From positions 1-40,204 of the forward strand of contig JAEEKL010000013.1 in the NCBI GenBank assembly GCA_016282395.1: a stretch of 40,204 nucleotides of DNA, read 5' to 3'. The position numbers were made by a program, and so were the translations under genes. This stretch comes from Bacteroidales bacterium. GTDB lineage: Bacteria > Bacteroidota > Bacteroidia > Bacteroidales > WCHB1-69. Shown here one piece after another: positions 1-40,204 of the stretch (the stretch's first letter is position 1; every line of letters begins with the position of its first letter). Under the pieces are notes generated by a model that saw only the letters and a list, made by a program, of their open reading frames with translations, searched no databases and was not told where the DNA came from.

Positions 1-501
1 ATCTTCATCTACATCGCCATCCGTTTCCGCAACTGGCAGTTCGGTATGGCCGGTGTCTTCGCCCTGTTCCACGACTCCTTCCTGACCATCGGTATGTTCT
101 CCTTGTTCTACAAGGTGCTGCCGTTCACGATGGAAATCGACCAGAACTTCATCGCCGCTATCTTGACGGTGATCGGTTACTCCATCAACAATGTGGTGGT
201 CATCTTCGACCGTGTGCGTGAGAACTTGGCTCTGTACCCGAAACGCAGCAACTACGCCAACTTCAACGCCGCTATCAACGGCACGTTGGGCCGTAACGTG
301 AACACCGCCGCCACCACCTTGGTCACCCTGTTGGTGATCTTCATCTTCGGTGGTGAGGTTATCCGCGGATTCGTGTTCGCCATGTTCGTCGGTATCGCGT
401 TCGGTACATACTCCGGTATCTTCGTGTCCAACCCGTTGGCTTACGATTTGTTGAAGCTGAACAAGAAAAAAGCCGATCGCGAAGAGGAACTGAAAAAGTA
501 A
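1..501 (+). CDS. secDF: SecDF protein-export membrane protein, SecF part (5' truncated by window)
   Basis: This is the C-terminal part of SecF or of a fused SecDF, the proton-driven inner-membrane accessory of the SecYEG translocon that helps pull secreted proteins across the membrane. The frame is open from base 1, ahead of the first Met in the ORF track, so the gene starts outside the window. The visible part carries the SecF signatures GVFALFHDSFLTIGMF and GYSINNVVVIFDRVRE, followed by two further hydrophobic segments and a charged lysine/glutamate-rich cytoplasmic tail. SecD and SecF are usually fused in Bacteroidota, but the fusion cannot be seen here. A strong hairpin terminator follows. 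Confidence 0.95.
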   Translation: MFIYIAIRFRNWQFGMAGVFALFHDSFLTIGMFSLFYKVLPFTMEIDQNFIAAILTVIGYSINNVVVIFDRVRENLALYPKRSNYANFNAAINGTLGRNVNTAATTLVTLLVIFIFGGEVIRGFVFAMFVGIAFGTYSGIFVSNPLAYDLLKLNKKKADREEELKK

Positions 502-526
502 GTTTGCGTCAATATAAATATTGCAA

Positions 527-555
527 GGGGGGTCGGTGTGACTCCCCTTTTTTTT
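527..555 (+). terminator. Rho-independent terminator after secDF
   Basis: An 8-bp stem GGGGGGTC/GACTCCCC (one G-T pair) with loop GGTGT runs directly into eight T residues, 25 bases after the secDF stop codon. Confidence 0.85.
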
Positions 556-682
556 CGGCGAATTTCGCCGTGCTGATGTATGTCTCGCAAAAGGTGAAGA
601 GGAACAAGGTCGAATGATTATTATCAACAATTTTTGTTCAAAAAAAAACGGTATTTCGGTGTCGTTTCTTTTATAAAAAACG

Positions 683-691
683 TATTATTGC
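683..691 (+). promoter_or_regulatory. Possible -7 element for the PurF-like gene
   Basis: TATTATTGC matches the Bacteroidota -7 consensus TAnnTTTGC with one mismatch and lies about 65 bases before the PurF-like start. It is the best candidate in the gap after the secDF terminator, but it is weak and no clear -33 element is seen. Confidence 0.3.
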
Positions 692-757
692 ATCCCGTTG
701 AAAGCAGTCTGTTTCCAACATCTAATGTTTTAATAACCAAGTAAAAACCTTAAAATT

Positions 758-2170
758 ATGGGCGGCTTTTTCGGTGTTGTATCGACCAAACCTTGTATTG
801 CAGATTTATTCTACGGGGTGGACTATCACTCCCATCTCGGGACAAAACGCGGCGGAATAGTTACTTACCACAAGGATCTCAAACTATTCCGCCGTTCTAT
901 TCATAATATTGAGAACACCTATTTCAGGACCAAGTTCGATGATGAAATAGGAAAATTCATTGGAAATTCCGGTATCGGGGTTATCAGTGACACGGATGCG
1001 CAGCCTATTGTTGTGAACTCCCACCTTGGCCGGTTCGCCATCTCCACGGTGGCTAAAATCAACAACGTCAAAGAGTTGGAGCAGGAGTGTCTGGACTGCA
1101 ACCAACAATTTACCGAACTCAGCGCGGATGCCACCAACCCTACCGAACTTGTAGCCCTGATGATCACACGCAAACACGATTTTGTGGAGGGCATACAATA
1201 TGTATATAGTAGGATAAAAGGTTCATGCTCAATCCTGATTCTGACTGAGGATGGCATCATCGCAGCCCGCGACTATTACGGACGCACGCCCATCGTGATT
1301 GGCAAAAAAGATTCTGGGCGCGCCATCGCTTTCGACAACCATAGTTTCTCCAATCTTGACTACCAGACGGATTATTTCGTCGGGCCGGGCGAAATTGTTA
1401 AAGTGACCGCCGATGGAATCCAACAGCTGCTCGCCCCGAACAAGCAGATGCAGATTTGTTCGTTCTTGTGGATTTATTATGGCTATCCGTCTGTGAACTA
1501 CGAAGATATTAACGTGGAGAGTGTCCGCTATGGCCTCGGCTACGCCATGGGCAAAACAGACGACACGGAGGTCGATTTCGTGGCACCCATTCCGGACTCC
1601 GGTATCGGTATGGCCATCGGTTACTCCAACGGCAAGCAGATTCCTTACCAGCGCGCGATGGTCAAATACACGCCCACTTGGTCCCGGAGTTTTATGCCTT
1701 CCAACCAGGATATGCGCGAGCATGTGGCCAAAATGAAGCTGTTGCCCAACCGCGACCTGTTGAAAGGCAAACGTGTCGTTTTTTGCGACGATTCCATTGT
1801 GCGGGGCACGCAGTTGCGCGACAACGTGAAAAAGATGTACGAGTGTGGCGCCAAAGAGGTGCATATTCGCATCAGTTGTCCGCCGTTGCTTTACGGTTGC
1901 GAGTTTCTCAACTTCTCGGCTTCCAAGACGGAGATGGAGCTTATCACGCGCCGTGTCATCGAGGAGTTGGAGGGTGACAGCCACAAGAACCTGCATCGCT
2001 ACATGGACAGCACCACGCCCGAATATGCCAGGATGGTGGAGATAATCCGAAAGCATATTGGCGTGGATACGTTGAAGTTCAATACGTTGGACACCATTAC
2101 AAAAGCCATTGGCTTGCCCAAAGAACGCATCTGCACCCATTGTTTTGATGGATCATCATTTGGACTCTAA
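758..2170 (+). CDS. PurF-like amidophosphoribosyltransferase family protein, no Cys at position 2
   Basis: The protein has the two-domain layout of glutamine PRPP amidotransferase: an N-terminal Ntn-type glutaminase fold (about residues 1-230) and a phosphoribosyltransferase domain with the PRPP-binding motif VVFCDDSIVRGT at about 340-351. Canonical PurF begins MC, and that Cys is the glutaminase nucleophile after Met removal. Here the start is MGGFFGVV, so the nucleophile position is Gly; the nearest Cys is residue 13. Later cysteines (about 234, 374, 381, and CTHC near 459-462) resemble the iron-sulfur ligand pattern of the B. subtilis-type enzyme. I recall this Cys-less form as a Bacteroidota paralogue often annotated simply as amidophosphoribosyltransferase. 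It may use ammonia or have another role; a true purF is probably elsewhere. Confidence 0.8.
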   Translation: MGGFFGVVSTKPCIADLFYGVDYHSHLGTKRGGIVTYHKDLKLFRRSIHNIENTYFRTKFDDEIGKFIGNSGIGVISDTDAQPIVVNSHLGRFAISTVAKINNVKELEQECLDCNQQFTELSADATNPTELVALMITRKHDFVEGIQYVYSRIKGSCSILILTEDGIIAARDYYGRTPIVIGKKDSGRAIAFDNHSFSNLDYQTDYFVGPGEIVKVTADGIQQLLAPNKQMQICSFLWIYYGYPSVNYEDINVESVRYGLGYAMGKTDDTEVDFVAPIPDSGIGMAIGYSNGKQIPYQRAMVKYTPTWSRSFMPSNQDMREHVAKMKLLPNRDLLKGKRVVFCDDSIVRGTQLRDNVKKMYECGAKEVHIRISCPPLLYGCEFLNFSASKTEMELITRRVIEELEGDSHKNLHRYMDSTTPEYARMVEIIRKHIGVDTLKFNTLDTITKAIGLPKERICTHCFDGSSFGL

Positions 2171-2176
2171 CTTCTT

Positions 2177-2222
2177 GTAGAGACGTTTCAGGAAAAGAGA
2201 CGTTTCAGGAAACGTCTCTACA
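2177..2222. repeat. 28-bp palindrome family, partly duplicated copy
   Basis: A nearly complete copy (AGAGACGTTTC-AG-GAAACGTCTCTAC) is preceded by a truncated left part of a second copy (GTAGAGACGTTTCAGGAAA). The tract lies between the PurF-like gene and pcm. There is no T-run, so it is not an obvious terminator. Confidence 0.85.
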
Positions 2223-2249
2223 ACGGCAAAATCAGAATAAAATTGGATT

Positions 2250-2897
2250 ATGGCAACAGAAAACTACCTCCTTCTCGGACAGAAGAAGCGTCTGATTGAG
2301 TTGCTCCGACAAAAGGGCATCACGGACGAGAATGTGCTTGCCGCTTTCGATAAGATGGAGCGGCATTTGTTTCTCGAGTCGTTGCTTTGGCCTCGTGCGT
2401 ATGAAGATGAAGCCTTGAAATTGGCTACGGACCAGACCATCTCGAAGCCTTCCACGGTGGCGTTCCAGTCGCAGTTGCTGGAGGTAAGCAAGGGGATGAA
2501 AGTCCTGGAAATCGGCACAGGTTCGGGGTTTCAGGCGGCCATTTTGTATGCCATGGGGGCGCGGGTTTTCACAGTGGAGCGGCAAATCACGCTGTTCAAC
2601 CGCACGAGGCCGCTGTTGAGCAAGCTTGCGCCGACTGTCATCACGCGTTATGGAGACGGCTTTAAGGGGTTCCCGCAGTTCGCGCCCTACGATCGGGTGA
2701 TTGTGACTTGTGGGGCTCCGGAAGTGCCTCATGCCCTTGTTGACCAACTAGTTGTAGGTGGAATTATGGTGATTCCCGTTGGTGAAGAGTCACAAATCAT
2801 GAAACGAATCGTAAAAGTCAGCGATTCGGAATATGAAGAGGAAGATTTCGGGGATTTTTTGTTTGTCCCGATGCTGAAGGAGCAAGTCAGGAAATGA
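2250..2897 (+). CDS. pcm: Protein-L-isoaspartate O-methyltransferase
   Basis: PCMT uses S-adenosylmethionine to methylate L-isoaspartyl residues in aged proteins and so starts their repair in the cytoplasm. At 215 residues it has the usual family length. Visible signatures are the substrate-pocket segment DQTISKPSTVAFQSQLLE, the SAM-binding motif VLEIGTGSGFQAAIL, and YDRVIVTCGAPEVPHALVDQL followed by GGIMVIPVG. It sits 79 bases after the PurF-like gene with a palindromic repeat between them and no clear promoter, so co-transcription is possible. Its stop codon abuts the stop codon of the convergent lipoprotein gene with no spacer. Confidence 0.95.
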   Translation: MATENYLLLGQKKRLIELLRQKGITDENVLAAFDKMERHLFLESLLWPRAYEDEALKLATDQTISKPSTVAFQSQLLEVSKGMKVLEIGTGSGFQAAILYAMGARVFTVERQITLFNRTRPLLSKLAPTVITRYGDGFKGFPQFAPYDRVIVTCGAPEVPHALVDQLVVGGIMVIPVGEESQIMKRIVKVSDSEYEEEDFGDFLFVPMLKEQVRK

Positions 2898-3308
2898 CTA
2901 ATTTACGTTTAGCTCGTGCGCCCCGCTCTCTTCAAAACGCGTCACTTTGATGTTCCTATTGCTTCCGTCTGCCGTTTTGGTGGTTATCCCGTAGTCATAA
3001 TAGTCGGTGTAATGCAGCAAAGAACAGATGTATGCTGTGTCGATTTTCTTTAATTGTTCATCGTAGAATTGTCGTGCTTTTGCATCCGCTTCGGCAAGGC
3101 TTTTGCCCTCAAAAGTGACTATCTTGTTGCATTCCACGTTGGTTTCAAAATAGTCAAGCAACATATTCCATTCTTCTTCGGATCCTTGGATGGATCCGTA
3201 CTGGAATCCTACACATCCAATGGAATAATCAATTTCAAAGATTTCGTGGCGGCAACTTCCTAACAGCAAGGTTGCGCACACTATGGCAAAAAGGGCAATT
3301 TTTTTCAT
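2898..3308 (-). CDS. Small predicted lipoprotein of unknown function
   Basis: This 136-residue protein begins with a lipoprotein signal peptide (MKKIALFAIVCATLLLGSC) whose lipobox LGSC predicts Cys19 as the lipidated residue. The mature part is acidic and has two further cysteines early and late (near SIGCVGF and TAYICSLL). I do not recognise a family. A Bacteroidota -7 element lies 25 bases upstream on the same strand, and the gene is divergent from the nucleotidyltransferase gene. It converges on pcm with adjoining stop codons and no visible terminator. Confidence 0.7.
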   Translation of the reverse strand: MKKIALFAIVCATLLLGSCRHEIFEIDYSIGCVGFQYGSIQGSEEEWNMLLDYFETNVECNKIVTFEGKSLAEADAKARQFYDEQLKKIDTAYICSLLHYTDYYDYGITTKTADGSNRNIKVTRFEESGAHELNVN

Positions 3309-3332
3309 AATCAGTGAGTCTATTTGTATTTG

Positions 3333-3341
3333 GCAAAGATA
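3333..3341 (-). promoter_or_regulatory. -7 promoter element for the small lipoprotein
   Basis: On the minus strand this reads TATCTTTGC, an exact match to TAnnTTTGC, 25 bases before the start codon at 3308. Confidence 0.7.
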
Positions 3342-3398
3342 TAAGTTTTTGTCTGATTTTTTTTTATTTTTTCAAGGATGTAATCAACATCTTTTTGT

Positions 3399-3407
3399 TA
3401 CTTTTGC
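3399..3407 (+). promoter_or_regulatory. -7 promoter element for the nucleotidyltransferase gene
   Basis: TACTTTTGC matches TAnnTTTGC exactly. The start codon at 3426 follows 19 bases later, with a purine-rich GAAAGG directly before the ATG, so the leader should be very short. Confidence 0.7.
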
Positions 3408-3425
3408 ACCCCTAAAAAAGAAAGG

Positions 3426-4139
3426 ATGAAAATTACTGGATTTATTTTTGCGGCAGGATTGGGTACACGGCTCTATCCCCTTACGGCCGAGAGACCGAAA
3501 GCGTTGGTCAAATATCAGGGGAAAACGTTGTTGGACAATGCTTTGGACAAGATGAAGGCATGTGATGTCACGGATGTTATAGTCAATGTGCATCATTTTC
3601 CTGACATGATCATGGAGGCGGTTGGAAGACATCCTCTTTCTGGGAGAATCCGCATTTCCGACGAACGGGCGTATCTGCGTGACACCGCCGGCGGGGTGAA
3701 GTTCGCCGAACCTTTTTGGCAAGGAAGCGATCTTATACTCTGCTATAATGTTGATATACTGTCTGATATAAACCTTGTAAAGCTGATAGATTATCACGTC
3801 CGCCATCGGGCGGAGGCTACGTTGGCGGTTCGGAACCGGCAGACGCAGCGGTATTTTCTGTTTAGCGGAGAGGAGTGTGCATTGTGCGGTTGGGAGAACA
3901 TCCAGACGAGGGAAAAAATTGTTGCAATAGAATCTGTGAATCCTATTCGATTGGCTTTCAGCGGGATACATGTTCTAAATACCGATTTCGCCCGTAGAAT
4001 ACAGTCCGTCGAAAAGTCCTCTATCACCCGTTTCTATCTTGATGAGGCAGAAAAACATCGTGTTCTCGGCTATGTCCATGACGAAGACACGTGGCAGGAC
4101 GTGGGAAAATTCCAAGAGTTCCACAAATTCCTTTCATGA
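3426..4139 (+). CDS. Sugar-1-phosphate nucleotidyltransferase (NTP_transferase family)
   Basis: The protein begins with the nucleotide-binding signature FAAGLGTRLYPLT followed by ERPKALVKYQGKTLLD, where the Lys contacts the phosphate. LCYNVDILSDIN near residue 105 supplies the metal-binding Asp region. At 237 residues it lacks the hexapeptide acyltransferase tail of GlmU or GMP enzymes and is closest in form to MurU/HddC-like transferases that activate MurNAc-1-P or heptose-1-P. The ending DTWQDVGKFQEFHKFL resembles the conserved W-x-DVG-x-P/K segment of that group. It has its own promoter and stands alone upstream of dnaA. The exact sugar cannot be told from sequence. Confidence 0.85.
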   Translation: MKITGFIFAAGLGTRLYPLTAERPKALVKYQGKTLLDNALDKMKACDVTDVIVNVHHFPDMIMEAVGRHPLSGRIRISDERAYLRDTAGGVKFAEPFWQGSDLILCYNVDILSDINLVKLIDYHVRHRAEATLAVRNRQTQRYFLFSGEECALCGWENIQTREKIVAIESVNPIRLAFSGIHVLNTDFARRIQSVEKSSITRFYLDEAEKHRVLGYVHDEDTWQDVGKFQEFHKFLS

Positions 4140-4226
4140 TTTTTTTAAACAGTGTAAAAAAAAGGAATATTCTTTTTTTTCAAAAAATCAATAGTCGAAA
4201 AAAAATTTTTTGAACTTATTTTTTGT

Positions 4227-4235
4227 TAATTTTGC
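4227..4235 (+). promoter_or_regulatory. -7 promoter element for dnaA
   Basis: TAATTTTGC matches TAnnTTTGC and lies about 84 bases before the dnaA start in a very AT-rich leader. A TTTG lies upstream but at a short spacing of 14 bases, so no -33 element is claimed. Confidence 0.65.
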
Positions 4236-4318
4236 GGGTTGAAAAAATAGCAGAGTGTGTTCCGCTAAAATATTCATATTAAGTATGATAAACTAAAACC
4301 AAATTTCAGAAACTGCAA

Positions 4319-5776
4319 ATGGAGAAAGAACTACCCTCATATACAACGGTTTGGAGCCAATGTTTGGAAATCATCAGAGACACTGTTTCTCCTGAGGTGT
4401 ATTCCACTATCTTTGAGCCGATAAATGCTGTGTCGTTGGATAAGAAGCAGCTCACCTTGGAGTTGCCAAGTTTGTGGTACAAGGAGATTTTGGAGGAACA
4501 GTACGTGGATTTGCTGCGCACTGCCATACGGAAGCTGTTGGGTAATGATGCGAAGTTACGTTACAAGGTCTTGATGGAGCGCGGGAAAACCCCTGAGCAA
4601 AATTCCACGGTCACCATCCCCTCCACATCTCGCAAGGCGGTGAAAAACCCGCTCATGATGCCCCCGTTGGATGTCAACAGCATGGATCGGAAGGACATCC
4701 CCGGCCCATTTGTCGTTCCCGGCATCAAAAAGCAACGTATTCCGTCGAATCTTTCGGAAACGCTTACGTTTGACAACTATGTGGTGGGCGACTGCAACCG
4801 ACTGGCATGTGCTGCGGGCATGTCCATCGCCAAAGCCCCAGGGCAGACCCCGTTCAATCCGCTGTTTATCTACTCTGATGTTGGTTTGGGTAAAACGCAT
4901 CTGGTCAACGCCATAGGCATTCAGACCAAGATCAATTTCCCGGACAAGATTGTCATTTATGTCAGTGCGGATACGTTCTACCAGCAGTATATGGAGGCGG
5001 TGAAGAGCGATAATCTCAACGATTTCTACTGGTTCTACCAGGCCGTGGACATGCTCATCATCGATGACATCCAATTCATTTCAGGCAACAAGACGAAGAC
5101 CCAGGAGGCTTTCTTCCAGATTTTCAACCACCTGCACCAGATGAAGAAGCAAATTGTCATGACCTCCGACAAATCTCCGGTTGACATCACGGGCTTTGAA
5201 CCGCGTCTGCTGAACCGTTTCAAATGGGGGTTGGCTACTGATCTACAGGCACCCGACTTGGAGACCCGCACCGCCATCATCACAAAAAAATTGGAAAACA
5301 ATGGCATCGAGTTCTCAAAAGAGGTGATTGACTATCTGGCTTTGCGTATCACCGCAAACACACGGGAATTAGAGGGCGCCATGATTGCCATCTTGGCCCA
5401 GGCTTCCCTCAACCATCGTGACATCACGATTGACCTTGCCCGCGAGATGGTGGACAAATACGTGAAGTCCACCGCCAAGGAGATCTCTATCGAATACATC
5501 CAAAAGATTGTGTGCGACTACTTTGGCATCTCTGTAGAGGCAATCAACGCTAAGACCCGCAAGCGCGAGATCGTCCAGGTGCGCCAGATCAGCATGTTTT
5601 TCGCCAAGAAATACACGCACCTTCCCCTCTCTGTTATCGGAGCCTACTGCGGCAACAAAGACCATGCAACGGTTCTCCATGCCTGCCGTACCATCCGAAA
5701 CCTCAGCGAGACGGACAAAAAAATGAAACAGTATATCTCGGATATTGACAAAAAGATGAAAATTGGAAATATTTAG
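4319..5776 (+). CDS. dnaA: Chromosomal replication initiator protein DnaA
   Basis: DnaA binds origin DnaA boxes and opens the duplex in its ATP form. Domain I covers about residues 1-85, a variable linker extends to about 140, then the AAA+ domain: Walker A region at 186-193, Walker B LIIDD at about 246-250, and TANTRELEGAM near the sensor region. The C-terminal DNA-binding signature CGNKDHATVLHACRTI is clear. The Walker A reads SDVGLGKT, with Ser where the family normally has Gly, while the catalytic GKT is intact. dnaN is not adjacent and I saw no DnaA-box cluster in the flanking AT-rich gaps, so this is probably not the origin. recJ follows with its own promoter. Confidence 0.97.
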   Translation: MEKELPSYTTVWSQCLEIIRDTVSPEVYSTIFEPINAVSLDKKQLTLELPSLWYKEILEEQYVDLLRTAIRKLLGNDAKLRYKVLMERGKTPEQNSTVTIPSTSRKAVKNPLMMPPLDVNSMDRKDIPGPFVVPGIKKQRIPSNLSETLTFDNYVVGDCNRLACAAGMSIAKAPGQTPFNPLFIYSDVGLGKTHLVNAIGIQTKINFPDKIVIYVSADTFYQQYMEAVKSDNLNDFYWFYQAVDMLIIDDIQFISGNKTKTQEAFFQIFNHLHQMKKQIVMTSDKSPVDITGFEPRLLNRFKWGLATDLQAPDLETRTAIITKKLENNGIEFSKEVIDYLALRITANTRELEGAMIAILAQASLNHRDITIDLAREMVDKYVKSTAKEISIEYIQKIVCDYFGISVEAINAKTRKREIVQVRQISMFFAKKYTHLPLSVIGAYCGNKDHATVLHACRTIRNLSETDKKMKQYISDIDKKMKIGNI

Positions 5777-5796
5777 TATCGTAAAAAAATAATCTA

Positions 5797-5805
5797 TATA
5801 TTTGC
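5797..5805 (+). promoter_or_regulatory. -7 promoter element for recJ
   Basis: TATATTTGC matches TAnnTTTGC exactly, 24 bases before the recJ ATG and 20 bases after the dnaA stop. Confidence 0.7.
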
Positions 5806-5829
5806 AGCGAATTTTTTTAGATAGGTAAA

Positions 5830-7683
5830 ATGAAAAAACATTGGGTAAAAAAAGAGCTTCCTGACGAGGCAGTGGTTGCGCAATTGTGTGAGCATCTGCA
5901 TCTTGAGCGTCCGCTTGCCACTCTGCTGGCACAGCGCGGAATCTCAACCGTGCAGGATGCGCGTGACTTTTTTGAACCCAATATAGAAAAACTCCACGAC
6001 CCTTTTCTGATGAAGGACATGAATGTCGCCGTGGAACGCCTGTCCAAAGCCATAATACATGATGAGAGAATCATGGTTTATGGTGACTATGATGTGGATG
6101 GCACTTCAGCAGTGGCACTGCTATATTCCTTCCTGTGCAAAATCCACGGTTCCGATGCTCACGAGTACGTTAAATATTACATTCCTGACCGTTACACCGA
6201 AGGTTATGGCATCACAGAAAAGGGCATCCAGTACTGCCGCGATAACGGGATTAATCTACTTATCTCGTTAGATTGCGGCATCAAGGCGAACGACATGGTG
6301 GATCTCGCCAACCAGTACGGTATCGATGTCATCATCACCGACCATCACCTTGAAGGCGATACCCTGCCCAATGCCGTTGCTATCCTAGACCCCAAACGAA
6401 AGGACTGCACTTACCCATACAAGGAACTTTCCGGCTGCGGCGTCGGATTTAAGTTGGTACAAGGTTACTGCCAGCGTAACGGACTTCCCGACGAACTTTG
6501 GCTGGAACGTATGGACCTTGTCGCTGTCAGCATTGCCTGCGATATTGTGGCCATCACTGGCGAAAACCGCATTCTCGCCCATTTCGGGCTCGAGATGATA
6601 AACAAAATTCCACGCATGGGCATCCGTTCCATCCTCGATCAGGCGGGGATTAAAATGAGAACCTATCCTCCGTTCAGTGAGGACACGATATTCACGAGGG
6701 TCATTTCCATTTCTGACTTGGTGTTCTATGTAGGTCCTCGTATCAACGCCGCCGGCAGAATCAAGAGTGCCAAGGAGTCCGTCCGACTTTTCATTGTGGA
6801 AGATGAAGACAAGTCCATGGAAATCAGCACTCGTATCAATAAGCAGAACAACGAGCGCAAGCAGAAGGACAAGAACGCCACTGAAGAGGCGATGGACATG
6901 ATTCGGAACTCGCATGAGTTTGAGAACCGTAAGAGCATCGTCATCTACAACCCGCAGTGGGAAAAGGGCATTATTGGAATTGTGGCCTCCCGATTGGTGG
7001 AGGAGTTTTATAAACCGACCATCGTTCTGATGAGTTCTGACGACGGGTTGATCACAGGTTCCGCCCGCTCTGTGAAAGAGTTCAACATATACGACGGCAT
7101 CGACTCTTGCGCCGACCTGCTGGAACATTTCGGCGGGCACAAGTATGCTGCCGGTCTGACCATGAAACAGGAAAATTTGGAGGAATTTTCCCAGCGTTTC
7201 GAGGAATATGTGAAGGAAAACTTGGATGAAAAGGCATACGAACCCGAAATCACTGTAGATATGATGTTGAATCTTTCGGAGATTACCCCGCAGTTCCTGA
7301 AAAACTTGAAAAAGTTCGCACCGTTCGGACCGGGCAACATGGAGCCCATTTTTGAAACGGACGGCGTTGTGGACGAGGGAAATGCCCGCATAGTTGGAGA
7401 CAAGCATTTGAAGTGCAGGATATTAAGTCCTTACGAACGGGGAAACTCGATAGATAGCATCGCGTTCAATCAGAAAGCGCTTCTTCCTGTCGTCAGTGAT
7501 TCAAAACCTTTCAACGTACTATATCACGTGGAGGAGAATCGTTGGAACAATACGGTGACCACACAGCTGAATATCAAGGACATTGAACCGGCGGACAACA
7601 GTCAGCGGGGTAGGGTGGCGGATATGCAGGATGATTACGCTTACCGTACCAGCAACGACAAGAAAGATTCCCGTTTAGCATAA
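5830..7683 (+). CDS. recJ: Single-stranded-DNA-specific 5'-3' exonuclease RecJ
   Basis: RecJ degrades 5' single-stranded ends during recombination and mismatch or base-excision repair. The DHH-family metal motifs are present in order: YGDYDVDGTSA (about residues 84-94), SLDCGI (about 146-151) and TDHH (about 170-173), then GPRINAAGRI. The DHHA1 domain shows GSARSV and FGGHKYAAGLTM, and an OB-like C-terminal part follows. Length 617 fits the short RecJ form. Catalytic residues appear complete. A GT4 glycosyltransferase starts 26 bases downstream and is probably co-transcribed. Confidence 0.96.
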   Translation: MKKHWVKKELPDEAVVAQLCEHLHLERPLATLLAQRGISTVQDARDFFEPNIEKLHDPFLMKDMNVAVERLSKAIIHDERIMVYGDYDVDGTSAVALLYSFLCKIHGSDAHEYVKYYIPDRYTEGYGITEKGIQYCRDNGINLLISLDCGIKANDMVDLANQYGIDVIITDHHLEGDTLPNAVAILDPKRKDCTYPYKELSGCGVGFKLVQGYCQRNGLPDELWLERMDLVAVSIACDIVAITGENRILAHFGLEMINKIPRMGIRSILDQAGIKMRTYPPFSEDTIFTRVISISDLVFYVGPRINAAGRIKSAKESVRLFIVEDEDKSMEISTRINKQNNERKQKDKNATEEAMDMIRNSHEFENRKSIVIYNPQWEKGIIGIVASRLVEEFYKPTIVLMSSDDGLITGSARSVKEFNIYDGIDSCADLLEHFGGHKYAAGLTMKQENLEEFSQRFEEYVKENLDEKAYEPEITVDMMLNLSEITPQFLKNLKKFAPFGPGNMEPIFETDGVVDEGNARIVGDKHLKCRILSPYERGNSIDSIAFNQKALLPVVSDSKPFNVLYHVEENRWNNTVTTQLNIKDIEPADNSQRGRVADMQDDYAYRTSNDKKDSRLA

Positions 7684-7709
7684 CACTGCCGCATTATCGT
7701 CTTGATACC

Positions 7710-8834
7710 ATGAAAATTGCCGTTAACACACGTCTGCTGTTGAAAGACAGATTGGAGGGTATCGGGCAGTTTACGTATGAGACATTGCGTAGGATTACAA
7801 AATTGCATCCCGAACATCAGTTTTTTTTTCTGTTTGACCGGAAATATGACGAATCTTTCCTTTTCAGTGATAATGTAACGCCTGTTGTCGTCCATCCGCA
7901 GGCACGGCATCCTTATTTATGGTATCTCTTTTTTGAATATGGTATTCCGTTGAAAACCAAAAGGATAAAGCCTGATATGGTTCTTTCTACGGACGGCTGG
8001 ATTCCGACCAAGTTGGATGTTCCCATAGTGAATGTCATGCACGACCTTAATTTTCTGCACCATCCCGAGTTTGTCCCGGCCGTTGTGCGCCGTTACTATG
8101 ACCGTTTTTTTCCGAAGTTTGCCCGAAACGCCACACGTTTGGCAACGGTTTCCGAATACAGCCGTCAGGATATTATCCGTTCGTTCGGGATTTCCTCTGA
8201 CAAGGTTGATGTCGTTTTTTCTGGCAATAATCCGGCATATAAGCCTCTTCCGGAAGAACAGCAGGGCGAGGTCAGACGAAAACACACGGAAGGGTGTGCT
8301 TTTTTCCTCTTTGTAGGGCTTATCCACAAACGCAAAAATTTGGACAATATTTTCAGGGCGTTTGATATTTTTAAGGACAGAAGTTCTGATTCCACGAAGT
8401 TAGTGGTGGTGGGTGACAAAAAATGGTGGGCCGGAGAAATCGAGGATACGTATTTGAAGATGTCTCATCGCGATGATGTGCTTCTCCTTGGCCGCCAACC
8501 GTTGGATGTTGTCTGTGAGCTGACAGCCAGTGCCATCGCTATGGTTTACACATCTCTTTTTGAAGGTTTTGGACTTCCCATCGTGGATTCATTCAACGCG
8601 CATGTTCCCATCATCACCTCCAATGTCACCGCCATGCCGGAGATAGCGGGCGATGCTGCCATCTTGGTAGATCCGAACAACCCTGAACAGTTGGCCGATG
8701 CTATGTGCAATCTGCGTCAGGATAAAGGTTTACGAAGCTCGTTGATAGAAAAGGAAATTGCCAGAAAAGGACTTTTTACCTGGGATCGCACAGCTGATTT
8801 GCTGTGGAATACGATAGAGAAAGTTTTGCCGTAA
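7710..8834 (+). CDS. GT4-type glycosyltransferase
   Basis: This 374-residue GT-B enzyme probably transfers a sugar from a nucleotide donor during surface polysaccharide synthesis. The N-terminal half has MKIAVNTRLLLKDRLEGIGQFT and VMHDLNFLHHPEF; the C-terminal donor domain has FFLFVGLIHKRKN, SLFEGFGLPIVDSF and MPEIAGDAAILVDPNNPEQLA. The usual EX7E motif appears as EX7D because the second acidic residue is Asp. It follows recJ by 26 bases with no promoter and ends at a bidirectional terminator. No other glycan-assembly genes are adjacent, so its pathway is open. Confidence 0.88.
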   Translation: MKIAVNTRLLLKDRLEGIGQFTYETLRRITKLHPEHQFFFLFDRKYDESFLFSDNVTPVVVHPQARHPYLWYLFFEYGIPLKTKRIKPDMVLSTDGWIPTKLDVPIVNVMHDLNFLHHPEFVPAVVRRYYDRFFPKFARNATRLATVSEYSRQDIIRSFGISSDKVDVVFSGNNPAYKPLPEEQQGEVRRKHTEGCAFFLFVGLIHKRKNLDNIFRAFDIFKDRSSDSTKLVVVGDKKWWAGEIEDTYLKMSHRDDVLLLGRQPLDVVCELTASAIAMVYTSLFEGFGLPIVDSFNAHVPIITSNVTAMPEIAGDAAILVDPNNPEQLADAMCNLRQDKGLRSSLIEKEIARKGLFTWDRTADLLWNTIEKVLP

Positions 8835-8851
8835 TTCCCATTTACGAAAAA

Positions 8852-8876
8852 AAAAGCAGGGCTGAACCCTGCTTTT
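8852..8876. terminator. Bidirectional terminator between convergent genes
   Basis: A perfect 10-bp stem AAAAGCAGGG/CCCTGCTTTT with loop CTGAA sits between the GT4 gene (plus) and the DUF4328-like gene (minus). The A/T flanks give a T-run on both strands. Confidence 0.88.
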
Positions 8877-8899
8877 CTATTTGTCAATACAGTTGCTGA

Positions 8900-9844
8900 T
8901 TAAAATTTGCTTTCGTTTTCAATCAGTTGCATGTTTTTCTTGTTGTATTTAAGAATCAGCGCAGATTCGATTACCATACAGATAATCATGATCACAATGG
9001 CGACAACCACCATTGTGCCGTGGTTAGCTTTAACGTATAGGGCGCCTTCGCGGAAGAACGTGCAGAACAGGATATAATTCATGAGCCACACGCTGCACAA
9101 CAGGAATCCCCACCAAATGGACATGTAGATGTTGGAGTTGTCCACTGTGTTTTCGTTTCTTTCGGTGGCACCGATGTTTTCAAGAGCGTAGTCGGTCTCA
9201 TTCCACACTTCTTTGAAGAAAGAGAGCGGTTTTATGAGGTTGTAGAAGGGAACAAACCAAGCCACGTAAGACATCCAAGGTTTCATACCGCTCTGCATCC
9301 ACGGAGCGATGGAGTGGAGGTTCTTGTTGTTTTTCGCACCCCAGACAGCGAAAAGGAATGTTTTGAAGAGGAAGGCGACAATGGCCAGAACCGCGATAAT
9401 CCAGAATTTCTTCTTGGCGGCGGCGTTGTCGGCGTTCAGATTCTCCCAGTTTTGAAGAGCCGGGGTGTATTCTTTTTCAAGCTCGGCCACACTGTTCCAG
9501 TGTTCCTCTTGTAGTTTTTTCTTGTCGGCTAACGTCTGCTTGGTGACTTCGATGCTTTCGGCAAGGGCTTTTCTCTCATCTTTGTTGGCGGGAACTTTTT
9601 GCTGCAGCGTGTCCAATTTGTACTGGTAGTAAGCCACTTCAGCGCTGTCTTGCCGCAAAGGGTGTTGTGCTGTGGCATACGCTTCGTACAAATCATTGTA
9701 GTGTTTGCGCTCTTGGATGACCGCTCTGTTGGTCTTGTCGAATTTCATCAAAAAGAGCATAGAGATGATGAAAAGAACAAGCACCACCACGTTGCAGAGC
9801 AGAATAAGTTTGCCCAAAGAAGTGTTATTTGTCAATTTTTTCAT
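8900..9844 (-). CDS. DUF4328-like integral membrane protein with periplasmic or cytosolic coiled coil
   Basis: The 314-residue protein has an N-terminal transmembrane segment (about 11-33), a charged heptad-like stretch (about 40-140), then several membrane segments. The segment MSYVAWFVPFYNLIKPLSFFKEVWNETD resembles the WF-P-NL-xP-xxxxxE signature I associate with DUF4328 proteins, whose function is unknown. The gene stands alone, with a -7 element upstream and a shared terminator downstream. Family placement is by eye and the coiled coil is inferred from the repeated Lys/Glu/Leu pattern. Confidence 0.65.
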   Translation of the reverse strand: MKKLTNNTSLGKLILLCNVVVLVLFIISMLFLMKFDKTNRAVIQERKHYNDLYEAYATAQHPLRQDSAEVAYYQYKLDTLQQKVPANKDERKALAESIEVTKQTLADKKKLQEEHWNSVAELEKEYTPALQNWENLNADNAAAKKKFWIIAVLAIVAFLFKTFLFAVWGAKNNKNLHSIAPWMQSGMKPWMSYVAWFVPFYNLIKPLSFFKEVWNETDYALENIGATERNENTVDNSNIYMSIWWGFLLCSVWLMNYILFCTFFREGALYVKANHGTMVVVAIVIMIICMVIESALILKYNKKNMQLIENESKF

Positions 9845-9912
9845 ACTAAAAATTATTTTATATTACTAATTTTCAAAGATTTAGAAAATCCACTCGCTAT
9901 AAATTAAGCGTA

Positions 9913-9921
9913 GCAAAAGTA
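9913..9921 (-). promoter_or_regulatory. -7 promoter element for the DUF4328-like gene
   Basis: The minus strand reads TACTTTTGC, an exact match to TAnnTTTGC, about 69 bases before the start at 9844. Confidence 0.65.
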
Positions 9922-9993
9922 ATAAAAAAATCCATATCTTTATATCATGACGAAAAAAAACAAATCACCAACTATGTCTGAGCTAATTATCAG

Positions 9994-11673
9994 TTATAAA
10001 ACATGTATTTTTCGGATAAGTTCGAGAGCATTGGTTGTCCTGATATGCAGGATGTAGATGCCGGCGGGAAGGTGGCGGACATCAAATTTGGCGGTCTGTA
10101 GAGACGTTTCCTGAAACGTCTCTACAAGGCGGCCTTGTATGTCGTAGAGAGAGATGTTGTCGATTTCCGTTCCTTCAGATAGCTCCACCGTTAGGAAATC
10201 TTGTACTGGGTTAGGATAGATATTCACCATTTTGTCGTATTCGGGAATACCTACGGATTTGGACAATTGCACATTCTGTAGTGTTTTTTCACCGTCGGCG
10301 ACTGTTGTGACGATGGTTTTCGGGAGATATCCCTCGGCCGAGTAGGTCACGGCATACTGTCCTGCTTTGATAGGGCGGTGGTAGTCGCCGTAGGGTAGGG
10401 TAGTCTCCACGTAGGAGTGGTCGAGGTCGTGATTGGTGATGTATATCAGCGCCGACAGCGGCTCGCCCGTCAGCGAGTCGGTGACGATGCCGTGGATGCC
10501 GTTGTCCGCCTCGGCGACGAAATTCAGGAATGAGTGGAACGTATAGTCCCAATAGCTTGGCAACAGGTTGGACGATAAGACTTTGTCTTCGCAAACCTCT
10601 AAAGTGACGTGGCGGGTGCCGAGATACCAGTTGTGGTAATCTTGCATGGAGCCCGTGATGACATACCAGTCGCCGCCCTCCGTGACCCCATTGTCCTCTT
10701 CAGTCATGAAGGTGGCGGAATAGTGGTGGCAGGTGTCGGCGAAGTTATGGCCGACATACTCCCACCAGTCGGCATCAGCGTGGCTGTGTTGCCATGTCAT
10801 CCAGCTGTCCCACGGGTAGTTGAAAACTTCAGCACCCCCGTGGAGGTTGGCCGCGAGCGTGAAGTTGTGCGCTTCCATGAACTGCATCATCGCCTCCACC
10901 TCCGGCTCGTATGATGGTTTTGCCGGATTGCCCACTTCCGGGAAAACACGGTTCAAATCCTCCCAGTTTGCGTTGTACCGTGTGGAAACCGGCCAGTCGT
11001 TGATTTGATTGTCGGAGGCGAGGTAGGTGCCGTCAGGGTTGTGCAGTGGACAAATCCAGAGGTCAATGCTGTTGACTAAGTCGGTGACGTATGTATTTGT
11101 ACTGTAATTTGTTAGAAGATAATCAATCAGCCGGATCATCAGGTAATAGCCGACCACTTCGTCGCCGTGGATGGTGGAGGTGTAGAAAACGGATGGTTTG
11201 CCTCCGTTGTCGTTGAGGTTGTTGCTGATATGGGCACAGAGAATACTGTGGTTGTTGGTTGTGGCGGCCAAAATCGTGTCTATCTTGCAGAGTTGCGGAT
11301 ATCGAGTCTGGAAGGTGTCCATCATGGCGAGATAGGTACTGTAGGTTGGATACCGGTTCCAATTCGTAGTCATTTCCCCATAATCATGCGCCATCCTTAC
11401 AATGGCGCGAGTCGGTGTGTAGGTCGTATATGGGATTTGCTTCGACAGGAAGTTGTCAAATTCCTTGTACGAAAGACTGATACGTGTGTTGAAGGTGTTG
11501 TCTGCATTACGTTTCACACGGTCAACGGAGAATTCCCGCGACAACTCCTGTAGCGTTGCGGCATCCACCACGGTTTCCACGTATGTGGCGGGATAGATTA
11601 GCTGATTGTTTTGTGCCGTGGCCGAGACGGCGATGATTGCGGTGATTAGGGTGATGATGGCTTTTCTATACAT
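9994..11673 (-). CDS. Secreted M14 zinc carboxypeptidase with T9SS type A sorting domain
   Basis: A signal peptide (MYRKAIITLITAIIAVSATAQ) leads into an M14 metallocarboxypeptidase domain. HGDE at about residues 169-172 gives two zinc ligands, His278 in ANLHGGAEVFNYPW the third, and Glu359 in TLEVCEDK the catalytic base, so it looks active. A carboxypeptidase-regulatory-like domain (GIHGIVTDSLTGEPL onward, about 392-472) follows, then a T9SS type A C-terminal domain from VNIYPNPVQDFLTVEL to the end, which should direct secretion and surface attachment. Residues 517-526 are encoded by a copy of the 28-bp palindrome. It begins 3 bases after the uvrC stop, last in the MORN-lipoprotein > OstA > uvrC run. 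Confidence 0.93.
   Translation of the reverse strand: MYRKAIITLITAIIAVSATAQNNQLIYPATYVETVVDAATLQELSREFSVDRVKRNADNTFNTRISLSYKEFDNFLSKQIPYTTYTPTRAIVRMAHDYGEMTTNWNRYPTYSTYLAMMDTFQTRYPQLCKIDTILAATTNNHSILCAHISNNLNDNGGKPSVFYTSTIHGDEVVGYYLMIRLIDYLLTNYSTNTYVTDLVNSIDLWICPLHNPDGTYLASDNQINDWPVSTRYNANWEDLNRVFPEVGNPAKPSYEPEVEAMMQFMEAHNFTLAANLHGGAEVFNYPWDSWMTWQHSHADADWWEYVGHNFADTCHHYSATFMTEEDNGVTEGGDWYVITGSMQDYHNWYLGTRHVTLEVCEDKVLSSNLLPSYWDYTFHSFLNFVAEADNGIHGIVTDSLTGEPLSALIYITNHDLDHSYVETTLPYGDYHRPIKAGQYAVTYSAEGYLPKTIVTTVADGEKTLQNVQLSKSVGIPEYDKMVNIYPNPVQDFLTVELSEGTEIDNISLYDIQGRLVETFQETSLQTAKFDVRHLPAGIYILHIRTTNALELIRKIHVL
10098..10125. repeat. 28-bp palindrome copy inside the M14 peptidase gene
   Basis: GTAGAGACGTTTC-CT-GAAACGTCTCTAC is a perfect 13-bp inverted repeat around two central bases. 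In the coding (minus) frame it encodes VETFQETSLQ inside the T9SS sorting domain without breaking the reading frame. Confidence 0.92.
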
Positions 11674-11676
11674 ACT

Positions 11677-13458
11677 TCAACATTTGGAAAGGTATTGTTT
11701 GAGGTCGGCGGCTTTTTTTGGGCCGATGACGGCGGCGAGTTCGGGTTCGGTGGCGGCGGTGATTTTCGCTACCGTTTTGAATTCTCGTAGCAGTTTGGTC
11801 TTGAGGATTTTTCCGATTCCGGGTGCGTTGTCTAACACAGAGGCGATGCTGGTTTTGCTACGGCGTTTGCGGTGGTGCGTGATGCCGAAGCGGTGAACTT
11901 CGTCGCGGACGTGCTGCAACAGTTTCTGTGCCTCGGAACGTTTGTCGATATAAACGGGCAGGTCGTCGCCAACTTTGTAGATGTCTTCCAGCCGTTTGGC
12001 GATGCCTACCATCATGAGACGGTCTTCGATGTGGAGGGCTTGGATGGCGTTCCAGGCGGCGTGAAGCTGCCCTTTGCCGCCGTCGATGACCACAAGGTCG
12101 GGCAGCGGCTTTTCCTCCTCCAACAGTCGGTGGTAGCGACGGTAGATGACCTCTTCCATGGATGCGAAATCATCGGCACCAACCACGGTCTTGATGTTGA
12201 AGTGGCGGTATTCGCTTTTAGCGGGTTTTCCGTCTATGAAGCAGCTCATGGCGGCCACGGGTTCCTCGCCCTGCGTGTTGGAGTTGTCGAAACATTCGAT
12301 GCGGCGCGGCAACGTCTTCATCCCTAACGCCTCTTGCAATGCTAACAACACGCGCTGGTTGCGCCGGTCGGGATCCACCAAATCCTGACGCTTCTTTTTC
12401 TCAAGCATGTAGAAGTGGGCGTTATGGACGGCCAGCTCCACCAACTTGTGCTTGTCGCCACGTTGTGGAACTTGAAGATTCCACCCTTCAGGGATGAGAA
12501 CAGGCATGAAAGGAACTAACAGACTGGGTGACAGACCGCCTAACCGTTCTTGGATTTCTAAAATGCCGGTCCAGAGCGCATCCTCCCGTGTGGAGTCCAA
12601 TCGGTTGTCGATTTCTAATGTTTGTGCCTGCACGATGGCACCGTCAATGACACGTAAAAAGCTAATGTAAAAACAGTCGTCATCCTCATCCATGCCGAAA
12701 ACGTCCATATTGGTAAGGGAAGGGTTCACGACTACGGATTTCCCGATGAAATTCTCCAAAGCCTCGATTTTGCGCTTGACTTCTCCTGCTTGCTCGAACT
12801 TCCATTCATCGGCGTATCGCATCATCTCTGTTTTCAACTGCCGCATCACCTCTTTTCGGTTTCCCTTGATGATTTGCATCGCTTTTTCAATATTCTCTTG
12901 GTATTCCTCTTGTGTGATGAGGTCGCAGCAGGGGGCGGCGCACTTCTTGATCTGGTATTGCATGCATGGTCGTTCGTTTTTCCGTAGTATTTTGCAGTTG
13001 CGAATCGGAAACATCTCTTTGATGAGGTCAAGCAATATATTCATCTGTTTCACAGAAGAATAGGGGCCAAACAGATGCATGGTGGCCGCATCGGGACGGC
13101 GTGTGGGGAACACTCGCGCAAAGGGTTCTTTCGTGACGGCAATCCAAGGGTAGGTCTTATCGTCTTTCAGCATGATATTGTACTTGGGCTTGAACTGCTT
13201 TATCATACTGTTCTCCAGTAACAAGGCATCCCATTCGCTGTCCACCACAACTGTCTGGATGTCGCGGATTTTCGTCACTAACATCCGCACTTTGGCGGAT
13301 TCGTGGTCCTTGTTGAAGTAAGAGGAGACCCGCCGCTTCAGCCGTTTTGCTTTCCCGACGTAAATCACTGTGCCTTTGTCATCGTAAAAGCGATAAACTC
13401 CTGGCTTTTCCGGCAAGGATTTCAGAATCAGTTTTATATGTTCGGCTATATGGTTCAT
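11677..13458 (-). CDS. uvrC: UvrABC excinuclease subunit C
   Basis: UvrC makes both incisions in nucleotide-excision repair. The N-terminal GIY-YIG nuclease shows PGVYRFYDDKGTVIYVGKAK, followed by the cysteine cluster CKILRKNERPCMQYQIKKC-AAPC typical of the UvrC iron-sulfur site. A UVR (UvrB-binding) motif lies near DEWKFEQAGEVKRKIEALE, the RNase H-like nuclease begins at IECFDNSNTQGEEPVAAMS and includes VVIDGGKGQL, and the C-terminal helix-hairpin-helix reads APGIGKILKTKLL. At 593 residues it is full length. The ATG overlaps the OstA stop as ATGA, implying translational coupling. Confidence 0.97.
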   Translation of the reverse strand: MNHIAEHIKLILKSLPEKPGVYRFYDDKGTVIYVGKAKRLKRRVSSYFNKDHESAKVRMLVTKIRDIQTVVVDSEWDALLLENSMIKQFKPKYNIMLKDDKTYPWIAVTKEPFARVFPTRRPDAATMHLFGPYSSVKQMNILLDLIKEMFPIRNCKILRKNERPCMQYQIKKCAAPCCDLITQEEYQENIEKAMQIIKGNRKEVMRQLKTEMMRYADEWKFEQAGEVKRKIEALENFIGKSVVVNPSLTNMDVFGMDEDDDCFYISFLRVIDGAIVQAQTLEIDNRLDSTREDALWTGILEIQERLGGLSPSLLVPFMPVLIPEGWNLQVPQRGDKHKLVELAVHNAHFYMLEKKKRQDLVDPDRRNQRVLLALQEALGMKTLPRRIECFDNSNTQGEEPVAAMSCFIDGKPAKSEYRHFNIKTVVGADDFASMEEVIYRRYHRLLEEEKPLPDLVVIDGGKGQLHAAWNAIQALHIEDRLMMVGIAKRLEDIYKVGDDLPVYIDKRSEAQKLLQHVRDEVHRFGITHHRKRRSKTSIASVLDNAPGIGKILKTKLLREFKTVAKITAATEPELAAVIGPKKAADLKQYLSKC

Positions 13459-15017
13459 TGTTTCATCATGTCATCGTCTTTCTTCGTTTCATTGGGGTCG
13501 TGAGGAACGGGCATCACGAAAAGGTCTTCGGGCTTCCGGGGTCTATAAGCGTCCAACCATTTGAATCCTTGTAATTTGCGGTCTTTTTCCTCGAATTGCT
13601 CATCCGGATAAATTTGTCCGTTCGGGGAGTCGAAATAGCGGATTTGCTGTATTTGGTTGCTGTCTAAATAGATGCGCATCTCGCTGGTGATGGAGGTGTT
13701 GATACCGATAAGGGAGTTGTCCTCATCCTGAACGTAATAGACACATTCGGCGTTTCCGACAATATCGACACGATGCAAATCCTTGTCTCTCAAGAAACCT
13801 TTGATATTCAATCCTTTGATTTGGTTGAATTCCGAATCGTCAAACAGTCCTCCCACGATGAATCCGGATCTGCACAATTCAATGGTTGAGTTAACGGAGT
13901 CCAGAATGAAGAAGCGCACGGTGTCGCCGGAGAGCTGGTAGTTGTCGGACCAGAACACGGGATTGTAGTACATCATCATGATGGAGTCGTTGACGTTGTA
14001 ACTCATGGAATCGCATGCCCCTTGGATGTTTTTGTGTTGGAACTTGGTGTGGAAGTAAGCGCGCAGAAGAGTGGGATTGGAAGCGGTGTCGAAATCAACT
14101 TTCAAGGTGTCGCTGTGCAGAAACAGCGTGTCTTTGTTGTCGTCGATATAGATGACGAGGTTGCTGTCGGTGGCAATTGAGGTGCCCCCTTTCTCGTGAT
14201 GTTCGAGATAGTTGCCAAGGAGGATGAAGTTGTTGGCGGTATCCACAAACCTGGCGTTGTTCCAGGCCTTGCCGAAACGCAGTTTTTTGTCGTAATACAG
14301 ACTGTCGGCGGACAGAATCTGGTTCTCCCCTGTCAGCAGGACATTCCCATATAGAACGGAGATGTCGGTGTTGGTGTTGTAGGAGCCGTGTTCGGTGTAA
14401 ATCGTGTTTTCGTCGCTGACGAGGTGGGTGGGGGAAATGAAATAGGCGGTTTTCCGGGCGACGTTGTATTGAAGTGAGTCGCAGTTCATGACGTAGCTAC
14501 TGCTGCGCAGTTGGACGTTTTGGTGGAGGTAGGCGTCGTCCGTTGAGGTAAAGTATTTTCCGATGTCGCTGGTCAGGGTGTCCTCGTCGCTGAAGATGCG
14601 TGCTCCGGTAGTATAGGAGCCGCAGTCGGTGTTGAGGTCGTAGAACAGACTGTCTGTCAGCAGGTAGGAATTTCCGTTTTCCAGGCGGACTCTTTCGGCG
14701 ATGGCGGCTTGGCGGATGTTGCCGTCGTAGTAGGCGCGCCGCCCGTACAGTACAACGGAGTCGCTGATGACAATACGGACGGGGTTTCCGAAAGCGATGA
14801 TGTAGTTTTCCGCGTCGTACAGGTAGGCACTGTCGCAATAACCGACCACATTGTCCTGGGCGAATTTCACGTTCCCGATGAGCCGGTTCGCGCCTGCAAG
14901 AACCTCCTCGTCATAGTAGCCCATGTCCGCCCGATAAAGAATCTTGCGGTTTTTCTGGCCGTGCAGGTTGCAAACGCACAGCAGGATGGCTGCGGCTATG
15001 ACGAAAATCCGTTTCAT
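13455..15017 (-). CDS. OstA-like (LptA/OstA family) periplasmic protein
   Basis: A signal peptide (MKRIFVIAAAILLCVCNLHGQ) precedes about 500 residues of short beta-rich repeats of the OstA/LptA type, for example FAQDNVVGYCDSAYLYDAENYI and NVLLTGENQILSADSLYYD. LptA-type proteins bridge the periplasm for lipopolysaccharide transport; the Bacteroidota OstA-like form is longer than E. coli LptA. The C-terminal tail is charged and probably disordered. The gene starts 1 base after the MORN lipoprotein stop and overlaps uvrC by 4 bases. LPS transport is a family-based inference. Confidence 0.85.
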   Translation of the reverse strand: MKRIFVIAAAILLCVCNLHGQKNRKILYRADMGYYDEEVLAGANRLIGNVKFAQDNVVGYCDSAYLYDAENYIIAFGNPVRIVISDSVVLYGRRAYYDGNIRQAAIAERVRLENGNSYLLTDSLFYDLNTDCGSYTTGARIFSDEDTLTSDIGKYFTSTDDAYLHQNVQLRSSSYVMNCDSLQYNVARKTAYFISPTHLVSDENTIYTEHGSYNTNTDISVLYGNVLLTGENQILSADSLYYDKKLRFGKAWNNARFVDTANNFILLGNYLEHHEKGGTSIATDSNLVIYIDDNKDTLFLHSDTLKVDFDTASNPTLLRAYFHTKFQHKNIQGACDSMSYNVNDSIMMMYYNPVFWSDNYQLSGDTVRFFILDSVNSTIELCRSGFIVGGLFDDSEFNQIKGLNIKGFLRDKDLHRVDIVGNAECVYYVQDEDNSLIGINTSITSEMRIYLDSNQIQQIRYFDSPNGQIYPDEQFEEKDRKLQGFKWLDAYRPRKPEDLFVMPVPHDPNETKKDDDMMKQ

Positions 15018-15018
15018 G

Positions 15019-15687
15019 TTACTTCAGCAGTGTGGAATCGGTTTTGTCGCTGAGGATGCGATCTTCTTTGAAGATGATTTCGCGGTATATGTTGCCTGAA
15101 GGTGTGTAATAGATTTCGGAGCCGTCTTTTTTGTTGTTCTTGTAGTGGGTGGTTCTCTCCTTGAGTCCGTTTTTGTCGTAGAAAGTGACCTCGCCATTTC
15201 CGTCCTTGAACTGACCTTCGCCTACCAGGACGCCTCGTTCGTCGTAGTAGTTCCAAGGTCCGTCGAACAGGTCGTTATGGAAGCCGCCTTCAATCTTGAT
15301 GCTGCCGTCGAGGTGGTAGGCTTTGTGAGGACCGTTTTTTATGCCGTGGACGTATGTGTATTCCTGACTTTTGCAGCCGTTGGCGGTGTACATAACCTCC
15401 AACCCTTCAATGGAATCGTTCTCATAAACGCAGTAGGTGTCGAGCTGTCCGTTTTTGAAATAGCGGTGGAATTCACCGTTGCGTTTGCCGTTTTTCATCT
15501 CCACCTCTATTTCCACGGTGTTTGGGCGGCGATAGAAATAGATGGTTTTGCCATGCTCTTTTTTTCCTCGGTATTGGATGACGGATTGCTTGTTCCCGTC
15601 TGGGTAATAGGTGGTTTCGGTATGCGAGCAGCCGGAGCAAAGCAACGCGATAATAGCAGCAACCAATATGTTATACAGTCTGGTCAT
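15019..15687 (-). CDS. MORN-repeat (YwqK-type) lipoprotein
   Basis: The ORF track starts at 15732, but a -7 element lies at 15706-15714, downstream of that start, so the internal Met at 15687 is preferred. From there the protein begins MTRLYNILVAAIIALLCSGC, a lipoprotein signal with lipobox CSGC. The mature part is a chain of about seven MORN-like units such as KNGQLDTYCVYENDSIEGLEVMY and DGSIKIEGGFHNDLFDGPW, as in the family labelled 'YwqK antitoxin'. No toxin partner is seen, so that label should not be taken functionally. It leads the OstA-uvrC-M14 run with a 1-base gap. Confidence 0.82.
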   Translation of the reverse strand: MTRLYNILVAAIIALLCSGCSHTETTYYPDGNKQSVIQYRGKKEHGKTIYFYRRPNTVEIEVEMKNGKRNGEFHRYFKNGQLDTYCVYENDSIEGLEVMYTANGCKSQEYTYVHGIKNGPHKAYHLDGSIKIEGGFHNDLFDGPWNYYDERGVLVGEGQFKDGNGEVTFYDKNGLKERTTHYKNNKKDGSEIYYTPSGNIYREIIFKEDRILSDKTDSTLLK

Positions 15688-15705
15688 AATTTCCGATTTT
15701 GGGGC

Positions 15706-15714
15706 GCAAATGTA
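15706..15714 (-). promoter_or_regulatory. -7 promoter element for the MORN lipoprotein / OstA / uvrC run
   Basis: The minus strand reads TACATTTGC, matching TAnnTTTGC. Its position 19 bases before 15687 supports that start over the upstream one. Confidence 0.7.
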
Positions 15715-15754
15715 CATAAAATACGAATACACACGGACAGATGAAATTGACGGT

Positions 15755-15782
15755 GTAGAGACGTTTCATGAAACGTCTCTAC
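15755..15782. repeat. 28-bp perfect palindrome
   Basis: GTAGAGACGTTTCA/TGAAACGTCTCTAC is a perfect 14-bp inverted repeat without a loop, in the gap between the MORN lipoprotein promoter and tRNA-Pro. Confidence 0.92.
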
Positions 15783-15815
15783 AATTTCAGAGGAAAGATA
15801 CCTTATTAAACAAAA

Positions 15816-15843
15816 GTAGAGACACAACACATTGTGTCTCTAC
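15816..15843. repeat. 28-bp palindrome, variant arms
   Basis: GTAGAGACACAA-CACA-TTGTGTCTCTAC has a 12-bp stem. Compared with other copies, the ninth base and the inner arm are changed on both sides so that pairing is kept. It ends 8 bases from the tRNA 3' end. Confidence 0.9.
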
Positions 15844-15850
15844 AGAAATG

Positions 15851-15923
15851 TCGGGGTGAGAAGACTCGAACTTCCGGCCTCTACGTCCCGAACGTAGCGC
15901 GCTACCAACTGCGCCACACCCCG
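15851..15923 (-). tRNA. tRNA-Pro (anticodon CGG)
   Basis: On the minus strand the 73-base gene folds as a cloverleaf: acceptor arms CGGGGTG/CACCCCG with discriminator A, D-arm GGCGCAGTTGGTAGCGC, anticodon stem CTACG/CGTAG with loop TTCGGGA (anticodon CGG, reading CCG), and T-arm with GTTCGAGTC. CCA is not encoded (CAT follows). A -7 promoter element lies just upstream and a palindromic repeat just downstream. Confidence 0.95.
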
Positions 15924-15937
15924 TCCGTTTTGCGGCT

Positions 15938-15946
15938 GCAAAAATA
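15938..15946 (-). promoter_or_regulatory. -7 promoter element for tRNA-Pro
   Basis: The minus strand reads TATTTTTGC, an exact match to TAnnTTTGC, 14 bases before the tRNA 5' end. Confidence 0.65.
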
Positions 15947-16066
15947 CACTTTTTTTGAAATAAAAGCGCATTCGGGATTTTTTTATTACGGACACCCATG
16001 CTGGTTTTACTCAAATCAGCCTTAACAGACTGATTCAAGCACAATTATAGTCTGTCTTTGGATGGG

Positions 16067-16783
16067 TTAAAACGCTTTCGGGTTGTTAGGGGCGGACAGG
16101 GTGAAAGTTTCCTCACCAGTGAGTTTCAGCACATATACGCCTTTGTTGTGCGCATACTTGACAGCACCCGTGTCGTAGCTGATAGCGGCCACGGCCACGA
16201 GCAGCTTCTTGTCCGCGAACTCCTTGTAATATTTCTTGCAGTGTTCCATTTGTCCGAGAAAGTAGTCGATGTCGCGTTTGCCGCAGCGAGTCTTCACCTC
16301 CACGATGACGGCTACTGATGTGTCACACAGCGCGACATCAATCTCCATCACATCCTGTCCGTCCTCCTTGGCCTTGTGGATGCCTTCGTAAATGCGGTCG
16401 ATTTCGATGCCTTCCTTTTTGAATAGCTTGAACGCCGCCGGCTTGCACAGAGCTTCTATCAGACGCCCCCACTCGGTGGTGAACACATTTTTCATCTCCT
16501 TGATGGCTTTATTGTTTTCCCTGCTGATTCTTTCCATCCTTGCTTCTCGTTCAGCTTCACGTTCAGCTTGTTCCGCTTTCCACTTCGCATCGCGCTCCAC
16601 TTGTTCCGCTTTCCATTTCGCATCGCGCTCTGCTTGTTCGGTTTTCCACTGCGCATCGCGTTCTGCTTGTTCCTTGTAATAGCGTTCAGCGCTTTCTTGC
16701 ATGCGGCGGCCGTTCTCTCTGACCGATTCCAGCAATGCCCCGAAATCAGGGTATTGTGGTGTTGATACTGTTGAATTTTCCAT
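16067..16783 (-). CDS. PD-(D/E)XK nuclease-like protein with N-terminal repeat coiled coil
   Basis: The N-terminal third (about residues 38-85) is a charged coiled coil built from 11-residue units such as EQAERDAKWKA. The C-terminal half has the layout of a PD-(D/E)XK fold: a Glu-containing helix, then EIDVALCDTSVAVIVEVKTRC, whose D-x(n)-E-x-K matches the catalytic motif. This is the form of coiled-coil DUF3782-like proteins found in bacteria and archaea. Function is unknown; DNA cleavage or binding is inferred from the fold only. The 33-bp DNA repeats are so similar that recent duplication is likely. It has its own promoter and ends about 140 bases from tRNA-Pro. Confidence 0.75.
   Translation of the reverse strand: MENSTVSTPQYPDFGALLESVRENGRRMQESAERYYKEQAERDAQWKTEQAERDAKWKAEQVERDAKWKAEQAEREAEREARMERISRENNKAIKEMKNVFTTEWGRLIEALCKPAAFKLFKKEGIEIDRIYEGIHKAKEDGQDVMEIDVALCDTSVAVIVEVKTRCGKRDIDYFLGQMEHCKKYYKEFADKKLLVAVAAISYDTGAVKYAHNKGVYVLKLTGEETFTLSAPNNPKAF
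16568..16666. repeat. Three tandem 33-bp repeats in the PD-(D/E)XK-like gene
   Basis: Three consecutive 33-bp units begin TTGTTCCGCTTTCCA (third unit TTGTTCGGTTTTCCA) and end GCATCGCG(C/T)TC..C; partial units flank them. They encode 11-residue hendecads, so unit gain or loss keeps the frame. Confidence 0.9.
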
Positions 16784-16819
16784 CTGTATTTGTCTTTAGG
16801 TTAATAAAAATTTTACGCT

Positions 16820-16828
16820 GCAAAAATA
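16820..16828 (-). promoter_or_regulatory. -7 promoter element for the PD-(D/E)XK-like gene
   Basis: The minus strand reads TATTTTTGC, matching TAnnTTTGC, 37 bases before the start codon at 16783. Confidence 0.65.
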
Positions 16829-16919
16829 CATTTTTTTCAATTCAGTGGATAATGTTGAAAAATATTTTTTATTTCGTTTTTCTTGTTGTTAACTAATGGA
16901 GAGGGTGGCGGTTAAATCC

Positions 16920-17109
16920 TGCCCTTGCGAGTTGTCCGAAATGAAACGTACATTCGCATTTCCGTCATCCCTAATTTAACAGAAAACCCACCTCCATTCC
17001 GTTTAGCCACCACAAAGGACCGAAAACAACACGCACCTCCGACAATCACCGCACTAACGAAAAAGCGAGGCATTTACCGGCCAGACGGAACCTCCTCCCC
17101 GCAAGGGCA
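16920..17109. other. Gene-free stretch with nested long-range inverted repeats
   Basis: The 425-base gap 16784-17208 holds no convincing gene; the 74-codon ORF at 16925 has no family look. TGCCCTTGCG (16920-16929) is perfectly complementary to CGCAAGGGCA (17100-17109). Nested inside, ATTCCGTTTAGCC (16996-17008) pairs with GGCCAGACGGAAC (17079-17091), with one mismatch and two G-U pairs if read as minus-strand RNA and two mismatches on the plus strand. A structured RNA of about 190 nt or an eroded inverted element are both possible; I could not match it to 6S, tmRNA, RNase P or SRP RNA motifs. Confidence 0.4.
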
Positions 17110-17208
17110 CACCGTAACAGCCGCGAAACAAATCACAATTCACAAATAATTCGTGCTCCGTGTAACAATCCCCCGCATTATTCGTTATAAAGAAAAATTA
17201 TTTCAAAA

Positions 17209-20127
17209 ATGATGAAACAGATACTCAAATTAAGCATACTGCTACTGATGTTTGTCCCTTGGCAAAAGGTCACGGGACAAGGTGACATTATCATGGGAAC
17301 TACTTCATTTGTGGGCGACATTGATGACCAGCCGAGGTATTTTTACGATCCCGGTGGCACGGGTTATTTTGCCCAAGGTTTGCGCGATACTATTACGTTG
17401 CGTACCAATATGAGTACCACGAAATTGTATGTCTTGTTTGAAGAATTTGCCATGGGTGACGGTGATACGCTGTGGCTCTTTGATGGAGACGCTTCCCAGT
17501 GTGATAATAACCATTTAGTTGGGTACTATAATCTTGTGAACTCCCCGAGGGAGCATTTGGCATCGGGAAAAACAATGACCTTTGTGTTTCATTCCGATTC
17601 GATGAACATTCCCGGTTTGCAGGATGGTTGGAAAGCACAGGTGTATGCCTATGACACCGTTCCTTTGGAAATCAACTATGGGGAATATACTACTGTAGTT
17701 ACCAGTAATGCCATCTTCTATGATGCTGGTGGCACTGGAAATATTAATGCAAATGGTGCATCGGTTAATAATTTTACTGAATTCACCTCCCCGTTGGGCA
17801 CGCATATCAAGTGCGAGTTTACTCAGTTTTCGGTGGGCGGGGTGCTGAAGATATATGATGGCCAATACAATGATGTAGCAAACAGACGATTGATTGGACA
17901 GTTTTGCACCTCCACGTTGGATGCCACAACCAATAATATGCCCCCAATTTTCTTTTCTTCTACCGGCACGCTTGCGTTTGAGTATGTAAGTGGCGGTAAT
18001 GCTGATAACAACAGATCAGGATGGAGAGCCATCATTTCCCAACAGGCGGAGCTGTTTGAGAGTGAAGACGGAAATCCTTGCCCTTCGGTGACAAATATCC
18101 CAGGGGGGCTCTACGCTGACTCTCCAGATCCGAAAGTGATTGAGTTCGATTGCTCCAAACCGGTGGTCGTGCTTCAAGCTAATGTGATTGCTACTGGACA
18201 ATACACCAATGACTATACGGTTAAGCAGATACCGTATAATGAGGAAGAAATGCTATTTGGATATGATGCAGGGCCTAATATTGTGGATGCCAATACGGAT
18301 GATGAGTGGCTGGGAGCGGTAAATTTGCCTTTTTCTTTCAGCTTTTTCGGTAATCGATTTACTACATTATATCCAAGCTCTAACGGAATTATCTCCTTTA
18401 ATCCTCATTCCGCTGGGAGTTTTTGCGAGTGGGATACATATGTTCCACCTACAACTCCACCATATTCTACCCCACCTTATTTTTATGCTCACTCTGCTTA
18501 TGAAGTGTATGAAGATATTAATCCTAATAATAATAGCTGTAGTCAGAACGGAACAATTAACTATGGGGTGGTAGGACAATATCCATGTCGAGCTTTTTTG
18601 TTCAATTATAATAATATGGGATTGTTCAGTTGCTGTTCCCAAGGCTCCAATATGTATAACACCTATCAGATGGTATTTTATGAGGGAACCTGTATTATTG
18701 ACGTGTATATTAAACACCGTGCTTGCTGTACTTCTTGGAACGATGGTTTGGGCGTTATCGGATTGCAGAACAAAACATCCTCGCAAATATTGACTGTGCC
18801 TGGGCGTAATTTTAATTCCACATGGACTGTCAACAATGGCGAAGCATGGCGCTTTACACCTATTACCCCATTGGACGAAAATGGTGAATTGACTTGGTAT
18901 AAGGACACGGTGGATGCAAACCACATTATCAGCTACGATCCGCATGCCAGAACAAATCGCATTATCACAGTAAGTCCAACAGATACCACTATGTATATCT
19001 CTGAATATAGGTATATTAATGCAGCTCTTGATGAGATTGTCAAACTTGACACCACTATTATCAACGTGAACATCCCCAGAATCAAGCCGGTGAGCAGCAA
19101 CGGTGAGACTCCTGTGTGTCCTGGCGATTCTGTGTTCCTGACCGTGGAGATAGACACAACCTTGCAGATCAACCCGGCTCTTTACGGCGGTTATACGTGG
19201 AGTACGAGCAAGGCGGACACGTTTGCCATTGACACGGTGTTCGCACCTGTCGGCATAGATACTGCCACCTATTATGTGACGGTGACGTTCGAGAACAGCT
19301 GCACTCGGCACGACTCGGTGAAGGTGGCCATTACCCAGCTGGAGATGCCCACCATCACAGGTGTGGGAGGTGTCACGGAAAGGGACTCCATCTGTATCGG
19401 AGACTCCTATACGATGACGGTTACGCATCCAACTTCCAACATCTTCGAGTGGAACACAAATCAGACTACCCCCTCCATTACGGTGACCCCGCAGATTACG
19501 AAAGAGTATGTTGCCAAAGCCACGATGGAGGGCAACTGTATAGTCGCAGACACGTTCACCGTGGTGGTGATGCCGCTGCCCATCCCTTCGTTTGTCCCCT
19601 CCCCGACAGAAATCTTTGTGGAGAATGGGATCGGCACGGTGACATGTACGAATACTTCTAACGAGGATTACGCCCATCTTGTGTGGAATTTCGGGGATGT
19701 CAATTCCAATGTCAACGTCATCCAGAACGTTGATGATCCCACGCACGATTACACCCGTTCCGGCTATTACACCATCACAATGACTGCCACAGATTCTTTC
19801 GGCTGCGTGGATTCTGTTAAGGCACGGGTCTCTGTTTCCGTTCCATTTTTCTTCTATATCCCTAATGCCTTCACCCCGGATGGGGACGGCATAAACGAAA
19901 CATTTGCCCCGAAAGGCGAGGGTGTGGACCCCGACCACTATTCCATGCAGATTTTCGATCGTTCAGGTGTGTTGATATTCTCCACGAAAAACCCGTACGA
20001 CTATTGGGACGGTCGTGGCAAAAATGGACAGATGTGTCCCGAAGGGGTGTATGTCTATAAAATCCTGCTTTATAATCTTAACGAAGAGGACAAGGAATAC
20101 ACCGGCACGGTGACGCTGGTGAGGTAA
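17209..20127 (+). CDS. Large secreted protein with CUB-like, nidogen-like, PKD and T9SS type B (CHU_C) domains
   Basis: The 972-residue protein starts with a signal peptide (MMKQILKLSILLLMFVPWQKVTGQ). Two CUB-like modules follow: DPGGTGYFAQGLRDTITL with DGDTLWLFDGDA (about 45-145), and DAGGTGNINANG with GGVLKIYDGQ (about 170-275). Then comes a nidogen-like region (VNLPFSFSFFGNRF, SSNGIISFNP), Ig/adhesin-like beta modules, a PKD-type domain (VWNFGDVN, HDYTRSGYYTITMTATDSFGC), and the C-terminal CHU_C domain (IPNAFTPDGDGINETF, YWDGRGKNGQMCPEGVYVYKI). CHU_C is a T9SS type B signal for surface export; the 'gliding motility' label often given does not imply gliding here. It is probably an adhesive or matrix-binding surface protein. 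It ends at a strong terminator. Confidence 0.88.
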   Translation: MMKQILKLSILLLMFVPWQKVTGQGDIIMGTTSFVGDIDDQPRYFYDPGGTGYFAQGLRDTITLRTNMSTTKLYVLFEEFAMGDGDTLWLFDGDASQCDNNHLVGYYNLVNSPREHLASGKTMTFVFHSDSMNIPGLQDGWKAQVYAYDTVPLEINYGEYTTVVTSNAIFYDAGGTGNINANGASVNNFTEFTSPLGTHIKCEFTQFSVGGVLKIYDGQYNDVANRRLIGQFCTSTLDATTNNMPPIFFSSTGTLAFEYVSGGNADNNRSGWRAIISQQAELFESEDGNPCPSVTNIPGGLYADSPDPKVIEFDCSKPVVVLQANVIATGQYTNDYTVKQIPYNEEEMLFGYDAGPNIVDANTDDEWLGAVNLPFSFSFFGNRFTTLYPSSNGIISFNPHSAGSFCEWDTYVPPTTPPYSTPPYFYAHSAYEVYEDINPNNNSCSQNGTINYGVVGQYPCRAFLFNYNNMGLFSCCSQGSNMYNTYQMVFYEGTCIIDVYIKHRACCTSWNDGLGVIGLQNKTSSQILTVPGRNFNSTWTVNNGEAWRFTPITPLDENGELTWYKDTVDANHIISYDPHARTNRIITVSPTDTTMYISEYRYINAALDEIVKLDTTIINVNIPRIKPVSSNGETPVCPGDSVFLTVEIDTTLQINPALYGGYTWSTSKADTFAIDTVFAPVGIDTATYYVTVTFENSCTRHDSVKVAITQLEMPTITGVGGVTERDSICIGDSYTMTVTHPTSNIFEWNTNQTTPSITVTPQITKEYVAKATMEGNCIVADTFTVVVMPLPIPSFVPSPTEIFVENGIGTVTCTNTSNEDYAHLVWNFGDVNSNVNVIQNVDDPTHDYTRSGYYTITMTATDSFGCVDSVKARVSVSVPFFFYIPNAFTPDGDGINETFAPKGEGVDPDHYSMQIFDRSGVLIFSTKNPYDYWDGRGKNGQMCPEGVYVYKILLYNLNEEDKEYTGTVTLVR

Positions 20128-20140
20128 ATAATCTGCAAAT

Positions 20141-20175
20141 AAAAAAGAGACGCACCAACGATGCGTCTCTTTTTT
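20141..20175. terminator. Bidirectional terminator with palindrome-like core
   Basis: AAAAAAGAGACGCA/TGCGTCTCTTTTTT form a perfect 14-bp stem around CCAACGA, serving the CHU_C protein gene (plus) and the hydrolase end of the long minus-strand run. The core AGAGACG/CGTCTCT is the same as in the 28-bp palindrome family. Confidence 0.88.
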
Positions 20176-20208
20176 ATTTTGAAACGTGCCGTTGGCGCGT
20201 CTTTACGA

Positions 20209-21150
20209 TTATTGTCCCGCTTTTTTAAGGTCGCGGACGTGCAGATTCATCCATTTCGGCTCGATGCCAGCGTTGAAATAGGTTTCGTCAATTTGTATCA
20301 AGGTTTTATCCGAAAAGACCTGTTCGGAAATGAACTGGTCGATAAGGTCGAATTCGTTATAGCAAATGGCTGCCACTTGGTGTCCGAGACCGGAATAGCG
20401 GCGGATACGATAATTGTAGCTGTTCTTCTTGAACTGTTTCGCGATGGCGTCAGAACCGAAAAAGCCGAGGTTGGCAAGCTGGGTCTTCTTGTAGTTCACC
20501 AAATGATCTTCTGTGCCGTGGCAGAGCAAAGTGGGGGCGGGAGTGTGGTTCTTGTATTTGGGCATCCCGTGGGTGGAGAATATCGCTCCCGCGTATGAGA
20601 TGACCCCGGCCAAATGGAAATCGGAGGGCAAAATGCTGCTGTTCAGATAGCCGTTGCATATCGAGTAGTCGGTCTGCAGGGCGGTGACGGCCCCCGCGCT
20701 GCTGCCCAACACGAGAATGTTCTTGGGATTGATTTTGTATTCCTTCGTGTCAAGCAGGTTTTTCAGGGTGAAATCCAAAGCGGAAATCAGGTCTTCAGAG
20801 GCCATGTAGATGGCCGCCTGAAACTTTTTCACGGCGAGTAGCGCCGAATAGTTCGACTGGCCACGCATCCCCAATCGGTAGTCGATGGCAATGACCACAT
20901 AACCTTTGTCCGTATAATGCTTTTTGATCATTCCCACTTGGTTGTCATCATCGCGTTTTCCACCGATAAATCCACCGCCAAAGACATAGAACAGGCAGGC
21001 GTGCTGCTCGTTCTGCACTTGCGGGACATATACGTCCAAGTAGAGCTTTGAAGTGTCTTTTTCAGCGTAAAGATACGTTTCCTTCTTTTGCGCAAAAAGA
21101 TTGGTGACGCCGAATATCAGCAAAAATAGTGTCAGTGTTTTTTTTGTCAT
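20209..21150 (-). CDS. Secreted alpha/beta hydrolase (esterase/lipase-like)
   Basis: A signal peptide (MTKKTLTLFLLIFGVTNLFA) precedes an alpha/beta-hydrolase domain. The oxyanion-hole segment reads FYVFGGGFIGGKRDD, the nucleophile elbow LGSSAGA gives Ser151, and Asp215 (CHGTEDHLV) and His257 (SGLGHQVA) complete a likely triad. These features suit carboxylesterases acting on acetylated or feruloylated sugars or small esters, in the periplasm or outside. The substrate is unknown. It is the last gene of the long minus-strand run, 36 bases after the O-antigen ligase-like gene, and the gap contains low-complexity repeats. Confidence 0.88.
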   Translation of the reverse strand: MTKKTLTLFLLIFGVTNLFAQKKETYLYAEKDTSKLYLDVYVPQVQNEQHACLFYVFGGGFIGGKRDDDNQVGMIKKHYTDKGYVVIAIDYRLGMRGQSNYSALLAVKKFQAAIYMASEDLISALDFTLKNLLDTKEYKINPKNILVLGSSAGAVTALQTDYSICNGYLNSSILPSDFHLAGVISYAGAIFSTHGMPKYKNHTPAPTLLCHGTEDHLVNYKKTQLANLGFFGSDAIAKQFKKNSYNYRIRRYSGLGHQVAAICYNEFDLIDQFISEQVFSDKTLIQIDETYFNAGIEPKWMNLHVRDLKKAGQ

Positions 21151-21186
21151 TGGTGAATTGTGATTGGTGAATTGTAAATTTGCACA

Positions 21187-22476
21187 TTATTCATTGTACA
21201 TTGTACATTGTTCATTGTACATTGTTAAGGATTTGCATCTCAGTATCAGTAGTGGAATCATGATGGCGAAGAAATCCACGCCTGCCCGTCGGTCGAACAT
21301 ACATTCCACAAGACAGTTCAGAAACATCAGCAGGAAGATGGTGAGCAGGAAGATGTCCCGGTGTTTGATGGCCAGTCCTAATGGGGTATAGAAGTATAGC
21401 AGTACGAGGACGAGGCCGGGGATGCCGTTGGTGAGGAGGGCGGAGAGGAATTGGTTGTGCGCGTTGTACGGGTGGTGATATCCAATCCAGTGGCCGTTTT
21501 CGTGATATTTGTTCATGATCACTTCGTCCCCATCGCCGGTACCTACACCCCAGGGAAGGTTCTCCACAGCACTGTCCCATGCCGCTTGCCAGATAATCAG
21601 CCGCCCGTCCGTTTGTTTGTCATTGTCGCGCTCATGCTCGAGCGACAGGTAGTATTCGGTGAACCGGTTGGTGGGTGCGAGGAGAATTAAAATAGTGAAA
21701 AAACTGAAAATCAAGAGAATAATCCCTGCGAAGCATTTCCAGCGCGACGGTTTCCGATAGATGGCATAGCCGCTCCATATCAGATGCATAAGCAGGAAGA
21801 TGAGGATGCCTGAACGGGAATATAGGCAGAAAATGTTGATTGTCAGAAAAATGGCAACAGTATAGAGCAGAATCCTCCTTTTCTTGGGAATGTTCCGGTT
21901 GTTTTCGGTAATATAGTGGAAGATGAGGAAATAAGCAAAAGTTGCATATAGAGAAACGTATGCGTGATGCCAGCCAAAGCAGAATATGTTGTTGAACATG
22001 CTGTCGATCAACCCTGTTTCGATGGTGTTGTAAATTCCTCGGATGAAAAAGAAAGCGAGCAGGATGATTTCACCCGTCGAGAAGAGGATGAACAGTGTGC
22101 TGATGTGCCGTCTTGACCATAGTTTCGCTGAGGTGGTGAGGAAGATTAGTGGGGCGAAGAGAAACCAGATGTTGCCCTCGAACACGCTCCATGCGATGGA
22201 TTTGTTGGTGGAGTTAGGAAGGCCCAAAATGGGAATCAGAAAGATGCCGAGCATAAAAAATCCGTATGGGATGCCGTCATTCTGTTTGAAGTTTTCCCAT
22301 TTCTCATGCCAGTTCCATTGGCACACCCACAATGCCAGCAAAGCGACCGCGATAGGCCACATGAAAAAGACGGTGAAAGGGAGCAACAGCATCATGGGCA
22401 TCATCAGCGTATAACTGATGTTGAAATAGCGGTCGGGCGTGCGCAGTGATTGCCAATATGCGTACAGTTTATTCAT
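21187..22476 (-). CDS. O-antigen ligase/polymerase (Wzy/WaaL) family membrane protein
   Basis: This 429-residue protein has about ten hydrophobic segments and the periplasmic Wzy_C-type loop: [29 protein letters not shown] followed by [21 protein letters not shown]. Proteins of this family polymerise or ligate surface glycans at the periplasmic face of the inner membrane. Ligase and polymerase cannot be told apart from sequence. The ATG overlaps the trmD stop region by 8 bases, so translation is probably coupled. The last residues ([12 protein letters not shown]) are encoded by a tandem repeat and look like an accidental extension. Confidence 0.87.
21190..21226. repeat. Short tandem repeat forming the C-terminus of the O-antigen ligase-like gene
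   Basis: A unit of about 21 bp (TTCATTGTACATTGTACATTG) is followed by most of a second one. Read on the minus strand it encodes the last residues [12 protein letters not shown]. Related ATTG-rich tracts continue downstream to about 21150. Confidence 0.8.
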
Positions 22477-23149
22477 GATTCAACAGATCAGGGCGTCGTT
22501 CTTGGGTTCTTTCCAATTGCTGGTTCATGCGCCATTCCTCAATCAGTTTGTGGTTGCCGGATAGGAGCACATCCGGCACGCGGTGGCCCCGGAAGTCGGT
22601 GGGGCGCGTATAGACTGGGGCGGAGAGCAGGTTGTCCTGGAAGGAGTCGGAGAGGGCGGAGGCTCCGTCGCTGATGACACCGGGGATCACGCGCGCAATG
22701 GCGTCGGTAATGACCATGGCCGCCAGTTCTCCGCCGGAGAGCACGTAGTCGCCGATACTAAGGTCTTCGGTGATGTACAGTTCCCGCACACGCTCGTCAA
22801 CGCCCTTGTAATGTCCGCACAACAGAATGATGTTGTGGAGCAGCGACATCTCGTTGGCTTTCTGCTGGTTGAAAGTGGTGCCGTCGGGAGCCATCAGGAA
22901 GATGCCGTCATATTCCCGTTCGCTCTGCAACTGTTCGATGCAGCGGGCGATAGGCTCAACCATCATCACCATGCCCGCGCCTCCTCCAAAGGGATAATCA
23001 TCGGCGCGGCGATGCTTGTCGAAAGTGTAATCCCGAATGTCGTGGGTGTAAAGCTCAATGTATTGGTTTTGGACAGCCCGCTTCAAAATCGAGCTTCCAA
23101 ATACACTGGGGAACATTTCGGGGAAAAGGGTCAGTATGTCTATTCTCAT
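22469..23149 (-). CDS. trmD: tRNA (guanine-N1)-methyltransferase TrmD
   Basis: TrmD methylates G37 next to the anticodon of certain tRNAs using SAM. The ORF track begins at 23164, but the family N-terminus [13 protein letters not shown] starts at 23149, one base after the preceding stop, so I use that start. Signatures of the trefoil-knot SPOUT fold are [26 protein letters not shown] and [16 protein letters not shown], then the C-terminal [19 protein letters not shown]. At 226 residues it is full length. It is not in the usual rpsP-rimM-trmD-rplS context of other phyla. Confidence 0.97.
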
Positions 23150-23150
23150 T

Positions 23151-23801
23151 TTATAGTTTTTCAATCATCATGATGCCGTCGCGAAAGGGCAGCAGCAGGT
23201 TGCGCACGCGCCCGTCTTGCTGTACCTTGTCGTTGAAAGCTAGTATGGCTTGGGTGTCTTTGTCATTGTGTTGAATTTCATGTATCACCTTGCTGTTCCA
23301 CAAAGTGTTGTCAATCAGTAGGAAACCATTTTTGCGAACTTGTGGAAACACCATTTCGTAATAATCCTGATAGTCGGTTTTCTCCGCGTCAATGAAGACC
23401 AAATCCCATTGTTCGTTCAGCGAGGGGACAATGGTCTTGGCATCTCCGATGTGAAGGGTGATTTTGTGGTTATAAGGACTTTCAGAGAAGTAGGTGCGTA
23501 TGCGATCCTCGTATTCCTCGTTGATTTCGATGGTATGCAGAATTCCGTCGGAAGTCAGCCCCGTGGCCAGACACAAAGCCGAATAGCCGGTAAAAGTGCC
23601 GATTTCCAGAATCCGTCTTGGACGTATCATGTTGGAAATTATCGACAGGAATTGTCCCTGAAGTTGTCCGGATGCCATTCTCGGGTTGATGGTTTGCAGA
23701 TGGGTTTGTCGGTTCAGCCGATAGAGCAGTTCCGTCTCCTCGGTGGTATGGGCCTCGCAGTAGGCCTCGATTTCAGGGGAAATGAGCTCAAAAGTGGACA
23801 T
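23151..23801 (-). CDS. SAM-dependent O-methyltransferase (class I, CCoAOMT-like)
   Basis: At 216 residues this is a class I methyltransferase of the caffeoyl-CoA/catechol O-methyltransferase type. SAM motif I is [19 protein letters not shown], the acidic ribose-binding segment is [14 protein letters not shown], and [17 protein letters not shown] followed by FLLIDNTLW carries the likely metal-binding and catalytic acidic residues. Bacterial relatives also act on tRNA or small molecules, so the substrate is undetermined. Its ATG abuts the xseB stop, and trmD starts one base after its stop. Confidence 0.9.
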
Positions 23802-23996
23802 TCAGGACAGTTCGGAAATGGTTTTGTTGATTTCTTCCTCTGTTTTGGTCAGTTTGTCTTTGCAGATTTTCATCAGCACGGTGGCGCGTTTCATCTTCTC
23901 GGCCAGCTCGTCCACGCTGATGCTGTCATTCTCCAGCTGATCGACAATCTCTTTCAATTCTTCAAAAGCGGCGGTGTAGGTTGGTTCGTTGCTCAT
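23802..23996 (-). CDS. xseB: Exodeoxyribonuclease VII small subunit
   Basis: The 64-residue protein YTAAFEELKEIVDQLENDSISVDELAEKMKRA followed by CKDKLTKTEEEI fits the whole XseB family, a helical hairpin that assembles with XseA into the single-strand-specific ExoVII. Its stop directly abuts the O-methyltransferase start. The large subunit gene xseA, which commonly precedes xseB, is not present; upstream lie a palindromic repeat and an outer-membrane protein gene. Confidence 0.93.
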   Translation of the reverse strand: MSNEPTYTAAFEELKEIVDQLENDSISVDELAEKMKRATVLMKICKDKLTKTEEEINKTISELS

Positions 23997-24012
23997 AGGG
24001 GTTGTTTTTTTT

Positions 24013-24040
24013 GTAGAGACGCAAAATTTTGCGTCTCTAC
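24013..24040. repeat. 28-bp perfect palindrome
   Basis: GTAGAGACGCAAAA/TTTTGCGTCTCTAC is a perfect 14-bp inverted repeat with a different centre from the TTTCA/TGAAA copies. It sits in the 58-base gap between the outer-membrane protein and xseB in the long minus-strand run. Confidence 0.92.
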
Positions 24041-24054
24041 AGGGTGTCTATACG

Positions 24055-24675
24055 TTAATATTGTAATCCTAACCGTACTCCTGCAAAGTGATAGAACACG
24101 TTTTTTGATTTGTTGGTGGAATAAGCGGAGAAGTCCGGTTCGTCGGGTTGCAGGATGGTATAGCGGATGTCGGTGTATTGGGTTTTGTAGCATGCGGCAA
24201 GAACAAGGGAGAGTTTCTCGTTGAGATTGATGCGCATTCCGATACCGGCCTCTCCCATAGGTCCGGTTTTAGTGCCGTGAACCACCCGGTCCATTTTTTC
24301 CGGCACGGAAGAGACATACCATTTGAAGCTGTAGCCCAAGTTGGTGTAGAATAAAGGCACGAATTTGGTCTTGGTGAAATTTACGGTGATATTCAGATAG
24401 ATGGGGATGAAGGCCGTGTGCTTCCAAAAGTCAAAACCTGCGCCCAAACCCAATTGGAAATGCGGATTGAATTGGTATCCCAACAGTTGGTTGACGGAAA
24501 TGTCAAAGTTCTTGTTCTGGACAGTCTGCTGCTCCAGAATAATTTGTCCAAGTCCTGTCGCATAGCCCACGGAGGTCATGTAAATGAATTTTCTTTCGGG
24601 AGTGGGGCGGCGGTGCTGGGCATACATGGTGATGCAGAGGACCATTGCGGTGAGAAAAATGAGTGTTTTTTTCAT
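24055..24675 (-). CDS. Predicted outer-membrane beta-barrel protein
   Basis: A signal peptide (MKKTLIFLTAMVLCITMYAQ) is followed by about 185 residues of alternating polar/hydrophobic strands, for example FQLGLGAGFDFWK, FIPIYLNITVNF, GEAGIGMRINL and LSLVLAACYKTQY, ending in the aromatic VRLGLQY typical of a barrel C-terminus. It resembles small eight-stranded barrels of Bacteroidota. It begins 15 bases after recN and has no known role. Confidence 0.78.
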   Translation of the reverse strand: MKKTLIFLTAMVLCITMYAQHRRPTPERKFIYMTSVGYATGLGQIILEQQTVQNKNFDISVNQLLGYQFNPHFQLGLGAGFDFWKHTAFIPIYLNITVNFTKTKFVPLFYTNLGYSFKWYVSSVPEKMDRVVHGTKTGPMGEAGIGMRINLNEKLSLVLAACYKTQYTDIRYTILQPDEPDFSAYSTNKSKNVFYHFAGVRLGLQY

Positions 24676-24690
24676 GATATGGTTTTTTGG

Positions 24691-26358
24691 TTATTTCTGA
24701 CTGGATTTAAGCAGCTCGCGGGCGGTGGCGACAGCTGCCTCGGTGCGGTTCTCGCCGCTCATCATGACGGCCAGCATTTGCTCGCGCTCCTGCATGTCAA
24801 GTGCTTTGATATGGGTATAAGTTTGGTTGTCAGCAACTTGTTTATAAACCAGATAATGTTGTCTGCCGCGTGCGGCAATTTGTGGAAGATGGGTGATGGC
24901 AATAACTTGGTGGTTGTCGGCTAATTGTTGCATCATCAGTCCCACTTTTGAGGCGGTTTCCCCGGAGATGCCGGTGTCTATTTCATCGAAGATGATGGTG
25001 GGCAGATACATGGAATCCGTGATGATGGATTTGAGGCAGAGCATGATACGGGACATTTCACCGCCGGATGCGATTTTCGACATGTCTGCGGGGGCGATGC
25101 CGGCGTTGGCGGAGAAGAGGAAAGTTGCCAGATCAGAGCCGTTTTCGCGTAACTCGTCGGTTTCTTGCAGGTCAACGCGAAACAGGCTTCCGGACATTCC
25201 GAGCTTCCGCAGACGCTCTTCCATGGCACTCACTAATGCGGGAATGGCCTCTTTTCGGGATGCAGTTACTTTTTGGGCCAAATCTCTGACGGTAGCTTCC
25301 AAGCGGGAAGTCTCTTTTTCCATTTCAGTCAATTGTCCCCGGTCGTCGGAATAAGTTTCCACTTCGTTGCGCAGGGATTCCAATAGTGTTAACAGTTCTT
25401 CATTATCCCGCACATGATGTTTGTTCTGTAGTGAGAAAAGCAAGTCTATCCGTTCGTTCAGCTGTTCCAATAGTTCTGGGTTGATTTCTATTTGGTCGCT
25501 CTTTTTGGATATTTCGTAAGACAGATCCTGTGTTTCAGCGAGGAGGTTGTCAACGCGTTGGCGGAAGGTTTCATAGTCACCGCCGAGGTTCTCTAATGCG
25601 CGGCACTCGTTCTGCACCGTTTTAAGCATATATACTATATTGTCACCTTCCTGTTCAGAGAGCAGCATGGCGGCATTGTAAAGATGGGATTTGATGCTTT
25701 CAGCGTTTGTCAACTCCTTGATTCGTTGTTCAATAGTGGCTTGTTCTCCCGGCTGGATGGCAGCTTTCTCCAATTCACCGATGGTGAATGTGTTATAGTC
25801 GTATTTCAAGGCTGCCTCTTCGCATTTGTGTTTCAGTGTCTCCAGTTCGCTTTTTTTTGTCCGCCATTGCCGCAGCATCTGTTGATACGTTTTCACCAGC
25901 TCCTGGTTTTGGGCGAACTGGTCGATCAGTTGCAGTCGGAAGCTGGCGTTTTGCAGCATCAGGGTCTGGTGCTGGGAATGGATGTCCACCAAAAAGGAGG
26001 CGATGGTCTTCATTGTGACCAGGTTCACTGGCGTGTCGTTGATGAAGGCACGGGATTTGCCGTGTTCATTGATTTCGCGGCGGATGAGGGTGTCATCCTG
26101 ATAGTCCAGGTCGAATTGGTTGAACCAGGGTTGGAGTTGGAGGTTGCGGATGTTAAAGGCGGCTTCCACTATGCATTTCCGGGATTTGTCGAAGAGTACG
26201 TCGGTGTCGGCGCGGTTGCCCAGAATCAGCGAGAGGGCACCCATAAGGATGGACTTACCTGCACCGGTTTCGCCGGTGATGGCGGTCAGCCCTTCATGAA
26301 ACGGAATTTTCAGTGATTTGATGATCGCATAGTTCTCTATCTGCAAGGAGGTAAGCAT
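24691..26358 (-). CDS. recN: DNA repair protein RecN
   Basis: RecN is an SMC-like ATPase that acts at double-strand breaks. The N-terminal head has LTAITGETGAGKSILMGALS (Walker A); a long coiled coil spans about residues 150-390; the C-terminal head has ASGGEMSRIMLCLKSI (signature), TIIFDEIDTGISG (Walker B) and VIAITHLPQIAARG. At 555 residues it is full length. It starts 2 bases after the DUF4835 stop, an order (coaBC, DUF4835, recN) that I recall from other Bacteroidota. Confidence 0.97.
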   Translation of the reverse strand: MLTSLQIENYAIIKSLKIPFHEGLTAITGETGAGKSILMGALSLILGNRADTDVLFDKSRKCIVEAAFNIRNLQLQPWFNQFDLDYQDDTLIRREINEHGKSRAFINDTPVNLVTMKTIASFLVDIHSQHQTLMLQNASFRLQLIDQFAQNQELVKTYQQMLRQWRTKKSELETLKHKCEEAALKYDYNTFTIGELEKAAIQPGEQATIEQRIKELTNAESIKSHLYNAAMLLSEQEGDNIVYMLKTVQNECRALENLGGDYETFRQRVDNLLAETQDLSYEISKKSDQIEINPELLEQLNERIDLLFSLQNKHHVRDNEELLTLLESLRNEVETYSDDRGQLTEMEKETSRLEATVRDLAQKVTASRKEAIPALVSAMEERLRKLGMSGSLFRVDLQETDELRENGSDLATFLFSANAGIAPADMSKIASGGEMSRIMLCLKSIITDSMYLPTIIFDEIDTGISGETASKVGLMMQQLADNHQVIAITHLPQIAARGRQHYLVYKQVADNQTYTHIKALDMQEREQMLAVMMSGENRTEAAVATARELLKSSQK

Positions 26359-26360
26359 TG

Positions 26361-27281
26361 CTACATTTTGGGTGAGGAGGAGTTGGATGCGGAGTTGATG
26401 GCATCGTAGGCGGAGGAGTTGGTGGGGTCAATTTGTTTCATGATGTTAACCACCTGGGTCTTCTCCGATGGCATACCTTCCTTGAAAATATTGATAATCT
26501 CGTCTTTCTTGGTGTTCAGGATGATGCGTACAACGGCGAGGTTGGATTTCTGGGCATTGACCTGCTGCAGCAGCTTCAGGCTTTCAAGGATGACGGCGCG
26601 CCCGGCATCAGGTGTCTCGTACATCACGTCCAGGCCCATACGGTGATACTGGTAGTAGAAGTCGTGCAGTTTGCTATAGGTGCCGTTGTTGAAATTTTCG
26701 GCAATCCAGTAGCGGTTGTTCTGTCCGCTTTCGGCCACGCTCCAGCCCACGTCTTTAGCGTTCAAGTTGGCCGTGTTCTGGCATTTGGTGAAATATGCGG
26801 AGCCGCCGTTCGGGGAGAACGAGTCCAATTCGACCCCGATGAAAAGGTTCAGATAAAATGCGACGATGGAAGTCAGCTCCGAGAGCGTGGAGTTTTCGTC
26901 ATACTCTAAGGGATCTCCGTCCGCATAGCGGAATTTTATCTTTTTGTCCTGGAAACTCATCAGGGTTGTCTTGTAGCTGGCTTTATAGACGGGGCGTTGC
27001 AACACCAGTGTCATCGTGCCTTCGTATTCGTCGCCGGACGCTTTGGTGAGGTTTATGGACATGGAACATTCTATGCGTTCGTTTTGTTTCAAGTTATACT
27101 GACACCATTTCCGATCGTGGACAAAAGTGTACAGTTTCTGACGCATTTCGTTGAATCGCTGTTGGTTACCCGAGCTTGAAATCTGTGTGGTGTTGATGGA
27201 GACCGCGCATTGGAAGTCTTGTGCCTTCAATGTGCTGGCAGCGATGGCCAAAACGAGGAATAATCCGAATAAACGTTTCAT
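26361..27281 (-). CDS. DUF4835 family secreted protein (possible T9SS accessory)
   Basis: The 306-residue protein has a signal peptide (MKRLFGLFLVLAIAASTLKAQ) and then a domain beginning DFQCAVSINTTQI, with TMTLVLQRPVYKASYKTTL and IVAFYLNLFIGVELDSFSPNGGSAYF, as in DUF4835. I recall this family being annotated as the T9SS protein PorD in some genomes; that link is from memory and unverified. It lies between coaBC (8-base gap) and recN (2-base gap). The C-terminal tail is Ser/Asn-rich. T9SS cargo encoded elsewhere in the window is consistent with such a role. Confidence 0.82.
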   Translation of the reverse strand: MKRLFGLFLVLAIAASTLKAQDFQCAVSINTTQISSSGNQQRFNEMRQKLYTFVHDRKWCQYNLKQNERIECSMSINLTKASGDEYEGTMTLVLQRPVYKASYKTTLMSFQDKKIKFRYADGDPLEYDENSTLSELTSIVAFYLNLFIGVELDSFSPNGGSAYFTKCQNTANLNAKDVGWSVAESGQNNRYWIAENFNNGTYSKLHDFYYQYHRMGLDVMYETPDAGRAVILESLKLLQQVNAQKSNLAVVRIILNTKKDEIINIFKEGMPSEKTQVVNIMKQIDPTNSSAYDAINSASNSSSPKM

Positions 27282-27289
27282 AGTTGGGG

Positions 27290-28486
27290 TTATTGGTGAA
27301 TATACATTTGGGCTGTTTGAAGAATTTCCGTTGCAATTTCCTGTTTGCTTTTCAGTTCGCTGGCGAACTCCCGGCCATCTTTCGCGAGGATAGTGACCTG
27401 GTTGGTGGCAGTACGGAAACCGGCGCCTTTCGTTCGCAGAGAGTTTAGAACGATGAGGTCTGCGTTTTTATTATGCAGTTTTTTCATGGCGTTCTCAATT
27501 TCATTTTCCGTTTCTAAGGCAAAACCGATAAGAAGCTGGTTGTCGCGTTTTATTTTCCCGACAGAAGCGAGAATGTCCTTTGTTTTGACCAGTTCGAGGG
27601 AGAGCTGAGTGTTCTCCTTTTTGATTTTTTCGGATGCCACGTGTGCGGGAGTGAAGTCGGCGACGGCGGCGGACATGATGATGATGTCATGGCTGTCCAC
27701 GAGGCTCATGCACTGCTGATACATTTCTTCCGCCGTTTTCACATCGTAGCGTGTGATGTTGTGGTGGTGTGCGGTACAGTTGGAAGGGCCGGTCACGAGG
27801 GCGACTTGGGCACCTTTGCGGGCGGCGGCCTCGGCGAGGCAGAATCCCATGAGGCCGGAGGAGTGGTTGCCGATAAAGCGTACGGGGTCAATGGGCTCGT
27901 AGGTCGGGCCGGCAGTAATCAGCACGTTCTTGCCTTGCCAGGAATGGTCGTCTTCCAAAATTTCGTCCACGGTTTCAAAAATCTCTTCCGGTTCTTGCAT
28001 GCGTCCGCTTCCGGTAGTGCCGCAGGCCAGAAAGCCCTCACCAGGAGCCAGGATGACACAACCTCTTTCTTTCAGCAATTGCAGGTTGTGTTGCACCGCT
28101 GGGTTTTCGTACATGTTGGTGTTCATGGCCGGGGCGATGAACACGGGCTTTTTGACGGCCAGAAACAGTGTGGAAAGGGCGTCATCGGCAATCCCATTCG
28201 CGAATTTGGCGATGATGTTGGCGGTGGCAGGCGCCACCACAAGCGCATCAGCCCATTCCGCCATGCTGATGTGTTCGACCTCTAACGTACGGTTGGTGTC
28301 GAACATGTCAATGTAAAGCCTGTTCTGAGACAGGGTCTCTATCGTCAACGGGGTGACAAATTGCAGGGCGTTCCGCGTGGCGGTAACACGGACTTCGTGG
28401 CCGCTCTTTTTGAACAGCCGTATCAGTGTCAGGGTCTTGTAGGCCGCTATGCCGCCGGAAATGCCGATGACAATGTGTTTTCCCAT
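27290..28486 (-). CDS. coaBC: Bifunctional phosphopantothenoylcysteine decarboxylase / phosphopantothenate-cysteine ligase
   Basis: CoaBC carries out two steps of coenzyme A synthesis. The flavin-dependent CoaC domain (about 1-185) shows GISGGIAAYKTLTLI, FIAPAMNTNMYENP and the active-site Cys region LACGTTGSGRM. The CoaB domain (about 186-398) begins KNVLITAGPTYEPIDPVRFIGNHSSG and contains DIIIMSAAVADFTP. Length and domain order are normal. It lies between rpoZ and DUF4835 with 8-base gaps on both sides. Confidence 0.97.
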   Translation of the reverse strand: MGKHIVIGISGGIAAYKTLTLIRLFKKSGHEVRVTATRNALQFVTPLTIETLSQNRLYIDMFDTNRTLEVEHISMAEWADALVVAPATANIIAKFANGIADDALSTLFLAVKKPVFIAPAMNTNMYENPAVQHNLQLLKERGCVILAPGEGFLACGTTGSGRMQEPEEIFETVDEILEDDHSWQGKNVLITAGPTYEPIDPVRFIGNHSSGLMGFCLAEAAARKGAQVALVTGPSNCTAHHHNITRYDVKTAEEMYQQCMSLVDSHDIIIMSAAVADFTPAHVASEKIKKENTQLSLELVKTKDILASVGKIKRDNQLLIGFALETENEIENAMKKLHNKNADLIVLNSLRTKGAGFRTATNQVTILAKDGREFASELKSKQEIATEILQTAQMYIHQ

Positions 28487-28494
28487 AGTCGGTT

Positions 28495-28824
28495 TTACTG
28501 GTCGTTGGTGTCTTTGAAGTAAATCTGGTCGTTCTCAAATTCATAAAGGGCCAACTGGGTGGGCTTTGGAATCTGTTCGTAGAGTTTGGAGAGTTCGATT
28601 TGTTCGCGGTTCTCGTAAATCTCTTCGCTGGAGCGGTCTTGCGTGGAAGAGAGATGGGAGTTTTCCTGAAACTCCTGTTTCAGTTCCGCAGCAATTTGGT
28701 CGGCGCGCTTCGACATAATCACGATGCTTTTGTAGAAATTGCCCGTCTGCTTGTCGTATTTGCGGATGTCCTTCGTTTTGGCAAAAAGGTCGATTTTCAA
28801 TTTTTTGTACTCTAAAGCTTTCAT
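28495..28824 (-). CDS. rpoZ: RNA polymerase omega subunit, Bacteroidota type
   Basis: The 109-residue protein contains the Rpb6/omega core: TGNFYKSIVIMSKRADQIAAEL, then YENREQIELSKLYEQIPKPTQLALYEF and a short acidic tail. The Bacteroidota omega is diverged from that of E. coli but has the same helical core and promotes polymerase assembly. It is located between bamD and coaBC with 8-base gaps, a neighbourhood I associate with this phylum. Confidence 0.88.
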   Translation of the reverse strand: MKALEYKKLKIDLFAKTKDIRKYDKQTGNFYKSIVIMSKRADQIAAELKQEFQENSHLSSTQDRSSEEIYENREQIELSKLYEQIPKPTQLALYEFENDQIYFKDTNDQ

Positions 28825-28832
28825 TATAATGA

Positions 28833-29771
28833 CTAATTTGTTGATTTTTTCGTGTATTTCTCTAATTGTTTGGTCACGTCTTGCGCGATTTTTTCCGTTT
28901 CCCGGATATATTTCGAGTCAGGGAAATTGATGCTCATTTTCTCGCAGGCATCTAAACAGGCTTTAAGGCGTTCCTGTTTTTTCCGTTCGGTGCTCCGCTT
29001 GGCGTACTCATAGTTGTTTAAGACCAGATAATAGACCGCTTCTGGCATCAGAGGGGAGTAAGAATACTTGTTGAAGAAGTTCTTGGCGGAGATTTGGCAT
29101 GCCTCGTAGTGGTCGGTGTTATAGTAGAGTTTCAACACCTCAAGGTCTTTCCGGGCGAGTTTCAGCCGCAGGTCATCCAGCATCTCATTGCATTCTTCGA
29201 TGTGCTTGTTCTCCGGATAGGCTTGGAGGTATGCGTTTATTTGCTCGATGGCGTAATGGGTGTTGGACTGGTCGAGATAGTAGTCGGGGCTGGTTTTGTA
29301 AACGGCGGAGATGCAGTAGTAGAAGGCGTCCTCGGCGCGGTCGGAGTTCGGGTAGCGGCGCACATAGTCGCGGAAATGGAAAGCGGCCATGTTGTAGTCG
29401 CCGTTCATGTAATATGAGTGGGCGAAGAGGAAGAGGATGGTGTCGGCGCGGGGTGTACCTAACGACAGCGGGTAGAGCTCCTCAAAGAGTCCAGCAGCGG
29501 ACAGCCATTGACGGTTGTTGTAGTATTTCAAGGCGCGGGCGTAGTATTGGTCGAAACTCTCGAAAGTCACCCGTTTGGCTGTGCGGCTAACGGTCTTCTT
29601 TTTCTTTTCCGGTTTTGCGGTGTTTTTTTGAGCTTGTGTTTCCGGCTTAATGGAGTCTGCTTGTGTTTTGGGGATAATAGTGTCCGTTGCGCCGCGAAAG
29701 TCCGCCGCACATACATCCACCGCAAAGGCTAATAATATGACTAACAATATGTTACAAGTCTTCTTTGCCAT
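28833..29771 (-). CDS. bamD: BamD-like outer-membrane assembly lipoprotein, apparently without lipobox
   Basis: The ORF track starts at 29789, but a -7 element overlaps that ATG, so Met at 29771 (MAKKTCNILLVILLAF) is the better start. After the signal peptide comes a Lys/Thr/Pro-rich linker (about residues 30-65), then TPR-type repeats as in BamD: YYNNRQWLSAAGLFEEL, YYMNGDYNMAAFHFRDYVRRYPNSDRAEDAFYY, and INAYLQAYPENKHIEECNEML. BamD supports insertion of outer-membrane proteins. Most BamD proteins have a lipobox; here the only early Cys lies in VDVCAAD, a poor lipobox. First gene of the long minus-strand run. Confidence 0.85.
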   Translation of the reverse strand: MAKKTCNILLVILLAFAVDVCAADFRGATDTIIPKTQADSIKPETQAQKNTAKPEKKKKTVSRTAKRVTFESFDQYYARALKYYNNRQWLSAAGLFEELYPLSLGTPRADTILFLFAHSYYMNGDYNMAAFHFRDYVRRYPNSDRAEDAFYYCISAVYKTSPDYYLDQSNTHYAIEQINAYLQAYPENKHIEECNEMLDDLRLKLARKDLEVLKLYYNTDHYEACQISAKNFFNKYSYSPLMPEAVYYLVLNNYEYAKRSTERKKQERLKACLDACEKMSINFPDSKYIRETEKIAQDVTKQLEKYTKKSTN

Positions 29772-29785
29772 AGTAAAAAAACCGT

Positions 29786-29794
29786 GCAAATATA
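29786..29794 (-). promoter_or_regulatory. -7 promoter element for the bamD-led run
   Basis: The minus strand reads TATATTTGC, matching TAnnTTTGC. It overlaps the upstream candidate ATG of bamD and implies a leader of only about ten bases before the ATG at 29771. It is the only clear promoter seen for the eleven-gene run. Confidence 0.7.
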
Positions 29795-29846
29795 GTATTT
29801 TTTTTGGTACGATAGGAGGGGTGTTTTTGTCATCATTGTACTTCTT

Positions 29847-29915
29847 GTAGAGACGTTTTATGAAACGTCTCTACAGACCATGAAACGTCTCACAGTAGTC
29901 ATGAAACGTCTCTGC
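29847..29915. repeat. 28-bp palindrome plus two trailing half-copies
   Basis: A full copy (GTAGAGACGTTTTA/TGAAACGTCTCTAC, one G-T pair) at 29847-29874 is followed by right-arm half-copies CATGAAACGTCTCACAG (29879-29895) and CATGAAACGTCTCTGC (29900-29915). The cluster lies between the PBP1A stop and bamD promoter. Confidence 0.9.
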
Positions 29916-29929
29916 GATGAGTTGATCTG

Positions 29930-32239
29930 TTAATCGAAATCCAGATGCATGATAGAATCTCTCTTGGTTTCGTTGCAGCCAGACGGGTCGCCGATGTATG
30001 CGCTTGGGATGGTGAAACTGTAGCCTGACTTGGCTCCGCGGTTCTCGCCGGAAACGACCGACAGGTAGGGCAGTTTCGGGTCAGCATAGACTTTGCTCAT
30101 GAAGAGTCCGAACACGGGCATGGCGGTTCTCGCACCTTGCCCGAGTGCTGTGCTGCGGAAGTGTGCCGCACGGTCCTCGCAGCCCACCCAGACTCCGCAG
30201 GTCAGCAGCGGGGTGTAGCCCACGAACCAGCCGTCGGATTGGTTGTCAGTGGTGCCGGTTTTGCCCGCCAACGGGAAGGAGATGCCGTATTGGCTGCGCA
30301 ACCGTCCGCCGGTACCGTAATCCACCACGCCTTGCATCAAACGCACCGTCTTGAACGCGGTGATCTGGTCCATGGCCTCGTTGGTCTTCGGCACTTTCGT
30401 ATAAATAACGTTTCCTTCCTTGTCGCAGATGTGCGTGATGAAAACAGGCTCAACATAAACGCCCTGATTCGGGAAGCAGTTAATGGCTCCGACTTGTTCG
30501 TATAGGGTTAACTCGCAAGCACCTAAGCAGATGGAGGGAACAGCGGGGATGTCGGAGGTCATTCCCATGTTGCGCACGAGGTCGATGACGGCGTTGGGGC
30601 CGTAGCGTTTCATGAGGTAGGCGGAGACTTGGTTGAGGGAGTGCGCCAATGCTTCGCGCAGCGGCATCATCTGTCCCTCCTTGTAGCCGCCGGAGTTGTG
30701 CGGGGTCCAGGAGCCGCCTGGCGTCTCGATGGTCACAGGCACGTTGGGAACCATGGTGCACGGGTCGAAGTCGCCGCTTTGCATGGCTACGGTATAGACG
30801 TACGGTTTGAAAGTCGATCCGACTTGTCGTTTGGAGAGCTTCACGTGGTCGAACTGGAAATACTCGTAGTTGGTGCCGCCCACATAGGCTTTCACGTGGC
30901 CGGTGGCCGCCTCCACACACATCAGGCCGCATTGCAGGAACGACTTGTAGTAGCGGATGGAGTCCATCGGGGTCATCACCGTGTCTATCATCCCTTTGTA
31001 GCTGTAAACAGTCATGTTGATCTTCTTGTTGAAGATCGCCTCGATTTCGGAATCCGACTTGCCGGCGTCTTTCAGCTGTTCGTAGCGTTCGCTTTGTTTC
31101 ACGGCGCGCCAGAGGATTCTGTGCGTCTGCTCGTCGCTGATATTGACGAACGGCGCGTTTTTGGCTCCCTTGATGTGGTTGAAGAACAGGGGTTGGAGAT
31201 AGTCGCAAACGTGTTCTTTCACAGCAGCTTCCGCATGTTGCTGCATCCGCGAATCGATGGTGGTGTAAATCTTGAGACCATCGCAGTAGAGGTCATAGCA
31301 GGTGCCGTCGTTTTTTGGGTTCTTGCTGCACCAGTCTTTCAGAACCATGCGCAGGTATTCGCGGAAGTAGGTGGCGATGCCGGCGGTGTGGGCCTGCGAC
31401 TTGAAGTTGCTCATGTCTATCGGAATCGCCTTGATGGAGTCGAATTGCGCTTCGGTGAGGTAGTTGTATTTTTTCATCTGCCCCAGCACCGTGTTGCGGC
31501 GGTCAAGCGATGCCTGCGGGTGTCGGCGCGGACTGTACTTGGAGGGGGCTTTCAGCATTCCCACCAACAGAGCGGCTTCTTCGGTGTTGATTTCCGCAGG
31601 CTCCTTGTCAAAATAGGTGCGTGCGGCGGACTTGATGCCCACGGCATTGTTGCCGAAATCCACTGTGTTGAAGTACATGGCCAGGATTTCGTCTTTCGAG
31701 TAGGCGCGTTCCAGTTTGGTGGCGACGACCCACTCCTTGAATTTGGTGAACACGATTTTGATTTTCCCGGCGTTGGGGTCGCGGGGGAAAAGGTTTTTGG
31801 CCAACTGTTGTGTGATGGTGCTGCCGCCGCCCTTGTGATGGCGGGTGGCCACACCCAAGGCGACGCGGAACAGGGCTTTCACATCGACCCCGGAATGTTT
31901 GTAGAAACGGGAGTCTTCGGTGGCGATGAGTGCATTCTTCAGCTCGTCGGAGAGGTCGGCGAATTTGCAGTTGGAACGGTTTTCGCGGTAGTAGGTGCCT
32001 AAAAGCACCCCGTCGGAAGAGATGACCTCCGTGGCTAAGTTCGAATCCGGGTTCTCAAGTTCCGCGAACGAAGGCATGTATCCCATCCATCCCAAAGAGA
32101 TGAAGATGAACATCAGACATACCAGACCGAACAGGATGAAATACACTTTCCAAAAGGTTTTGACCCATTTTGGACGGCCATCCCCGGACCGCTTTTTTTT
32201 CGTGTCTTTCTGCGACAAGTCAGATTTTGCCGTGTACAT
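29930..32239 (-). CDS. Bifunctional penicillin-binding protein, PBP1A type (class A)
   Basis: The enzyme polymerises and cross-links peptidoglycan. A charged cytoplasmic N-terminus and one membrane anchor (about 29-53) precede the GT51 glycosyltransferase domain: ATEDSRFYKHSGVD with catalytic Glu108, GGGSTITQQLAKNLF (137-151) and ERAYSKDEILAMYFN. The transpeptidase domain has STFK with Ser475, SLN at 534-536 and KTGTTDNQSDGWFVGYTP from 660. All catalytic motifs are intact. At 769 residues it is typical of mrcA/ponA-like proteins of the phylum. It has its own promoter, and its end faces a cluster of palindromes. Confidence 0.95.
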   Translation of the reverse strand: MYTAKSDLSQKDTKKKRSGDGRPKWVKTFWKVYFILFGLVCLMFIFISLGWMGYMPSFAELENPDSNLATEVISSDGVLLGTYYRENRSNCKFADLSDELKNALIATEDSRFYKHSGVDVKALFRVALGVATRHHKGGGSTITQQLAKNLFPRDPNAGKIKIVFTKFKEWVVATKLERAYSKDEILAMYFNTVDFGNNAVGIKSAARTYFDKEPAEINTEEAALLVGMLKAPSKYSPRRHPQASLDRRNTVLGQMKKYNYLTEAQFDSIKAIPIDMSNFKSQAHTAGIATYFREYLRMVLKDWCSKNPKNDGTCYDLYCDGLKIYTTIDSRMQQHAEAAVKEHVCDYLQPLFFNHIKGAKNAPFVNISDEQTHRILWRAVKQSERYEQLKDAGKSDSEIEAIFNKKINMTVYSYKGMIDTVMTPMDSIRYYKSFLQCGLMCVEAATGHVKAYVGGTNYEYFQFDHVKLSKRQVGSTFKPYVYTVAMQSGDFDPCTMVPNVPVTIETPGGSWTPHNSGGYKEGQMMPLREALAHSLNQVSAYLMKRYGPNAVIDLVRNMGMTSDIPAVPSICLGACELTLYEQVGAINCFPNQGVYVEPVFITHICDKEGNVIYTKVPKTNEAMDQITAFKTVRLMQGVVDYGTGGRLRSQYGISFPLAGKTGTTDNQSDGWFVGYTPLLTCGVWVGCEDRAAHFRSTALGQGARTAMPVFGLFMSKVYADPKLPYLSVVSGENRGAKSGYSFTIPSAYIGDPSGCNETKRDSIMHLDFD

Positions 32240-32262
32240 AATTCCTTAATATAATTGAGGCT

Positions 32263-32271
32263 GCAAAAGTA
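32263..32271 (-). promoter_or_regulatory. -7 promoter element for the PBP1A gene
   Basis: The minus strand reads TACTTTTGC, matching TAnnTTTGC, 24 bases before the start at 32239. Confidence 0.68.
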
Positions 32272-32361
32272 CAAAAATTACAATCGTTCAAGAGTGTGAA
32301 TTTGAATTGGAATTTTTTTTGAAATTTTTTTTAGAATATTATTTTTGTATTAAAAAAATAG

Positions 32362-32370
32362 TATCTTTGC
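32362..32370 (+). promoter_or_regulatory. -7 promoter element for the coiled-coil membrane protein
   Basis: TATCTTTGC matches TAnnTTTGC and lies about 89 bases before the start at 32459, giving an AT-rich leader with no obvious structure. Confidence 0.65.
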
Positions 32371-32458
32371 GGTATGGAAATCCATTACAAATAAAGGATT
32401 GAATTTTAACAAAAATAGAATGTAAAACAAATTAAATCAAACCGTTAAAAAACAGAAT

Positions 32459-33103
32459 ATGAAAGAGTTTATTTCTTTATTGCAAAGTGTAGTTGTCAGT
32501 CCGGGCGGAATATTAACCGTCTTGTCCTTGTTGATTATTGCTCTCATTTGGTTAAGTCACTGGACAACAAAGAAGTTCACGGAGGTTCATGTCTCGATGC
32601 GATTCATGAGGCAAAATCAGAATTTGCAAGACACTAAGATTGACGTTTTGTCAAATAAGATAGACGCATTGTCTGACAAGATGGACTCGAAGTTTGACAC
32701 CCTGCACAGGGAAATGGACGAGCGTTTCGACAAGATGGATGCGAAGTTTGATGCCCTGCACAGGGAAATGGACGAACGCTTCGAGAAGATGGATGCGAAG
32801 TTTGATGCGAAAATAGACGCGTTGTCCGACAAGATGGATGCGAAGATAGACGCGTTGTCCGATAAGATGGATGCGAAGATGGATGCTCGTTTTGACAAAG
32901 TGGATAAGCGTTTTGAGAAAGTGGATGAACGATTTGAGAGGGTGGAAGTGCATTTCGACATAGTAGAGGCGAAAATAGAAGAAGTGAAGGACAAACAGAA
33001 CGACAATGTTTCCACTATCCGGGGAGAAATAATTGCGTTGAAGACAAGGATGGAGTGTTCCGACACATTGAAATTGCCCTCAAGGACAGTGTCTGTGTCG
33101 TGA
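32459..33103 (+). CDS. Membrane-anchored protein with repeat-built coiled coil
   Basis: One transmembrane segment (GGILTVLSLLIIALIWLSHW, about residues 17-36) is followed by about 150 residues of coiled coil made of near-identical units: AKIDALSDKMD (11 residues) and MDERFDKMDAKFDALHRE (18 residues), then KRFEKVDERFERVEVHFD. The pattern gives charged, amphipathic helices like those in apolipoprotein-like or tether proteins. No enzyme motif is seen and I do not recognise a family. It has its own promoter and faces dprA end to end with a 23-base gap and no terminator. A spacer, scaffold or DNA-organising role would be guesswork. Confidence 0.7.
   Translation: MKEFISLLQSVVVSPGGILTVLSLLIIALIWLSHWTTKKFTEVHVSMRFMRQNQNLQDTKIDVLSNKIDALSDKMDSKFDTLHREMDERFDKMDAKFDALHREMDERFEKMDAKFDAKIDALSDKMDAKIDALSDKMDAKMDARFDKVDKRFEKVDERFERVEVHFDIVEAKIEEVKDKQNDNVSTIRGEIIALKTRMECSDTLKLPSRTVSVS
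32690..32888. repeat. Tandem 54-bp and 33-bp repeats in the coiled-coil gene
   Basis: A 54-bp unit starting AAGTTTGA(C/T)(A/G)CCCTGCACAG occurs at 32690 and again at 32744. Two 33-bp units containing ATAGACGCGTTGTCCGA(C/T)AAG follow. Both lengths are multiples of 3, so changes in copy number keep the frame. Confidence 0.88.
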
Positions 33104-33126
33104 AAAATGCGCTCTCAAGGGTAATT

Positions 33127-34224
33127 TTAAATCTCGGTGCTATAGCTTTTCCCGGGCAGGGCGAACAACACCCCTTTGAGCTCCAGTGAAAGGAGTATGC
33201 CTGCCAGCTTAGACGGTGAAAAACCGACGCAGTGTTCGGCAATCTCATCAATGGTCTTCCTTCCTGTCTGAATATAACGATAGACAAGCGCCTCGTCTTC
33301 AGACATGTCAGGAAAGAGCTGTGTTTGCACAGGCTGCGGTGCGGAATCCCAATTCATCATCTCAAGCAGATCTTTTCCGGAGGTGACGATGGCGGCGATG
33401 TTTTTGTGGATCAGTTCGTGACAGCCAGCGTGCCGTTCGTCAAAAATAGTGCCGGGAATGGCGAAAACATCCCGGTTATAGGAGTTTGCAATGTGCGCGG
33501 TGATGATACTCCCGCCTTTGATGCCGCTTTCCGCCACCAACACCGCATCAGCCATCCCTGCAATGATACGGTTGCGCGCCGGGAAGTTCATCCTGTCAGG
33601 TCCAGTGTTGAAATCAAATTCGCTGATGAGGGTTCCCCCGGAAGCCGTTATCCTCTCCGAAAGGTTTTTGTTTGTGGATGGGTAGATAGTGTGCAATCCG
33701 TTCCCTAACACTGCAATCGTGGGAATGCCGAGGTTGAGCGACTCCTCGTGCGCCACCGTGTCAATGCCGTAAGCTAATCCGCTGACGGTTGTGATGTCGC
33801 TGTCTTTCAAATCGTTGAGAATCTTGGTGAGACTTTTGATGCCGTAAGAGGTGGCGTTGCGAGTGCCCACTACCGCCAGCATCCGTGAACGGTTGAAGCC
33901 ATCGCTGCCTCGGAAATAGAACGAAACAGGCGCGTCGGGGCATCGTTTCAGCCGATTCGGATAGCTCATATCCAAAAAATGACACAATTGAACATTGTGT
34001 TTCTCCATCAGGCCCATTTCTTTGTCAACCAAACCTCTCAACTTGTCGGTGAGTTTGATGTCCACTTGGCAACGTTTGCGGTGTTGCAATCTCCGCTGCC
34101 ATGATTCAGGGAATTCATAGACATTTTGAGCCGACCCGGCAGCAGTCAGAATCTGTTTCAATGTGGATTTCCCAAGTCCTTCGGTCTTGTTTAAGGCAAT
34201 TCGGTAGAAAATTTCAGTATGCAT
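33127..34224 (-). CDS. dprA: DNA-processing protein DprA (Smf)
   Basis: DprA loads RecA on incoming single-stranded DNA during natural transformation and is also kept in non-competent species. The Rossmann-like core shows MLAVVGTRNATSYG, VSGLAYGIDTVAHEESL, AVLGNGLHTIYPSTNKNL and FPARNRIIAGMADAVLVAESGIKGGSIITAHIA. N-terminal helices and a C-terminal winged helix (IDEIAEHCVGFSPSKLAGILLSLELKG) give the complete three-part form at 365 residues. A -7 element lies upstream, overlapping the divergent promoter of the DUF4837 gene. Confidence 0.95.
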   Translation of the reverse strand: MHTEIFYRIALNKTEGLGKSTLKQILTAAGSAQNVYEFPESWQRRLQHRKRCQVDIKLTDKLRGLVDKEMGLMEKHNVQLCHFLDMSYPNRLKRCPDAPVSFYFRGSDGFNRSRMLAVVGTRNATSYGIKSLTKILNDLKDSDITTVSGLAYGIDTVAHEESLNLGIPTIAVLGNGLHTIYPSTNKNLSERITASGGTLISEFDFNTGPDRMNFPARNRIIAGMADAVLVAESGIKGGSIITAHIANSYNRDVFAIPGTIFDERHAGCHELIHKNIAAIVTSGKDLLEMMNWDSAPQPVQTQLFPDMSEDEALVYRYIQTGRKTIDEIAEHCVGFSPSKLAGILLSLELKGVLFALPGKSYSTEI

Positions 34225-34254
34225 TTTTTTTTGCTTTCGGTTGATTTATTTTTA

Positions 34255-34263
34255 TAGTTTTGC
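34255..34263 (+). promoter_or_regulatory. -7 promoter element for the DUF4837 gene
   Basis: TAGTTTTGC matches TAnnTTTGC, 71 bases before the ATG at 34335 and 15 bases from the opposing dprA element. Confidence 0.6.
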
Positions 34264-34278
34264 ATTTTATTTCAATCG

Positions 34279-34287
34279 GCAAAGATA
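34279..34287 (-). promoter_or_regulatory. -7 promoter element for dprA
   Basis: The minus strand reads TATCTTTGC, matching TAnnTTTGC, 54 bases before the dprA start. The two divergent promoters overlap, so they may interfere with each other. Confidence 0.62.
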
Positions 34288-34334
34288 ATAATTAAATATA
34301 ATAAAATCAATAGAAAAAAAATAATTTTATTAAT

Positions 34335-35318
34335 ATGAAGAAAATCAGTTGTTTCGCATTAGCGATAGTGTTGTTGTCCATGACCTCCTGTCATACAAAG
34401 TCGGGCGGTTCGGGCATAAAAGTGGAGAATTTTTCCACAGGCAAGGCCGGAGAAATGATCTTGGCCATCGACTCCAACTATTGGTCAAAGTCGGCTGTGA
34501 AAGCCATCTACGATGTGTTGCATCAGCCGCAACCGGCCATCAACCAAATCGAACCGATGTTTGATGTGATTCAGTGTTCCAACGCTGATTACAGGGCATC
34601 GTTTATGCGTCACCGCAACATCGTGCAGTTCGATTTTAATCCGGATTATTCAGCAAACAGCTTTGAAATCGACAAGAACCCGCTCACAAATCCGCAAATT
34701 CTGGTGAAAATCAAAGGAAACAGTCAGGACTCTTGCCTGAAACTGTTCCTTGCCCATCAGGAGGAAATTGTCAAGGCGATGTATGATAACGATATAGCGC
34801 GTTTGCAGAATGCTCATCGCAAATTGAACAATCCGGTGATTGAGAAAAAAATCAAGGAGAAGTTCGGGATTTCGATGACGATTCCGGAGGGCTATTTTGT
34901 CGGTCGCGAAGAGGAAGACTTCCTTTGGCTGCTTTTCCGCACCCCGAAGAACGACCGTTTCGTCATGATTTACAAGTCTCCCCGCTATCCGTTGACCACC
35001 GAGAATATCGTGGCAGAGCGCGATCGCATCACGAAGGCCTATATTCAGGGCGCCGTTGCAGGCGCTTATCCCATTGTTGCGGATATAGAAGGATATCCCA
35101 TGGCCAAAGAATTGAAGATTCGGTATCATAATGGTGTGGAATTGAGAGGATTGTGGGCTTCTGTCCGAGACAAGATGGGCGGGCCGTTCTACAGTTTCAC
35201 CCAAATCGCCCCCGACAGTACCTCTTGTATCTCAATAGACGGCTTTGTGTATGCCCCGCAAGAACATAAAAGAGATTATCTGCGTGAGGTTGAGGCAATT
35301 GTGAAATCCATTCAATAA
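34335..35318 (+). CDS. DUF4837 family lipoprotein
   Basis: The 327-residue protein has a lipoprotein signal (MKKISCFALAIVLLSMTSC) and then STGKAGEMILAIDSNYWSKSAVKAIYDVLHQPQPAINQIEPMFDV, which I recognise as the start of DUF4837, a Bacteroidota family of unknown function. Later segments include NPLTNPQILVKIKG and EDFLWLLFRTPKNDRFVMIYKSPR. It is predicted to be anchored in a membrane facing the periplasm. The ECF sigma gene follows after 50 bases without a clear promoter, so the two may be co-transcribed. Confidence 0.82.
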   Translation: MKKISCFALAIVLLSMTSCHTKSGGSGIKVENFSTGKAGEMILAIDSNYWSKSAVKAIYDVLHQPQPAINQIEPMFDVIQCSNADYRASFMRHRNIVQFDFNPDYSANSFEIDKNPLTNPQILVKIKGNSQDSCLKLFLAHQEEIVKAMYDNDIARLQNAHRKLNNPVIEKKIKEKFGISMTIPEGYFVGREEEDFLWLLFRTPKNDRFVMIYKSPRYPLTTENIVAERDRITKAYIQGAVAGAYPIVADIEGYPMAKELKIRYHNGVELRGLWASVRDKMGGPFYSFTQIAPDSTSCISIDGFVYAPQEHKRDYLREVEAIVKSIQ

Positions 35319-35368
35319 ATTTTTTTTCTGATGTAACAAAATGACATCTTCGTGCGACAGACCTGAAC

Positions 35369-35911
35369 GTGACGGAAATAGATTCTGAACTCCAGGAAAT
35401 CATTAACGGTTGTTTGAACAATGATCGTTTGAGCCAACACCGGTTGTACGACAGATACGCGTCGAGGATGTTTGGTGTTTGCCTGCGGTATGCGAATGGC
35501 CGTGAGGAGGCGGAGGATATGTTGATGGAAGGTTTTATGCGGGTTTTCAAGAGCTTGCCGTTGTTCAGAGGGGAAAGTTCGTTCACCACTTGGATTCACT
35601 CCGTAATGGTGAATACTGCCGTCAGCCACTATCGGTCGATGAAGCGTTTCCGCAAGGAATTGCTTGCCGGCGATGTGATTGAGGAAGAGGGAAAAGCAGG
35701 GGAGGAAAACATCATAGCCTCGTTGGAGGCGAAGCAGCTACTGGAGCTGTTGGAACAGATGCCTGATGGAATGCGTGTGGTGTTCAACCTCAAAGCGGTG
35801 GAAGAGTACTCTTTTTCGGAAATCGCGGAGAAATTAGGGAAGAAGGAGAATGCCATCCGCATCAGTTACATGCGGGCACGGCAGTGGATGAAGGAGGCGA
35901 TGAAAAGTTGA
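35369..35911 (+). CDS. ECF-type RNA polymerase sigma factor
   Basis: At 180 residues it has only regions sigma-2 and sigma-4, as expected for an extracytoplasmic-function sigma factor. Region 2 shows LYDRYASRMFGVCLRYANGREEAEDMLMEGFMRVFKSLPLFRG and SSFTTWIHSVMVNTAVSHYR; region 4 shows LLEQMPDGMRVVFNLKAVEEYSFSEIAEKLGKKENAIRISYMRARQWMK. The start is GTG (35369); no in-frame ATG occurs before residue 33. The next gene encodes a single-pass protein with an anti-sigma-like N-terminus, and a GATGA-type repeat fills the 57-base gap. Promoter targets are unknown. Confidence 0.93.
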   Translation: MTEIDSELQEIINGCLNNDRLSQHRLYDRYASRMFGVCLRYANGREEAEDMLMEGFMRVFKSLPLFRGESSFTTWIHSVMVNTAVSHYRSMKRFRKELLAGDVIEEEGKAGEENIIASLEAKQLLELLEQMPDGMRVVFNLKAVEEYSFSEIAEKLGKKENAIRISYMRARQWMKEAMKS

Positions 35912-35944
35912 TGAGTTGATGAGATGATAGGATGATGAGATGAT
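35908..35944. repeat. GATGA-type low-complexity tract between sigma and partner gene
   Basis: The tract runs TTGATGAGTTGATGAGATGA and then TAGGATGATGAGATGATTTT. It overlaps the sigma stop codon and makes up most of the intergenic gap. Confidence 0.75.
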
Positions 35945-35968
35945 TTTAGAGATAGTATTGATAAAGAT

Positions 35969-36808
35969 ATGAAAAACGTAAAAGATGTTTTGAAAACATA
36001 CGAGGAGAACCCTTCTGCGGATGTGTGGAAGCGGCTGAATGCCCGGTTGGATGCGGAAATGCCGGTGACGGGGAAAGTGCATCGGATTCACCGTGTCACG
36101 GTGTGGAAATGGATGGCTGCCGTGTTGTCGGGAATTATTATAGTCAGCGCAGTGGTTTTGGGTGTTCTCCTGCATCAGCGTGGAAATCAGGATGTTATTG
36201 TAGAAAATAATACAAAAGTGATTGAAAATACGGGAGATAACTCGTCCGATGCGGTAACGGAATCGAAAGAATCCGTAGAAACGGATGTGGCTCCGGCTGT
36301 GATGAATGCCGATTGTGTCGATAAGTCTCGGCATGTTAGCGACAAAGTGGTAGAGAACCCTATTCCACAACCAGAAATACAAGATAAAGAGAAACCTGTT
36401 CTCCAACCAGAAACACAAGAAAAAACGATGCCGAATACCAAGGTCCATCAGGTTGTGTTGCCGCCTAATTCAACGTTAGCCAAACAATTAGCTGCTGACC
36501 CTGTGCTGAAAAAACTCTCTGACGACAGCGTGGATTGGTCGTTGCCGGTACATTTCAGCATTCCTAACTTGTTCACTCCGAACAATGACGGAGTCAATGA
36601 CTTTTTCGTGATAGAAGGATTGGAAAGCTATTCATCGCCGAGATTAGTTGTCCGTGACAAAAACAACAAAGTGGTGTATCAAAGCGAGTCATATAAAAAC
36701 ACTTGGAACGGCGGGTCTTGTCCCGATGGAGTATATAGCTACGAGTTCACGTTTTCATACAATGGTATAGAAAACCAGGCATCGGGGAAGGTGAGGATAA
36801 TGCGATAA
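35969..36808 (+). CDS. Single-pass anti-sigma-like protein with T9SS type B (CHU_C) C-terminal domain
   Basis: The N-terminus (about residues 1-48) is cytoplasmic and contains YEENPSADVWKRLNARLDAEM, the short helical segment typical of Bacteroidota anti-sigma-like proteins. A membrane segment (MAAVLSGIIIVSAVVLGVLL, about 49-68) follows, then a Glu/Lys/Pro-rich periplasmic linker and a C-terminal CHU_C domain: IPNLFTPNNDGVNDFF, NKVVYQSESYKNTWNGGSCPDGVYSYEFTF, ending in GKVRIMR. CHU_C usually directs T9SS export, yet this protein has no cleavable signal peptide. The pairing with the ECF sigma suggests the periplasmic domain senses something and the N-terminus holds the sigma. That is inference; no zinc-binding ZAS motif is seen. 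Confidence 0.8.
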   Translation: MKNVKDVLKTYEENPSADVWKRLNARLDAEMPVTGKVHRIHRVTVWKWMAAVLSGIIIVSAVVLGVLLHQRGNQDVIVENNTKVIENTGDNSSDAVTESKESVETDVAPAVMNADCVDKSRHVSDKVVENPIPQPEIQDKEKPVLQPETQEKTMPNTKVHQVVLPPNSTLAKQLAADPVLKKLSDDSVDWSLPVHFSIPNLFTPNNDGVNDFFVIEGLESYSSPRLVVRDKNNKVVYQSESYKNTWNGGSCPDGVYSYEFTFSYNGIENQASGKVRIMR

Positions 36809-36844
36809 TAATTTTCCTCAAACTGCGGGTTTTGATTTTTTTTG

Positions 36845-36853
36845 TATTTTTGC
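36845..36853 (+). promoter_or_regulatory. -7 promoter element for the large lipoprotein / barrel pair
   Basis: TATTTTTGC matches TAnnTTTGC and lies downstream of the ORF-track start (36832), which supports the ATG at 36874 as the real start. Confidence 0.68.
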
Positions 36854-36873
36854 TGCATCAAAAATTATATTTT

Positions 36874-38448
36874 ATGCGAAAAAAAACATATTACTTGTTT
36901 CATGTTGTAGCTTTGCTGATGTTGATTACATTCGCCGGCTGCAACGAAAATGCTTTCAATTTTTCACAGCTTGATGAAATTGACAGTAATGGTGACTGGG
37001 GATTTCCATTGCTTAATGCAGAATACACTATTGGTGATATTATGGACTTGAGCAGTGATATTGGCTATATTCAAGAGGGCAGTGACGGAACACTTGAGAT
37101 TCGTTATGAATACACATTTGATTCTGTTATCTCCGCGTCCGAATATCTTGAATCGTACTTCGGTTCGGATATTGTGGCGGATGGGACTTCTGTGATTTCT
37201 TCCACCGAGTTGCCCCCAATTCAGGGAAATGTGCAGATGTTATTTGTTGACACGATTGTGGCTCAGTTTCCCGCAGACATAATTCTTTTGGAAAGTGCCT
37301 CGCTAAAGTCGGGGCAGATGGTGTTGCATGTGGATTATAATGTCATGCAGCCGACGCACCTTGTGGTCACTTGTCCGCAATTGACCAATGCTGCGGGGCA
37401 GCCGCTATACTTGGAGGCACAGTCCACGGGGGGGAGTTATACGACCATGGTGGACATCAGCGGTTATACTCTTACTGTTCCTTCTAACAACGAGATAGAC
37501 ATCTTCATGAGGGTGTCGTGTGTCGCGAACGCAGGGTCGCTGCCTGACGAGCTGATGTTCAACTACAGTGCAACATTCCAGCAGATTTTATTTAGAGAGA
37601 TACGCGGTAAGTTTGCTGCGGTGGATGTCCAGATGGACAACGAGTGGGATTTTGACAACCAGTTTTTACGCGACCATATTTCCGGCAATATGACGTTGCA
37701 TAACCCACAGGTCAATTTTGAGGTTTTGAACAGTTTCCCTGTGAGAGGCACAGTTGTGTTTGACCAGGCAGAACTTTCGGGTGGTGGAAACTCGGCGTCG
37801 TTGCTCGCGTATTCGCCCGAAACGGTAGAGATTCCCGGCAACACCAATCAGTTTGTCCCCGTTGATTTGCCTACAGCCAGCACATTGCAGCTTTCTCCCG
37901 ATTATAGTCACTTCAAGCTCAAAGGCAATGCGGTTATCAATCCTGACGGGTTCAGCACTCCGACGTTAGTGTTCCGTGAAGACCAACTCATCAGTCTGCG
38001 CATCACTGTCGTTCTCCCCTTGGACATAGACATAGATGACATCGTGTTTTGTGATACGTTGCCGTTCGCTGGTTTCAGCCTCCCGTCCGAATCGGCATTT
38101 TCCAATATGCTGCTTCGCCTCGGCATCACGAATGCTTTGCCCTTGAATTTCCAGCTGCAGGCTTATTTCTATGATTCACAAACCGCCACGGTGATGGATA
38201 GTTTGTTTATGGAAACCCAGACAGTGTTGAGCGCACAGGGCGGAACACCCCGCTTCAGTGAGATTTTCGCCACCAAGGACAATTTTGAAGAGGTCCGTCG
38301 AATGTTCAGTTGCGACAATATTATTTTACGAGCCCGTCTTTATACAGATGGATCCCCGGTCTCTATCAATGTTGCGCAAGCTATTCGTTTTCGATTAGGC
38401 GCAAGAATGAATGTTGATATGAACGGTTTGGTGAATATAGGTAACTGA
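36874..38448 (+). CDS. Large predicted lipoprotein of unknown function
   Basis: The ORF track begins at 36832, but a promoter element lies inside that extension and the internal Met (MRKKTYYLFHVVALLMLITFAGC) starts a lipoprotein signal, so 36874 is preferred. The 524-residue protein is beta-rich and acidic, with long Val/Thr strands such as MVLHVDYNVMQPTHLVVTC, and a near N-terminal segment DSNGDWGFPLLNAEYTIGDIM that I associate loosely with Bacteroidota surface lipoproteins. No catalytic motif is recognised. The DUF5723-like gene starts 11 bases after its stop, suggesting a lipoprotein and barrel that work together. Confidence 0.72.
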   Translation: MRKKTYYLFHVVALLMLITFAGCNENAFNFSQLDEIDSNGDWGFPLLNAEYTIGDIMDLSSDIGYIQEGSDGTLEIRYEYTFDSVISASEYLESYFGSDIVADGTSVISSTELPPIQGNVQMLFVDTIVAQFPADIILLESASLKSGQMVLHVDYNVMQPTHLVVTCPQLTNAAGQPLYLEAQSTGGSYTTMVDISGYTLTVPSNNEIDIFMRVSCVANAGSLPDELMFNYSATFQQILFREIRGKFAAVDVQMDNEWDFDNQFLRDHISGNMTLHNPQVNFEVLNSFPVRGTVVFDQAELSGGGNSASLLAYSPETVEIPGNTNQFVPVDLPTASTLQLSPDYSHFKLKGNAVINPDGFSTPTLVFREDQLISLRITVVLPLDIDIDDIVFCDTLPFAGFSLPSESAFSNMLLRLGITNALPLNFQLQAYFYDSQTATVMDSLFMETQTVLSAQGGTPRFSEIFATKDNFEEVRRMFSCDNIILRARLYTDGSPVSINVAQAIRFRLGARMNVDMNGLVNIGN

Positions 38449-38459
38449 TTTTGGCCGCT

Positions 38460-39908
38460 ATGAAGAAAATTATCTTAACTTTAATGGTTGGTGTGTGTTA
38501 TGCTCTTTCAGTGAGCGGGCAGGCTTTGGATGTGACCCATTTCATGCGTATTTCGCCGTTCCAGCACAACAACTTGCCCTCAAGTTCCACCATTTACAAC
38601 GGCTATTTCAGTCTTCCCACTGGAAATATTCAAGCGGGTGTGAATTTGGGTGCAATCCGATACAAAAACCTCTTTGAAACCGACGAGGAGGGTTATCCGA
38701 CAGTGCTGACAGCCACGAAGTTCGTGAACAGTCTTTCCAACAAGAATTACTTTGGCGTTTATGATGACATTGAGCTGCTCGGTGTCGGATTCCGGATTAA
38801 GGACCGATACTTTCTGACGGTGGACTACCGGCAACGTGCCAATCTTGACTTCATATATTCCCGGGATGTCCTCGGTCTGCCTATTTATGGTAATATGGCA
38901 TACGTTGACAATCCTGCCGACTTGAATTTGTCCATCAACCTGAACGCTTACCAGGAACTTGGGGTCAGTTTCAGACATAAGGTCAATAATAGGATTTCGT
39001 GGGGAGTGCGCCCGAAGGTTCTTTTCGGCCTTGCCAATGTGAACACCCAGACACTCTCTGCGCAAGTCGCCACAAATCCTAATGACTACACCATCAGCAT
39101 GAGGTATGCTGCTGCTCTGCGTGCTGCCGCTATTGTTCCGTTTACCATGACGTTCAACCCACAAGATGGCTTCCAGTTTGATGCGGACTATAATGTCGGG
39201 ATTATTTTGAAAAATGCCTTCAAAAATGCCGGTTTCGGAATCGATTTGGGCTTTTCTTACAAGTTTATGGAATCGCTTGGATTGTCAGCCGGAGTTCTTG
39301 ACCTTGGCTTTATCAACTGGAAAACGTCCACAACGAGTATGAGCAGCAGTTTGGATGATGCCGGCAGCCTGTACAACGAAGGCGCGTTTACGTTCAGCGG
39401 ATTGACCCAGTCCGATATTGACGCAATAATGGAAGAAGGCTCTTCCGGTATATTGGACACGCTGGCGCAATATTTTCCGTTAGAAATCGTCCCTACAGGG
39501 AGCTATATGTCAGCCCTCACTCCGAGGGTGGTCTTACAGGCGGATTACGAGTTTGCCAAATTTCATCGCGTCAGTGTTGCCACGCAGTTCCGTTTCGCAA
39601 ATAAGTATTTCCAACCCTCTCTCACTGTGGCATACGACGGACTGTTTTTCAACTCTATTGATGTATGTGTGGCGTATACCATACAACGCAATTCCTATGA
39701 CAACCTTGGCGTGGGATTGGGGTTCAACCTCGGCTATCTGAACATCTATGCCGGCACACAGAATATCATTGCTGCATTTTCGGTCAAGAATGTTTCCCAG
39801 CTGACGGCTACCGCAGGAGTTGTTTTCAACTGGGGGCATTACAAGAATTGGAGGGAAAAATACCCGAAAAAGGAAAAAAAGCCTAAAGAAGGGAAGAAGA
39901 GAGGATAA
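38460..39908 (+). CDS. DUF5723-like outer-membrane beta-barrel protein
   Basis: The ORF track uses TTG at 38451; the ATG at 38460 gives a clean signal peptide (MKKIILTLMVGVCYALSVSGQ) and is chosen. The 482-residue mature protein begins LDVTHFMRISPFQHNNLPSSSTIYNGYFSLPTGNIQAGVNLGAI, resembling DUF5723, with many amphipathic strands (ISWGVRPKVLFGLANV, GFGIDLGFSYKFMESLGLSAGVLDLGFINW, LGVGLGFNLGYLNIYAGTQNI). The short Lys-rich tail after VVFNWGHYKNW is unusual for a barrel. It is probably a FadL/PorV-like surface barrel, partner of the upstream lipoprotein. Function is unknown. It ends at a terminator shared with glyA. Confidence 0.8.
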   Translation: MKKIILTLMVGVCYALSVSGQALDVTHFMRISPFQHNNLPSSSTIYNGYFSLPTGNIQAGVNLGAIRYKNLFETDEEGYPTVLTATKFVNSLSNKNYFGVYDDIELLGVGFRIKDRYFLTVDYRQRANLDFIYSRDVLGLPIYGNMAYVDNPADLNLSINLNAYQELGVSFRHKVNNRISWGVRPKVLFGLANVNTQTLSAQVATNPNDYTISMRYAAALRAAAIVPFTMTFNPQDGFQFDADYNVGIILKNAFKNAGFGIDLGFSYKFMESLGLSAGVLDLGFINWKTSTTSMSSSLDDAGSLYNEGAFTFSGLTQSDIDAIMEEGSSGILDTLAQYFPLEIVPTGSYMSALTPRVVLQADYEFAKFHRVSVATQFRFANKYFQPSLTVAYDGLFFNSIDVCVAYTIQRNSYDNLGVGLGFNLGYLNIYAGTQNIIAAFSVKNVSQLTATAGVVFNWGHYKNWREKYPKKEKKPKEGKKRG

Positions 39909-39925
39909 AAGGATAAGAAGATAAT

Positions 39926-39957
39926 AAAAAGCCCCGACCATCGTCAGGGCTTTTTTT
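39926..39957. terminator. Bidirectional terminator between the barrel gene and glyA
   Basis: AAAAAGCCCCGAC/GTCAGGGCTTTTT forms a stem with one C/A mismatch and loop CATC, flanked by A-run and T-run, between convergent genes. Confidence 0.85.
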
Positions 39958-39974
39958 ATAAGGGAATTTGTTGT

Positions 39975-40204
39975 TTACCAAGCGAAGAGCGGGCGGTCGT
40001 GCATCATGTCGTTGACCGTCTTGCGGGTCTTGGCGATGAGTTCCTCGTTCTCGACGTCGCAGAGCACCTTGTCGATCATCTCCACGATGACGGGCATGTC
40101 GTTCTCTTTCAGGCCGCGGGTGGTGATGGCGGGCGTACCTACGCGGATGCCGGAGGTCTGGAAAGCGGAACGGGTATCGAACGGCACCATGTTCTTGTTG
40201 ATGG
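39975..40204 (-). CDS. glyA: Serine hydroxymethyltransferase, C-terminal part (runs off window)
   Basis: GlyA interconverts serine and glycine with tetrahydrofolate and supplies one-carbon units. The frame continues past the window edge with [31 protein letters not shown], the highly conserved C-terminal region of the family, and ends in the Bacteroidota-type [12 protein letters not shown]. The first Met of the ORF track (40190) is internal, not the start. The active-site lysine lies outside the window. Confidence 0.95.

Follow-up and report, generated by a model that had tools for sequence, protein, structure and literature searches.

A Bacteroidales ECF sigma factor paired with a membrane-anchored T9SS type B domain protein, and its predicted regulon of T9SS cargo

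Why a T9SS type B (CHU_C) domain should be carried by a membrane-anchored protein encoded next to an ECF sigma factor, and whether secretion then bears on what that sigma factor transcribes, is the question raised by a locus in a Bacteroidales genome. The window, meaning the whole stretch of DNA that was analyzed (40,204 nucleotides), comes from a fragmented 2.5-Mb genome that is 69% complete, and the nearest named records of its genus are mostly rumen metagenome assemblies. The pairing of the sigma factor with the CHU_C protein is a genuine observation, and the coordinates first reported for the two genes (35369-36808) are correct. The genes are spaced by 57 bp, and the locus comprises the following features:

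35332..35359, + strand: predicted autoregulated ECF promoter TGTAACAAAATGACATCTTCGTGCGACA, with -35 TGTAAC, a 16-nt spacer and -10 GCGACA
35369..35911, + strand: ECF sigma factor, 180 aa, GTG start and TGA stop, placed by profile matches and orthologue position
35969..36808, + strand: membrane-anchored anti-sigma candidate with a C-terminal T9SS type B domain, 279 aa, ATG to TAA
35969..36103, + strand: cytoplasmic N-terminus, residues 1-45, candidate sigma-binding segment (alignments A1 and A4; low-confidence AlphaFold2 model)
36116..36172, + strand: single transmembrane segment, residues 50-68 (hydropathy scan; long helix in the model)
36173..36556, + strand: low-complexity, disordered linker rich in P/E/K/T/S, 129 aa, the most variable part (model)
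36557..36805, + strand: CHU_C / T9SS type B domain, residues 197-279 (PF13585, TIGR04131)

The product of the first gene exceeds the cut-off for both Sigma70 Pfam domains (Sigma70_r2, E=1e-14; Sigma70_r4_2, E=7e-13) and matches TIGR02937 (E=2e-26). Its ~180 aa comprise regions 2 and 4, with regions 1 and 3 absent, and its PDB relatives are ECF sigma factors. The second protein has the layout of a transmembrane anti-sigma factor, being encoded beside the sigma gene with a presumably cytoplasmic N-terminus and one span. At its C-terminus, both type B profiles score above their curated cut-offs, with the PF13585 CHU_C match (residues 197-270, E=1e-15) exceeding the Pfam gathering score and TIGR04131 reaching 41.3 bits against a cut-off of 35. 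Because the sole hydrophobic segment (residues 50-68, mean Kyte-Doolittle 2.77) is internal, there is no N-terminal signal peptide; the hydropathy scan therefore agrees with the initial annotation, which described a protein with no cleavable signal peptide, and the candidate lacks the Sec signal peptide that characterizes T9SS cargo.

The N-terminus of the candidate carries a PSxxxWxRLxxRLD motif, in which W20 is invariant in the alignments, and is predicted to form two short helices (residues 4-13 and 17-30) in an AlphaFold2 model whose low confidence (mean pLDDT 47.5) restricts its use to secondary structure. With ~45 aa and two predicted helices, this segment does not correspond to a class I ASD/ZAS domain (four helices, at least 50 aa), and no Pfam anti-sigma family is matched. 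The NCBIfam "anti-sigma factor" profile NF052375 gives a weak match at residues 10-88 (E=0.0013), far under its cut-off, and a fold search of the low-confidence model against the PDB returned no match at E<=0.001. The linker is modeled mainly at low confidence with no secondary structure, and contains a conserved stretch before CHU_C (NSTLAxQ...DPVL...).

A CHU_C orthologue is kept in all 35 other genomes of the genus at 34-74% identity, matching over its full length apart from a few split or truncated matches, and the sigma gene lies directly upstream at every genus locus that is not interrupted by a contig end. It is because of this conservation that the pair cannot be attributed to chance. 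Most of these loci are syntenic with DUF4837 and DprA, and SprA is found in all genomes of the genus. By mean pairwise difference, conservation within the protein is highest in the CHU_C domain (0.39) and lowest in the linker (0.82). Distances among the sigma factors correlate equally well with those of the CHU_C domain and of the N-terminus; this co-divergence of sigma and anti-sigma is a real signal, but, since it is not specific to the N-terminus, it singles out no binding site and was set aside as evidence of binding.

Two further observations concern the locus in individual relatives. Downstream of the pair, at 36832-39908 of the window, lie genes for a putative lipoprotein and a DUF5723 outer-membrane protein; they were dropped as candidate partners, as they adjoin the pair in some relatives only. 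In one species (L065:1809-2546 and L044), an in-frame deletion of ~29 residues removes the IPNLFTPNGDGVND start of CHU_C, which is either a natural variant or an assembly collapse.

The promoter of the sigma gene offers a way to its targets. The sequence TGTAAC-N16-GCGAC or a close variant is kept upstream of the sigma gene across the genus genomes, and the site at 35332-35359 is the sole match in the window at <=3 mismatches, with 0.06 expected. The sigma factor is thus predicted to be autoregulated, reading the promoter in front of its own gene. In three genomes (G015, G022 and G027), the sigma promoter has instead the form TGTARC-N16-GCATCTA. This form occurs at 14 sites in these three genomes, namely the 3 sigma promoters and 11 others, and at none in six other genomes, while TGTARC-N16-GCGACA occurs at 7 and 8 sites in two genomes and at none in the three. 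The genes behind the 11 non-self sites nearly all encode proteins with a signal peptide, several of them from families of the other clade, and the same three genomes have in common changes in sigma region 2 that are absent from all others. As the -10 element has shifted together in the sigma promoter and in the regulon sites, the predicted regulon very probably belongs to this sigma factor. The simplest reading is that one sigma factor reads all of these promoters, its specificity changing along with them; another ECF sigma factor that changed in step with the promoters is possible.

A pattern search of nine genus genomes yielded 58 sites, 9 of which are the sigma promoters themselves. The 49 non-self sites, except those at contig ends, precede a gene by 8-145 bp, and the product of that gene has a signal peptide in nearly every case. 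A reversed-pattern control gave 43 sites, so similar a count that raw motif numbers were rejected as proof of a regulon and the case was built on position and gene content instead: 0 of the 30 control sites examined were in promoter position. In the window's genome, all six non-self sites lead genes or operons for proteins with T9SS sorting domains, four type B and two type A:

Site C5: leads a 450-aa CHU_C protein
Site C36: leads a type A protein
Site C53: leads a CHU_C protein
Site C62: leads a C10 protease with a type A domain
Site C157: leads a CHU_C protein
Site C195: leads a 149-aa gene followed, 24 bp on, by a 948-aa CHU_C protein

Against a background of ~103 T9SS-domain genes over the cut-off (20 CHU_C, 83 type A) among some 2200 genes, a total estimated from genome size, six of six corresponds to P about 7e-7 with two genes counted per unit. 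Over the nine genomes, which are related and not independent, a T9SS domain is encoded by the first or second gene of 31 of the 43 readable units, and nearly all of the remainder encode signal-peptide proteins. Type B is enriched over type A among the targets (4/20 versus 2/83, P=0.012), with the strict motif reaching part of the cargo at these 4 of 20 CHU_C genes, and the enriched class is the very domain class found on the anti-sigma candidate. No core T9SS gene was recognized among the 47 first genes behind predicted sites. The predicted regulon is therefore T9SS cargo, chiefly type B, an assignment that is strongly supported by sequence.

A family of secreted proteins of 149-161 aa with the signature LRxNNPAxLVR (L197:3993-4439, L198, L204, L210, L212, L224, L234 and L237) was also noted. 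Its genes usually lie directly upstream of a ~950-aa CHU_C gene with a sigma-type promoter in front, and the one member scanned has no Pfam match. Similar proteins stand behind the promoter in both clades.

The architecture extends well beyond the genus. An order-wide profile search was followed by inspection of 60 candidate loci. In 31 of these, an ECF sigma gene immediately precedes the gene for the CHU_C protein. All 31 sigma-linked proteins are devoid of a signal peptide and have an internal span (in L073, the segment falls under the scan threshold); the CHU_C proteins of the other 29 loci have no sigma neighbor and are ordinary cargo or fragments. The fusion beside ECF sigma genes that the initial annotation had proposed looking for elsewhere is accordingly present in at least eight families of the order Bacteroidales, and the layout is not specific to this locus. 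Since the survey followed the top CHU_C hits, this extent is a minimum; among the top hits sampled from other orders, 17 short CHU_C candidates had no sigma neighbor. Two unrelated forms can be distinguished by the kind of N-terminus and the sigma lineage. The short form, to which the window's protein belongs, has a W-containing N-terminus and mostly a few bases between the sigma gene and the second gene. The long form (L085, L086, L087, L091, L095, L096, L102 and L103) is ~400-480 aa in length, with a PxGYFxxL-like N-terminus and an extra cysteine-containing domain before CHU_C, and is paired with another ECF sigma lineage.

The sorting domain itself is modified. RWG is present in 0 of 66 anti-sigma CHU_C domains and in 64 of 91 cargo domains, and any aromatic residue at the NRWG position in 1 of 66 versus 74 of 91 (P=9e-27, a value that overstates the difference, as the anti-sigma label needs only 4 changes on a weak domain tree and the 66 domains are far from independent). 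The window's domain likewise has no aromatic of the cargo NRWG motif. Type B domains of F. johnsoniae contain five conserved motifs, each of which is needed for secretion (PMC12618676). A CHU_C domain of the aromatic-less kind could permit binding without normal export, and the position marks a specific motif that may separate the two; equally, given the missing aromatic, the anti-sigma CHU_C may be handled in a way quite unlike cargo.

Because the predicted regulon consists of T9SS cargo, the link to the T9SS looks functional, not merely a borrowed domain, and suggests that the cell ties the making of proteins for secretion to the route by which they are exported. By a slight balance of probability, the pair is an ECF sigma / membrane anti-sigma switch for T9SS cargo that matches cargo synthesis to export capacity. 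In such a switch, the sigma factor would be held at the inner membrane by the short cytoplasmic N-terminus, and CHU_C would sit in the periplasm at the end of a flexible linker whose length suffices for the outer membrane. For type B cargo, PorP/SprF-like shuttles are needed (PMC9143113, PMC12618676), and an anchored type B domain could thus compete with cargo for them: the type B route (a PorP/SprF-like shuttle plus SprA) would engage CHU_C in competition with cargo. When the route is free, CHU_C would be engaged and the sigma factor released, probably via proteolysis, whereas a route loaded with cargo would leave the sigma factor held. Once active, it would transcribe its own operon together with the predicted cargo regulon, mostly of type B. 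As the predicted targets encode cargo and not machinery, a sigma factor that is ON at free export capacity is favored, a polarity opposite to that first suggested.

Alternatively, the T9SS might carry CHU_C through the outer membrane, where a PorP/SprF-like anchor would keep it, so that a single chain from cytoplasm to surface reports a surface or envelope cue and not export capacity. In B. thetaiotaomicron, the anti-sigma factors Dma1 and Dma2 have domains reaching from the outer membrane to the cytosol (PMC13088901), PorP-like proteins bind and retain type B domains (PMC9143113), and the 129-aa linker provides enough length. Such a sensor is nonetheless unlikely: T9SS effectors are described with a Sec-dependent N-terminal signal peptide that is absent here (PMC12618676), CHU_C has no aromatic of the cargo motif, and a pure surface sensor leaves the T9SS-cargo regulon unexplained. 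The initial annotation was sound in reading the protein as a membrane anti-sigma candidate with a T9SS domain paired with an ECF sigma factor. Its further proposal, that blocked secretion leads the T9SS to displace or capture CHU_C and so frees the sigma factor to answer the failure, is distinctly improbable; the anatomy is compatible with any sensor of T9SS state, but the genes predicted to respond encode cargo, no core T9SS gene having been recognized among them, and release on blockage would be counter-productive, worsening the jam. Least probable is an ordinary anti-sigma factor sensing redox, ligand or envelope stress through CHU_C as a convenient Ig-like periplasmic domain unrelated to the T9SS, which would accord with the lack of the cargo aromatic in 65 of 66 domains and with several anti-sigma groups being interspersed with cargo on the weak domain tree, but not with a T9SS-cargo regulon enriched for the same domain class or with the presence of that domain on two unrelated sigma/N-terminus lineages.

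Among known systems, Dma is the nearest in design, PorA-SigP in theme and FlgM-type coupling in logic. Dma likewise joins a Bacteroidota ECF sigma factor to an anti-sigma factor with an outer envelope element, such that one protein may link the outer membrane and the cytoplasm; in this comparison, which draws on the description of Dma, the outer part of Dma is an outer-membrane domain and that of the window's protein a CHU_C T9SS domain, and Dma mutants alter vesiculation and polysaccharide utilization loci, whereas the predicted regulon here is T9SS cargo. In circuits of the FlgM-sigma28 type, a secretion machine reads out an anti-sigma factor that controls genes for exported material. The proposed readout of an anti-sigma factor by the machine exporting the regulated products would be similar, except that FlgM is soluble and exported and the window's protein is membrane-anchored and bears a sorting domain belonging to another secretion system.

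The PorA-PorY/PorX-SigP pathway of Porphyromonas gingivalis, cited as precedent from the outset, holds insofar as there, too, an ECF sigma factor has a protein with a T9SS C-terminal domain above it in the pathway. It is a loose one, as PorA, a surface protein with a signal peptide, signals via the sensor kinase and response regulator of a two-component system, and the genes under SigP control are those for T9SS components (PMC7712824), while the window has a single inner-membrane protein directly beside its sigma factor and predicted targets that are cargo. CnrY-type class II anti-sigma factors (PMC7406223) share with the window's protein a cytoplasmic segment that is very short and has two predicted helices, but no CnrY profile matched the window's protein, and its periplasmic part is CHU_C. 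With type B cargo such as SprB and PG1035 (PF13585/TIGR04131), the protein shares an intact C-terminal domain over the curated cut-offs; it differs in its inner-membrane anchor and in the absence of a signal peptide and of the NRWG aromatic. A literature search of incomplete coverage found no description of a CHU_C-bearing anti-sigma factor or of an ECF sigma factor dedicated to T9SS cargo.

Little is known about how Bacteroidota time the synthesis of T9SS cargo, and SigP, the sigma link that has been described, has to do with the machinery. At the present locus, sequence yields a sigma factor, its promoter and a predicted set of cargo targets, together with a candidate sensor sharing the sorting domain of the cargo, which makes the coupling of cargo synthesis to T9SS activity a directly testable question. 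It is put forward tentatively that Bacteroidales possess a widespread one-protein, T9SS-coupled design, evolved at least twice, in which a membrane anti-sigma factor bears a modified type B domain as decoy cargo that would read free capacity and set cargo transcription; if true, this would parallel FlgM-type coupling in another secretion system.

The window's genome also contains a second pair of an ECF sigma factor and a membrane-anchored CHU_C protein (L104:4715-6215, contig 19), which adjoins an M16-peptidase-like gene, as does L066. The strict promoter pattern of this pair has a single site in its own genome, upstream of its own sigma gene. On contig 8 of the same genome (L155:1720-2052), a 110-aa YF-type anti-sigma candidate with one span and no CHU_C domain lies beside an ECF sigma gene, and is possibly a domain-free counterpart of the long form.
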